A DNA stretch of 64,000 nt, taken from contig JAIWZP010000063.1 of the NCBI GenBank assembly GCA_025201375.1, positions 62,001-126,000 of the forward strand, given 5' to 3'. A program made the translations under genes and the position numbers. Positions 1 through 64,000 of the stretch are shown one piece after another. The notes under the pieces were generated by a model. That model worked only from the letters and a program-made list of their open reading frames with translations, made no database searches and was not told the DNA's origin. Source of the stretch: Gongronella butleri. Taxonomy: Eukaryota; Mucoromycota; Mucoromycetes; Mucorales; Cunninghamellaceae. Position 1 is the first letter of the stretch. Each line of letters begins with the position of its first letter.

Positions 1-1085
1 GCTCCTATTTGTACTTTTTTGCGTTCATCTGTCCATCTGCATGGTCGACCCCGCTCAAAATTTACCGCATCGCATTCAGCGCTAAATTTGCAACAAAAAA
101 GCTTAAACCCCCAAAGCGCTACGACCGCTTTTGAAAAATTCAGGGGTCACTCAGGGGTCACACATTTCAATCTCAGAAAATGCCAAATTTAGGATATTTT
201 GAACTCCGAATGATCAATGCATCCCAAACAGGTGACTCTGACAATTCGCTATTGGCAGACAAAATGGCACGTCGCCTCAACTTAACAAAAAAGCCCAAAG
301 AGTGACGCATGAACGGCGATCGACTGAGAAAAGTGCCTACTTTGGGTAAGTTTTTTTTTGCAAAAATTTAAGGTTTGGCACTTCCAAATTAAGGTGCGCA
401 AAATTTGCATGTTATTTTTTTGAGTGCATTTTTTTCACTTTTTTATTTTGCACACTTTTGTACGCTGATGAGTGGGCTGCAGCCTGATGAAATGAACGAT
501 GCAAAAAGTTGAAACCCAAGCTACGTAGCGCGCCGCAAGTCATCCCATTAGGTGCTTTGTCCCCTGTTTGTCAGTAAATCTGCAATAAAAATTACAGGTT
601 TATTAGACCGTTATCGAGCAAATCGCCATTAAATTTTTTGTTGAAAAAGTGGATTTTCTATGCGAATTTTGGCCATCCATCGATAAAACTGGTCCCACTC
701 GATAGATGTTCAACAGCTGCTTACAGTACGACACGTTAAAAACGTGAGAAGTCATCCTTTTCGCTGTTGAGAAAATGGACTTTAAAAATAAATCAAAAGT
801 TTGGTCCGATTTTGTAAGCGTACAAAAGTCATGCATCGTCGGGCAAACAAACATTCCAGAAAGGGTACCGGAGCCAGTCTAATTCGGAAAATGTAAGATT
901 CATTTCGATCGAAGAAAAATTTAACCAAGGCAAGGGGGTTGGTCAGCATTTTACAGTAGTAGTAGCAGGGCAATAAAGTTTAGGTCCTCAGATTGCTGCG
1001 CCAGTCAGGCCCCGCGTAAACATGCCTTGTTTGTCTATGAAGAAAATGTAATAAAATCAAGAGCTGCTACTCAGTACAGTAGTAC

Positions 1086-1345
1086 TTCGCGAACAACGTT
1101 CGTAAAAATCGAACGAACGTCGTCGTACGTAAAGTCTTTGCGAACATTTGTAAAAAATCGAACGAGCGTCCAGCGTCGTAAAGATGACTTTGCGAACGTT
1201 TATAAAAAATTGAACGAATGTCGTGAAGATAGACTTCGCAAACAACCAACGTTGTTCGTAAAAATTGAACGAACGTTGTGAAGACTTCGCGAACAACAAC
1301 GTTATGATAGTAAAAAAAATCGATCGAACGTTTTGAACCAAGAGC
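1086..1345. repeat. minisatellite, about 60-bp units (CGAACGAACGTCGT type)
   Basis: Four to five imperfect copies of a unit of about 60 bp follow each other. Each copy has a GCGAAC-AACGTTCGT block, a poly-A stretch, a TCGAACGAACGTCGT-like block and AAAGACTTTGCG. The embedded AACGTT and TCGAACGA words are near-palindromic, so ORFs appear on both strands; these are repeat artefacts. Confidence 0.8.
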
Positions 1346-2215
1346 AATCATACAGTACTGCTGTTTAGTATGATAGTCGTTGTTGTATTTGCCGTCCTCA
1401 GAGCATAAGCGATCAAGTTGTTTAGACGCGCAATGGCGCGTACCTTGTATTTTACCAGTGTTGTGAAAAAATAGGCAATTGCCGCACACGTCGCTCCGAC
1501 GCTCCTTCCCAATCTGGGGTTTGATTCCCCGCTCTCGCTCAGGCCGCTGTCGGGCCGTCATCCGCATCGCACTGTAATCATGATGCCCATAATAAGGAAT
1601 GCGCACCTTTATCATCCTTTATGCTCTCACATTTAATTGTACGCGCTCAATACGTGATGCATCCATCAATGCCCTTAATACAAATGATCCAGACATGCAG
1701 AGTCGTGGCTCGGCTATGACCAGCCACGAGCTCGGGCCAAGCATGGCAAAAATAGAATATAAAAAAAAAAAAAAGAAAAAGCCGCGCGCCGCAGGCGCTG
1801 GTTTCACCGGCTCAATGCCCATGCCCTGATCAGCCCCATGTGTATACTCATCGATGGCATTCAATGGATTGAAACAAACGCCCTTGATACCGATCCGAGG
1901 TCTTTTAACAATTGATGCAAAGCGACAGATAGTATGTTTTGCCTCAGATACGGAGAGTCTCGACAGCTCTCTCTTACAGCGTTGTTTCTCCGCATCTCAC
2001 GATCTGATACCATTGTCCTTTCACGTTTTGTATAAATAGAGAATCGTTTTACATTTCAATAAACCGTATCTGTTTGCGATTGTATTTCTTGTCTTTTGTT
2101 TTCTTGTCACATTTCTCCACCCACCAATTTTACAGTCGTGTCTGGTTTTAACAGAAAATGCGATTCGCTAGATTTTTGTCCGTTGTTTCGACAATAGGCG
2201 ATTTGGACACTGTTT

Positions 2216-3290
2216 TGACCCTGAATTTTGCAAAATGGATTTTCTCATGGCTGAGTCCTGAGTGATCCGACCTCTGCAAATAAACTTGGCATCGTCGTTG
2301 GATTTTTGAGTTGAGCATCCACAGGTCTAGATTTGGCACCAGATGGTCAGACTTATCGGGAGAAACGCGTAAAAAATTGTTTTACACTGGGTTTTCACTA
2401 GCAAACACGAATCTCGGTATTTCTTGAGACTGAGTGATCCGATTCGTAAAAAAAAAATTAGCACCCTTTGAGAATTGAGTCTACTCTCAACTGGTCCAAG
2501 TTTGGGACCAGATGAACAGGTTTCAGAGGGAGCGCCCGTTTCATATGCGTACAGGTGGTAAATTCACCAGCATTTGGTCTCGTACTGCGGCAACGGCTGA
2601 GCGCCCCGATTCGTGAGTCACCTCAAATGATTAAGCGGGCAAACGCGGTAAAAGCGCTTGTAGTTTTGGGACATCGCGTCGTGTTCTTGGCGAGTTAGCC
2701 TTTAGGGGTCGTTTTGATCTTGTTTAGCCCTGATTTTATGCAAATTGCATTCGTCAGAACCGAATAATCCGATCTCTGGGAAAACTTGGAATCAACGAAG
2801 TTTTAAGTCGAGTATGCACTGGTTTAAATTTGGAGCCATTCGGCCAGGCTCATCGGGAGAAGCGCATAAAATATTGTTTGGCTCTGCGTTTTCACTAGCA
2901 AACACGAATCTCAAGATTTCTCGGGACTGAGTGACCCGATTCGCGAAAAAAATTAACACCATTGGTGAATTAGGTCTATCATTGATTGGTCCAAATTTGG
3001 GACCAGATGAGCAAATTTCTGATGAAGCGCCAGTTTTATAGGCGAAAAACGGGCAAGATTGCCACCATTTGGGTCTCGTGCCGCGGCAACGGTTAAGCAC
3101 CCCGACGCGTGAGACACCTCAAATGAATAAGCAGGCAAGTGCGGTAAAAGCATTTGTGGTTTGGGAGCATCGCGTCAAGATCTCGGCGAATTAGCCTTGA
3201 CGGGTTCGCTTTGACCCTCGTTTGGCCTGAATTTATGCAAAATGCATTTTCTCAGAAATGAGTGATCCGATCTCTGAAAAAACTTGATAT
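2216..3290. repeat. degenerate tandem repeat, period about 500 bp
   Basis: The block starting with CCCTGAATTTTGCAAAAT near 2219, followed by a GAGTGATCCGA word and an AACTTGG word, returns near 2726 and again near 3225. Between them, TCACTAGCAAACACGAATCT, CTGAGTGATCCGATTCG, TTTGGGACCAGATGA and GCGGCAACGG recur in the same order in units 1 and 2. The third copy is cut short after about 70 bp. The copies have diverged by substitutions and small indels, and no coding frame survives. Confidence 0.85.
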
Positions 3291-3408
3291 CACGCAAAAC
3301 GCGCTTCAGCCAAAATTTCAGCAATGTCAAGTTTTTTGCTGAATCAGTTTGTCGACACGAGGTACCAAAAGTTCTGTGATTCTGGCCTAATTTTTTTTTT
3401 TTTTTTTG

Positions 3409-3473
3409 GCGCAGCAGCTCAATCTGTCGGCGAAACGCAGCAGAACAAGGTCGGGGTTCAAATTCGCCACAAA
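3409..3473 (+). repeat. tRNA-like box A/box B module (possible SINE relic)
   Basis: After a T tract the sequence runs GCGCAGCAGCTCAATCTG, close to a Pol III box A, and about 30 bp further GGGGTTCAAATTCG, close to box B. A cloverleaf cannot be folded because the D-stem and acceptor do not pair, so this is not a functional tRNA. A similar arrangement (GCGCAACAGAGGCCAATCTG, then GGGGTTCAAATTCCCAC) lies at about 60760-60830, also shortly before a start codon. A tRNA-derived SINE relic is the simplest reading, but the match is short. Confidence 0.4.
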
Positions 3474-3542
3474 AGAATCGAGTTGAGCCGCGTGTACCTG
3501 GGTTTCCCCTCTCTCCCGACTTCTCGACGCAATCCCCATTAA

Positions 3543-5664
3543 ATGGCCATCAAGAATCAGCCGAACATCGACATAAAGACCCAACGTTACGACCGTCAGT
3601 TGAGGTAAAATGCGCCAATGACACAATAGCTCTGTTTTCGTCGCGAACCAACCTCCCTTTTTTTGTAGACTTTGGGCCGTTTCTGGCCAAACAGCCCTTG
3701 AAAACGCCAAAGTGTGTCTTTTGCATGCCACAGCCACCGGTTGCGAGGTTCTCAAGAACTTGATTCTGCCTGGTAAAACACAGTTGCACTATCAGAAAGA
3801 GAGCTAAGGAAAGAAAAGTGCTGATATTTCTCGTTTTTTCCTTTTTTTTTTTATTTGTCATTAGGTGTGGGTGGCGTGACGGTGGTTGACGACAAGGTGG
3901 TGGACCAGCATGATTTGCAAAGCAATTTTTTCCTTGAGCCTGGACAGATTGGCACGGCCAAGGCGCAAGCTGTGATTGATTTGCTGCGCTCGATGAACGA
4001 CGACGTGCAAGCCGACTATCGCTTGGACACGCCCCACGACGTGATTCACGCGTCGCCCGACTTTTTTGAAGCGTATTCGCTGATTCTTGCTGCAGACCTT
4101 GCCGAAGAGGACTTGGTGCTGCTCTCAGATATCTGCGCGGCCAAAGAAAAGACACTTGTTGCTCTTTCGTGCAAGGGTCTATGCGGCGTGTTCCGCGTCC
4201 AGGCGCCCGAGCACACCATCATTGAGACGCACCCCGAAAATGCCCAAGATCTGCGCTTGACCCAACCATTTCCGCAGCTCATCGACTTTGTGCGCTCATT
4301 TGATCTCGATGCGCTCGACCAGACCGACCATGGCCACGTCCCCTATGTCGTTTTACTGCTGCACTATGTCGAGCAATGGAAGAAGGAGGTGACGAATCGG
4401 CCTAGCGCCTGCCGCAGCATCAGGCTCGCCAATGGCTCGAAAACTAACTTTTTATTTTTATTTTCTATTTTTTTTTTTTTGTAGCACGGTGGCGCTGCGC
4501 CTAAATCTTACAGCGAACGCAATGAACTCAAGGCGCAAATCCGCGCCGGCATGCGCACACCTGACGAGGAGAACTTTGAAGAGGCATTGAGCCAACTGTG
4601 GCGTCTTGGGTCGTCGAATCAGGTCAGAAACACACAAAAAATGCATCTTTCGCCTCTGACGCGCCCTATTTTTCTAGATCCCGTCCAACGTGCAAGCCAT
4701 TTTCCAGCACCCATCATGCCAAAACATCAATGCTGAGGTAAGCTAACGTGGCTCAAAACGATGAAAAAAATCAGGCCATTCATTTTTTTTTTTTTTTTTT
4801 TTTTGGCGCCAGTCGTCACCCTTTTGGATCGTGGCGCGTGCGATCTTTGAATTTGTCGACTCGGAAGGTGGCGGCCAGCTGCCGCTCGCGGGCAATCTGC
4901 CTGACATGAAGTCTGATACCACCAATTACGTGCAGCTGCAACGCGTGTACCATGGCAAGGCGCAGGATGATCTGCGCGCGGTTGCCAGTCACGTGCACTC
5001 TCTTCTGCAGGCCAGTGGCCACGACGACAGCTATGTTCCTATGGAATTGATCGAGAATTTCTGCAAAAACGCGGCCCATGCCAAGGTCATCCAATTTTCC
5101 ACCATCAGCAGCGAGTACACGCGTCCCAACACAGCGCCAATCAGTAAGGATGTCGCAATAAGCAGTGCACTCGACGCGACTAACACGCCGTGGCCACTTT
5201 TTTTTTTCACAGAGTCCAGCCTGGCCGAGGATGAAAACATGCAATTCTACCTCGTGTTCCGTGCAGCCAAGGCATTTTATGCCAAGCATCAGCGCTATCC
5301 TGGTAGGAAATCGCGTCCATTTGTCCAAAGTAACGAGAAAACTCGCGACTGACGTGCTTTTTTTTTCTTTTTTTCATTTTATACAGGCTCGGACTCGGAC
5401 ATGGAAGCGGATGAGGAGCTTTTGAAGCAATGTGTGGCGGATCTGTTGCACGTTCTTGGTCTCGATGCGGATGCGTCGTTGCTGGCGCAGTCTATTGTGA
5501 ACTATGTCCGCTTTAGAGACCGGGAGGTTGCCAACATGGCTGCCCTGATGGGCGGCCTTGTGTCTCAGGAGGCCATCAAGCTGATCACACACCAATATAT
5601 CCCCATCAACAACACCTGCGTGTTCAATGGCATCAAATCAACCAGCAGCGTCTTTCAGTTGTGA
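3543..5664 (+). CDS. ULA1: NEDD8-activating enzyme E1 regulatory subunit (ULA1/NAE1/APP-BP1)
   Basis: This is the regulatory half of the heterodimeric E1 that adenylates NEDD8 (Rub1) with the Uba3 subunit, for cullin neddylation. Exons are 3543-3604, 3669-3772, 3865-4388, 4485-4622, 4678-4737, 4813-5143, 5213-5302 and 5387-5664. They join in frame to 528 aa, close to the human 534. The start [10 protein letters not shown] and the following [20 protein letters not shown] match the ThiF/UBA adenylation fold, with DLQSNFF after it. The C-terminal part carries the [20 protein letters not shown] motif typical of NAE1. The regulatory subunit normally lacks the catalytic cysteine, and none stands out here. 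Seven introns of 55-97 bp are present, several with long T tracts. The start was chosen because MAIK precedes the conserved QRYDRQ by the usual distance. Confidence 0.95.
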
Positions 5665-5812
5665 ATGTTATCATTAAAACAAAAGCATGTATGCCATTGT
5701 CCGTCTTTTTCTCTCGTTTTTTCTTTTCGTTTTCTTGAGAGTGAACCGGGATCATTTGCAGACATTATTTATTGAAATAATTGAATTGCAATTTTCGTTG
5801 CAACGGTGCTCA

Positions 5813-6286
5813 TTATCCGCAAAAAGCCGAACTTTTGCCAAATTTGCCCGAACAACAAACTGATTGTGCATGAGTGCGCTCTCCAGTCTTGCGACAGCAT
5901 TTTCCGTTTTGGCAAAGGCTGCCTGCGTCGCATTCATTAGCCGTAGCGCATTTCTCACCAACGTCTTGAACGCACTTTTGAGAATACTTTCCACCAAACA
6001 GATTGTCCTTGTTTTCCGAGCAGCATTTTGCTTGTTTGGTTGGAGCGAATTGTGCCGAAGGTACGCAAGCAGCACATTTTCCATTTAGGCATACGCCAGA
6101 GCAGCAATACTTGGAAGACTTGCAAGGCTTTTCATTCGGAATACAAGCACAAGTGCCAAAAGCCCTAGCTGAAGCGCCATTGCAGATACCTGAACAGCAC
6201 TCATTCCCAGCGTTGCAGTCCTGACCATTTTGAACGCAAGCAAACACCGTACCAACAGCAAGCATGAGCACCAGCAGCAATTTCAT
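5813..6286 (-). CDS. secreted cysteine-rich protein with inhibitor-cystine-knot spacing
   Basis: A single-exon protein of 157 aa. Residues 1-16 form a clear signal peptide (MKLLLVLMLAVGTVFA). The mature part has 24 cysteines. Residues 17-46 show C-x6-C-x5-CC-x3-C-x10-C and residues 48-71 show C-x6-C-x5-CC-x3-C-x4-C, which is the spacing of inhibitor cystine knots (knottins). The C-terminal half continues with further CC pairs (88-89, 130-131, 144-145) in looser spacing. There are no predicted membrane segments after the signal. A TATA box lies 45 bp upstream of the start. I do not recognise a named family. A small secreted, disulfide-rich protein in a fungus may act at the cell surface, on a host or on competitors, but nothing in the sequence says which. 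Confidence 0.85.
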   Translation of the reverse strand: MKLLLVLMLAVGTVFACVQNGQDCNAGNECCSGICNGASARAFGTCACIPNEKPCKSSKYCCSGVCLNGKCAACVPSAQFAPTKQAKCCSENKDNLFGGKYSQKCVQDVGEKCATANECDAGSLCQNGKCCRKTGERTHAQSVCCSGKFGKSSAFCG

Positions 6287-7247
6287 GATTTTTTGATTTG
6301 ATGGTCAGAATAAACACGGCCAAATTCGATCCTTTTATAGATTTGGTGGGTTGTTCTTCGCAATGAAATTTATGCTTCTGGAAAAAACTTGAATTTACAG
6401 GTGCATGCAACACCTGCATGGCTCATAAAAAGACGGAGGCGCGCGGAATGCAATGGCAAATGTGTTTTACAGGCGCCACAATCCCTGTCCCTTGCATACT
6501 GGAGAACTTTCCATACCTTTTATTCCATTTTCAAAAGGAAAACTGCGTGTCGCGTCGCGTCGTCGACCATTTGGATTTTTTTCTTACTTATTTTGGCATG
6601 TACGACAGCAGAGTAGATCTTCAGGAGGGTCAATTCCCAGAATATCCAAGCCTCTCAATGCATTCTGCTCCTTGAAGATTGCCCAGCTCAGTGCATGCGA
6701 GCCTACTTGCCATCTTATGCAGCATTTCCTTTGTACAAATGCATTTGTAATACAAATTTACTACGCAATGCAATGCCAAAGCCAAAATAGGGGAAAACAA
6801 TATATGATCATGCGTTCAAGTGGGGGGGGGGTAAAAATGGCGTCAAATCAAGGAGGTTGCTGCTTGGTGACGATAGGAGAGTTTTCAGGGCCATGCATAT
6901 GGCCAATGCAGTTGATGATGCCAATGTCGTATTGGGCAAAAACGCATTATTCCTGTATTTTTGGTTTATAGCAAGATGTGCCTGAAATAACGCGAATTTG
7001 AGGACAAACAACTGGAAGCAACATCGAGTTCTAGCATACGCCTCACAGGGAAGGTCCCTCTTGTGGCAATTGGTGTTTTTCTCGGCAATTATGCGATATC
7101 TCCTGCGGGGGTCCTTTTGAGATGCATTTTTTTTATTTTAGTCGACAATGAGGGGAAAGGGTGAAAGAGAGAAATTTGAACTGTACATGACCCTCGAATT
7201 GGGTTCTAGGGGTGTGTGGATAATGGGATGACAAAGAGAAAAGAGAC
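6287..7247. other. spacer between divergently read neighbours, no gene seen
   Basis: Apart from the TATA box at 6331-6340, I see only AT-rich sequence, a nine-G run near 6824 and shadow ORFs without conserved composition. The right end holds the 3' flank of the hexokinase gene. Confidence 0.6.
6331..6340 (-). promoter_or_regulatory. TATA box of the cysteine-rich protein gene
   Basis: On the minus strand the sequence reads CTATAAAAGG, 45-54 bp upstream of the ATG at 6286. Confidence 0.7.
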
Positions 7248-8948
7248 TTATTGATGGTTGAGGGTGCGATGGGCGACGCAGGCGGTCAACGCGGCGCCGA
7301 CGCCACTGCCATCGCGCGCGAGGCCGAGTCGCACGACCTTGCGGATGTCTGGAAACTGGGGCATCAATTCGCCAATGGCATCGTACATGCGATCCTCGAA
7401 CGAGGGATAAAATTCGTACAACGAGCCGTCAATGCCAATGTCGACGCCGTCGGCATCGATGCCAGTGTGCTCGACGATGGCGGCAATGGCGGTACCCGCC
7501 AGTCTTGCTGCGCGGGTGCCAACAAGCTCGACGAGGCGCTTGATGATGCGCAATTCCTCGTCCTTGACATTGACGAGATTGAGGTTGGTGTCCAGCACTT
7601 CACGAGTGATTTGCAGGTCGGCGGTGTCGTCGGCCTCAATGTGGGACATGAATGCCGTCTCAAATGCGTAGTGGGCCGAGATGATCTCGGTGTGCTGCTG
7701 CGTGTCATTGAAAAGCAAGTTGCGGTCCATCATGTCCGTGACGATATTGCGCACAATGTCGCCGAGATACATTCCGGAAATCAGCTTCTCAAAGATCTGC
7801 TTGTGGGGGTTGATCGACTTGCGGTCCAGCTTGTTGTCGAAACGCGTCAATGGCAACACAACGCGTTCACAGTCAAACGCGCCGAATTCCATGTTGATGA
7901 TCATCTCGTCCGACGTCGTCGCACCGCCCTTCCACTTGCCAATCTTGTCCATCTTTTCAATGTACGCGCCATTCGATCCTGTGCCAAGGATCAAACCAGC
8001 GATTGTTGCCGGCTTTTGATACGCATTCGACAACAAAGTGCCCACCGTGTCATTGACAAGCGCCGTCACCTTGACAGGCACATGCTTGCGCAGCAGCGCA
8101 TCCTGCAACAGCAACACAGGGTCCTTGTTCACCGCGCCCGTGCAACTAAAGCCCTTGGTCCATTGTTGCAACGTGCCGCGATTCACCTAAAAAAAAAAAA
8201 CGAAAAAACGAAAAAAAACCATAAAAAAGATGAATCGACCCTGCTTTTTTTTTCTTTCTCCTCTTTTCATTGTGCCTTACCTTGGTCTGGAGCACCGGGA
8301 ATGAAAAAGTGAAGCCGAGGGGCAGCTCATGCTCGATGTTGTCGAGGTTTTGCTCAGTCAAAAAGGTGTCAACACAATCGGCGATGTAATCTGGCAAGAA
8401 AAAAAGATAAAAAGATAAGCTTTTGCGTGTGCCGCCCAAAGAAGTAATCCGCCTTTTAGGCGCGCGGTCTTACCGCAAAGATCGCGCATGGGACCCGTCT
8501 TGAGATCTTCCGAGACGCGCGCCTTGGTCGACACGGTCTTGAACTTGCCATTGCCCTCGAGTGTGACGAGGACCACGCGCAGATTCGTGCCACCGAGATC
8601 CAGAGCAAGATAATGGCCCTCTTCCTCGCCTATACTTTAAGAGTGAGTGGGGGGCCAGACCTCTCTCTCTCTCTTCAATTCCTCTGTTTCGTCTTTTTTT
8701 TCTTTTTTTTTGTTGGGCGCCTTACCAGTAAGACGGCCTTCGACATAAGATGGGATCATGGGCAGCGTCTGGCCCTCATGATTGAGACCCTTGTTCATTT
8801 CCTTCAAAAAGTGGTCCTTGACGGCCTTGATCTTGTCGGTGGTGACGCCAAAGTCCAGCTCCATATCTTTCATATACGCGAGCTGTTCCGGGGAGCCCTT
8901 GGTGATAGGGCCAGTGGGCGACGCCTTGGGTGCTGTGAACTTGGACAT
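7248..8948 (-). CDS. HXK: hexokinase
   Basis: Cytosolic enzyme that phosphorylates glucose with ATP at the entry of glycolysis. Exons on the minus strand are 8948-8726, 8629-8474, 8390-8281 and 8186-7248, giving 475 aa, the usual fungal hexokinase length. Phosphate-1 loop LALDLGGTNLRVV is at about 82-94, and the sugar-binding LPLGFTFSFP follows at the end of exon 3. The catalytic Asp is D209 in VNDTVGTLL. GLILGTGSNGAY, INMEFGAFD and GIDGSLYEFYPSF follow in the order expected of the family. The N-terminus MSKFTAPKASP has no targeting signal. I cannot tell a high-affinity glucokinase from a hexokinase by sight. The opposite strand shows a 353-aa open frame through this gene, which is a codon-bias shadow. 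Confidence 0.96.
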
Positions 8949-10004
8949 ACTTTTTTTTTTATCCGTGTATGAGTTGTGGGGTAAGCGTGGGGGAAAGAGT
9001 CGTGCGTGGGGCAACTGGGTAAACAAAGAAAAAGAAGAAAAAGCAAAAGGATTTCCCGGGTGCCACCATGGGTTTTTCTTTTTAAAAAAAAGAGCGTGAA
9101 TCATGCCCAAATTCAAGCTCCGCTGCCTCAAAGATCTCGTGGATGTCTCAGACACCGGGGCCTGCCCTGCCCACTCTGGTGTTTCATCGCCCCAAGTGGG
9201 CCCACTTGCCAAATTTTCGCTTTTTTTTTTTTTCCATCACTTTGCCCATCGACGAGAGGCGATTGTCAAAGTGCAAAGGCATGACATAAACAATCAAAAA
9301 AAGATGCTTTTGGGGGGCGATGAAGAATGCACTAGGCTTAATCTCCCATTTTTTATTTATTTTACCGACGTTTCCCGTGTTTTTCTGACCACTCAGCAGT
9401 GCCTTATTTTGTTGGCGGGTCAAAGAACATGACAAAGTGAGCTGACTCTCAAGCTGGGCCTGGTCATGACCAAAGATGGCGAGATCCGCAGCGGGTCCCG
9501 ATGGAATGACGACATCCAACAAGTTATGAGCAGCACCCTTCCCCTGTCTCCCCCGCACGCCTAATGGCACTCAATTGGTCATTTATACAGTATGCACCTC
9601 GCTTTGTTCAATGCCGCTCAAGGGCAGCATGATTTTTACTTTTGCATTTTGGATGGGAAAACAGCTTAATTTGGGCTCATCCGCTCGTTTTTTTTTTTTT
9701 TTTTTTTTTGGCTCGAGCCCTTTTTTGTTTGTTTATGTTACCCCATACAGAGGGCACCGGTGGCGCGGTAAAAAAGTGGATTCAAACGGACCCATTCTGT
9801 TGCGAGGCTGCTTTTTGTTCATTTTTGACTGTTTTCGTTGCTTTACCTTCATGTTTTAGACGTAAAAGATTACATTTTATTTGAGGGGGTTGGCAACCAG
9901 ACCAGAAAAATAGGGTTTAGGGAGAAAGGATGAGGGTAAATCGCGGGCAATGTTGTTAAAAGGGAGGGAATGTGCCAATTTGGCGTTTTTCAAGAATAAA
10001 TTAT
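8949..10004. other. spacer upstream of hexokinase, no gene seen
   Basis: About 1 kb holding the hexokinase promoter side and the 3' flank of the GPI-anchored protein gene. Several short frames exist on both strands, but none has conserved-looking content or splice continuation. A 23-T homopolymer lies at about 9688-9710. Confidence 0.6.
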
Positions 10005-11185
10005 TTAGAGGAGCAAACCGGCAGCGACGGCAGCGACGGCAACACCGGCCGCAACAGGGCGCGTCAGGGTGGCGGCACCGCTCTTGGTCGACGAGGAAGC
10101 GGCGGCGGCCGAGCCGGACGACGACACGCTAGCACTGCCCGAAGCGGCGGCGGAAGAGCTGGCAGGCGCGCTGCTCGCAGCAGCCGAGCTAGCAGTCGAG
10201 TTGGACGCGCCACCAGCGACCAAGGCGCCAGTGCCCCAAGGGATCTTTTCGCCTGGAAAACGCAAAAGAAAAAGAAAAAAAAGAAGAAAAAGGCGTGTCA
10301 GAAGCATGTTTAGCTATGTACTTGCGCTCCTTTTGGAGATGTGTTCCATGGCGTGTCGCGGGGTGGTGATCATGACGCGAATTGATCTCTGTTTCATTTA
10401 CCAGTGGGCTGGGTAGCGTGCGCAGGGGCAGTGAGCTGGCCGTCGGCGCCAGTGATGCCGAATCGAGTAGTCCAGGCCATTTGGCCGGCAGCTAATGGAA
10501 AAGGAAAGGCGAGAAAAAAGTAAGACAAAGGAGAAAAAAAAAAAAAGAGCCAGGGGCGCGCGTGCGCGTCGCCAATGGGGCTCAATTGGCTTTTTTTTTT
10601 TTTTGCAGAACTTACAGTTGGTGAACATGAAGAAATAGATGGCCGAGTGGGGGTTCACAGCGGGCGCGGTCCAGGTGTAGTTGGAAATGGCGGTGCCATC
10701 CAAGTTCTGCAATGTTTTTTTTTTTAAAATAAAATCAGCCATTTTCCGCGTTTTTTTCTAGTTTGCGCGCGCCGTGTGCCCTACCGAGGCCACATTTTCG
10801 AGGAAAGTCTGGTTGTTGTTGTCACCAGTCATGAAGTCTATCAAGGATGATCAAGCTGCATGAGCCAATTGCTGCGTGTTTGATGTCATTGCGCGCGTTT
10901 TTACCAATCTTAAAGCTCTTCCAGCCTTGGGCAATGGAGGGCGAGGTGCCATCATCAGCTAATTGAATCAAAAACAAGGGTGAGTTTCTCGGTCGTCTTG
11001 GGGGAGTGAGCGCGTGCAGAGGAAGGAGGGAGAGATGGGGGAAGCAAATTACCCCAGAGGATGGTGTATTGCTGGCCTTCCTTCCAGGTGGTACCAGGGG
11101 AGGGGTACGAAGGCGCCATGGTGGCTTCAGCAGTGAAAGACGAGGCGACGAGCGCCGTGGCGGCGAGGATCAATTGGGAGAGCAT
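10005..11185 (-). CDS. GPI-anchored Kre9/Knh1-like cell wall protein
   Basis: A secreted, probably GPI-anchored wall protein of the Ser/Thr-rich Kre9/Knh1 N-terminal family. Exons are 11185-11053, 10958-10905, 10837-10785, 10706-10616, 10491-10402 and 10252-10005, totalling 222 aa. Residues 1-21 are a signal peptide (MLSQLILAATALVASSFTAEA). The motif PSPGTTWKEGQQYTILWG followed by short beta-type segments (GDNNNQTFLENV, YTWTAPAVNPHSAIYFFMF) matches this Ig-like domain. The last about 75 residues are Ala/Ser-rich and end in a hydrophobic tail, as in GPI-attachment signals. Family members act in beta-1,6-glucan or wall organisation; the exact role here is unknown. Five introns split a very short protein, and each has homopolymer tracts. 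Confidence 0.85.
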
Positions 11186-13758
11186 GGTCAAAAGGAATTG
11201 GAATGGGGTAAAAAGGAGAGTCTTTAAATATGTAAAAAAGAGAAAAAGGGAAGAAAAAGAAAAAAAGAACAGAAGGATGCGCCCTCTCGATCTGTTTAAT
11301 TGCAGGGTGGAGGTGTTTGCTGTTTTGAGAAATCCTCCTGTGCGCAGCTGAGGCTGCTGGGTGACACCGGCCATTTAAAAAAGGCAATGGGGCACTCCTT
11401 TCAAACCTTTTTTTCTTGCTTTCTGGCAAATAACCGCGAGCTATTTTTAAAACTTGTTGTTGTTGCTTTTTTTCATCTCGTGTTTACGTCTGTTTGAGAG
11501 CGCACGCGAGCGTTTTTTTTTTGTCGCAAAAATAAATCAAAAGGGCAAGCCACATGTATGGGCTTTGGTTCTAAACAAAAAGCAAAGCACCTCTTGTAGA
11601 TGGGCTGACAACGTGAGATCAGATCCACTCTTTGTTTTTTTTTTTTTGGCTTCAATTTCAGCTGGTGGCACCATGCCAAACCTAATGTGAGCACAAGAAT
11701 CGTCTATTTTTACCTTGTAGAGTAATGAAAATAAAATGGCCAGTCTGGCCCCCACCTTGCCCGTTTTATTACAATTGCTCGTTGCTTGTGCAATCCATCA
11801 CATTGGCGCCCTGGACTCCGCCTTTTTGCGCGACATGTTGTGGCTCGCGCGCGTGTTTCAGTGACATTTTACATGGAAATGCACGAAATGCGAAATGCGA
11901 CGCCTCTTTTTTTTTTCAACTGAATGAGCCACGTTTGAGCGTGACGGAGCAGGGCTCCGTCCGATTTCGGGTTGCGCGCTTGCCATTGTTTGCTGGTTGC
12001 AAGTCGCATGGACGTGCACGTCCAGGAGGGGTGCTGTCACATGGGCTATCCCTTTTAAAGCAGCTAACGTGCCGTGCGTTGCTTCGTGGCGATGGCCATC
12101 CAAGTCCGGCATGACGCGTCGCGCCAGTGTCTGCCCCATTGAATCCCGTCGGGCCGCGTCGGACGCCTGACAACGCGGAAATCTCGAGAAGCACGCGTTT
12201 TTTCCCTCCACTTTATTGTATTTGCGCCCCCCCCATTGTTCCATCCATGGTCATCCATTTGTCCTACAAGAGGTAGCAGGTTATGATGACAGGTTTACAC
12301 CTTGTTTGGCATCACTAATATTTAAAAAGTGCGTTAAAGAGTGAAACAGACGATTTGCTGAGCAAAAGTGAGCAATTGACGACTGACAGGCGGCAAATGG
12401 GAAGATCCGTGCTACATGGCGCTGCGTCAGCACTGTTGGCACCTTTTGAATCAGCTGGGCAGCAGGGTCGGGCGACGAACACGGGTGAACCTGAGCCGTG
12501 AGAAGAGGACGAGTGCTTGGAGAGAATTCCATGGAGATGCGTATACAGCGAGGCGACACGGCGGCCATTGAGACGGACTTTTTTTTTTACAAATATGCTT
12601 AGTATTCGGACTGGAAACCTCGCTCAAATGAGCAATGGCCTCGAAAAAAAGCGAAACATCACTTCATTGATGCCATGGCTGCAAATTTGAACCCTCAGTC
12701 TCATGATTTTTTATGGGCACCCACTTTCTCAAGCCAATGGAGCGCCTGTGTCGAGATTGTTGATCAATCCAAAAATTTACCTGGATTTCCCACCCAAAAT
12801 ACAGAAAAAGCGAGTCGCGGCCTTGATGAGGTGCAGAAATGACCGCGCTTTCGCACTCTAAAATACAGCTTCATCGACTCGGCAGGTGTCGTGATTGGTT
12901 GCTATTCAGCCCCATGCATGTTTAATTCGTGCAATTGAGGCCCTGGTGGCCCTGGGGAGTCAATGGTAGGAATTGAACGACGATTTCCTGTTGACTAGGC
13001 CTGGTCTGGGTGGACTAGCGTGCCGGCTTGCATCCGAAATGCTTAGCGCGGCGTGACACGGCCATTTTAGCTCAGAGTTCTTTGCTTTTCTTTCTTTTTT
13101 TTTAGGCTGTTGACGACTCAATTTCATGCGTGCAACCCTCGATCCTGGCTTCTCCAGCTTGAGACCGAGCTTGAGAATGGTTCCAACAAAACAAAGACTG
13201 GGCATGCCGCATGACTTTTTGGAAAGACACTTGTGTCTTTGTACAAGTTCAAGCGGTTGGACCAGCCAAAAAAGGGAATTAGGGTAGGACAGCAGGGTCT
13301 TGCGTCACGTGAACACCACGTCAAGTTTTTGGGTGACCGTGGACGTGAGACGTGTGCGCAAAAAAGGTATCGTGTTCGTCTTGGTGCGCTAGTGCGAGAA
13401 GAAATTGCACCAAAAACGCACGCGTCAAAGTAAACAAGCATGCGCGTGCCAATAATCCGCTCTCGTTGGCGTCATCGTGCCTTTGCTCATGACCACGCAT
13501 CTGCAACAGCGCTAAATTTATAACACTTGCATTTTTTTTTTAGCTCACAGACCACGGCCTAGGCGCTCTTGAAACAATAACAACGTCATGCGGCACATAT
13601 GACGCCACGACCAGCTCCTTTTTGATTTTTTTTCCATCCTTCTGGATGGAACGACGTCTGACACGGTGGATGCTGACCGCTAAAAAGCTATAAAAGGATC
13701 AGGTCCTTGGCATTTCATGCTTTTTTTCAATTTTATCTCCATTGCAGCTCAAGAAATC
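11186..13758. other. 2.6-kb spacer, no gene supported
   Basis: I see no ORF with domain-like content and no splice-linked set of frames. Composition alternates between AT-rich and ACGCGT-containing stretches. A weakly tRNA-like segment near 12960-13045 does not fold (see rejected items). The right end carries the promoter of the C2-domain gene. Confidence 0.55.
13688..13697 (+). promoter_or_regulatory. TATA box of the C2-domain gene
   Basis: CTATAAAAGG sits about 70 bp upstream of the ATG at 13759. Confidence 0.7.
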
Positions 13759-14283
13759 ATGCTCTCCTCTCACAAATCCCCTGCTGGCGTCCTCACGGTC
13801 ACTGTCGTGTCTGCCAAGAATCTGCACAAGGAGGACCTCGGTACCAATGATGCCTTTGTGTAAGTAAAAACCGCAAAAAAAAAAGGCGCGTTTTTTTTGT
13901 TGTACTCGCGTTCAATGGGATGTTCATTGGCCCCCGCCAGACAATATGAAATGAACTCACGTTTCTTTTTCCCTCTCTATGATATTAGCCAGCTCTGGTT
14001 TGACGAAAAGTACAAGCAAAAGACGTCCGTGGTCAAGTCCAAGACGCCTGAATGGAACGAGACGTTCACCTTCAACTTTGAGGAAGGCTCGCGCGACCAC
14101 AAGCTGTGTCTCAAGGTGCTGGATGAGGATCCTTTGAGCAACGACAAGATTGGCGACACGAAAATCGACATCTCGCCCACTTTTAACGGCCAGGTCATTG
14201 ATGAATGGGTCAAGCTGCCCCACGGCCTTGGTCTGTTCAGCCACGGCGAAGTCCACATCATTGCGCGCTTCCAGCCCAATTAG
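13759..14283 (+). CDS. small single C2-domain protein
   Basis: Exons 13759-13859 and 13989-14283 encode 131 aa, essentially one C2 domain. LTVTVVSAKNLHKEDLGTND (about 12-31) supplies the first strand and the first Asp loop. TPEWNETFTFNF and KVLDEDPLSNDKIGD (about 80-95) give the other calcium-loop Asp residues, and the domain closes with GEVHIIARF. Proteins of this size and layout bind phospholipid membranes in a Ca2+-dependent way. A partner or pathway cannot be named. There is no signal peptide or membrane segment. The intron donor overlaps a GTG codon; GTAAGT at 13860 was chosen because it restores the frame (V-Q-L-W-F-D). Confidence 0.9.
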
Positions 14284-14391
14284 TTTGCACGAAAGAAAAT
14301 CACAAAAGTCACACAAAAGCTGGAACAAAATAAAAAACAGGATTTTCAATAGGATTACTTTTTAAAAAATAAAAGGGGAAAAATAAAATAT

Positions 14392-15665
14392 CTACAGAGG
14401 TGCTGCGGTGCCGTCAGACAGGCATCGGTATCGTTGGTGGCGCCATGTGATCTCTGTGCCTGCCATGGCGTATAAATAGAGGGGCAAGGCGAGAATTTCG
14501 CGTGTGATCCACGCGGCAAGGAAAGAAATGACGTGTGTCGCCTTCAATTGCTTCTTGTTGGAGATGGGGGCATGTGTAGCGAGTGTAGAGAAGAGATAAT
14601 AGTCATTGACGCACCACGCGATCCAATGCAGGGCGAAAAAGGGCAAAAATGGGATGTGCCAGACATAAAACGCGCCCCACGCGCCCATTGCGCCACAGAC
14701 GATGGATTCGGTGAATGGCTCCGTAAGGGTAGCGGCCGTGACGATGTATTTGCGCAGGCGGACCCATCTTGCGCGTCTTGCGCCGTATTCTTTGGGTGTG
14801 ATGGTGCCGAGTGTCTGGCAGGCCATATCGGCAGACATGCCGTGCCTCAGCCCTTGTGCCCAGATCGCCTCGCCCACAATATTGTCCTCGGCCATGTACT
14901 TGCCAAAGGCGGCCAATCCGCCGGCTTTTTCGAGATGCGAGCGTCGATACAGATTGGATTTGCCCATGACGCACGATGCAATGCCAACGGCATTGATGGC
15001 AAGATACATTTTGGCGTGATTGGTGTTTAGAAATGCCTGTTCGACTTTTGCGGCAAACGATGCGGGCTGCATGGCCATGGGTAAATGATGAACGAGGCCA
15101 ATCCCTGGCTTTTGGAGAATGTCGACGGACCGGCCGAGCGTGTCGTGGTCCACATGCACATTGGAATCCAGAATCCAGATAATATCGTAGCTCGTGGCAT
15201 CGTACGACTGGATCATATTGTTGATCTTGGGATTGATCCCCACGACGCGATCGCCCACAATCAGCCGACTCGGCACGCGCGGATACTCTTTCATCAATCG
15301 CTCCACCAGCGGGATCACCGGATCAGACGACGATGCAACAGACAGAATCAGCTCAAACTTGGGATACCGCTGCTGGAACGACGAGCGCAAATTCGCCTCA
15401 ATTTCAAGGTCCAATCCCTTTAATGGCCGAAGGATCGACACGCCAGGCACCTCTTCCAGGGGTAGCGTTGGTGACACGGGCTTGGGCTTCTTTGTGTATC
15501 GCTTTTGCCTAGAAAAAAAAAACAAAAAAAAAAAGTGGGTCAACACGCCTGCGAGCGCAACGGGGCAACGACTTACGCGACATATTGGCCAAAAAGACTA
15601 AGAAACACCATGAAGCAGTACCAGACGACGCATACGGATGCAGCAAGATGAACCAGGTCAGCCAT
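14392..15665 (-). CDS. ceramide glucosyltransferase (GT21)
   Basis: Transfers glucose from UDP-glucose to ceramide to make glucosylceramide in the Golgi/ER membrane. Exons 15665-15577 and 15508-14392 give 401 aa. An N-terminal membrane anchor (about 5-28) precedes the GT-A domain. The GT21 D1 motif region is SILRPLKGLD (about 54-63). The D2 motif is DSNV at 144-147, the D3 acid is E237-D238 in MAEDNIVGEAIW, and RRARW at 274-278 fits (Q/R)xxRW. Two to three hydrophobic segments follow (about 290-370), as in the family. It is closely followed by the C2 gene end (tail to tail, 108 bp). A divergent FHA gene starts 418 bp upstream. All catalytic motifs are present, so it should be active. Confidence 0.95.
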
Positions 15666-16083
15666 TTTTCTATTATATTAAGGTTGGAGGAGGACGGACG
15701 GAAAAAGGGGGTGTGTTTGGGATGAAAAGGGTAAAAAAGGTACAAAAAAAAGTCGCGAAAACAGAGGGTGGTGAAGCAAAAGGACGAAGAAAAGGACTAA
15801 ATACAAGCAAAGGGAGGGTGTGACGGCAAGGGTGAGCAGGGACACTGGCGAGCTATGAGCTGGACATACAAGAAGAAGGGCGAGGGGCAAAAAAATAAAA
15901 ATAAAAATAAGAAAGGAACAAGGAAAAAAGTGGATCGCCGTAAGTTCGAGCTCAAAAAAAATCACCCAAATACGGGACTCTTTGAAACCCCGATTTTCGA
16001 GTCGGCGCTCACAATTTGTATAAAAAAAACAGGCGCCTGCGTCCTGTCGCGCCCTTTTATTTTCGTTTTTCTCCTTGTTTTCC
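15666..16083. other. divergent promoter region
   Basis: This 418-bp spacer separates the start of the ceramide glucosyltransferase gene (minus) from the start of the FHA gene (plus), so it must hold both promoters. It is purine/pyrimidine-biased with A-rich words (AAAAATAAAAATAAAAATAA near 15889). No classical TATA box is certain. Confidence 0.6.
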
Positions 16084-16823
16084 ATGGCGGCCACGGTGCA
16101 CAACGAGACGACGGGCAAAATATACACGCTGGTACCGGAAGAGCCCCTTGTGCTTGGAAGAAATGACGTGGCAAATGACGACAATAAAGAAATTTGTAGG
16201 CGTATTTCCCGGAAACACGGTAAAACGTGTCGTTTAGCACCTTTTTCTCTCGTTCTTTGCTCTGACCTTGCGTTTTTTCAAGCAGTGCAAATCACGCTTC
16301 TGAGCGACGGGCGTTGCTTTGTGTGCTCTGTAATGTGCACAAAGGTGTACATGAATGGCACTCATTCTTGATTTTTCTTGACTAGTTGACGAAAAACCCC
16401 GTCTTTGTTCGCAATGCTGCGCTTCTTGAGCCACACGCGGAAGTCGAGGCGTTTGACCAGCAAATCATCCACTTATTGCCAGTGCGTAGAGGGCCGAATT
16501 GACGCGCTCAATGGCGATAATTGACGTGTTTTGTTCTCTTTTTTGTTGTTTTTCAGGGCCAGCTATTCCCATTCAAGCTGACGCTGCCAAAGAAAATGGA
16601 GAAGCCGACGCCGACAGTCACGATTCACGCGTCGCGCGATACAGACGACTCATACAGCGAGAACACGACCGATGACGACCTAGATGGCCAAAACGATGAA
16701 GAACCCGGCAGCATGGACCTCGACGCGTCCGCCGACGAGTCAGACGAGTACATGGGCTCAGGATCTGCGGAATCTAGCCTCATCGGCTCAGAAAAAGACT
16801 GGTGGGAAGACCCCGTCGGCTGA
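16084..16823 (+). CDS. FHA-domain protein with acidic tail (PNKP/APTX/APLF-type FHA)
   Basis: Exons 16084-16219, 16286-16344, 16386-16481 and 16557-16823 join in frame to 185 aa. The N-terminal half is an FHA fold: LVPEEPLVLGRN at about 16-27, the phosphopeptide-binding R26 and SRKH (42-45), then TKNPVFVRNAALLE and IIHLLPGQLFPFKL. The TKNPVF and LLPGQLFPF layout resembles the FHA of the DNA-break repair proteins PNKP, aprataxin and APLF more than kinesin-type FHA. Residues about 118-185 are a disordered Asp/Glu/Ser tail ending DWWEDPVG. No kinase, phosphatase, HIT or zinc-finger domain follows. The second intron was placed at GTGTAC/CTAG because reading through stops the frame. A repair adaptor is an inference. 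Confidence 0.75.
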
Positions 16824-16996
16824 ATCTGTCTGAATTGGCTGCGGAATTGCCATCGACCCTACCTTTGTGCTATATTTTACCCCCTCCCCTCAGCACCTCT
16901 CTCCATGTGTATAAATTTTACCCTGTTACCCTCTGAAAAAGACCTAAAAACACAGATTTTTATTGTTACAAGAGACGAGTGGGACGCCTTTTTTTT

Positions 16997-18410
16997 TTAG
17001 TGGAATTTGCCGGGCACAATGGGATGCGACGCCGACAAGCCGCCGTCCACAGCAATGGCCTGGCCGTTAACGTACGACGCCTCGTCGCTGGCAAGGAACG
17101 ACACCATCGCGGCAATCTATACGTAAAAAGAAGTGTCAAGGAGGGGAGATCCATCTTTTTTTTTTTTTTTTGGCTTTTACCTCGGCAGCAATGCCATAAC
17201 GCTTCGTGGGGTTCAATTGGCCGATCTTGTGCGACGTGCCGCGCTCGCGCGCAAAGTCAAACGTCATCTTGGTCATGCCCGTTTCAATCAAGCCCTGCCA
17301 TGAAACAAAAAACACATATTGGTCAGCTCATTTTTGTTTGTTTTCGCCCCCTTTCAACGCGTCTACTTACGGGGCACACAGCATTCACGCGAATGTCAGT
17401 GCCGGCAAGTTGGAAAGACCCGGTTTGGCACAAGTTGATCACACTGATTTTGAAAAAAGAAACATTAAATCCCATTGACGCGTCCTTCGTGTTTACAACG
17501 CGTCGCGACACCCTCCCCTTTTTTTTTTGCCACACTTACGCCGCCTTGCTCGCAGAGTATTCAGGGCTGCCCGCGCCGCTACGGATACCAGCAACTTGCA
17601 AAATTTAAAAAAAGCGCGTTAAATCTGAAATGCCCTTGTCCGTTCTACCCAATCCGTGCTTACCAGAGGCCGTGCAGATGATTGAGCCGCCGGAGCGTTC
17701 CTTGCCGCCCTTGCCCGTCTCCTTCATCGCCAGACTGCCGTGCTTAATGGCCAAAAACGCGCTAAAATTGTAAAAAAGGGGAAAATCCATTGAGCAAAAT
17801 TCCTATCGATCAAATGGCTCTTTGAAGTGTACCTGAGTGCATTGACCTTCATCATGAACATGAACGACTCCTCGTCTTCGGCATGCAGGGGCGAGCCGCT
17901 GTTGAAAAAAAAAAAAAAAAAAAAAAAAAAAAGCGAATTGAGCGTGAATCGAGTGGGATCCCATGGTGGTTTTTTGTCAGTTGCTCGAATTGCCTTACGA
18001 TGCGACGCCAGCATTGGCGAAAAAGACGTCAAGACGGCCGTATGTGTCCATGGCTTCCTTGACAAGCGCCTCCACGGTGGCCTCGGACGCCGCGTCCACG
18101 GCCTTGGGAATACAGTCGACGCCAGTCTTGCGAATCTCGCTGGCCAGCTCGTCCAGGTTGTTGTTGTGCAAGTCCGTCACATAAATAGCCTTGGGGCCAC
18201 GCTTCGCAATGGCAAGGGCAGACGCACGGCTGCAAAAAAAAAAGGGTGTTGTCAGCAAGGTAAAACGGTAAAACACACGCTTTCTTACCCAATACCCAAG
18301 AGCGAGTCGGCGCCAGTGATAATACAGACCTTGCCCTTCATAGAGGAGCCCACAGAGGCCAAGTGAGAGGCGAGCTGTGCGACGCGGTCGTTGGCAGAGG
18401 TGTTTGACAT
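16997..18410 (-). CDS. short-chain dehydrogenase/reductase (classical SDR)
   Basis: Eight exons on the minus strand (18410-18289, 18229-17999, 17898-17833, 17761-17664, 17594-17540, 17443-17371, 17294-17181, 17116-16997) give 292 aa. [19 protein letters not shown] supplies the NAD(P)-binding glycine motif (about 28-46). FFANAGVAS is the NAG motif. [10 protein letters not shown] carries the catalytic Ser, and Y185-x3-K189 (YSASK) completes the active site. [14 protein letters not shown] near the C-terminus is typical of classical SDRs. The substrate cannot be read from the sequence. Seven introns in under 900 coding bases make this the most finely split gene here; one intron has a 28-A run near 17905-17932. 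Confidence 0.9.
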
Positions 18411-20519
18411 GGTGTTGAACAAAGGAAACGAGAAAAAAAAAAAAGAGACAAAAAACGAATAAAACGAATAAAACGAAGATTAAAAAAAAGGCGGGGAAAC
18501 CCCCTTCTCACGCCAAATGCCCTCTTTGTAAGTTGCATTGCAGCGGGACATGAATTGTCTATTTTCACGCTGACAAAGGGTAATTCTGCTGGAATAATTC
18601 TTGTGCGCATGAAACAAGGCAAACACACCCGATGCCGTGCACAAGGAGTACCCATCCCCCATTCAATGGTGCCACCTGTGTCTTGCTGGACCCATGTATT
18701 GAGCTCTTAAATTTATAAAAAAAAAAAGCATGGATTCGCACGGGTCTTGCGCGGTCGCGTCCTAGTTTTCTGCTGCCCATGGATGAACAGAGTCCACAAC
18801 GACCGCCGGTCACTTGCCCAGGCCCCAGGGGGCAATTGTCACGGTGAATGGCTGCAAAAGGCAATCGAGTTGCCATAATGAGACTTTTTATGCATTTGGC
18901 CCGGTTTTCTGTAACTTTTGCAGCGCAAGCGCGCCCAGAAGCCCTGCAATAGTTGACCGTCGATCTGCGTCTTTTCGTACCTTACAAAGTATTTTCAACA
19001 TTTAATGTCTTTTCAAGGACTTTGACTTGAGAGAAAAAGATGACTGCACCTTTAATATGAATCTTTTTATTTTTATTAGCAAGATTGTCATTTCAAACTT
19101 GCCCCATTCTTTCAATGGCCAAGACGCGTATTCGTCCAAAAAAAACTGACGGCGATCGGATCATTGCAATACCAGCAATGTCAAATTTGGCGCATTTTGG
19201 CTGATGGATATGATACAATCGCACAACCATACGCGGGGAGTGTCGAGCTTCAAACTTGTTGCAGATTTTTCGTGTCTCTGTTTGTCGTGTGTCGTGCGAT
19301 AAAGATAAAGAACATCAGGACGTTTCTCGAGAAAATCGTAATTGACATTTTGGCGTGCAGCCGATGCCCTGAGTTGGCAAAATCGTCCATATCTTTATTT
19401 TCTCGCGAAAACCTGGAGGGATGATGGGTGCCAACGACTGATGACAGCAAGGCAAGTTTCACGAGATTCTACCTAGCAGATTCTGAGAAAATAGAAAAAA
19501 AGAGAGCTGGAGGCCTCCATTTAAAATGTTCATCCTTCGACGACAAAACGCGCTAGAGCCGATCGGTCAACATTTCCCCAGAGAGAATCCTCCAAATTCC
19601 GTGTACATGCATTGCGCGGCGAGTGACGCTGTACGATCCAGAATTTCGACACGTTCAAAATCATTTACAAAAAGCGCGATTTCGACGCGTCGCCAGTCAA
19701 CGCGCAGAGCGCGTTTTTTTGAGATCCCCGACATGAACGTGTGCGCACGAGCCCTGTGCGCGAGATATGTTCATTTCAGGCCGCCAAAAGCACGCCGTCA
19801 GTTCTTGTGATTGAATTGAAAATCGGCTAAATTCGTGCTTCCACGGCTATTTTCTCCTCAACTTGCTATACGATGCTCGATGCTTGCCAGCATAAGAAAT
19901 GATGAGGTACGCGCGATCCTGCTATCCTCCAAGCTTCGTGGCGATCTAGCGACCTTTTTTGGTTTTTGAAAATTGGCCAGGGGTTCATCCAGGATTTTTG
20001 GCCATTTTTCATTCTGGCTGCTGATCGCCACTTTATGGCCCTAGAGACACCAAAGTGGGCTCAAATGAAAGCGCTAAGCGGCCTCGACTAATTTGGTGCG
20101 CGAGACGACCAAATTGATCGACCGATCGTACTTTTAAAAGCAAAATGGATAATTTAATTGTATTGGCTCTTTCCAACGATTTTTCTGATGTGCAATGAGA
20201 TGTCGTTTTGGCATTGCGTGAATCCGAGCGTCGGCACGCGTCTGTGCAACGCTGTGGGCGTAGCCCACAGGGCGAGTGTGTGGCGTGAGAACGGCGATTT
20301 GAGATGCTTGGCACGGCAAGTGGCCAGGTCACGGCCCAGGTTTTGCTCTTTTGACCGGTCTTGTGCGACCACCTGGGAAGGCTTTGCATGCAAAATGAAA
20401 AAAGCAAGCTTGCTTTTGGTGCCTGAGACATAAATAAAAGCGATCCCGGGCGGGCGGAAGCCAAAAGCCAATTTTTTTTTTGTTTCTCTTCCCGCTTTTT
20501 TACTTTTTTCCCCCCAACG
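18411..20519. other. 2.1-kb spacer, no gene supported
   Basis: No credible ORF or exon chain. A perfect 8-bp hairpin (CTGTGGGC-GTA-GCCCACAG) lies at 20252-20270. A TATA-like TAAATAAAAG lies at about 20431-20440, 80-90 bp upstream of the dioxygenase ATG. The 19.1-20.1 kb part is rich in TTCAAA/CGCGTC words and looks like old repeat DNA. Confidence 0.55.
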
Positions 20520-21389
20520 ATGCGTGCTTATTACTACGAAGAATCTGCTGCTGATCAGCGCGAGGCGCATGATAGTGGCCGTGAGGCGAGCCTGGATGAC
20601 CTCAAGGCCGTTGGTGTGCTGTATTGGCGTTTTGAGGGCGAGAAGGGCCTCGAAGAGTTGAACAGCCTGGCCAAGGACCGCAACTACAAGAACCGCGACC
20701 AGGTAAAATTCTCGCGTGGACATGAAAAAAAAAAGTGGCATTGGGGTGCTTACAAAGCATTTGTTCCAGATTGTGGTATCTCCCTCGGCCATGGGCGAGG
20801 TGTACGAAGACAAGGTCAAGTCGTTCTTTGCCGAGTAAGCTCATTCAAGGGTCCCGTTGAATTGGCGCTGATTTCACTTTTTTTTTTTTCCCCATGGCTG
20901 CTAGGCACCTGCACGAGGACGAGGAAATTCGCTACATTTTGGACGGCAGCGGCTTTTTTGATGTGCGTGACAAGTCGGACGCGTGGATCCGCATCTACCT
21001 GGACAAGGGCGACATGATCATCTTGGTAAAAAAAAAAACAAAAAAAGAAAAAAAATCACCCTCTTGGGTGTTGCAATGGCGCCATTGGGCCCATGTGTCC
21101 AATCAGCTCGGAATAGAACCATTCTCACTCCTTTTCTTTCCCCATTGCAGCCTTCTGGCATCTACCATCGCTTCACGACCGACACCAACAACTACATCCA
21201 TGCGATGCGCTTGTTCAAGGACGACCCTGTGTGGACGCCCATCAATCGTAAGTCACTGCGGCCGCCCTCAATGGCGCCCAATGGCTCATTTCTCACAATT
21301 TTTTTTTTTGTGTTGTGCCAGGTCCCCTCGCTGACGACAATTCTTATCGCACCACGTATGTCTCCACTTTTGGTGTTTCTGCCAACTAA
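20520..21389 (+). CDS. ADI1: acireductone dioxygenase (methionine salvage)
   Basis: Cupin enzyme that oxidises acireductone to the keto acid precursor of methionine and formate (Fe form) in the methionine salvage pathway. Exons 20520-20702, 20770-20834, 20905-21025, 21151-21247 and 21322-21389 give 177 aa, the usual eukaryotic length. MRAYYYEE starts the protein. The metal ligands are H84, H86 and E90 in [11 protein letters not shown], and H129 in [21 protein letters not shown] fits the cupin core. A poly-A signal AATAAA follows within 10 bp of the stop. The protein should be cytosolic or nuclear, with no signal peptide. Confidence 0.96.
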
Positions 21390-21642
21390 AAAAATAAACT
21401 TCATACCTGCCAATAAAATGGCTCTTCCGTGTCGCGTGCGTCCCTTTTTTTTTTTTTCTTTTTCTTCTTCTCCCCGCCAACGCGACCACAAAAGCAAAAA
21501 AGGCTGGTTGTTCATTTCAAAAGCATACACAAATCACAAAAGGGATATATCATCGGCGGCAAAATCATTTGGACATCTGCGGAAAAAGAAGAAAGACGGC
21601 CATTTTAATGTCTTTTTGTCACGCGTTGCTCATCGTGCACAA

Positions 21643-22802
<1,160 letters not shown>

Positions 22803-23035
22803 AGTGAAGTGGGAAGCGTTGTTTACGAGATGAAAAAGAAAAAAAGAAAGAGGCTCACTCTGAGACAGTGCGAGTGACAGGTTGGACCGGTGCAGAAGAT
22901 GAAGCAAAAAGAGGTCCAGCAAATTGAAGTGCCGCGGTGTCGTACAAGACGCCAAAACGCGTGCAAAATAAAAACAAGCTTCAATGGGAAAAAAAAAAGC
23001 ACGAAGCGCGCGTCTTTATTATTTCTAAAAGTAAT

Positions 23036-25448
23036 TTACACGAGCAATGGGCTATCAATGACAGCAAAGCCTGCCGCAACACCCCCTTCTTTGGTTTCCA
23101 CCCCCTTGGTGCGTAATAAATGCCCACCCACTTGGTTCACCAGCGTCTGCTTGCCGTCGCTATTAAAAAAAGATGGTGAGCTGCGATCATGATCCCTTGC
23201 TCTTTTTTTTTTTTTTTTTTTGCGCCCTGTGCCCTTTTTTATTCCTCTCCTCTATTCTGCCCTCCCCCCTTTTTTTTTTATTATGCGCCTCCTTTTGCAC
23301 CCTTCATTGGTACCTTCTCCAGATCACCTTTTTACGGTCGTGATCCCCTCGGGTTGAGATCATCCCTCCCTTTTTTTTTTCCCCCTCCCCTTGTCCCCTC
23401 TCCATCCTCCCCCTCGCTTCGTGTCGCTCTCCTAAAAATAAAGGTTAAGAGCGACACGCGCGCCTCCTTTTAGCCCGTCCATTGTCCCTTATTTTACCTA
23501 AGATAGATGCCGTAGATGCCCAATTCACTGACGACCTGGCCCTGGACAATCTGGCCCTCACGCAGCATGGCATTGTGGACAGGGGGTGTGCGGATCAAGT
23601 CCATGAGGATGTAGGCGAGTCTCTCTTGCTCTGACAGCGGCTGCAACACGCGCACAATGTCGTCTCCATACACATTGTTGCCTCCGCCCTCGCGCTGCGG
23701 CTTGAGCACATAGCGCTCAGGTGTGCTCAGCGCTTGCGCATATGCCTGCTTGCCCGCCTCGGACTGGTCCAAGGGATACAGGCCCGCAAACGATTCACGG
23801 AGTTGCGCTGCGGTGGCGTCATCCACGTATTTCTCGAGGCGACCAGGCATCGCAAGCACTTGTTGCACCTTTTTGGCTCCCACAAGCTGATACGCGACAC
23901 TTGGGCACTTGACCGCCATGCTGCGCTCCATCATCAGACGTGCCTCCCATTCCTGGAAAAAAAAAAGAGAGAGAGAGAGAGAAAATCAGGTCACACGGAC
24001 GTTTTTTTGTTTTTTTTTTTTTTTGCGCGTCCAAAAAGTCCATTGTGGTTCTTTTTGCCCCCTTTTTCGAAGAGAAAGCCTTACCTTGTCGCCATGGTAG
24101 TCCTCTGGGCCATAGCCGGCGCGATAATAGATGACGGCAATCTCGTGTCCATCCCTGTTCCAGAAGAAACATAAAAAAAAAAGGGTAAGCACGTCAGTGT
24201 GCGCTTAATTTTGCACAAGCGGCGGGTGATTCGGGGTGGGTGTGGGGGGGGGGAGACCGTGACACGCGGAGAAAAAAAAGGGGGGAAGAAAAAGGGCAAA
24301 AGACGGAGGAGGGGGAAAAGATACCGTACACAACGAGGGTTTTTGATTGTTCGTCGAATTGGCCGCGTTCCACCACATCGGCAAGCGAGCGACGGAGCAC
24401 ACGCGCGCCGTGGCGCTCGAGAAGCGCGTACTCGAGCCATCGCTGATCAAAGGCATTGCGCTCGCCGGGCTGCACAATCATCATCACACGAGCCGCAGGC
24501 TTGTTGTACAGCTTCCATGCACTGGCCAATCCATCTGCAATCGCCGAAATGGCGTCATTCTCGGGCAATTGATCCAACTGGATCGCGTCATCGCCGTATT
24601 GATCGACCGCAGACAACAGATAGCTACAAAAAAAAAAAAAAATTACAAAAAAATGAAAAAATGAAAAAAAAGTCCATGGGAGTGAGTACTTTTTTTTTTA
24701 CCGATGCAATGCGCCCATGCGTGTGCTCAGGCTACCAAAGCTGGATGCAATTGTATTAAACTCAACCTGTTGGATGCGTGCATTGTTGGTGTCACGGCCG
24801 TCGTCCGCGTGGAGCAAGTAATCGCACCGATGGATCCCCAGGGACGCTGACTAATTTTTGGCGGGTGAGTAATCAACCCATTGGCGATTCATGCTGAGTT
24901 TTTTTTTTTTTTTCATTTTTTTTTCTCGTACCTGCGCAGGCCCTTCGCGTTGGACTATAACATAAATGTCGTACAGGCGCTTCATAAAGTCATCGACTTG
25001 CGAAAGCCTGGAATTGATCCCAAAAAAAAAACAAAAAAAGGGGTGTGTCAGGGAGCAAACGTAAAAAAAGGGGAGGGGACAGGTGTTAAGGAGGCCCGCC
25101 AAGTCGGTAAAAAAAAAAAAAAAAGAAAAAGAAAAAAAGAGAAAAAAAGGGCGAGGGCACAGAGTGGAGGTCTTACGTTTCCATAATTTCTTGTATCAAA
25201 ACGGTGTCTTGGCTCATACGGTGGATCAGGTCGTTCCAAGGCGCCTGCAGGGCCTTGGCCTTTTCGAATTCGCGACGTGGGAAGGGTGTGGGGAACAGGG
25301 AAAGCGGCGCGTGGATGACAGCTGCGTTGTTTTCAAAGTGTTTTTGCTTTTCAGCAGTAGGACGCACCACCAAGCCGTGCGCAAGTGCCCAGTCGACCGC
25401 CTCCGTGGTGACCTGCTGAATATCTGTCTTTTTGTGGAAGCTGGTCAT
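23036..25448 (-). CDS. GSH2: glutathione synthetase
   Basis: ATP-dependent ligation of glycine to gamma-glutamylcysteine, the second step of glutathione synthesis. Exons 25448-25177, 25007-24932, 24850-24702, 24623-24330, 24154-24085, 23952-23498 and 23159-23036 give 479 aa, the eukaryotic length. Recognised segments are HRCDYLL, QVEFNTIASSFGSL, VDGHEIAVIYYRAGY, the Gly-rich ATP loop EGGGNN at about 375-380, and the terminal GGVAAGFAV motif. For intron 4 the donor GTACGG was preferred over a GTATC 5 bp further downstream, because only it gives the conserved TLVVDGHEIAV join. The gene is tail to head with calmodulin, 233 bp apart. Confidence 0.95.
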
Positions 25449-26032
25449 AGACAATAGCAATATAAAAAAATCAAGGGGGGCGTCTATGCGTTGCAAAAGC
25501 TCGGAACAAGGGGAAAAAAAAAGAGAAAAAAAGAGAGAGACAGGGAAAACAGCCTGCCTCCTTTTTGTCTCCTTTCTGTGTGCGACCCCTAGATGCAAGC
25601 TCCGCGTCAAAAAAAAGAGGACGCCCATCTCTTTGCCCATCCATTGAATTGGCCAAGTCAATAAGCTTTTTTTTTCATCATGATGATCGATTTAAAGGCG
25701 TGCTCATACACGGCATCCTTGGCCAAGTTTACCCCCCTTTCCCCTGATTTCATGATCGTGTCAAAAGCAAAAGAGGGGCAAGGCCCATATGAAAAAGGAG
25801 CAACTGGCGTCCCCCTGAGCCTCAAAAAGAAAAGAAGCCATGCAGAAGGTGTCTCCAGAAGGCTTTTTGACGTGCGTGCGCGCGTGAGGGCGTGTGTGTG
25901 CGCAACCCCGTATTAAGGACAGTGTTCTTTGTGAAAAAAAAAAGTTAAAATATGCGTGCATTATCCAAGGAGACGTGCTCCAAAGGGGGGAGCAAGATCA
26001 ATGTGGGCAAGAAAAAGGGAGGACAGGGAGTG

Positions 26033-26065
<33 letters not shown>

Positions 26066-26634
26066 GAGGGGTCACGCCTTTGGATCAACCAAGGGGGGAG
26101 GGAGGATGCGCGGCAAATGGATTGGCTTGCCCCAAGAAAAAATAAAGGAGGAGGCAGTGTCGTTGTGCCCGTTTCAGACCAAAGAGATGACACTGATCTG
26201 CTTCACTCCTGCTACGCAATTCCACACACTCGTCGCGACCCATGGATCACGCTATTTGCTGCCTTCCCCTCCCCCCGCCATCCCTGTAAAAAAAAAAAAA
26301 AAAAAAAAAATAAAGCTCTCTCATCTCTCCCTTTCTCCCCTCATCCCTCCCTTTTTTTGAAATACTTAATAGGAGATGGATAAAATAGAGGATTTGAAAT
26401 TGACCTTACATCGGATGAGCCTTCAATATAACCAAAAAGAGGCATCCGTCACATTGATCCAATGGGTTACCTGGGTTGTGCTCTCGCCCGTATAAAAAGG
26501 CCGCCCCCACTTTTTCTTCATCCTTTCGCTCCCCTTGCGAGAACAAAAAAAAAAGACCCCACTTTTTTTTATTTTTTTTCTTTCGATTCCCATTTTTTTC
26601 TTATTCCCCCCCCTCTCGTATCCCCCTTCCCCCG
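25449..26634. other. divergent spacer between glutathione synthetase and C2H2 gene
   Basis: No gene seen. The stretch has two long A runs (about 26036-26064 and 26287-26310) and pyrimidine-rich DNA just before the C2H2 start, typical of fungal core promoters. A TATA box at 26491-26500 belongs to the C2H2 gene. Confidence 0.65.
26491..26500 (+). promoter_or_regulatory. TATA box of the C2H2 regulator gene
   Basis: TATAAAAAGG, followed by a CT-rich leader of about 135 bp before the ATG at 26635. It lies inside a longer open frame beginning at 26476, which argues that translation starts downstream, at 26635. Confidence 0.7.
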
Positions 26635-27981
26635 ATGGAAAACGGTTATTGCTTCTCGCCACGACGTCAGAATGACGAGTCTGTCCTTTCGCCGCCATTG
26701 ACGCCGGCCATGTCGCCATACAAGCGCGACATGGTGTATCGGCGCGCGTCGACCAATGATTACCACGCGCCCTATTGGATGAATGGCAATTCCACGGCTG
26801 TGGCGCCGCCAGCCCCGCGATCCTTGTCCTTGTCCGACGATGCGACGCCCACATGTTCGCGCAAGCGCCCGGCCAAGCAGAACAAGCACGTGTGCGAGTA
26901 TCCACGCTGCGGATGGAGCTTCAAGCGATTCGAGCACCTCAAGCGGCACATGCTTGTTCACTCGGGCGACCGGCCGCATGGATGCCCGTATCCCGGCTGC
27001 GGAAAACGATTCAGTCGCACCGACAATTTCCACGCGCATTATCGAACACATGCGAAAAAGGCATTGCAGCAGCAACAGCAGCAGCACCAGCCCTCGCCGC
27101 ACCAGCAGCAACAAGCTCACCAGCAGCAACAGGCTCACCAGCAGCAGCATCATCAATCGCACTCTCATGCGCACCATGCGCACCTCGTGGCTTCATCTGC
27201 GCCATCCCCGACGGTATCGCAGCAAGCACATCATTTGCCGCCTCCCCCGTCTCTGCCGCCTCCTACACCCTTGTTGACACCCTTGAATTCGCAAGGTTTG
27301 CCATCGCCGTCGTCATCCATGCCCTCATCCTCTACCCCGATGCTCCCAATGACCCCGACCACGCCTACGTCGTCACTGGCATCATCGACCATGCCGTCCT
27401 TTGCTGATGCGTCGCCACCCAAGCCGTCCATGGTGCATCACCCGCACGCGCACCACCATTCGCCCAACCATCACCATGTGCAGCAACAGCAACAGCATCA
27501 CCAATCGCCTTCTGGTGCGCGATACCACCATGCTGCGCCCACGACCACGGCGGTGTCGCGTGGTGGCAGCAGTGAGAACACCAAGCAGCATGTGTGTACG
27601 CACCACCAATGCCAGAGACGATTCAAGCGACTGGAGCATCTGAAGCGGCACATGCGCATCCACACCCTCGAGCGGCCGTTCCACTGCACATACCCTGGGT
27701 GCCAAAAGGCGTTCTCGCGCTCCGACAATCTTACCCAGCATATGAAGACCCACGAACGCCGCGGCTCAAGAAACCTCGCAGACTACCCTATGCCCCCTCC
27801 TTCTACGCACTCCCCCTCCATGGTATTCAACGATTATCTGCGCCCTCTCGCCACAAATTCCTCGCCCACACCCTCGTCCCCGTATAAGCATCACCAACAA
27901 CCCACCAACGCCTCCATCCCCCCTATGCTTCATTGGCAACAACATGCCGGCGACGCCGCCACCGGGAGCATCAATTGCTGA
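26635..27981 (+). CDS. C2H2 zinc-finger transcription factor with two finger pairs
   Basis: Single-exon gene, 448 aa from the ATG at 26635. The first finger pair (about 86-140) contains [14 protein letters not shown] and [14 protein letters not shown]. The second pair (about 320-375) contains [14 protein letters not shown] and [14 protein letters not shown]. Both pairs share the linker DRP/ERP and the PGC-x-K-x-FSR type second finger. The pairs are separated by about 180 residues of Gln/His and Ser/Pro/Thr low complexity encoded by CAG/CAA/CAC runs. The F-S-R-S-D-N type finger is common in fungal stress and morphology regulators (Seb1/Com2-like), which bind short C-rich DNA sites. I cannot assign an ortholog. 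The pairs look like an internal duplication. Confidence 0.88.
27061..27180 (+). repeat. CAG/CAA/CAC trinucleotide run coding poly-Gln/His
   Basis: About 40 codons made almost only of CAG, CAA, CAC and CAT with a few interruptions, between the two zinc-finger pairs. Such runs vary in length between strains. Confidence 0.8.
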
Positions 27982-28191
27982 TTCTCCCCTTATTCGCCTT
28001 TCAAGCCCCCCTTATTCCCCCTCCCCTTTTTTTTTACTCTTTCATACTTGCACGTTTTTTAATGATTTTACAGCTACGCTACTTTTTCTATTTTTTTACA
28101 CATACAAACTAATGATAGTAATAAAGGCTCTCTCTATACCAAGTAAAGACGCTATTAAAATCGTTCAAAATGAAATCTTGGGCACCAATCT

Positions 28192-28226
<35 letters not shown>

Positions 28227-29113
28227 CAGCTCTGTGGACATGATCATGCAAAATTTCTGGGCGGCGCCTCATTCTTGCTACAGTAGTTGCCGCAGCATTT
28301 AATTTCACCCGTTACCAGCATGGCATGGCTGATTGTCTTCCTGGTTCACATGCTGCGCAAAAAAAAAAAAGTGCGCATTTGCCATTTGAAAACGATAAAA
28401 TCGTTTTCCAAACTTTGCCGGCTTGTCGCTGTCCCTCCAGAGTTGTTTTTAAATACTATATATAGTCTACTTGCTTGCCTGCCGAACATGGAGCTCATCA
28501 GCCCATCGTGAGGCCCATCAATGCGTTTCCCTAGATACCTCCAAGCGCCCAAGGGTTTGGCCGCTCTTAACAATTTACTAAAATGTGCGAAAAGCAGATT
28601 TTTCTAGCGAATTCGCTTGATTAATTATTGTTGCTCTGGTCACTGCTACGAATGCAAATACTGTATTGTTGGAGTTTGAAGGGGAGAACCCCGCGCGGCA
28701 ATCTGCAAGAGTTTCTAAGTGATTAAAAAGACAAAATAATATCGAGTAAAATGTAATTTTATTACACGACGCCTATTTCTTACTGTAATTTACAGTGCAC
28801 TTCACAAAATTGGTGGCATTGGTTCAGGCATGAAGTATTATACTGTACGTCCTGTATCCGTTACGTAAAAAACATCAGTCAGTACAGCTGTATCATAAGC
28901 AGCCGAGCGAGAAAATGCACTGAAGCGCCCATTTTCTTCCATTTTGGATTTTTGCACACAAATAATAAAGCGTTTGATCTGTCCATGTTTCAATCTCAGT
29001 GAAAAGAAACTGATGCGTGCTATCATTTCAATGCCTGTGTCCCGAGCCAGCCTTGGTTCTCGTAGGTATATCAACGCGTCAGCAAGGCCAGCGATGCGTG
29101 TAGCGCGGCGATG

Positions 29114-29154
29114 GACGCGCTTTGACGCGCTTTGACGCGCTTTAGACGCGCTTT
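29114..29154. repeat. 10-bp tandem repeat (GACGCGCTTT)
   Basis: Four consecutive copies of GACGCGCTTT with one inserted A before the last copy. Confidence 0.85.
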
Positions 29155-29852
29155 TATTCAAAAAAAAGAAAAAAAAGACATAAAAGAATCAAAATCAAAA
29201 AAAGATATGAAGACTATTATTATTACATGATGTGCAGAAAACAAGGCAACTTGCACTAGGCAAAATCACAGTATCTCAGGAATGCAATATCACAGGAGTC
29301 TGAAACTTGGTCAAAACTAAATCAGAATCAAAGCTACATTTTTCATTAGTAGCTCATCCCGATTAGGCAATTGTAAAGGCCAAAAATCGGTGGTAGGCGT
29401 ATAAGGCACTTTAGCCAAAACTTGCCCATTTGCCAGCCATTGACACCCGCTTTGCCCAAACACTGCTACAGTACTGTACCTTCACTGTACGGTACAGTGC
29501 CCTCCAAAAAAAAAACGTCCCCCTGGCTAATTTTCAGCCGCGCCAGCAGTCAACTTAATCACGTTAATCTGTCCTGTATTGACCAGGAATGACTCGAATG
29601 ACATGAAATTTCGTAGGAACAATGACATAAAGGTATAAAAACGATTCTAAAATTATGAAATGGCTATAGCTTGCGGATTTTGAAATAGACCAAAAAGAGG
29701 TACCTGACGCGTCACGCGACGCGACGCGTACCTACGCGTATAAAATGGCCTGTGGAGACGAAATGCCATTATGAACATCATCTCCAAATTTTTCTGAGTC
29801 GCGTGTAATGGTGTCTGATTGTATTCTATGAATCAATTTCATGTTACACGCA

Positions 29853-30138
29853 TCACATCGGTGCTGTGATCGATAAATGTAAAATATTATGTGACGCGTG
29901 CACGTGTCAGACGCGTCAAGAGTCGCGATTTCCTTCGTAACATGGCCGTAGTGCTCTTACTGGTCAATCAATCAATAACAGCTTATTCTAGTCCTTCAAA
30001 TTAAATAATTACAATTGTTTCAAGCCAACTAGGGATTAAAATTATATAACAGAGATGAAAATTGTGATTCCGGACGCGCCTGACGCGTGACGCGTGTCAC
30101 ATAATATTTTACATTTATCGATCACAGCACCGATGTGA
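29853..30138. mobile_element. MITE-like element with 43-bp terminal inverted repeats
   Basis: The sequence at 29853-29895, starting TCACATCGGTGCTGTGATCG and ending TTATGTGAC, is repeated as a perfect reverse complement at 30096-30138. Both arms are followed inward by ACGCGTC/GCGTGAC words. The element is 286 bp and has no coding frame, which fits a non-autonomous miniature inverted-repeat element. No convincing target-site duplication is visible (flanks are ...TACACGCA and AAAAAAAACAAA...), so transposition is not proven. Confidence 0.6.
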
Positions 30139-32335
30139 AAAAAAAACAAAAACAAAGGATGGAGTGGACAACTGGGTGCTTGGACAGGACAGGCAGGTAA
30201 AAACAGGCAGAGTTGAGGTTGAGAGAATGAGGGCAGGTGAGAGCAGATGACCCAGGTGAAGGAAAAGGAGGGGATCTTGTTGGGCGTCAATGGGTCGTAT
30301 TTATGCTTTTTCCTTCACCTTGGTCATGGATTGTTGTGCCCGCAAGGGAGCACCGGGACAGCGGGCACGAGCGCACGACGGGGCCATTATTGGAAGTATA
30401 ATGGGCAGACAAGAGCATCGTGGGTTTATTGCAAGTACGGGGAATGGAATGTATGTGATATCAGAGATAAGGGAAAAAGGAAGGACATGCGCTGTGCGGA
30501 TGTCCTTTTATACTCAAAGGATCAAGGGAAAATAGGGGGTCGTATCTACAGATGAGTCAAGGTGATGGATCTGAAGGATCCATCAGTAAAAAGGGGATTT
30601 AACGCCATGTTAAGGGTCAATTGCATGTTAGGAAGTTGGGTCATCATGCATTGGTGTCGGCCATCAGGAATTAGGGGCTAAGAGCGGTCGCGCGAAGGGG
30701 ACAGCCTTGAGGAGGGATGGCACAGGAGCGCGTAAGAAAAAGGTAACCCAGAAAAAAAATGCATGGCGTGAATCTTGGCTTTGCGGGCATAACATGGATG
30801 ATAAGCGGGATGTCGAGAGCGTGGAGAACGAGGGTATAAATATGGACATGGATGGACGGGAATGGGCGCGCCTCGACAAAGATGGATGTGGCGTACCCGG
30901 AAAAGGACGTGTTGATGTGACAGCGCGTAAATAAATAAAGCACCCAGTGCCAATTGAGGGATCGGATGGCCAAGAGAGGAAGCTGACAGTCCAAAAACGT
31001 TGGCTCATGAGAAGTGCGGCGCTGCTTGTGTCTTGATTCTTGCAATGTTTTTTTTTTTTTTCAAAGCGCGGCCATCATCGGCGCGCTACACGCGCCTCAG
31101 GAGGCCTTTGCGGGCTGACACGCGCGTGCGATTTGACGCTTTCCCCGTGCATCCAAGTTTGGGCCGTGACATTTTAGGTACGCCATGATACACGAGAAAA
31201 TCATCAGGAGCGATTACAGTAAATGGACCAAACACCAAATACGCGTATTACTGTAGGCACCTATTTAATCCGCAAGAAGAACACAACTTGTCTTGCCTCT
31301 CAAGCTTGGAGAGGGTGTTGTTGCAACGGTGAACACTGCCTTGCCTCTGTTTTGCCAAAAAAATCTTTCAGCGACCGAGAAAATGCACAAAAGCATTATT
31401 TTGTCATCAAATTCTGTAACAATAAATAAATCAACGAACCATCCATTTCACCTTGGGGACAGAATCTACCTATTACAGTATTTACCATATACTGTATTAT
31501 CGGCAAACGCGTTGCCAAAGCATTAAAGATTGAAATTTTGAAGCCAAGGCGGTCTTGTTTGCAGGATCCACCCACTTGAATGTGTCAGGCTGCCATGGTG
31601 ACCTGATTGATCGTGGCAATATTTTCTCAGAAGAGGTGCTGCGGTCAAAAGTGGGCCATTTTGATCTCCCTGCAATATTGAATACGTAAAGCGCCGCAAA
31701 CGCTTAAAACAGCCATTCTGGCATTAAACCATTTTATCGCCTGCATCTCACAAACTTGAACTTGACAGGTTCTTTCTTGTGGGCTACTGCACAACGTGTG
31801 CAGATTCTAGGAAGATCAAATTGACAGATCAAAGAACAACGTAAAAAATGTATAAAAGCACCCATTTTACAAATTGCACGCCAATCTAACTTTAGAATGG
31901 CACCGCGTCCACTAGGCCGTGGTCCCGTGTAGCCATTTCAATCACTTGTTATGGACATGACTCGCTCTCACTGGTCTCTTGACCTATTCATTAGCTGATT
32001 TCAAAAAAAAAGAGAGAATGATGCCGTCGCGTTGACAATAAGTAGGCCAATTGCTCCATGCGGTGGTCGTAGCCCACGGGCCATAGAACTGTGCACGTGT
32101 GAGGCCAGCGGTAACAAGACAAGGGGCGCGAGCATAGGTCTTTTGGCTAGCCGACCGCAGCGAAGTGATCAAATTGCAATGAACGCAGGGTTTCTGTCTC
32201 CCTCCCCCTCTCTCTTCCTCCCTGTTTCCACCTCTTTCAGACCGCAGACATGTTTTGTTCAGCCAATGACACGGACGCAGACACGCACACATTGAAACTG
32301 CAGCTATTTTTTTTTATTTTGCACTTTTCTCGATT

Positions 32336-32896
32336 TCAATCCTTGACGGAGCCATCGCGTGGCCGATAATCGAGTCCACGACGATCCAATTCGTCCTCGA
32401 CATCCTCGGGGACACGGCCGTACACTCGGATGGCATAGATGCCACGATGGAATTTCTCTAAAAAAAAAAGCAAAAATAGGCGGTGAGTTGCTACGCCAAG
32501 TCTGTTTTGCTCGAATTGGTGTTACTTGTTACTTACCTATCCGTTGCCAGCGAGCGACCCAACTCTCGGCGGGCTGCATGAGCGTGATCATACTAGAAAA
32601 AGAGCGAGTGAGCTAGACAAACAAGGCGATCGACGCGAATTTTTTACCCGTCAAATTTTGAGCTGGTGCAGTCAGTGACGCGATCGGTGCTGCCCTTCAT
32701 GCGCAAGATTTCTTCACAGTTCTCGCATCCGTCTTGCCGAAATTGTGTCGCATTCTGCAGGATGGAGCGAATAAAACAGAAAAAAAAAAAACACGTCAAT
32801 TTCGTCTAAAAGCCCGATGTCACTGCTTACCTTGACAAGCGAGCATAGAAGACAGGCACGTAGCTGCTTCTTTTCTTGAGGTAGAACGTGGGACAT
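32336..32896 (-). CDS. SPT4: transcription elongation factor SPT4
   Basis: Small zinc-finger subunit of the Spt4-Spt5 (DSIF) complex that binds elongating RNA polymerase II. Exons 32896-32831, 32754-32648, 32592-32537 and 32457-32336 give 116 aa, the family length. The zinc site is C-x2-C in RACLLCSLVK paired with C-x2-C in DGCENCEEIL. SKFDGMITLMQPAESWVARW is the conserved core, and the tail FHRGIYAIRVYGRVPEDV is near-invariant in Spt4. The Fanzor-type gene ends 244 bp upstream on the same strand. A possible 5' leader intron lies at 33023-33123, so the SPT4 transcript may start inside the Fanzor 3' end. Confidence 0.96.
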
Positions 32897-33022
32897 GAGA
32901 GGTGAGGGGGGTACAGCAAGACGAGGAAAGGAAGGAACCAAGGGCTGAGGTCAAAAGCCCGTTTGATACCTTTTCAATCTCCGCCCTTGTGCCAAAAAAA
33001 AAAGAGCGGCTCACTTCTTGCA

Positions 33023-33123
33023 CTGCAAAAAAAAAAAAAAGCAAAAGTCAGTGACCAACCACATGTCTGCAAAACGACTGCTATGCTCCCCATTTCACGA
33101 CTGCCTTTTTTGTCCGTGCTTAC
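33023..33123 (-). other. putative untranslated intron between Fanzor stop and SPT4 start
   Basis: On the minus strand a GTAAGCACGG donor (33123-33114) lies 17 bp after the Fanzor stop, and a T-tract acceptor TTTTTGCAG ends at 33023. The 101-bp span looks like every other intron in the window. It could belong to the Fanzor 3' UTR or to the SPT4 5' leader. The direct repeat ACGACTGC occurs twice inside it (33074-33081, 33097-33104). Confidence 0.45.
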
Positions 33124-33140
33124 CAATAACCTGGCGATCA

Positions 33141-36100
33141 TTATGCAATCATGGTCTGCTTTTTTGGCAGCCAATGGAAGGGGGGTTGTTGGGGGTCGGG
33201 TTCATCGTAAGCCTTTGTGAAGACGGCGGGGCGCGAGTCCTTGTTGTCTGGGTCCAAGGCGGGGAGATTGCGACCATTGATGTTCATGAGGGCGATGGCA
33301 CGGATGTTCCGCGCAGCATTGACATCCCGCTGCCAAATCCGCGCGCACCAGGTACAGGTGAGCGCGCCGTGCAGCTTGAAATTGTCAACGCCGCTGTCAC
33401 GCTTTGTCACATTCGTGAGGGATCGGCGACCACAAGATGAGCATGTCTTGCTGGTGTATGGCTCTGGTACTTGTACGACGAGCAGTCGACACGCGCGTTG
33501 GGCAAGGGCCAGGGCGCGTCGGAGCAGCGCAGGGCGTCCACTTGGCTTGCCGCGCCAATTCATGCGCCGGAATTGCGCGTCGCCAATGCAAATCAGAGGG
33601 CATTTCCCAAATAAGCGCCTGTTGGGTGCTTTGCGCCACCTGGATGGCAAAAAAAAAAAAAAAAAAAAAAAAAAAAGACAATCAATTGAATGTTTCTCGT
33701 GAATAACCTGGCTCTTGCTCTTGCTCTTGCTTTCTTACTTGAGGTCTTGGTCAACAACCGTGGATGCCGTCTGCCTGCTATGCGTAAAAAAAATAAAAAA
33801 TAAAAAAAAGGGGTGGGGATGATGCTTAATGGCAAGATTCTCGGGACAGGGTCGGTCGCTCGTTGTCTCCTCCTTACCTCGCACCGTCTTGATCTCTGGG
33901 CGGCGGCCCCGTGGTGTCTTTGGGCTGATATTTGCTGCCACCGTGGCAAAGGATTCTGACCATTTCTTCTGTTGCTCTTTGCCTGCCTTGATAGTTGAGA
34001 AATCGCAAGCCTTGATGTGCAAGGGCGTAATGTGCCATGAGGCGAGGCATGGCAGCCAGGACGCTTTCAATATGCTGCGCCATTCTGCTGGGCATCGACG
34101 TCTTGGCGCTGGCCAGCTGGGATTCCAGGTGGGTGATGGTCGAGCCCTCTTGGTCGATATCATTGGCCTTCCAACTCTTGATTTTTGCATTGGATCGCTT
34201 GATGCCGGCCACATGATCAAATTCGTGAGCAGAAAAACGTCGGACTTGGTGCCGTTGCCCTTTCTCGACGTGGCGGTGGGATTGATGGCGCGGTATTGAC
34301 GGCGATCTTGCCTGATTCGACGCCGCATCATGCTTGAGCGGCCGCACTGAGGCAGACCGGACTCGATGGCGAACAGAGGGGGGCCGCGGCGGCAATGTTG
34401 GGTGCGTGGGGCCATAGATGTTGTCGTCCTGGCTAGATCCATCGACTGCCACAAACACTTCAGTCACGCCCGGATCCACGCCCCAAACATGGCAGTGTTG
34501 GAGATCCTCGGGCTCAATGTCGTCTAGAGTCAGCTGCGTAGGGGCCTTGCCGGTGATTGGGATGCGATAATACAGGGATAGAGCCAAGCCGTCAGTTGCC
34601 AGCGCATTGTCAAACACGGCTTGCTTGGGTCTGGAAAAAAAAAAAAAAAAAAAACGTCAGCCTCATTCTCTTTTTTTTTTTTTTTGCTCTTTTTTCATCT
34701 TTTACTTTCGAATTTTGGTCCAATTGAAGAGTTGGTCGAAGACAGGATGCACCGAGCCGTCGTCAGGCGCTGATTTCGTGCCCTGTTTGTACTTTGTGAG
34801 GCCCAAAAAGGTCAAAAGGCCCAAAAGGCTTCTATGGGACCAATGGATGTAGCGCAATCTGAAGGAAAGGCTGGGAACCACGGAAAAAAGACGGATGGCT
34901 GGGCGGGCGATGTAGATTTCGGGCATGAAGGTGTTGTTTTTGATCTTGTGCTTGGTTTCCGTGACAATGTCCTTGATTGCACCTTGGGATTCTTGGTCGT
35001 CCAATTGCTTTTGGTATGGCAGGCGCGTGATGTCAAGCGAGTGGTCCTTGCCATTGATGATTTTTGTGATGACGCGGGTCAAACGCGATCGTCGGCGGTA
35101 ATTGAGGCCTTCCCAGGCTGGCATCTTTTCTTCCAATTGATGCTTGGTCCAAGGAAAGGTTGCCTCGGTGGCGACTTGCGCGGGTCTTGCAGTATTGTCA
35201 TCGTTCCAGGCTTCCATCTCCTTGAGGGCGTCGTAGAGAACTTTGAGGAAGAAATGGGGGTATTTTGTCAATGTTGCTGTTGTGACGGACGCATTCTGGG
35301 AGACGTGGAGTTGTGCCATGGCTGCCGCGCCGACGGTGCTCGTGGACATGGCGTCCGATGCATGCATCATGGAAACGTCGTCGTCGTCCAAAGGCTCGAT
35401 TTCCATTGGATGGTCCTCGTCGTCGTCGCCATTGTCGTTGTTGTTGTTGTTGTCATTGGCAGCGGCCATGGCGGCCATGATGCTTGCGACTTGAGCGTCT
35501 GCGGCTGAGGCATCTGCAGCGGCAGCCTCAGCGTCGGCGTTCTTGGCTGTGGACAAGGCGATCGATGTGGCATGCTTTTGTGCGGCTTGCTGGGCAAGTT
35601 GGTGAGACACGTCTGCGCCACGCCGTGCATTTTCGACGGTGGCCACAAGCACTGCTGAGTAGTCCAATGCGCCACGATATGCTTGGTCTGCTTGCCGAAA
35701 GGATTCTTGTGCAATGGCGGCCATGGCGGCGGGTGCTTGTTCCAAGGCGGCACGTGCAATACTTGCAGCCTCGGCCAACGGTGGGATCACAGCCGAATGA
35801 TGAGCATTTGCGGCATGCGCACATGCATTGTATGCCAAGAGCGCGTTCCGGGCGCCAACATGCATCGTCGCGGCCACGTTGCCGTCAAATTCCGTCTCTT
35901 GTGCTTGAGCCATGGCGGCGACTTGCGCCTCGGCGGCGGCAGCGTGCAATTCGGCCGCTCGATCGCGTGCGGATTGCAATGCAGCGGCTTGGAGGGCAGC
36001 AGCTTCCGCAATGGCAGCTTCTTGGGCGGCAATGGCAGCTTCCTGGGCGGCAATGGCAGCTTCTTGGGCTGCAGCAGCAGCAGCTTGTGCGCCGGCAGAC

Positions 36101-37743
36101 GACTCGGCGGCGACCATCTCTGGTGCAGGCGGCGCCTGGGGAGCGGGCGAGCTGAATGTCAGAGCGGCAATGATCGCATTGCGGTTGGCCAGGGACATTT
36201 CGCGCGCTCGATCATTGGCTTCTTGTCGCTTGCGCGAGGCTTCGGCAATTTGAGCCTTCTCTTCTACGACAGAATCGCCCACCCGCGCCAATTTGCTTTC
36301 AGCGTGCTGCGCCAGATCGTCCGCGTCGTTCTTCAGCTGCTCTTTTTGCTCCGCCTTCATCTTCTTGTAGTCGGGCAGCTCTGGCGGAAACAGCTCGTCT
36401 TTGCACACCTTGTCATACGCATACATGGCGTAAGAGCGGCAATGGTGCGGCTTTAGACCCTAAAAGAAAAAAAAAAAGAAAAAAAAGAAACCCCCCACAC
36501 GAAAGTGAGCAATCCTGTGGAGATGCGGCCTGTCCATGAACTTACGGGATGGTCCAACGCAAACTTTGCGGCCAGGTAACGCATGAAGAAAATCTCAAAG
36601 TTTTCGACCACATGGTTCTTCATCATTGTCGCCAATTGCATCGCCGTGTAGTCCGTGACGGTTGCGAATCCATTGGGCTTGCCGTTCACACCAACCAGCT
36701 TGTTCATGTGGATTTGCGGATGCTCGGTTTTGAATTGATCGAATGCTTGTAAAAAGGCAGTGCGCGTGTCGTTGTCCGCAAAGAGGGCCTTGTTGGAGAC
36801 GGGATTACCAAGAATCAGCTGAAACACTGCAATGAAAAACGCCTGTGTAAACAGGGCACGTGGGACGTGGCCACCGCTGTGGAGGATGTCGATGACGTAT
36901 TTTTGAGTGAACAGAATGGCATTGATGGCGAGATGTCGATTGAATGTGACGATGTTGTGGATGCCATCCAGGAGGATGCGCTGATCGTCGTCGGTAATGT
37001 CATTGCTCAGTAGAGAGGCCAGACCATGCTTGATTGTCGTTCGACGCGTCTTGCCAAGGCGCTCCTTTGTTTTCACCGACTTGCGCTTGATGTAATCTGG
37101 GCAGAGCTGATTCGTAGGTCTTGCGTGGGTGTATGCCAATTCAAGACGCGCCTTGGCCTCGGCACGGAGGCGCTCCACGTCGGGATCGTCTTGAGCAGCA
37201 ACGGGGTCCGCATGTCCCTCGATCAGTGCCGTCGCCTCGTCATCCAGCCGGGCAGCCGCGCTCTTGCATCGAGGACAAGGATTTTGTACAGCCGCAGAAC
37301 TTGCCTTGGTCGCCGCCGCAAATTCTTCCTTGGCGCTGGTCTTTTTTTCCTTCTCATCCTTGTTTTGTCGGCGTTTGGCGGTCATCCGTCCCTTGCCCTT
37401 TTTTTGGCGCTTGGCTAAGATTAAAAAAAAAAAAAAAAGTGAGAGGCTGCTCTTTAGCGACGCGTCTTTCTGCTCTTTTTAGCTTACCACTAGTATCGCT
37501 GGATGTCCCGGCCTCGGATGCTGCTTGAATTTGCTCTGTTGTCGCTCCAGCGGCGTCGTCCGCCGCGACTTCTCCTTGGCCGTCACTTTGTTGTCCTCCA
37601 ATCGGCGCCTCCCCGTCTTGCTGCTCGACGCGAGCCACCGTCGCTGCCGTCTCACCTTCCTCACCTTCCTCGCCCTGTTCTTCCTGTTGTGCTGCACGTG
37701 CCTTTGCGTCAAGTTTCTCCTTTACAATGGAAAAAAACGGCAT
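33141..37743 (-). CDS. Fanzor-type RNA-guided nuclease (eukaryotic TnpB relative)
   Basis: Exons 37743-37488, 37414-36546, 36459-34706, 34630-33878, 33777-33739 and 33639-33141 join in frame to 1389 aa. After an acidic N-terminus, VTFNRHLAINAILFTQKYVI and RLFSVVPSLSFRLRYIHW (about 898-915) look like the Fanzor core. RuvC-I is WGVDPGVTEVFVAVDG with D1012. RRFSAHEFDHVAG follows, then CIGDAQF (1241-1247). VQVPEPYTSKTCSSCG holds E1283, a candidate for the rearranged Fanzor glutamate, and C1290/C1293. The zinc ribbon closes at C1319/C1322, and RDVNAARNI gives RuvC-III D1329. Exon 3 inserts an Ala-rich, coiled-coil-like region (about 440-735) and an Asn/Asp stretch. Known Fanzors use a guide RNA encoded at the element's 3' end. 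No transposase or terminal repeats are visible, so it may be solitary or domesticated. Confidence 0.85.
35990..36080 (-). repeat. 21-bp coding tandem repeat (AAIAAQE heptads)
   Basis: Three near-perfect 21-bp copies encode consecutive AAIAAQE heptads within the Ala-rich insert of the Fanzor-type protein. Such heptads favour a long helix or coiled coil. Confidence 0.8.
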
Positions 37744-38203
37744 CGCTGCGTGTAGGGATAAACAAGAAGGTAATGGGGAAGAAAAGGGAAAACTCAAATC
37801 CCCGCTCGCTCCCTTTTTTTTTTTTATCGTCTCATTTTTGATCACCTCCCCCGCCCTTTTTTTTTTCTTTGACAAATCCACAGCTCTCATCCACCTCAAA
37901 AATGATCCTCAAATATCATGGCTATCTTGGAAGCTTAAATAGAACAGCAGCGCATGTATATCTTCTTCCAAGGATCGTTTTACTGTGCCACTGCTTTTTA
38001 AACGGAGAAACAAAAGAGAAAACGCGTCGCACATCTTTGTCACAATAGCATCTTCTGGAAATTCGCCCAATCAATTCTTCCTTGGCCCATTAAAGGCAAC
38101 CCTCAGCGAGTTTTTTTTTGCTGTGCTGGACGCTCCCCTTTTTCTGCACGCACCTCTTCCCTGTTTCTTTCTTTCTTTTTTTTTTTATTTGACAAGGGTT
38201 GCG
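37744..38203. other. shared divergent promoter of Fanzor-type gene and UNC80-like gene
   Basis: 460 bp between two start codons facing apart. It is pyrimidine-rich on the plus strand near the right start (TTTCTTTCTTTTTTTTTT). No clear TATA box and no terminal inverted repeat of a transposon are visible. Confidence 0.6.
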
Positions 38204-41200
38204 ATGGCGCAGGCTGAGCATGACACGGTGATCCACATGCCGCATGAGGGCCGTCTGGGCAAGCCTTTGCATCAGGTGCTCACCAAGCTGGACAAGCGCA
38301 AGCGGCCGGCGCCATTTTACGACCTTGACACGCCGTGCGCGCCGCATGACCTTGAAGACACGATTGACCTTGTTCTTGAGCTGCGACGGCTGCTTGCTGG
38401 CGATGTTCTTGACGCTCCGTAGGTTGCAACAAGGAAAAAAAAGAAGGAGGAAAAAATAAAACCTTGGAATTTTTTTTTTTGCGTAGGCCACAAGAGCTGC
38501 TCGGGCTGCTGCTGCCGTGCTTGGAAGACCTTGTGCTCAACGATTGCCGATACACGGTGGCCAATCCGCGCCCATTCCGGCCACCATGCACGCTACAGGC
38601 ACTGATGATTGACATTGCAACGCTCCTTGCAACGCTAACCAATGATCCGCCCACACTATATCGCATTGGCCTCGCCATGCTCCCTGCATTCGACGCTTTT
38701 CCTCTGCACAGCTTCTCGGCCATCAAGGCCAACCTTGTCGGCTTTTTTGTCAACCATCTGCTGCCCAAGCTCATCCTTTCAGACAAGCTCCAGCACCCTC
38801 CAATACCAAAAGGTACGCTTCTTTTTCCAGTTTTCCATTTTTTTCCATTTTTTTTCTCTTGATGGCATGTTTTGATCCCCTCCCTCCAATTTTTTTTAAA
38901 CAATAGACGCGCCTGTGATCCAGGTGCAAAGCCCGGATGACGGCCGCGGGCGTCCGTCGCTGACCATTGATACGCGTCCACTGTCCGAATCGGTTGATCC
39001 GCCGTCGCGACACGACATGTACAAGGACGCGTTGCTCGCGCCGCTGCTTGCGCTGTTGCTGCCGTTTCTAGAGACGCCCAGGGAGGGTGGGTATCACGTG
39101 CATCGTGCGCTGCGGTTCATGTTGCAGCAAAAAGCGGATTTGCATCTTGATTTGCTACAGATCATCGCGTGCAATGTGCCGACGCGGTTCCATGCGTGCC
39201 AAATCTTGTTCCAATACTATTTTGTCAGTCTGGGGCACCTCGTCATTGCCAAGCCGCTTCCAAAACTCAATGCACCAAGCGAAACAACGACGGCCGCGTC
39301 TTCTCGTGCCGGCACGCCTGCATCGGACGGATCCAGGCACGACGATATTGACGACATGAACGACCACGTGTGGTATCCGCATCTCTTTCCTCCATCACAA
39401 CGACCATTGCAAGAAAATGGAGCAAACGAGCGGTCCCCTGGCGGCAAAGGGTCCTCGTCGACGCCAAAGCAGCCGCATATACACAAGCACCATCGACGTA
39501 AGGGATCTGTGCTGGAATTAATGCACGATGAGGTGGACACGTCGTTCTGCGCCGAGTGTTACCAAGGGATTGTTGGGTTTGGGCTGAAATGTTACCAATG
39601 TCGTCGCAACGTGCACTATTCGTGCTACACGGATTATCTTGGCAACGACGACCTTGACATCATGCTGTACATCAAGGAGAGTGGGATGCAAAAGGTGGTG
39701 AGCCCGCAATTCTGCCACATTCCGCTACAGCCGCGATTTGTGGATCTTGCCGATACAAATCACCATGATCCCACGGGCCCACCACTGCCTCCGCCGCCGC
39801 CAGCCACCATTGCCATGTACGGGCATCAATTCCAGCTGGTGAATCTATTTACATTGCTCCTGTGCGCTTGCTGCCGGTTGCCATTATGGGGGATCTCGCA
39901 ACAGGGCTATCGGTGCTATATTTGCAATCGATTTGTTCACCAGGCGTGTCTTTTGGATGTGCACCAGCACCATTGCAAGCCGTATCAGCCATTCCTCGAG
40001 TCAGAGACGCGTGTATCGATTTCGCGCCTTGCCGAGTCCCTGGAACACCATTTCAAGGATATGATACCTCAATCGCGTGGCGATCTCGAGGGCCGCAGCT
40101 ACGACCACGTAGCCGCCATCACGCACGTGCTCACGCTGCAGCGGCATTTGCTCTATTATGGCGTCACGTCCGGATGCTTGCTTTTAGACGATGATCAGGA
40201 TGTATTTGCTCGTGAAAGTGCCGATCATCCGCTCATCTCCCCGCGTATGATGCTCAATGACGGGTACACGGACGAAACGCCTCTTGGCCTTGGCCTGTTT
40301 GCGCCTGCACTCGCACACTGCCACGATGTGCTTGAAAACAAGCTGTACACACCTTCCGCCTTTTTTGCCGACGAGAACCACGCGCCCGTGGTAGTGCCGA
40401 CGCGCGGCCACTATTTACTCAGCTTTGACGCGTATCTGAGCCACGTGTGCGCGTGCATGAAGGCTCGCAAGTCGAGCCACGCGCCGTATCAGGCGTACGA
40501 TGTGGATCATGCGCAGCAACAGACAATGACAACGACGGCCATGCGCGACTGGCTCATGGCGCATTGGCGCATTGAGACTCCGACGCTCGCCGAAATTGTA
40601 TTGCAGCACATGCGGAATATGGGCCTGTTTGAGCGGTTTGACGCGTCGCCTGTGCTTTTTTCACCATTGGGGACGCCCGCAACATGCATTTTCCCTGTGC
40701 CGTATGCGATTGACGCGTCGTGTCACGTGGACACGCTGCTCAACGCGATTGACGCGTGCCTGGATGACATTGACGTGTCGGTCAATGAGTGTGCGCTGCT
40801 GTTGCTTACGCGACGATGCTGGCCAGACCCATCGATGCCGTCACACGTATGCCAGCAGCTCATGGCCACGCTACTTGGCTGGATCCTCACCGAGGACGAC
40901 AAACTCGCAACAATTTATGCCACGTTTGCTCAATCGCAGCAATTGCATCTGCCTGGTGTGCGCCAACAAGAAAAATCCTCCACATATGGCGCCGCAGCAA
41001 GCTCTTCGCGCCTCAATGGCGCCTCTACGCCCCACGTCGTGGGCGCAGGCAATGCACACCAGTATGTTGTTGCGAGGCAAAGGCTACGCGACCGATATGT
41101 CGCGCCTTGGCTTGCCAAAGTACACAAATTGGACCAAATCGCGTTTGCCACGCACCTTCGTCAAGGCATTGACGCCGTCGTCGACCGTATGTTGCCCGAT

Positions 41201-44200
41201 CACGCCTTGGACATGGACGACGAGGTTAGGGGGAAAAAAAAAACGGAGGGACAGAGCAAGGAGAGGAAAAATCAAAAATCTAGGGCGGATTTATCAATTT
41301 TTTCATTTTCATTTATTTTATTCTTTTTTTTTCCCTTTTTCAGTCCGAGTCGCCGTTGCTGCAATTTGATCTGTTTTTTGGATGTCTTGCCAAGCTAAAG
41401 GGGATGGGCCTGACGTTTAGTGCATTGGACACGGTGCTGGAATGGCAATTGTCGCGTGCGTGGGATGAGCCGCGGATCAAGACGATGCTCAAGATGGACC
41501 AGCTTGTGGAGCTGCGTGTGCTTGCCAAATTGTTTTCGGGCAAGCCTGCGTCGGGACGGTCGAATCTTCACGACATCACGTCATCATTTGATATTATTGC
41601 CAACATGCTTGGCCAGAGCGCGTCACTCGAGCGCGCCATTGCCATGCTCGAATTGATTGTGCACATGGGCACCGGCATCCCCTCGGTCTATCTCGCCAAA
41701 TTTGCCCGTGCCCTTGTCCAGGCAGAGGCTCCCATCAGCGTCACAGGCGATTTTGTCGCTCTCATCTGGTTCCAGCTCGTCCATGGTCTGATCCTCACCC
41801 CGCGCGCCGTCATCCTTGACGTCATTGGCTACCTCAACGAGACCGCTTTTGACACCCTCAAAAACAACAATGAAACTAGAAACCTGTCTTTGCCACGCCT
41901 ACGAAGGTAACAACAATTTTTCCTTTTTTTTGCGGTCCTTTTTTTATCTTCCCCCGCTTTTTTAAATTTCAGTGCGCAAAAGCTGATTAGATACTCAATT
42001 GTTCTCACCGGTTACGCGTATGGGTGCCCTGTGGCCAACCTCAAGGAGCTAGCCATTGTGCCCATCCACACATATGACGTGTAAGTGCGAAATGTATCCA
42101 ATTTGTTGAAAGAATTGTTTTGTTTTACGCCTGTTTTCTTTAGCCAAGACAAGGTCAGTGCGGTGGAGCCAGAACTGCAAGCAGACGACAAGACGGCGGT
42201 CCTCCGGTGCATGCTTGCCTATCTGCAATGGGACCAGCTCAATGTGCGCCAAGAGATTGTCAAGTTGTTTTATGGCCTAGCGACATGGGGCTCGGCCACC
42301 GTCAAAAGCACCAATTTGATCCTCAACTGCATGCCGCGCCTCATCGAGTCGTAAGTTGGTGCCGCCATGGATGTCATTGTCAGGGCCCATTGATTCATTT
42401 TTTTTGTTTTTTTTTTTTTTTTGTATTTTTAGGGTGTGGGAGCTGCTTTCGCCTCGCTATGACGATTCGTCAGACTATGTGCTCCAATTGCTCATGAAGT
42501 TGTTGCAGATGGACGCCATGCCGTTCCATGCGTGCGTGTACAAAGTGATGAACGACGCCAACTGGGAAATCCGCTACCAAGGGCTCGACCACCTGTACGG
42601 CCTGTTCACCAAGATGGATGCTGCCTTCCAGAGCAAGTGGCTGCCCCTGCTTTCGCGCCTCGGCCCCGTCTTTAGCTCGCTCGTCGTCTGTTTGTGGGAC
42701 AATGACGTAAAAAAACAAGAAAAACGCGAAAAAAGCGCGTTCTAATTCTCCATGTTTCCATTTTAGGAAAACGTGCGCAGCAAGGCGCTTGCGCTCTTGC
42801 GCTCGTTTGGCACGTTGCACCTGAATTCGGCGTTTCGGTGTTGGGAAGCGCATTTTTATAGCGCGAGTGACGCAGAGCTGCGTCCCCTGATCCACATGAT
42901 GATCCGTCTGCACGCACTGTTCCCCGACTGGCAAGTGTTACAATGGGAGTGCCTGCTGGAGACGCTAGAGACCAAGATCACGCTGTCAGCGTCGCGAGAA
43001 GCATCGGATACCAAGCTTTCGGGCACACAACAGGCCGAATCGGAGAATGTCACGGTATTGATGATGACGCTGGCGTTGCAGATGCTCAGCCACCACGTGC
43101 GGATCGACATGGTGCAGATTTCGCGGCTCAAGCTGCTCCTTGTGTCGATGATGGGCTTCAAAAACCCGCATCGCGTGCTGGATGGCGGCGAATGGAAGGT
43201 GTTGTATGGCCCGATAGAGCACCACTACCAGGATACCTCTGACCCCGCGCAATCCGCCATCCTCACAAGCTGTTCGCGCGGCCTCAAGCTCATCATGGAC
43301 AGCTTCGCACCATTGCCCGCAGAAACAGTCGCAAAAATGGCTCCCGAGGATCTCCAGCGAAATCGGCTCAAGCTTGCAGAAAACAGCAGCCCGGGCGTCC
43401 ACTTTATTGACGTCGTCCTAAAGTTTTTCCATGCAGACCTCACACGCCTTAATCCCATTGTGCTGCACGCATGGCTCGAAGCCATCCTGATCGTCATTTA
43501 CAAGGTAAAAAAAAAAAAAAGTTGGGCTTCCAATGGGCGTCGCTTCTCATGTTCCCTTTTTTTTTTTTTTGTAGCACAACATCCTCGACCGTGCGTATGA
43601 GCAGGATCTCGTGTTTGCCATGAAACAAGTCATTGACCTGATTTCACACGACATTGGTGAGGAAAACAAGCTGCTGATCCTCGAAATCTTGCACTGCCTA
43701 CTGCGCCAGTCCGACCACCTGACCGCCATGGTCCTCTCCAAGCAAATTGTTGTCCTTGGCAAGCTCATGACACAGGCACAGACAAAGCGATCTACCGATC
43801 CTGTTTTTTTGCGTGCAAAGCAATTCCTCAAGAGCGCTTTTTCCCGCTTTGCTGCCGCTGGCCTCTTTGTCCTGATCTTCAAGGTAACGAGGGGAGAAAG
43901 AAAAACGGGGTCACATGCGTGCAATTGACATGGAACGCGTAAAAAAAAAAGGCGTGGGTACGTGAAACAACGTGAAACGCGTAAAAAAAAATGTGCGGAT
44001 GAGTCGTGTAAAGAAAGGTGAAACGCGTAAAAAAAAAACTGAGTGATACGCGTAAGAACAGGATGAGACGCGTATAAAAAAAGGATGAGACGCGTAAATT
44101 GACGTGCCAGGACAAGTAAAAAGATGTGCCAGGACGTGTAAAACGTGTCTCACTCTTTTTTTTTTTTTTTTTTTTTTTTTTTACATAGAATCAAACGATC

Positions 44201-45726
44201 ACTGAGAAGCCTCAGCAGACGGACTTGTTTTTTGTGCTGCGTGCGGTCATTGATGCCGACGACAAGGTGCCTGACGAGGATCCTGTGGTGTATTTGCGCG
44301 ACCAACCCGTGCGCGATGTCGTGGACAAGCTGATGAAGCAGCACCAGATGGACCGCAAGTCGTTTTCGGCCGTCCTCTTCAACATGAGCCGCTACGTAGA
44401 GACCGTCCACTCGCACCCGTACCCAGAGAATGTCCTGGCCGGTAAGAAAGAAAAAAAAAGAAGCGTCGCGTGCTGCTGCTGACTTGCTTTTTTTTTTTTT
44501 GTTTTTGCTACAGATTACGCCGGTTTCTTGCAATTGCTTGTGAAATATACCCAAACGTGGCGCCGGTCGGATTGGGACATCAACCCGCTATTCACCATGT
44601 CGGCCATCCTGCTGATGGAGCACCCATACCACTTTCAGGTAACGCCAATTCATGCTACACGACGCGATTTTGTGCCAATGAATTTTTTTCGTGTTTTTTT
44701 ATAGACATTGCTGCCGGCGATGCAAGCCTTGTTTGTGCACGGGATCCGCCACTGCACCGTCCAGGTCGAGTGCGTGGTGCACATGATGGCAGCCTTTGCA
44801 TCGCTTGCCAATATTCCAGGGATTCCATCCACAAATGTGTTTGCCGACATCATTCTCGACGAAATCCGCCAAGGCCTCACTCAGAGGCAGAAATTACCAA
44901 AGGACACGCTGCTGACGGCGCTACAGGTACCGCTATTTGGGCTTTTTTTTTTTGTCGGGCAGCTCATTTCTTATCATTTTCGATTTTGTAGCTGGTGCAT
45001 TGGGATTGCGACGAGCGCTATCACGCTTGGTACATCTCCATTGAGACCGACTATCTGGGCGACTCGTTTGAGGGCAAGCACATGTCATATTTTGGCAGCC
45101 GCATCGGCACTTTGTTCGAGCCAATGGTCATGTACCTCAAAGCACCGCCCAATGCTGATCAATTCACGAAAAAAGACTTTAAAAGCTTCAACACGGTCGC
45201 GCACTTGCTTGCTTGGATGTGTCTGTGGAACCAGGACACCATGACCAGGATGTTGTCGTACATCAAGGTAAAAAAAAAAAAGGGGGGGAGGGGAACAAAG
45301 AAAAAAAACGCGCGTTTTCGCGCAATTGACGCCCTTTTTTTTTTTTTATTAGCTCGACGAGACACGGCCGTCATTGCGTTTCCTGTCGTGGTTTATTCTG
45401 TGTCTTTTGAAGCATTCGCATGACGCGCTGCTTGAGCGGATGCAGGCCATGCAAACGACGATCATTGACCTGCTTGTGCAGCTGTTTGATGCGGTACAGG
45501 TCCCCTATGACCAACCGGACCCTGGCTTCGCGTACGACCAGACCGGCGAGGCCCTGGTCCTCTCGTTTTTGCTTTTGAAAATATGGACGCTCGTGTCACT
45601 GCGCACAAGACATTTGCACGACCCCAACCAGCGCAATGACCACCAGCGCGCCGAAGCATTCTGGCTGCCCATCTGGCCCGCACTGCGCCGCTTCTTGTGC
45701 TCCATCCCCGTCGACACTCTCATCTC

Positions 45727-45762
<36 letters not shown>

Positions 45763-45989
45763 GACCAGCCATTGACACTGGTTCCTTTGTTTTTTTCGCT
45801 TTTCGTCATTTTACCAGGGTTATGCAGGTCTGACGGTGTGGACCTGGTTCCTTTCGTTGGTGCAATTCCTCCACACGTGCCGTAGTGATGCCGTCATGAC
45901 CATCGCTTTTGATTGGTGTGGCATGCTGGATCATCTGCTTGTCCACGTAAGATGTCCTTTTTTTTCCCTTGTTGATTGCCCCTGTCTCA

Positions 45990-46021
<32 letters not shown>

Positions 46022-46273
46022 CAGGTGAACGTGTCCAAGACGATTTCAGGCGGAAGCTCCGACGAGCCCGATGGACTCATGGACCAATTCCAGCAGCAGG
46101 TGACGCGTGTGCGGCAAATGTTCACGGTGCCGCCAATCCAGGTGCCTGCACAGACCCTTGTGGACCAATTGTATTTGGAATTGCGCGAGATTATGCGCTT
46201 GCAATCGACCAGCGGCGCCACGGTCGATGAATGGGACGCGTCAGGCATTGCTGTGGGTCCAGGCGGCAGTTAA
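38204..46273 (+). CDS. giant helical-repeat protein with two C1-type fingers, possible UNC80 relative
   Basis: Sixteen exons: 38204-38418, 38487-38812, 38907-41224, 41344-41906, 41973-42080, 42144-42350, 42433-42706, 42767-43504, 43575-43883, 44189-44441, 44514-44638, 44705-44926, 44992-45267, 45353-45727, 45818-45946 and 46025-46273. They join in frame to 2228 aa. Near 395-425 an atypical finger C-x2-C...C-x2-C-x4-H-x2-C is seen. Near 487-540 a fuller C1 pattern occurs (HQFQLVNLF, CACC, CYIC, VHQAC). The rest looks alpha-helical and repeat-like, without enzyme motifs or clear membrane spans. Size, C1 fingers and helical build suggest a fungal UNC80-type protein (auxiliary factor of NALCN/Cch1 channels), but this is from general resemblance only; a Fry/Mor2-type scaffold is the alternative. 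The intron at 41225 uses GTTAGG, and the one at 43884-44188 contains a minisatellite. Confidence 0.8.
43910..44140. repeat. intronic minisatellite (GTGAAACGCGTAAAAAA type)
   Basis: Inside the ninth intron of the giant gene, about eight imperfect copies of a 15-40 bp unit (GA-AACGCGT or GAGACGCGT followed by an A tract) run in tandem, ending in GTGCCAGGACGTGTAAA copies and then a long T tract before the acceptor. Confidence 0.8.
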
Positions 46274-46705
46274 AAAGCGTCACCGCAGCTGCAAATGGAG
46301 CCCGCAGCGTTCCATCCCGCAGTGCCGCGCTCCCCGCTCTCCGCTTGACAAATACCCCTCCCATCCCCGCCCGTACGCGCGTCCTACATTGACTTTTATA
46401 GACTTTTTTTTGGTTTGTGTAGCATGATTCCCGCGTAAAAAAGTAAAAAACTCAATTGGCTAAAAAAAGGGCTCCAATTGTGTGACTCGAGATAAAATGA
46501 CAGAATTTTGTGCGCGATCATGGTTGCTGTGCCTCCAGATCATATCCCATGGGAGTCCGTGCCGGGCTGGGTTAATTTTTGCCGAAAAAACTGCTTGTTT
46601 TCTGGAGTCTTCGGCAGGGCACCGAGTGCTGTGGGTCGCCAAACCCTATAAAAGAGCCCCTTGTATTTCTTTTTCTTTGCTTTTTTTTTTTTTTGCAACT
46701 ATCCC
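46274..46705. other. short intergenic region with promoter of the first tandem SDR
   Basis: 432 bp between the giant gene and the SDR. It carries a TATA box (46647-46654) and a T tract before the ATG. Nothing else is recognisable. Confidence 0.65.
46647..46654 (+). promoter_or_regulatory. TATA box of first tandem SDR gene
   Basis: TATAAAAG begins 59 bp before the ATG at 46706. The paralog at 50152 has its TATA box at nearly the same distance (58 bp). Confidence 0.75.
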
Positions 46706-48097
46706 ATGTTTTTCTCTAGTGAACCCAAGTTTAGCACCAAGGACATCCCTGACCTGACGGGCAAGACGGCCATCATCACAGGCGCATCCAATGGCGTGAG
46801 TTTGGCGGCCCACTGTGCCATGATCACCATTGGGGGTCCGTGTTGCTGACAAATCCCCTTTTTTTTTGTTTATGCAGATCGGCAAGGTGTCTGCGCTTGA
46901 AATGGCGCGCAAGGGGTGCCATTGTGTGCTTGCATGCCGCTCAGAGGCGCGCACGCGTGTGGCCATTGACGAGATTATCAAGGAGACCGGCAACGACAAG
47001 GTCGAATTCATCCATTTGGATCTCGCATCGTTTAAATCGGTCAATACCTTTGCTGACACGTTCCTCGCGCGCTTTGACAAGCTGGACATCCTGCTGAATA
47101 ATGCTGCCTTCTTGTCCGACGAAGGATGGACTGAGACTGAGGATGGTACGAGCCATGATCTCGCTTCATTGCCATGGGAACATGCTGCTCATCCTCTTTT
47201 TTTGTTTTTTACAACCCTTCTGCAGGTCTCGAGACGATGTTCCAAATCAATTATGTGGCCACCGCGCTTCTGACGCTGCGCCTGCTGCCGCTCCTCCGAA
47301 AGAGCGCGCCGAGCCGCATCGTCAATGTCAGCTCCGACGGCCATAAATTTGTTACGAGCTTGAACACCAAGGATTACACAGACAAGGTTAAGTATTGGAA
47401 GATGATCTCATACGGGCGCACAAAGGTATATGCGAAGCACACGTCTGCCCAGGGGTTTGGGCCGGCGCCGCGCCCTTTTTTTTTTAAATCATTTTCTCAC
47501 TTTTTGTTTTTCTTCTTTTTGACAAGTTTGCCCTTACTGCATTTTCAGTTGAGTTGGTTCGGCGGCTCAAGAAGCAAGGTGTCGAGGTAAATCCTACATC
47601 AAATGGGAGGGAATATGCGGAGCAAAAGGCGCATCCAAGCTCATTAAAATCAAAAAAATGAATAATCATTAGAATGTCTACGTCAATTGCGTTCATCCTG
47701 GCGCAGTGGAGACGGACATGCTTGAGAAGGCCCTGAGCGGTCCCAGCAAGTGGATTCAGAACATCCTCCGGTATCTCATGGGTATCATTACACGCGAAGA
47801 AGGTGCTTTGACCCAGCTTTACGTGTCCACGTCGCCCGTCATTGAGGAAAAGCAGATCACCGGTCAATACTATGTAAGCAATCGCTCCAGAGGGAGACAA
47901 AAACAAGAGAAGGAGAACAAGAGAGCGATGATGAGTGCCCACTGACACATTCCAAACGCTACTATTAGGTGCCAATTGCAAAACTGGGCTCTTCCAATGG
48001 CGGTACCCGCAACGAGGCTAATGGCGCCGAGCTCTGGGACTATACGCAAAACCTATTGAGCGAAAAGGTGCCTGGGTACACGCGCTCGTCACTCTAA
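46706..48097 (+). CDS. short-chain dehydrogenase (retinol-dehydrogenase/WWOX-type SDR), copy 1
   Basis: Exons 46706-46795, 46878-47145, 47226-47425, 47527-47586, 47673-47873 and 47969-48097 give 315 aa. TAIITGASNGIGK (about 22-34) is the NADP-binding motif, and RSEAR after it is typical of the retinol-dehydrogenase-like group. LLNNAAF is the NNAG-type motif, VNVSSDGHK supplies the Ser, and Y182-x3-K186 in SYGRTK is the catalytic pair. VHPGAVETDM follows, as in this group. The likely role is NADP-dependent reduction or oxidation of a hydrophobic alcohol or aldehyde; the substrate is unknown. The C-terminus ends PGYTRSSL. The first intron splits the glycine motif (SNG|IGK). Confidence 0.92.
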
Positions 48098-50151
48098 GAA
48101 CGCCGAGCTTCCGTCTTTTTTTATTTTTTCTCTTCAATTCATGTATGCGCTCCCTCTTGAATCTTGATATAAACTATTAAAGAGCTTATTTTTAAAGTGT
48201 ACAATGTCGCGTGTAGCATCTCCGCTGTGAAACCATGGACAAATGCAACGAAAACAATAAAAGAACGCTTATTGAAGTGTTTCTCGACACCCACCTATTC
48301 GAGTGTTGTTTTTTCTTCAGCAGAAATCAAAGAAAAGGCAGCAACAACAGTGGCGCCACATTGGAAGCAATTTGGTCATGTTCCCCGAAAGAAATCTGAA
48401 AATTATGAATTTATGCAAAAAGTTGCTTCAAAGTCGGCAACCAGGGGATTCTGATCTCCGAAACGCGTGTCAGCGTGTCGTGCCAAGCTGTAAACCGCGA
48501 TTGGAGGCTCAGTTGCAGCAGCCGTACATCACTGGGACACCTCACACGCAAATCAAGTTTTTGGCCATTGAGAGCATTCGAACCAAAAAAGAAAAATCAG
48601 GTCTCTAAAAGTCTACCAAACTTAAACACGTAAATAGCCGCATGGAGAAACCACGGAAAATGGCAAAAAAGAGCGGGGTCGGCCTGCTGGCTGGCGAGCA
48701 ATGAGCGATTTTCGATTAAACTTCAAAGGCGAATGGCACGGGAAAAAACGCGTCCATGGAGCACCACCAAAGCGTCCATCGGCTAGAGGCGCTCGGTGTG
48801 CATAAATTGATTAAGAACAGACGCGTGAAACCTGACGTTTGGCGCGGTTTAATCACGCGTCGAAAAATATACACGAGTTTGAAACCGCGTCAAAATTGCC
48901 AAAAATTACTTTTTTTTGTTGATCACAAATGTCCACATACGTAACGACCCATGCCCTTTCTAATGGTGTGTGTTTCGCGGCTTTGTGGTCAATTTTGGTC
49001 GAGATAGCTTTGAGTTGAAAATTTGGCCCAAAATCCAGTTTTCGCGGAAACCAGTCAGTGGACCTCTGGTTTTTATTGCCTTTTTGTAGGTTACTGGAGT
49101 GGGTTCACCATTTGGTTGAATGGCGTGGCTATCTAAAGACTTTGATTTTCTCATTTTCAAATCCACGACTATACCCCCAGGAAAATTCGCCATTTTCGAA
49201 AATCGGCTTTGCACGCCGTCTAGTGCTTGCATTGGCGCAAGAGTGGGCTCATTCGAACGAGAAGGCTTGGTATTTCGTATTCCAGAGGTCAGCGGTCCTT
49301 TTGATGACGAATTCATTGGAAAACGAGTATAAAATTATAAAAAGGCTTTAATGTCGATTTATTTTTCTGCCACCTAAATGGACCACTAAATTTCAATGCT
49401 TAGAATGAGACTAGCGGACGCCCTGAAGAATTTTTATTATAAGCATCGATGCACTTTAATGCAATACATCATTGAGCAACAAGGTGCCAAAATTCCAAAA
49501 TGCAACCATTTGATATATTCTGGCACTAGAGTAATTTGAAATGTGCCAAAATTGGCCTGATTGTCCTTCATTGCTCAACCACATCGCGGTGCAAGTTTGT
49601 GGTTGTTTGAAACATTTGTCCCGGAGAAAAGGGCAAATAATGCATTAAATCGCGTTGTGGTCCTTTTACATCAATGACGGCTTCAAGCTATGCTTGCTAT
49701 TTCTTGAATGAATCATTAGCAATGGTGAGGTGATGCAAGTGATCGCGTTTCAAGATGATTCTACTAGAAAGTTGGCGCGCTGGCCGCGAAAGAGTGTATT
49801 TTGCTCTCATTTCATGGCTTTGGTAGGATTGTGTCCTAGAAAACGTGACATTGCTGGACATTTGCAGCAACAATCCATTGGTTCAAATGAGCAATACTAT
49901 TAGGTCAAGCTGCGCATGAGCAACCTGGCAAACATATCTTCTTTTTTTCTAAAAAAAGAAAAAAATCACGCGCGGCTGCATAAATGACCCTGACGGCAAT
50001 CGGAGTGCGATTACCGTGCAGGGGCGGAACGGTTTGGGATTGACTCAATTGACTCACACGGCCAAAGCGCTGTGTAACCCTTGCCCATTTGCATATAAAA
50101 AGCGAGCCGTCCAGGTGATGCACGGTGCCTCCCATTTGCCCCTTTTGAACA
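48098..50151. other. 2.1-kb spacer between tandem SDR copies, no gene seen
   Basis: AT-rich, with no credible frame. A TATA box for the second copy is at 50094. No recognisable similarity to the SDR coding sequence remains, so no third broken copy is apparent. Confidence 0.6.
50094..50102 (+). promoter_or_regulatory. TATA box of second tandem SDR gene
   Basis: TATAAAAAG begins 58 bp before the ATG at 50152. Confidence 0.75.
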
Positions 50152-51668
50152 ATGCTTCTTTCTCGCACACGCAGCCGCGGCCTTGCATTTTATGCACGCA
50201 CAGCACGCCCTGCATGCACCCACACCCCTATAAGCATGCGATTGGGCCGCACATTTTCGTCCACGGTGCCCACGCGCCTGTTTTTTGCACGCCACAAGCC
50301 CTTTGACACTAGCCAAATTCCTGACCTCACCGGCAAGACGCATATCGTTACGGGCGCCAGCAACGGCGTATGTTGAGCCGCTTTTTTTTCGATTTTTCCT
50401 TTTTTTTTCTTTTTTTTACTGACGGACCTTTTTTTCAATGACAGATCGGCGTGATCACGGCGCTGGAATTAGCACGCAAAGGGAGTCATGTGGTTCTTGC
50501 ATGCCGATCGGAGGCTCGGACGCAAGCGGTGATGGATCGTATTGTCAAAGAAACAGGCAATGAGAACATTGAGTACATGCATCTCGAAATGTCGTCATTG
50601 GCCTCGATCAAAAATTTCGCCGATGCTGTCTTGGCCCGATTCGACACACTGGACACCCTGCTGCTAAATGCCGCCATCATGCCGCCCGAGTCGTATACAT
50701 TGACGGCAGATGGTGGGACAAGAGCTATGAAAACAGATCAATCCCAGGATATTCTGCTCTGACGTCGGCTTTCTCTCTCTCTCTCTCGTTTTTTTTTTTT
50801 CCGCCGCGTGTCGCCGTGCTGTTTAGGTCTTGAATCAGGTTTGGGCGTGAATTGTGTTGCAAATGCATATCTTTCGTTATCATTACTGCCACTACTGCAG
50901 CAATCCGGACCGAGTCGCATTGTCAGCGTGAGCTCGGAAGCACACAAGCGTTTCCGGTTCAATCTTGCGGCCATGCAGGACCCCGCAAAGTACAACTATT
51001 GGCACAGCTACCAAGGCAGCAAGGTATTGTGGGTGATCACGCGTGTTTTTCCCTTTTTTTGTGAACTGGACCATGTGGCCCCCCTTTTTTTCCTTTTTAC
51101 TTTGTAGCTGGCACTGACCCTCTTCACAAACGAGCTTGCGAGGCGATTGGAAGCGCAGGGCAATGTAAGATTTTGGACGAGATTCCTGATAAAAACGCGC
51201 AGCGGACACGTCAATGAGCGCGTCGCGTCGCGTCGCGTCGTGTCACACCCAATTCTGATCTTTTTGATTTTAGAACCAAGTCTTGGTCAACACGATTCAT
51301 CCAGGCACGGTGCACACGGACATGTTGCGCACTCTATTGAAGAACGCGAGCCCAACTATGCAGCGATTTATTCATCTTATCGCGCGCACGATGCCCGTGG
51401 AAAAGGGCGCTTTGACGTCCCTGTACACGGCCACGTCGCCAGAAATTGTGGAGAAGCATGTGATCGGCGAGTATATTGTAAGTTTTAACGGGCATTCTTT
51501 TTTTTTTACGCGCTCATTTGATTTTTTTCGCAATTTCAGGTGCCATTGGGCAAGATTGGCAAGTGTTCAGGGGAGGCCAAGAACCAAAAGCATGCAGCCG
51601 AGCTGTGGGAGTTCATCCAGGACACACTTAGCGCCAAGGCGCCAGGTTACACACGTTCCACGCTTTAA
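50152..51668 (+). CDS. short-chain dehydrogenase, copy 2, with mitochondrial-type presequence
   Basis: Exons 50152-50367, 50445-50712, 50827-51023, 51108-51164, 51274-51477 and 51540-51668 give 356 aa. All five introns fall at the same positions and phases as in the upstream paralog, and exons 2 and 6 have identical lengths. THIVTGASNGIG is the cofactor motif, LLNAAIM the NNA-type motif, VSVSSEAHK supplies the Ser, and Y223-x3-K227 (SYQGSK) is the catalytic pair. The extra 42 or so N-terminal residues (LLSRTRSRGLAFYARTARP, then MRLGRTFSSTVPTRLFFARH) are rich in Arg, Ser and Leu with no acid, which fits a mitochondrial targeting peptide. A tandem duplication followed by relocation is the likely history. 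Confidence 0.92.
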
Positions 51669-52348
51669 AAATAAAAAAAAATTCGCCATTGCCCATTGCT
51701 ATTGCCATTGCGAAACTCCCATTCACACGCGCCGCGTGCCATGTGTCTTCCGATGGCATCGGCTTGGTGCTAACTGGTATGAATGACAGGCAAAGGGTTG
51801 TGCTGGCACTCAGCAGCCCAATGTTTTTGTTGCTTTGCGCGTGCACGCGGGTGCGCGTGAGTGGCGCTCAGCCCAGATGGTGTGCTTTCGTGATCGTGGA
51901 TGAGCCTCGTCTTGGGGGGGGAGTCGATCGTCCAGCAAGAATTGACAAGCCAATTAAGAATTTTGAAGAGAGAAAAAAAAAAAGGACAAATGCGGCCCCA
52001 ATTGTGGCCATCTGACCTTTTGCCGTGTTTTTCAACACAGAAGGCCAAGAAAGCCAAGCGTGATCGTGCCGGATCGCGCGCTTGCATGCTGGTTGGGGGG
52101 AGGAGAAAGGATGGCCGCTTAGTCAATGGCTTGCCGATTGGCACCATTCGTTTGGAAATTGCTTAGCCAGTGCTTTTTGGCAGTCTTTTGAGAGGGGCCT
52201 GACATCAGCCATGTGTCACGTTTGTCTAAAATTGGTTCCTTCTTTTTTTATTGACATCAACGAGGTCATGAGGTTTCCTCTGTTTTTGATGAGAATGAAG
52301 CGGAAAAAAGAACCATTTGGGCATTTTTGGGGATTGGGTATACAGGGA
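51669..52348. other. spacer, no gene seen
   Basis: 680 bp between the SDR end and the 3' end of the acidic protein gene (the two genes converge). Frames here are short and overlap on both strands. Confidence 0.6.
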
Positions 52349-52726
52349 TCATGGGGTGGCGGAGAATGGCGATGGTGTTGAGCAGCTGTCGTCATCGTCG
52401 TCGTCGTCAAACAGGGGCGGTGGCGCCTTGTATTGTGTTGTGAGGTTGGTGAAATACAGAGGCGGCTGTGTGATGGCGGTGTTGATGGTCAATTTCTTTG
52501 GTTTGGACGATACGGTGATGCTGGACAGGTCCAATGGCAAGATGCTTGGCCGGGATGCTGGCAGCGGGCTCTTTGCAAACACCGGCTCGTCAGCTTTGAT
52601 CATGTCGGCGTGCATGTCATCGTCATGGTCCATATAGGCTGTCGGGAAAAAGGAGCGATCATAATCCATTGCGCTGTATGTAAACCCCACTGTTTCGAGC
52701 ACAGGGTGAAATCGGACGGCCTTCAT
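52349..52726 (-). CDS. small acidic protein of unknown function with VRF...DYDRS motif
   Basis: Single-exon, 125 aa. The N-terminus KAVRFHPVLETVGFTYSAMD, followed by YDRS, has the layout of short fungal proteins with a V-x-F...YDR element; the VRF part also resembles a PP1-docking RVxF motif. The middle contains SRPSILPLDLSSITVSSKP, and the C-terminus a run of seven Asp followed by SCSTPSPF. There is no membrane segment, signal peptide or known domain. A TATA box (52871-52881) sits about 145 bp upstream, so the longer in-frame extension beginning upstream is probably untranslated leader. The composition (disordered, phosphorylatable) suggests a regulator, but the function is unknown. Confidence 0.65.
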   Translation of the reverse strand: MKAVRFHPVLETVGFTYSAMDYDRSFFPTAYMDHDDDMHADMIKADEPVFAKSPLPASRPSILPLDLSSITVSSKPKKLTINTAITQPPLYFTNLTTQYKAPPPLFDDDDDDDSCSTPSPFSATP

Positions 52727-53892
52727 ATTGAAAAAGGAGGATAGAAAGTGTAGAACGACAATGTGAACAAGGAAAGAGTAAAAAAAAAAAAGAAGAAAAC
52801 GAAAGAAAACCAGAAAAAAAGGTGCTCTGTGCGAGAAAAAATAAAAAAGCTTCTCGCCCCTCGCACCTTTCTTTTTATATAGTGGAATTGAGGCGAAAAA
52901 AAATAATTTAGGGTTTTCCCCCTGGCAAGCAACACAACACAATGAAATCAATCAATTTGAGGCTCATGATTTCCTTGGGTTCAGGAACAACAAGGCTAAA
53001 AATAGCCTTCCGCTTCGGCTTCTCAATTCTCCATGTTTTGGCATGCTCATCGCCTCCCCCCCCCCTTCCCGTCCTCCTGCCAATTGAAGAAAAATAAAAT
53101 AAAGAGAGAAAAATAAAAGATTTCTCATAAGCATTCCAACAATTCATGCAAAAAAGCACAAAATGTAAACAAGAAAGCAAATGAGCTCATTCTTTTTGAA
53201 ATGAATACGTCGTAGCGTCGTGAAATAGAGCGTCGCTTCAACACTGTCTAAGATTCAAATTGATTTCTGAGGTTTTTTCCCATTTAAAAGGGCGCGCCAT
53301 GGCATGGCAAGCATGTCTGCATAGAGCAACTTGTGGGCCAGGGTTGTCACTCCGCTCCAGCAACAAAGGAAAGCCGTGCACATGATGGGCGTTTCCATGG
53401 TGAGCCACAGAATAATCACCTGTATTCCTGAAACCGCCCCCCCCCACTCCCCCTTAATTGTGGCTACGTGATCTCAATCGCTCTTTGATTGCTTGCTTCC
53501 ATCTTGGAAACAAGTCATCAATTAAAAAAGAAAAAAAAAAAAAGCAAGGGCGGCTACCAAAGCGGGAGGGAAGTGAGGCGAATTGAGGCGCATCTTACTT
53601 TTTTTTAATTTCGTGAGCCAATGCGCTGAAAGGCTTCAAGAGCAAAGCATTCTTTTATGTATTGCTTTGCATTGTTTCATCGACAAATGATATCATTGTC
53701 GTGTGGCTCGTCGCGTGTTTCTCTTTTGTTTGGGAGCGCGTTCTTTTTCAATTCTTTTTAAAACTTTTTTTATGAGCTTGTTCAACCAATTGGGCCTTTT
53801 TTAATTGAGAGAAACCGGTTTAGCAGGAAAGCAAAGAGAGGCAAAAAGGCGATGTGTGATTTGAGAAAACAAAGAAAATAAAGGGGGAGTCA
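52727..53892. other. spacer with TATA box, no further gene
   Basis: Carries CTATATAAAAAG on the minus strand (52871-52882) for the acidic protein gene. The rest is AT-rich, with C8-C10 runs at about 53057 and 53438 and no coding signal. The kelch-BTB gene ends at its right edge. Confidence 0.6.
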
Positions 53893-56732
53893 TCACACCT
53901 CGACGCTTGGGTTGCCCGAGTTTGTGCCATTTGGCAAGGTTGCACGATTTTGTCCCAAAGATGATGGGTATGGATGATGGTGGGAGAGGGATTGTAGTAC
54001 AGAGGAGCCTGCAGATGATGTGGACGACGTCATATAGTGTGGCGGTGTGCCTGAGGCTGTGGATGCATGCGATGAAGCACTTGCGCGGTCGTCGACGGGG
54101 TCATCGTCCATATCCATGTGTTGTGTGGTCTCTTGTGCCATTGAATGATGATGACCATGGCCGCTTCCAGGACGGCTGCTATCCATGGGTTCGCGCGGGG
54201 ATGACGATGACGACGACGACATGAGCAATGCGTGTGACGAAAAGACGGTGGGCAGTGCCGTGGATGCCGAAGACGACGATGTGAGCTGGATGGGCTGGAT
54301 CAATGCCGGTGACGCGCCATTGGAGGCGCCATTGGACGAGCGCAGAGCAACAGCCGCAGCTACGGCTGCAGCAGTGGCGGCGACAGAGGTGGAAGTGGTC
54401 GAGGGCGTGGAGGATGTCGAGGAAGAGGACGATGGCGGCATCATGGAGGCCATGGCGGTATGCGCGGCGGTCAAATCGGCGATGGACGCGGTCGTGGACG
54501 CGCTGGACGCTGGTAAGTAGGCAGAAGACGACGCAAGGAAACGCGACCGACCAACTTCAAGCACCGCCTCTTCAGGAACAGCTTCCAGAAACGCATGTTG
54601 GATGGACAATGGCACTAGAGTGAGCACATTGGATTTGAGCACATAGCCATAATGGCGGAACATGAAATTGAGCGTGAGCAGCTTGAGCCCAATCTCGTCG
54701 GCCAAAATCGCCTTTTCAAAAATAATCATGCAGCTGTCGACCGACATGTGTCTTTGGTATAATCGCTGACAGCACAGCTTTTTCAGACGATGTTGCAGAT
54801 ACATGTTGGCAATCACCAGCAGGTCGCACACAATGTGCCATGGCTCATTGTCGTCCAATTGGTCGCTATACAGATATTTGAGAAAAGCAAGCACCACCTT
54901 GTGCGACTCGGGGATGTGGATCCGACGCTCCAGCGCCTCCACCATCCCACTCTTGTACACGTTGCGGAAATGAGGCCATCGCGTCATCAGAATCACCTGA
55001 TGCACCTGAATCGCAGGCCCATCCGCAGGCACAATGGTGAAATCCGACAATTCCGGATTGTCGAGCATCTGAGCAAATTCACACAAGTATTGCGATGGCG
55101 CAATGTCATACAGTCCCAAGGATTCGCCATTGATCATGAGCGCGTCCCTGTGAAAAAAAAGGGGGAAAAAAAAGTGAGAAAACATTATAAAAAAAAAGCG
55201 GGCGCGACCCATCGGTCGGGGTTCTCAATCGCTTTGGGAAGAAAGAAAAAGGACAAAAAATCGCCGAACCTGAAATGATCATAGCCTTGCGGGCGATAGG
55301 GATCGGTGTTTCCCAGAAAAAGCAGATGGTGAGTGATGACGGGCGAATAATCAAGACTAAAGTCTTCATTTTCAATGTGAGATGTTGTGTGGACCTCGTG
55401 GATGATGGTAAAGTAATTCCAGCCACCAACGTCAAAGTACACGTCGCATGCCTGGCGCTGCCACTCGAGCGTGTCGAGATCGAGCATCCAAAGCGTGTAG
55501 CCAATATTGCTGTCATTATTGTTTTGCGGTGCAAGCGCGTTTTGTTGCTGCTGGAGCGGCTGCTGGAGCGCGTTCTTGGTCATGAACCGGCCAAAGACGA
55601 GCAATTTGCCGCACACGGCGTCACAAAAGTGCTGGCTCTTCATCAATGCCATTTGCGTGTTTTGCGCCCCACTGAGCACAAGGTGGCACATGAAATGCTG
55701 CGCCATGGATTGCAAATTCACGACAAACAGGTCGGACACGGTGTTGCCATGCTCGTCTTTGCCGCCATAAATGTACATTTTGCTGCCAATGAGCGTGGCA
55801 GAGTGATTGTACCGCGGCTGGACCTCGTGCTGCCTCGACCACGTCATGGTCTTGAGATCGAGGATGTTCATCTCCTCCAGGACGTACGTGCCTACCCCCC
55901 AATAAAAAGAGATGCACGCGTCAATTGGGAAAAACTAAAAAAAAAAAGACGCGTCGCGGTGCAATTGAAGAGAGACATACACTCTGAACTCTTGGCAAAG
56001 CCGCCGTACACAAAGAGTTGGTCATCATGAACGACGGCCGTGTGCAGATAGCGTGCCGACACGCTGCCCGTGATATTGGGCTGCGTCCATGTCATGGTGT
56101 CAAGATTGAAAATGTGCACGTCGTTGCAATAATCTTGGAATTCATTGCATCCGCCTAGGAAGAAAAAAAAAACGAATGAGGGTGCGTGGCGCAGGGCTAG
56201 GGAGGCAAATTGGCGGGATGTTCGTTGCAAAAGGGGGGCAATTAGGGGGAGGGAGGGATGGTTTATGTGGAAGGCGAGGGGGGAAATCACCCTCATTGGC
56301 ATGATCCCGCTGCTTTTTTTTTTTTTTTTTTACCAAATATGATGAATGAATTATTCCATTTTGTTGCCGTGTGACCATAGCGTTTGCTTGGGGACTGGCC
56401 CTCGACCGCCTATAAGCGCGTAAAATAATAAAAAAAAACCATGCAAAAAAAAAAAAAAAAAAAAAAGACGCGAAACAGAGAGAAGCAATGATTGTCAATG
56501 AGCTTGTTGGCATGATTCATTTGAATCCTCTTTTTTCTCTACTTGCATGAAGTGTTTCCCAGCGCATGTCTTCAAAGTGGAGGACGTGCAAATCATGCGT
56601 AGCATTGCCACCTCCACCAAAGACGTAGAGTTTATTGTCCGTCTTGACAAAGGAGGGGCGCCATAGACCCGCCAAATTTTTCCCTGTGGTGTGAATGGGC
56701 TGCCCCGACTTTAGAAATGGCAAATAGGTCAT
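53893..56732 (-). CDS. kelch-repeat BTB protein (LZTR1-like layout)
   Basis: Exons 56732-56547, 56409-56334, 56154-55981, 55891-55270 and 55147-53893 give 770 aa. Kelch blades fill about 1-350: NKLYVFGGGG, SKRYGHTATKWNNSFIIFGG, SARYLHTAVVHDDQLFVYGG, RYNHSATLIGSKMYIYGGKD and later copies. A BTB domain starts near 376 (LCEFAQMLDNPELSDFTIV, then QVHQVILMTRWPHFRNVYKS), followed by a BACK-like helical part (ILADEIGLKLLTLNF). The last about 190 residues are Ser/Ala/Thr low complexity. Kelch first and BTB after is the order of LZTR1, a cullin-3 adaptor for Ras-family GTPases; the homology beyond layout is inferred. Intron 1 uses a GC donor (GCAAGT); any GT choice breaks the frame. Confidence 0.88.
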
Positions 56733-57500
56733 GGTGAGCAAGCGAAAGGAGAAGAAGCAAAAGGGAAGGAAGGAAAAAAAAAAAAACGAAAGAACGGCAG
56801 GGTGGTGGTGATCCAAGGAAGTAAAAAAAAAATAACCGTGTGCGATGTATGGGCAGCCAGACAGAAATTATCCTGTGTGGGTTTAGGGATGGACTCGTGG
56901 ATGAGGCGAGGGGGTGAGGGGTCAAAGCGGCGCAAAAGTGAGGACACAGAGCAAAAAAGGTGTGATCAGGCGGTGGATTTGCGCGTCTAAGCGCCCAATT
57001 GGCAACCCGCTGGAGACGGCACACAAGAGCCAGGGCAGCGGGCCATGGCACGGGCTTCCGGAACGATTTTGTGCGGGGAGGTTTGACTTTTTTTCTTTTT
57101 TTCATTCCTTGTGGATGATCCTTTACGTAAAATTTTCCGAGGTGGCCTGTCAGGGGGGCCTATCTGTGTGTTGTTGTCAAGCAAATGTACGCAAAGACCG
57201 GCCGACAAATCCCAAAAAGGGGAAAGGGGATCAACACCCCCTAGAGCCTTGCTCGGTTCTTTTTTTTTTTTTGTGTCACCGCCCATTGAGTGATTTGCAC
57301 CACCCTGGAGAAGGGCCCATTGACTTAATTGGGTGCTCGTGAAATGCGGGACCTGAACCAGACTGGATGAAATGTATTTTTGGCAACAACACTAAGAAAA
57401 AAAAACAGGGCGCGACCCAATTTTGATATTTTGTTTTGTTTTTTTTCTACCTTTATCACGCCCTTTGTTTGCCGCTTCTACACACCCCCCTTATTGTTCC
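56733..57500. other. divergent promoter region of kelch-BTB and CLA4-type genes
   Basis: 768 bp between two diverging starts. Before the kinase ATG there is a T-rich tract. No TATA box is certain and no gene is seen. Confidence 0.6.
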
Positions 57501-60194
57501 ATGGCTGAAGTTATCAAAAGGGGCTATTTGTCGGTCAAAGAAGACGGGCTGCGCTCGTGGATATGGTCAAAACGCTATTTTATCCTTCGCGATCAGGCCT
57601 TGACTTTGCACAAGAATGAGGTAACTCTTTTTTTTTTTTGCTTCCCTTTTTGCTCTTAACACATGGAGATGAGCTTGCTCGTCTTGCACCAATTCCTTGT
57701 ATACTGACCTTTGTTTGCCCGCAATTTGCTTGTTTTCCTCTCTTTTCTGTTCTTTTTTCGTAACCCCTTAGCAATCGAATCAGTGTGTTGCCGCCATTTT
57801 ATTACGAGATGTCACGCAGGTCACTCGCACTGACCTCAAGCCCTATTGTTTCGAAATTGTCACCAAGGACAAGACGTTTTACGTCTCGTGCAAGAGCGAT
57901 CAGGAGCTGTACACATGGATGGACGAAATTTACAATGTAAAAACGTGCACGGTCCCTCTCCCTTTTGTTTTTGCATGCTGATCCCTTTTTTTATTATTAG
58001 CGCTCGTCCGTTGGTGCCTCAGGACCCACCAATTTCGTGCACGAGGTGCATGTGGGCTTTGATGCTGTGACAGGCGCCTTCACCGTAAGATTTATATGTT
58101 TTGATGTGCCATTGGATGCCAACATGTGCCCTCTTTTTTTTTTGTAGGGTTTGCCTGATCAATGGACGCAGTTGCTGAAAGGATCAGCCATTACGGCAGA
58201 AGATGCGGCAAAGAATCCTCAGGCCGTGTTGGATGTGCTCGAATTCTACACAGAACAAACAAAACGTGAAGAAGAGGACGATTATGCGATGCCGCCGCGC
58301 CACCGCCGTCCACCGCCACCAAAGGACTTGCAGCCACGCACCGCGCCTCATCGACCGGCACCTCCTCCCCCTCCATCGCCACTTTCGCCCACACGTACGC
58401 GCGACATGCATCAAATGATGGACGACATGTCCATTTCGCGCCAGCCGCCGTCGCCGTATTCGCCACGATCTCCGTACAGCCCGCCCCAGGAACCGTTGCC
58501 CCGTCTGCCGGTAAATTTTTTAAGAAAAAATCGAAAAAAAATCGAAAAAAGGGGCGCGTGGCAGGCAAAAACATGTTTGAGTAACATTGGCCATTTTTTT
58601 TTCTTTTTTCCTAGTCGTACGCTCGTGAGAATCATGGGCACAGCAAGCCGCCCTCGGGCTATCCTCGCATGGAGCCATCCAGGTCACACGGACCCACGTC
58701 GCCGACCCTGCCGCGCTCGCACACGCACTCGCGCACCAACAGCTCGCACGGCTACGACGACCGCACCGCCGCCATGCAGGAACGCGAGCGCCGCGAGCGC
58801 GAACGTCGCCAACGTGAAAAGGAAAAGGAACGCATGATGCGCGAACGCGAAAAGGCCGCCGCGCAAATGTCCGTCGGCACCCCCGCGCCAAAGAAAAAGG
58901 TCGAACAGCGCATTAGCACCTTGACCGAGGCCCAGGTCATGGAAAAGCTGCGTAAGATGCCACCTCCTCCCCCCCTCAAAAAAAATGGACGTTTTCTCAT
59001 TTTTTCTTGTTGAATCTTGTTTTTGCAGGCTCCGTGGTGAATCGCGGCGATCCCAACACTTCGTACAAGCGAATTAAGCGCGTCGGCCAAGGGTAAAGAA
59101 GCGCGTCTGGAGGGCCAATTGGGCACGTTGCTCACGGAAAATGTATTTTTTTCTTTTATTGTAGTGCGTCCGGCTCCGTGTATGTCGCTGCGTCGCTCAC
59201 GTCGAATGCCAAGGTGGCTATCAAGCAGATGGATCTCGCCCAGCAGCCACGCAAGGAATTGATCGTCAACGAGATTCTGGTCATGAAGGAATCTCAACAT
59301 CCCAATATTGTCAACTTTTTGGACTCGTATTTGGTGCGCAACAGCGAGCTCTGGGTGATCATGGAGTATATGGAAGGCGGCGCACTGACAGACGTCATCG
59401 ACAACAACACAATGACAGAGCAACAAATTGCCACCGTGTGCCACGAGGTAAGAAATGGCAGAAAAACAAAAAAGCTTGTTTCCCTTGTGCAACCCTGATC
59501 ACGTTGTTCTTTCCCCCTCCCGCGCCTTCCGCTCTTTTTTTTAGACCATTGCCGGTCTGCATCATCTTCATCAACAAAACATCATTCATCGTGATATCAA
59601 ATCAGACAACATCCTATTGGATTTCCAAGGTCATGTCAAAATCAGTGATTTTGGCTTTTGTGCAAAGCTGAGCGATCAAAAGCGGAAACGTGCAACGATG
59701 GTTGGCACGCCCTATTGGGTAAAGTAGAAAAAAAAGCATCAGGCAGAGCCCTTCGTCAGTCTAAGGCTGGGATGCCCGCATCGCCGATGCAAAAAAAAAA
59801 AAAAAAAAAAAAAAGCCTCTCGCCGCGCTCTCCATTGACCCGTTTTTTTTTTCTTTAGATGGCGCCCGAGGTGGTCAAGCAGACACAATATGGCGAAAAG
59901 GTGGACTGCTGGAGCATGGGCATTCTCACAATTGAAATGATCGAGGGCGAGCCTCCCTACTTGGACGAAGAGCCGCTCAAGGCGCTTTACTTGATTGCCA
60001 CTAATGGCACGCCCACGCTCAAGCATCCCGAACGCTTGTCGCGCGAACTCAAGAGCTACTTGGCCGTCTGCCTGTGTGTCGACGTCAGGTCACGAGCAAG
60101 CACCCAAGAATTGTTAGAACACGAATTCCTCAGAAAGGCCGGTCCTTTGGAATCCCTGGGTCCCTTGCTAAAGTTCAAAAACCAGAAACATTGA
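57501..60194 (+). CDS. CLA4: p21-activated protein kinase, CLA4-type (PH-CRIB-kinase)
   Basis: Exons 57501-57620, 57772-57936, 58001-58084, 58148-58510, 58615-58951, 59029-59092, 59165-59447, 59545-59718 and 59859-60194 give 641 aa. A PH domain spans about 5-95 ([20 protein letters not shown]). The CRIB motif ([15 protein letters not shown], about 102-116) binds Cdc42/Rac-GTP. A Pro-rich linker and a charged Arg/Glu coiled stretch (about 297-330) follow. The kinase has G-loop VGQGASGSV, K398, HRDIKSDN with D489, DFG at 507-509 and activation-loop T523 in the GTPYWMAPE context, so it should be active. PH plus CRIB separates CLA4 from STE20. Function: cell polarity, septin organisation and hyphal growth downstream of Cdc42. 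Confidence 0.95.
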
Positions 60195-60927
60195 TCCCCC
60201 CACCACTCTTTTTGCCATCCAATTCTCCTCCCTCGTTGATATTTATTGTATTTGGTCCCTTCCACCCACCCATCCTTCTTTATTTTGCCTCTTGTCACAA
60301 ATTAAACAAAAAAATTGAACACGTTATTGCGGAATGGCGGTGCGAAAAAACAGGCATTGCAAGTACGACGCGTTCTTTTTGTTTTTTTTTGCATGCCACC
60401 ACACGTGTCTCAACGGCGCGAACAATGCAGCCAATGAACGCGCGCAATGCACGCGTTCTTGTATTCCATTGGTTCGGCTAATCGGCCGCCGAATTGCCGA
60501 AAAACACGCGTTTCTTGAACGGCGCCATAAAATTAGCATGTTACGGCCATACGATTCTGAAAGCGCCAGATCCCGTCCGATCTCTGCAGCGATCCAGAAT
60601 ACGGCCTGGTTAGTACTGCGGTGAGAGATCACGCGGGAATACCAGGTGCTGTAATTTTTTATATAAACTACTTTTTTTTGTGCAATTCTTATTTTATTTT
60701 GCATGTTGTTCTGTTTTTTTTTTTTTGTTTTTTGTTTTGTGCGTGGTGCGAGGCATGCTGCGCAACAGAGGCCAATCTGAAACGAGCGATTTGGGCAAAG
60801 AGTGACGGCTTGCGGGGTTCAAATTCCCACTTTTGGTGCCAAACCTTGCATTTTTTTCGTGTTTGCCACTTGCCCCCCTTTTTTTTCTTTCTTTCGCCCT
60901 TTTTTCTTTTTTTTTCGTACCTTACAT
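60195..60927. other. spacer with tRNA-like module before the F-box gene
   Basis: No gene. A stretch at about 60760-60830 resembles the tRNA-like module near 3409-3473, and T-rich tracts follow up to the ATG at 60928. Confidence 0.55.
60760..60842 (+). repeat. tRNA-like box A/box B module (second copy)
   Basis: GCGCAACAGAGGCCAATCTG followed some 40 bp later by GCGGGGTTCAAATTCCCAC. The box B half fits the Pol III consensus well. The acceptor stem does not close, so it is not a functional tRNA. It lies about 90 bp before a start codon, as does the copy near 3409. Confidence 0.35.
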
Positions 60928-62766
60928 ATGGTTGACTTGCCGCTGGAGCTAGTGACGCTCATTTTATGCCACATGAGTGAGGACGACTTGCTAGAAAATG
61001 CTCGATTTGTCAATCGTGAATGGTCTCGTATTGCGCTAAAGGAAATCGTCAGGGATAAAATCTTCCATTTCGAAGACCTCGACATCCTCCGGCGCCACCT
61101 GAATTGCTTCCTTGCCAATCCAAACGCGCCCTTGCCGATAAATTACGTGGAATTCAACATGATGGAATTCGATCAGTCTTCACCTTATATGTTTTACAAC
61201 CGAGACAGCTTTGACGCGTACTGCTCGCTTGCCACTGCAGTGGCACGTCACCTGAGCAAAATCGATTGGATGTGGTTGTTTTTCAGAATCGATACACGCC
61301 GCCAGCCATATCAAGGGACCTTCATACAGCAACTCGTCCAAAATTCGACAATGAAAAAGCTTACACTCGACGTTACCATGCCTCCTCCATTTCTTCACAA
61401 TCTCTTGCCCTTTATCACGCCTCACCTATGCAGCCTTGAGCTCCAAACGGGCAATGGTTCTCAAAGCAGGGTTGATTTGGGCTTCATGCTTTCGTTGCTG
61501 CGCCGCTTTCCCAGTCTGAAGACAGTCATGATGGATTTCGTCAGCTGTAAAGTCGATGGCGTCCCTCTGGCAGACTTTGTTTGCACATCGTTAGCTGAGC
61601 ATCCGCAGCATTTCAACATGGACACGGTGAATTTGTTATTTTGGAAAGACAGATGGGATCGCACCACGCCCCAGGAACGTCCGTCGGCACATCTTGCAAA
61701 TGTTGCCTTGTTCTTTTGGCACCTCATGCCACGGCTTCGTCATTTCCTCATCAGTATCCACGACGACATGATCCATCAAAATCTTCCATTGGACTGCGCA
61801 ATGCCTCCTCTTCTTGTCAACTACCCCAAGCACGTGCGTGTCTTGTATCGTGACCCGCCCACGGGCAGTCAATTGCCAACTCCCGCTGATACGATGGCGG
61901 CGGTCCCACTCATTCCTTGTGTTGACACCGATACCAAGCTCATGGATGTGGAATTGGGATACAACTCCATTTCCGCACTTGCACTTATACCTCGATCGCG
62001 AATTAACACGCTCGAAATCGGTATAGCGTCTGGAGACCACGACCGGCTCAAAACCTTGCCATTGGCACTGCAAGGTCTAACCTCATTGACGCGTCTGGAA
62101 TTCTATGGCAATGGTCATCTGCCCGACGTGGAATCCATGTTCCCCGTTGAAACGCCAAATTGTAATCTCAAGGAGCTGGAATTCCGACGCTGCACACTCG
62201 ATGACCCTGGTGCCCTGGAGAGGATGCTGCTTCGATTGCCGGCCTTGGCGACTCTCAGGCTGTCCAAGCTGAATTTTGCCTCGTGGTCCTATGAACCAAC
62301 CATGTTGTTTGAACATCCGTGGGTGCCCGCGCTGCGCTCTTTCATTGTCCCGCTCCAGTGGATGTCTTTGCCAACGGATGCCGCCGAAATCTCCATTGAT
62401 CACGACTTTGAAAAGTCGCGCGTGTGCTTTGTTCTGGCAAGCGACGCGCCTCCCAAAGAACCCAATGTGCAAGTGTGGACACACCGCAATTTAGAATACT
62501 ACGATACATCCACCAAAAAGGGACCTAGTAGGCTACGTAATGGCTACCTTCCTTGGATTTTCGAGCGCATTGTCTCGAACCGGAAGCTCAGGAAGACGAC
62601 CGCGCCGAGACCAGGCTACCATCCGGGCCCCTTGGTGTTGCACGATCTTTATGCGCACCCTGGCGCGATTGTTTACATGTGCAAGTCCCTCAAGCAGGTG
62701 AAAATTTGTGAACGAAAAAAACACGTGTATGATTTATCATCCTATGAAACTGTTCCATTGTTCTAA
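60928..62766 (+). CDS. F-box protein with LRR-like body
   Basis: Single-exon gene of 612 aa. The N-terminus (LPLELVTLILCHMSEDDLLE, then NARFVNREWSRIALKEI) is an F-box that would bind Skp1 in an SCF ubiquitin ligase. The body has irregular leucine-rich segments (MKKLTLDVTMPPPF, LCSLELQTG, LTRLEFYGNGHLPDVESMF, LKELEFRRCTL, LATLRLSKLNF), the layout of the many expanded F-box/LRR proteins of zygomycete fungi. No target can be named. It is intronless, unlike most neighbours. An in-frame extension upstream to 60802 exists but runs through the T-rich leader and the tRNA-like module, so the ATG just before VDLPLELV was chosen. Confidence 0.88.
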   Translation: MVDLPLELVTLILCHMSEDDLLENARFVNREWSRIALKEIVRDKIFHFEDLDILRRHLNCFLANPNAPLPINYVEFNMMEFDQSSPYMFYNRDSFDAYCSLATAVARHLSKIDWMWLFFRIDTRRQPYQGTFIQQLVQNSTMKKLTLDVTMPPPFLHNLLPFITPHLCSLELQTGNGSQSRVDLGFMLSLLRRFPSLKTVMMDFVSCKVDGVPLADFVCTSLAEHPQHFNMDTVNLLFWKDRWDRTTPQERPSAHLANVALFFWHLMPRLRHFLISIHDDMIHQNLPLDCAMPPLLVNYPKHVRVLYRDPPTGSQLPTPADTMAAVPLIPCVDTDTKLMDVELGYNSISALALIPRSRINTLEIGIASGDHDRLKTLPLALQGLTSLTRLEFYGNGHLPDVESMFPVETPNCNLKELEFRRCTLDDPGALERMLLRLPALATLRLSKLNFASWSYEPTMLFEHPWVPALRSFIVPLQWMSLPTDAAEISIDHDFEKSRVCFVLASDAPPKEPNVQVWTHRNLEYYDTSTKKGPSRLRNGYLPWIFERIVSNRKLRKTTAPRPGYHPGPLVLHDLYAHPGAIVYMCKSLKQVKICERKKHVYDLSSYETVPLF

Positions 62767-64000
62767 CTACACCCAGTAATAAACCAGAAAAATGTAACCA
62801 CGCCTTTTTATTACTTACATTTGAAACATTTGAAACCTTTACAGCGCTTGGCTACCCATAGCCATCGATGCAAAAGTCCCTGTTTTAACGAAAATCAAAA
62901 GTTTTGTGTGTCATCTCGTGGTCTGCTTCGCGTGAACACATATCCTCACAGAGAGTCCATCGCATGCAACAACTCTGCCGCTCAAAGCAAGCGCCCAATA
63001 CACGTGAGAATAGAAAGCCACGCGGGGGGCAATCGCATTTTGTAATCCTTTTGTGAACCAAACACGTCTTTTTACTAGGCTATTCTCCTGGCAGGGAACA
63101 ACTTTGCTTCAAGCACACAGTCGGCTGCAATTTTGCCCTTTCATAAAAAAAAAGTTGAATAATGTGCCTTCTTTTTGGTGTTTTTGCATTTTTTCCCTTT
63201 ATTTTTTTTTTTTTTTGTCGGACGATCTTCTTAATTTTGTATTACACTCCATTTGATGTAGTGGATTACGTATTACCTACTTGCTTACTGTAAAACTTTT
63301 GCTTATTGCATCAATCTTCCGCGGTGCCTGGGAAAAAAGATTGCTCAAAAAGAAATCACATTTGTACGTTCTGCAAATTTGCATGCCAATTCCTCCATGT
63401 TATCATGGGCAGTGCTCTTGGAGGCATACCTACTGTAGGTACAGCTTTGCCGATCTGAATAGCGCGCCAGACAAGGCCCAGAAAAAAATTAATAATGAAG
63501 AAAGAAAGATCAATTTTGCCACTTTTGCCCATTTTTTGTCATTTTTCTTAAACAACCGAGTGCAAACTGCAAATACTGTACCTACTGTAATTATTGTGAA
63601 CATGTCGATAATATTTGCATTGGATTCATCTGCACAAGTGTCAGCAGGTCCCCCGGGCATCATTGATGGTGTGGCCGTAGTAGCCAACGTCACCATGAGA
63701 TTCAACGGAATTTGCGGGTTCAAATACATCGATCGATTTACTGTAATAATAAAAATTGCAAGAAGGGAAAGGGGATCGGAAGGATGTTTGGAAGGAAAAG
63801 AGGGATGAGAAAAGATCTCGAACAGGGCTCCGGATCATCCTTGATCTGGAAATATTGGCGTGTGCTGTCACAAGATTGACAAAATGTCTAATTGGTGATG
63901 CTGTGAGGTGATCCGACGCTTATTCAGGTACGTATTTTTTTCAAAAGAGACGCGCTGATGAACCATTCATTGCTTGTGAGATGGTAGCGCGACAATCTAT
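62767..64000. other. right-end spacer, repeat-like
   Basis: After a poly-A signal (AATAAA near 62779), no gene is supported. TACTGTA/TACAGTA words are frequent (63284, 63430-63442, 63574-63590, 63738). A 99-aa frame on the minus strand (63430-63729) is hydrophobic in parts but overlaps a plus-strand frame of similar length, so I do not call it. Confidence 0.55.

Follow-up and report, generated by a model that had tools for sequence, protein, structure and literature searches.

The window, by which we mean the whole 64,000-nucleotide stretch of Gongronella butleri DNA that was analysed, carries a gene for a Fanzor, a member of a eukaryotic protein family related to TnpB and Cas12. The gene occupies positions 33141-37743 of the minus strand, on which all features given below also lie, and its six exons join to 4170 nt encoding 1389 amino acids and a stop codon. 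The joined frame has no internal stop codon and all five introns begin with GTAA and end in YAG, which confirms the exon structure put forward in a preliminary description of this DNA. We regard the gene model as beyond chance: when the exon columns are transferred by alignment to two further copies in the genome, both give an open frame, and the three copies show a dN/dS of 0.31-0.34. Exon 1 (37488..37743) encodes an N-terminus with many acidic residues, and exon 2 (36546..37414) an N-terminal domain that is probably REC: this region is 23% identical to residues 142-319 of the relative P0002 (E 2e-6), and the N-terminal part of the relatives aligns to residues 412-594 of GtFz1 in a profile search. 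Searched against the PDB, the N-terminal 322 residues matched TauD at E 0.53 and nothing else. Exon 3 (34706..36459) specifies an alanine-rich stretch and then a conserved region, exon 4 (33878..34630) carries RuvC-I with D1012, exon 5 (33739..33777) measures 39 nt, and exon 6 (33141..33639) holds E1283, the zinc ribbon, D1329 and the stop codon. D1012 in VDPG, GDAQF at 1243, E1283 in PEPYTSKTCSSC, C1319/C1322 and D1329 were all found at the positions first assigned to them. The product is predicted to be an RNA-guided DNA-cutting enzyme. It had been called much longer than known Fanzors, which holds against the 600-700 residues that the available part of PMC11423790 gives for most Fz1 proteins. 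Six database relatives have 796-1053 residues, in a search that admits only 0.55-1.75 times the query length. The added length lies mostly in the alanine-rich stretch (residues 470-700, 40% alanine) and the acidic-rich N-terminus.

Which type of Fanzor does the window encode? Pfam PF07282 is matched at E 3.6e-11. A seven-row profile, built from part of the window protein and six relatives, matched GtFz1 (6.6e-18) and SpuFz1 (2.8e-13) best among solved structures, followed by a TnpB-like protein, L79 (2.5e-7); the window protein alone retrieved GtFz1 only, at 0.058. The RuvC-I aspartate is present in VDPG at 1011-1014, and DPG is invariant in all seven alignment rows. In Fanzor1, according to the part of PMC10711439 available to us, the RuvC glutamate is rearranged and stands six residues ahead of the zinc ribbon. 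Here E1283 precedes TSKTCSSC and is aligned with a glutamate in P0002-P0006 (P0001 is without this part), and a C4 zinc ribbon and an RD motif (RDVNAARN) are likewise present. An AlphaFold model of P0002 from a six-row alignment was poor (pLDDT 51, pTM 0.28). The Fanzor type named at the outset is supported by the Pfam match, the profile match to GtFz1 and SpuFz1 and the conserved rearranged glutamate. Since the profile search returned the Fanzor1 proteins of Guillardia and Spizellomyces as the best matches among solved structures, the window gene is, by sequence comparison, a Fanzor1.

The gene is not a lone host gene; three copies of about 95% identity with unrelated flanks and sharp ends place it on a mobile element. 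This element (33018..38133) spans 5116 bp on the gene strand, and homology to the two other copies of its subfamily A, L011 and L014, begins and ends here, sharply on both sides. The window copy is 94.6-94.7% identical to the others, and no gene besides the Fanzor was recognised in its 5.1 kb. All three copies read through, the other two with 1388 and 1384 residues and one terminal stop each, so that the view of an undisturbed copy stands. The genome holds 20 matches to PF07282, the window's included, from which L024-L027 were set aside as weak or of a different type; the partial copies L029 and L030 are outside all counts. The other subfamilies comprise at least 13 copies. Subfamilies B, C and D are also paired, the members of each pair lying between flanks that are unrelated on either side, and L013 and L020 have their 3' part in common. 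The frames of L015 and L016, projected from the window exons, are broken in this projection. Pfam detected no transposase domain in the element's protein. By eye, we saw no consistent target duplication, and none of 9 bp, as in MuDR-like Fanzor elements, at the nine copies that make up subfamilies A to D. The left end (38111..38133, GCGTCCAGCACAGCAAAAAAAAA) contains 16 bp that repeat the right end imperfectly and in inverted orientation; long inverted repeats were rejected, the similarity in A reaching only about 16 bp.

Could the gene nevertheless have been domesticated, as the suggestion that it was kept for a host role implies? An open frame and a dN/dS of 0.31-0.34 among the three A copies would suit a Fanzor with a host function, although a ratio below 1 is also expected of an element selected to spread, and the RuvC part within A gives 0.40-0.66, on few changes. 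The two read-through copies in unrelated flanks, the other paired subfamilies and the element ends speak against a host role, which we regard as highly improbable.

How does the element end on its right-hand side? Behind the stop codon lies a predicted terminal intron (33023..33123), with a GTAAG donor 17 nt past the stop, CTGAC, a T-tract and, at the element end, GCAG. The first bases past the YAG (33003..33022) are both the start of a predicted 3' exon and the predicted guide region, the latter by analogy with SpuFz1 as presented in the accessible part of PMC10432273; their first 5 nt are common to the three A copies, after which the flank begins. The preliminary description contains none of these splice signals.

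The same arrangement recurs across the copies: a GTAAG or GTAAA donor stands 17-166 nt past the stop codon, and a T-tract with YAG closes the element, as it closes the internal introns. The donor is present in 16/16 copies checked, and in L028 besides, and in 13 of the 16 its distance from the stop is 17-68 nt. YAG, T-tract and donor are combined in 14 of the 15 copies with a placed end and in 8/9 lineages, the right borders of L009, L010, L021 and L028 having been placed by the motif itself; with L012 and L019, which have the donor and no placeable right end, counted as misses, the score is 14/17. L021 has lost the AG. At all 11 copies with a border defined by the loss of homology, independently of the motif (A, B, C, D and L013/L020), the YAG lies 0-5 nt inside it, as judged by eye. 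When CTRAY is added as a proxy for the branch point, all four signals are found in 11 of the 15, D and L010 being without CTRAY. With test words picked after the ends had been seen, the four signals stand at 10 of 14 exact ends; the rest of the window has them at 14 of 117160 strand positions. Stop-to-border segments shuffled for each lineage contained donor, T-tract and YAG in 0.1-0.65%. As a positive control, the internal introns of seven copies show these three signals in 27 of 31 cases; CTRAY occurs in 9 of the 31 and was rejected as a mark of introns. Greater conservation of the terminal intron is not clear within A (96-99%, internal introns 88-100%). With a donor behind the stop and T-tract and YAG at the border, the element/host junction reads as a splice junction, right where the Fanzor guide should start.

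The right end might instead be only a T-rich terminal repeat for a transposase, for example with CACTA-like CACTN ends, its splice-like look being a by-product. The 16-bp GCACWGCAAAAAAAAA stands at both ends of the window copy and L014, and 15 bp do so in L011 (p 0.007, below 0.004 and 0.073, respectively; 300 shuffles each), and CACTA transposase domains have nine matches in the genome, eight over the cut-off. Some of the end similarity is thus inverted-repeat-like, and a transposase may make use of a portion of the right end. As an account of the whole right end we nonetheless find this unlikely: in the six copies of subfamilies B to D the inverted repeat is weak or absent (p 0.03-0.99), the full four-signal unit is missing from 9/9 left ends read outward, and a terminal repeat needs no donor behind the stop. 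The three A copies and L016 do have CAC...GTG ends, yet a matching 3-bp duplication is seen, by eye, in L011 and L016 only.

Within the terminal intron lies a conserved block (33055..33091), GGGGAGCATAG-N22-TTGG, a candidate for the core of a guide-RNA scaffold or a transposase site. Genome-wide the pattern has eight matches, seven of them at Fanzor right ends. We consider it somewhat unlikely that the terminal intron serves only to end the Fanzor mRNA, with the last exon and poly(A) site coming from the host and the guide RNA from a separate promoter. The short distance from stop to donor in most copies suits an ordinary 3'-UTR intron, and the folding tests did not support a conserved RNA structure there: no fold surpassed those of shuffled sequences (z from -1.80 to 1.14 in seven sequences, with -0.41 for the intron in the window), and the RNAalifold consensus had 0 pairs. 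Against this, the block with its fixed N22 sits where Fanzor1 guide scaffolds lie in the portion of PMC10432273 at hand.

What would such a transcript be spliced into? In the window, the first part of a host gene for Spt4 (32690..32896, the low end approximate) follows in the same orientation as the Fanzor; its ATG lies 126 nt past the predicted acceptor, with no ATG between. Inspecting by eye the longest ORFs in the 1.5 kb downstream of 14 copies, we found a gene or ORF of the same orientation starting within about 610 nt in 8, an opposite-strand gene facing 1, and nothing recognised at 5. Ten chosen downstream sequences, none from L009, L021, L022 or L023, were run against Pfam; among the eight same-orientation genes or ORFs, three have a match over the cut-off (Spt4, TCP1, CTNNBL), two fall below it and three have none.

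We think it likely that this is a Fanzor1 element whose right end carries the signals of a spliceosomal intron, and whose transcript is spliced from behind the stop straight into the flanking host DNA, which would also supply the guide. The terminal intron would be removed and the Fanzor mRNA joined to host sequence; the conserved block would form part of the guide-RNA scaffold, which splicing would separate from its guide. Unspliced RNA could then become guide RNA, and spliced RNA an mRNA with a host-derived 3' end. Splicing into host RNA may make an insertion before a gene tolerable. In TnpB generally, cutting of the empty target site favours re-copying of the element, and the Fanzor may act alike. 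More tentatively, and with more doubt than confidence, we propose a spliceosomal counterpart of the IStrons: a eukaryotic transposon with an RNA-guided nuclease that ends exactly at a 3' splice site, its one transcript having two exclusive fates, mRNA with expression of the host gene, or guide RNA whose scaffold is still attached to the flank.

To our knowledge, little is known about the production and control of Fanzor guide RNAs in the nucleus. As the border at which the guide is expected to begin coincides, at the right end, with a predicted splice acceptor, splicing and the making of the guide are linked directly and in a testable way, and this one mould provides several readable copies. 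If true, a genome-cutting enzyme would be under a splicing-controlled switch, and the element could lie ahead of essential genes and do them no harm. This would parallel the conflict between intron and guide reportedly found in a study of bacterial transposon introns.

With known Fanzor1 elements (SPu-1/SpuFz1, GtFz1 and PpFz1; the fungal ROr-4, PBl-3, MCi-2, MCi-4 and MCi-5 of Bao and Jurka 2013), the window element has in common the RuvC with DPG, a glutamate immediately preceding the zinc ribbon, and a Fanzor on a transposable element whose right end faces the predicted guide. The window protein differs by its 1389 residues and alanine-rich insert. Fungal Fanzor1 elements, in the available descriptions, have duplications of 9, 11-12 or 6 bp, of which none was seen here, and those same descriptions, as far as available, do not present a spliceosomal acceptor like the one predicted here.

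Some introners, according to the available part of PMC9860276, bring a terminal 3' splice site of their own, the remaining signals being taken from the sequence into which they insert, and a 3' splice site at the element end is also what we predict for the Fanzor element. Introners are short, however (median 30-654 nt), and act as introns of genes, as the same part of that source describes, whereas the Fanzor element has 5 kb and a gene.

IStrons, described in the accessible part of PMC4227781 as a group I intron combined with an insertion sequence in Firmicutes and Fusobacteria, resemble the Fanzor element as mobile elements with a splicing function, here predicted. A search for a left-end donor that would turn the entire element into an intron gave none common to A, B and C: in the first 430 nt of seven copies, GTAAG occurs in the B pair only and GTAAA in the A copies, and the C pair has none of the words tried. 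Rfam reported no group I intron in the window, its sole match over the gathering score being 5S rRNA. IStrons are also said to carry TnpB, with splicing reportedly competing with the guide RNA. They splice by ribozyme and remove the whole element; the Fanzor element shows spliceosomal signals instead, with its donor inside the element past the stop, so that splicing would take out no more than 61-132 nt at the right-hand side.

The Fanzor gene of the window (33141-37743, minus strand) had been described as complete and intron-containing, and this reading holds: its six exons (37743 to 33141) join in one frame of 1389 aa, interrupted by introns of 73, 86, 75, 100 and 99 nt, and all the RuvC and zinc-ribbon residues named in the preliminary description are present. 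The sole Pfam match of the protein is PF07282, at residues 1276-1336 (E 3.6e-11). Most Fz1 proteins span 600-700 aa according to PMC11423790; the excess length of the window Fanzor lies mainly at the N-terminus and in residues 470-700, which are 40% alanine. Six database relatives (P0001-P0006) measure 796-1053 aa in a search that admitted no shorter proteins. In the N-terminal part, exon 2 encodes a cysteine/histidine pattern, PCPRC ... TH ... LCP, possibly an extra zinc site, with a similar one in the relatives' consensus.

A phmmer search of the PDB with the single protein yielded a weak match to GtFz1, the Fanzor1 of Guillardia (E 0.058). A seven-row profile, built from the six relatives and a C-terminal piece of the window protein from which some of the alanine-rich stretch was omitted, matched GtFz1 at 6.6e-18 and SpuFz1, the Spizellomyces Fanzor1, at 2.8e-13; TnpB-like L79, LaTranC, Cas12g and TnpB ranked below them. 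The GtFz1 matches are colinear across N-terminal, RuvC-I and zinc-ribbon segments, the N-terminal part of the profile being the relatives' sequence. DPG is invariant in all seven aligned rows, and P0002-P0006 carry a glutamate in the column of E1283, the rearranged glutamate position described for Fanzors in PMC10711439. For genomic copy L009 (contig C100) the annotated product is P0001, 'hypothetical protein BC940DRAFT_178544 [Gongronella butleri]', which lacks the C-terminal part of that copy: residues 1-264 agree at 100% and the rest at 96%, in a single gapped stretch whose gaps could be explained by introns.

How is this gene distributed in its genome? In the 33.0-Mb assembly of Gongronella butleri (order Mucorales; 110 contigs) we found 20 PF07282 matches. 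Two copies, L011 and L014, share ~95% identity with the window across 33018-38133, with unrelated flanks on either side, the pattern of a mobile element; their frames are open throughout (1384 and 1388 aa). Pairwise dN/dS among these three members of subfamily A is 0.31-0.34; restricted to the RuvC part, the ratio comes to 0.40-0.66 within A, where changes are few, and to 0.15 between the window and L015. Further subfamilies form pairs with sharp ends, namely B (L015/L016, 90% identity), C (L022/L023, 97%) and D (L017/L018, 98%), and L013/L020 have a 3' part in common (91.6% identity). The D pair represents a shorter Fanzor subfamily of 3.9 kb, with right-end signals like the others except for CTRAY. 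Left ends are alike in A and D (GCGTCCAGCACAGCAAAAAA and GCTTCATACACAGCAAAAAA), and the proteins of these two subfamilies are 27-36% identical in matched parts. No consistent target duplication was seen at the element borders.

The alanine-rich part of exon 3 (34706-36459) is mosaic. Over alignment columns 2250-2549 the window copy matches L016 of subfamily B at 0.93-0.96, compared with 0.79-0.88 for L011 and 0.79-0.96 for L014; dS in this stretch is 0.20-0.28 within A versus just 0.31 between the window and L015. To judge from these alignments, it looks like an exchange between subfamilies.

Other features were also encountered. L025 and L027, two 3.4-kb repeats at 93% identity whose ~800-aa frame, interrupted by stops, matches PF07282 weakly, apparently belong to a different element type. 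CACTA-type Transposase_21 domains occur at 9 genome places, 8 of them above cut-off and several within long open frames; their carriers may mobilise elements whose ends read CAC...GTG. A window segment of ~650 bp (29484-30135), possibly another mobile element, recurs several times in both orientations (81-84%) in L012 (contig C47). The window also holds a 5S rRNA gene (60539-60657, plus strand).

At the right end of the window element, GTAAG (33123) lies 17 nt behind the Fanzor stop codon and the border 101 nt further; the element closes with CTGAC, a T-tract and GCAG (33023), and the next bases, TGCAA, are common to the A copies. Of 31 internal introns from seven copies, 27 combine GTAAG/GTAAA with a T-tract and YAG; internal introns of the A and B copies measure 60-130 nt. 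In 11 copies (A, B, C, D and L013/L020, the latter past a small L020 deletion) the border was set by eye from loss of homology, and each of the 11 has a YAG within 0-5 nt of it on the element side. Among all 15 copies with placed ends, 14 show donor, T-tract and YAG, and 11 show the full unit of donor, CTRAY, T-tract and YAG; the ends of L009, L010, L021 and L028 were positioned via the motif itself and therefore do not count as independent. No end could be placed for L012 and L019, which do have a donor. All these signal words were picked after inspection of the ends. In the remainder of the window, 14 of 117160 strand positions carry the full unit, and none of nine left ends read outward does; when each lineage's own segment is shuffled, donor, T-tract and YAG come together in 0.1-0.65% of the shuffles.

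Same-orientation genes or ORFs start within ~610 nt downstream of 8 of 14 copies. Behind the window element, Spt4 (Pfam 5e-16, above cut-off) starts at the first ATG beyond the predicted acceptor, at +126 nt. The others are a DnaJ-like gene at +123 (L014, below the Pfam cut-off), a 608-aa ORF at +122 (L020) and ORFs at ~+84 (L013) and ~+609 (L010), these three with no Pfam match, CTNNBL at +285 (L016, above cut-off), an RPC82-like fragment from approximately +264 (L018, HTH_9 below cut-off) and a TCP1 chaperonin gene with its body from +489 and its start not located (L015, above cut-off). L017 faces an SH3 gene on the opposite strand, and no downstream gene was recognised at L011, L022, L023, L009 or L021, where one L011 ORF was compared with Pfam and had no match. 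Eight same-orientation neighbours against one on the opposite strand are suggestive only.

Within the predicted terminal intron, A, C, L009 and the degraded copy L028 share a block, GGGGAGCATAG-N22-TTGG. A genome-wide pattern search allowing N10-34 gave eight matches, seven of them Fanzor right ends, all with exactly N22; the reversed pattern matched once. In Spizellomyces the guide RNA joins 14-15 nt of flank to a 75-nt scaffold encoded just within the right end of the element (PMC10432273), and the Parasitella PpFz1 RNA is 75 nt long (PMC11423790); the block is therefore, by position, a candidate guide-RNA scaffold. RNA folding of the right end gave no support for a scaffold.

What might splice signals at an element border achieve? 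From their placement we infer that splicing most likely joins the Fanzor transcript, from a point past the stop codon, to the host flank, which would then provide the 3' end of the Fanzor mRNA, and a gene behind the element could still be transcribed through. In unspliced RNA, scaffold and flank would stay joined and could mature into a guide RNA.

Neither intron nor splic occurs in the main text of PMC10711439 or of PMC3627910, and intron is likewise absent from PMC10432273 and PMC11423790. In literature searches on Fanzor and TnpB, no title among the matches listed concerned terminal splice sites. Within the scope of these searches, Fanzor elements are a known type and their terminal splice signals a new feature.
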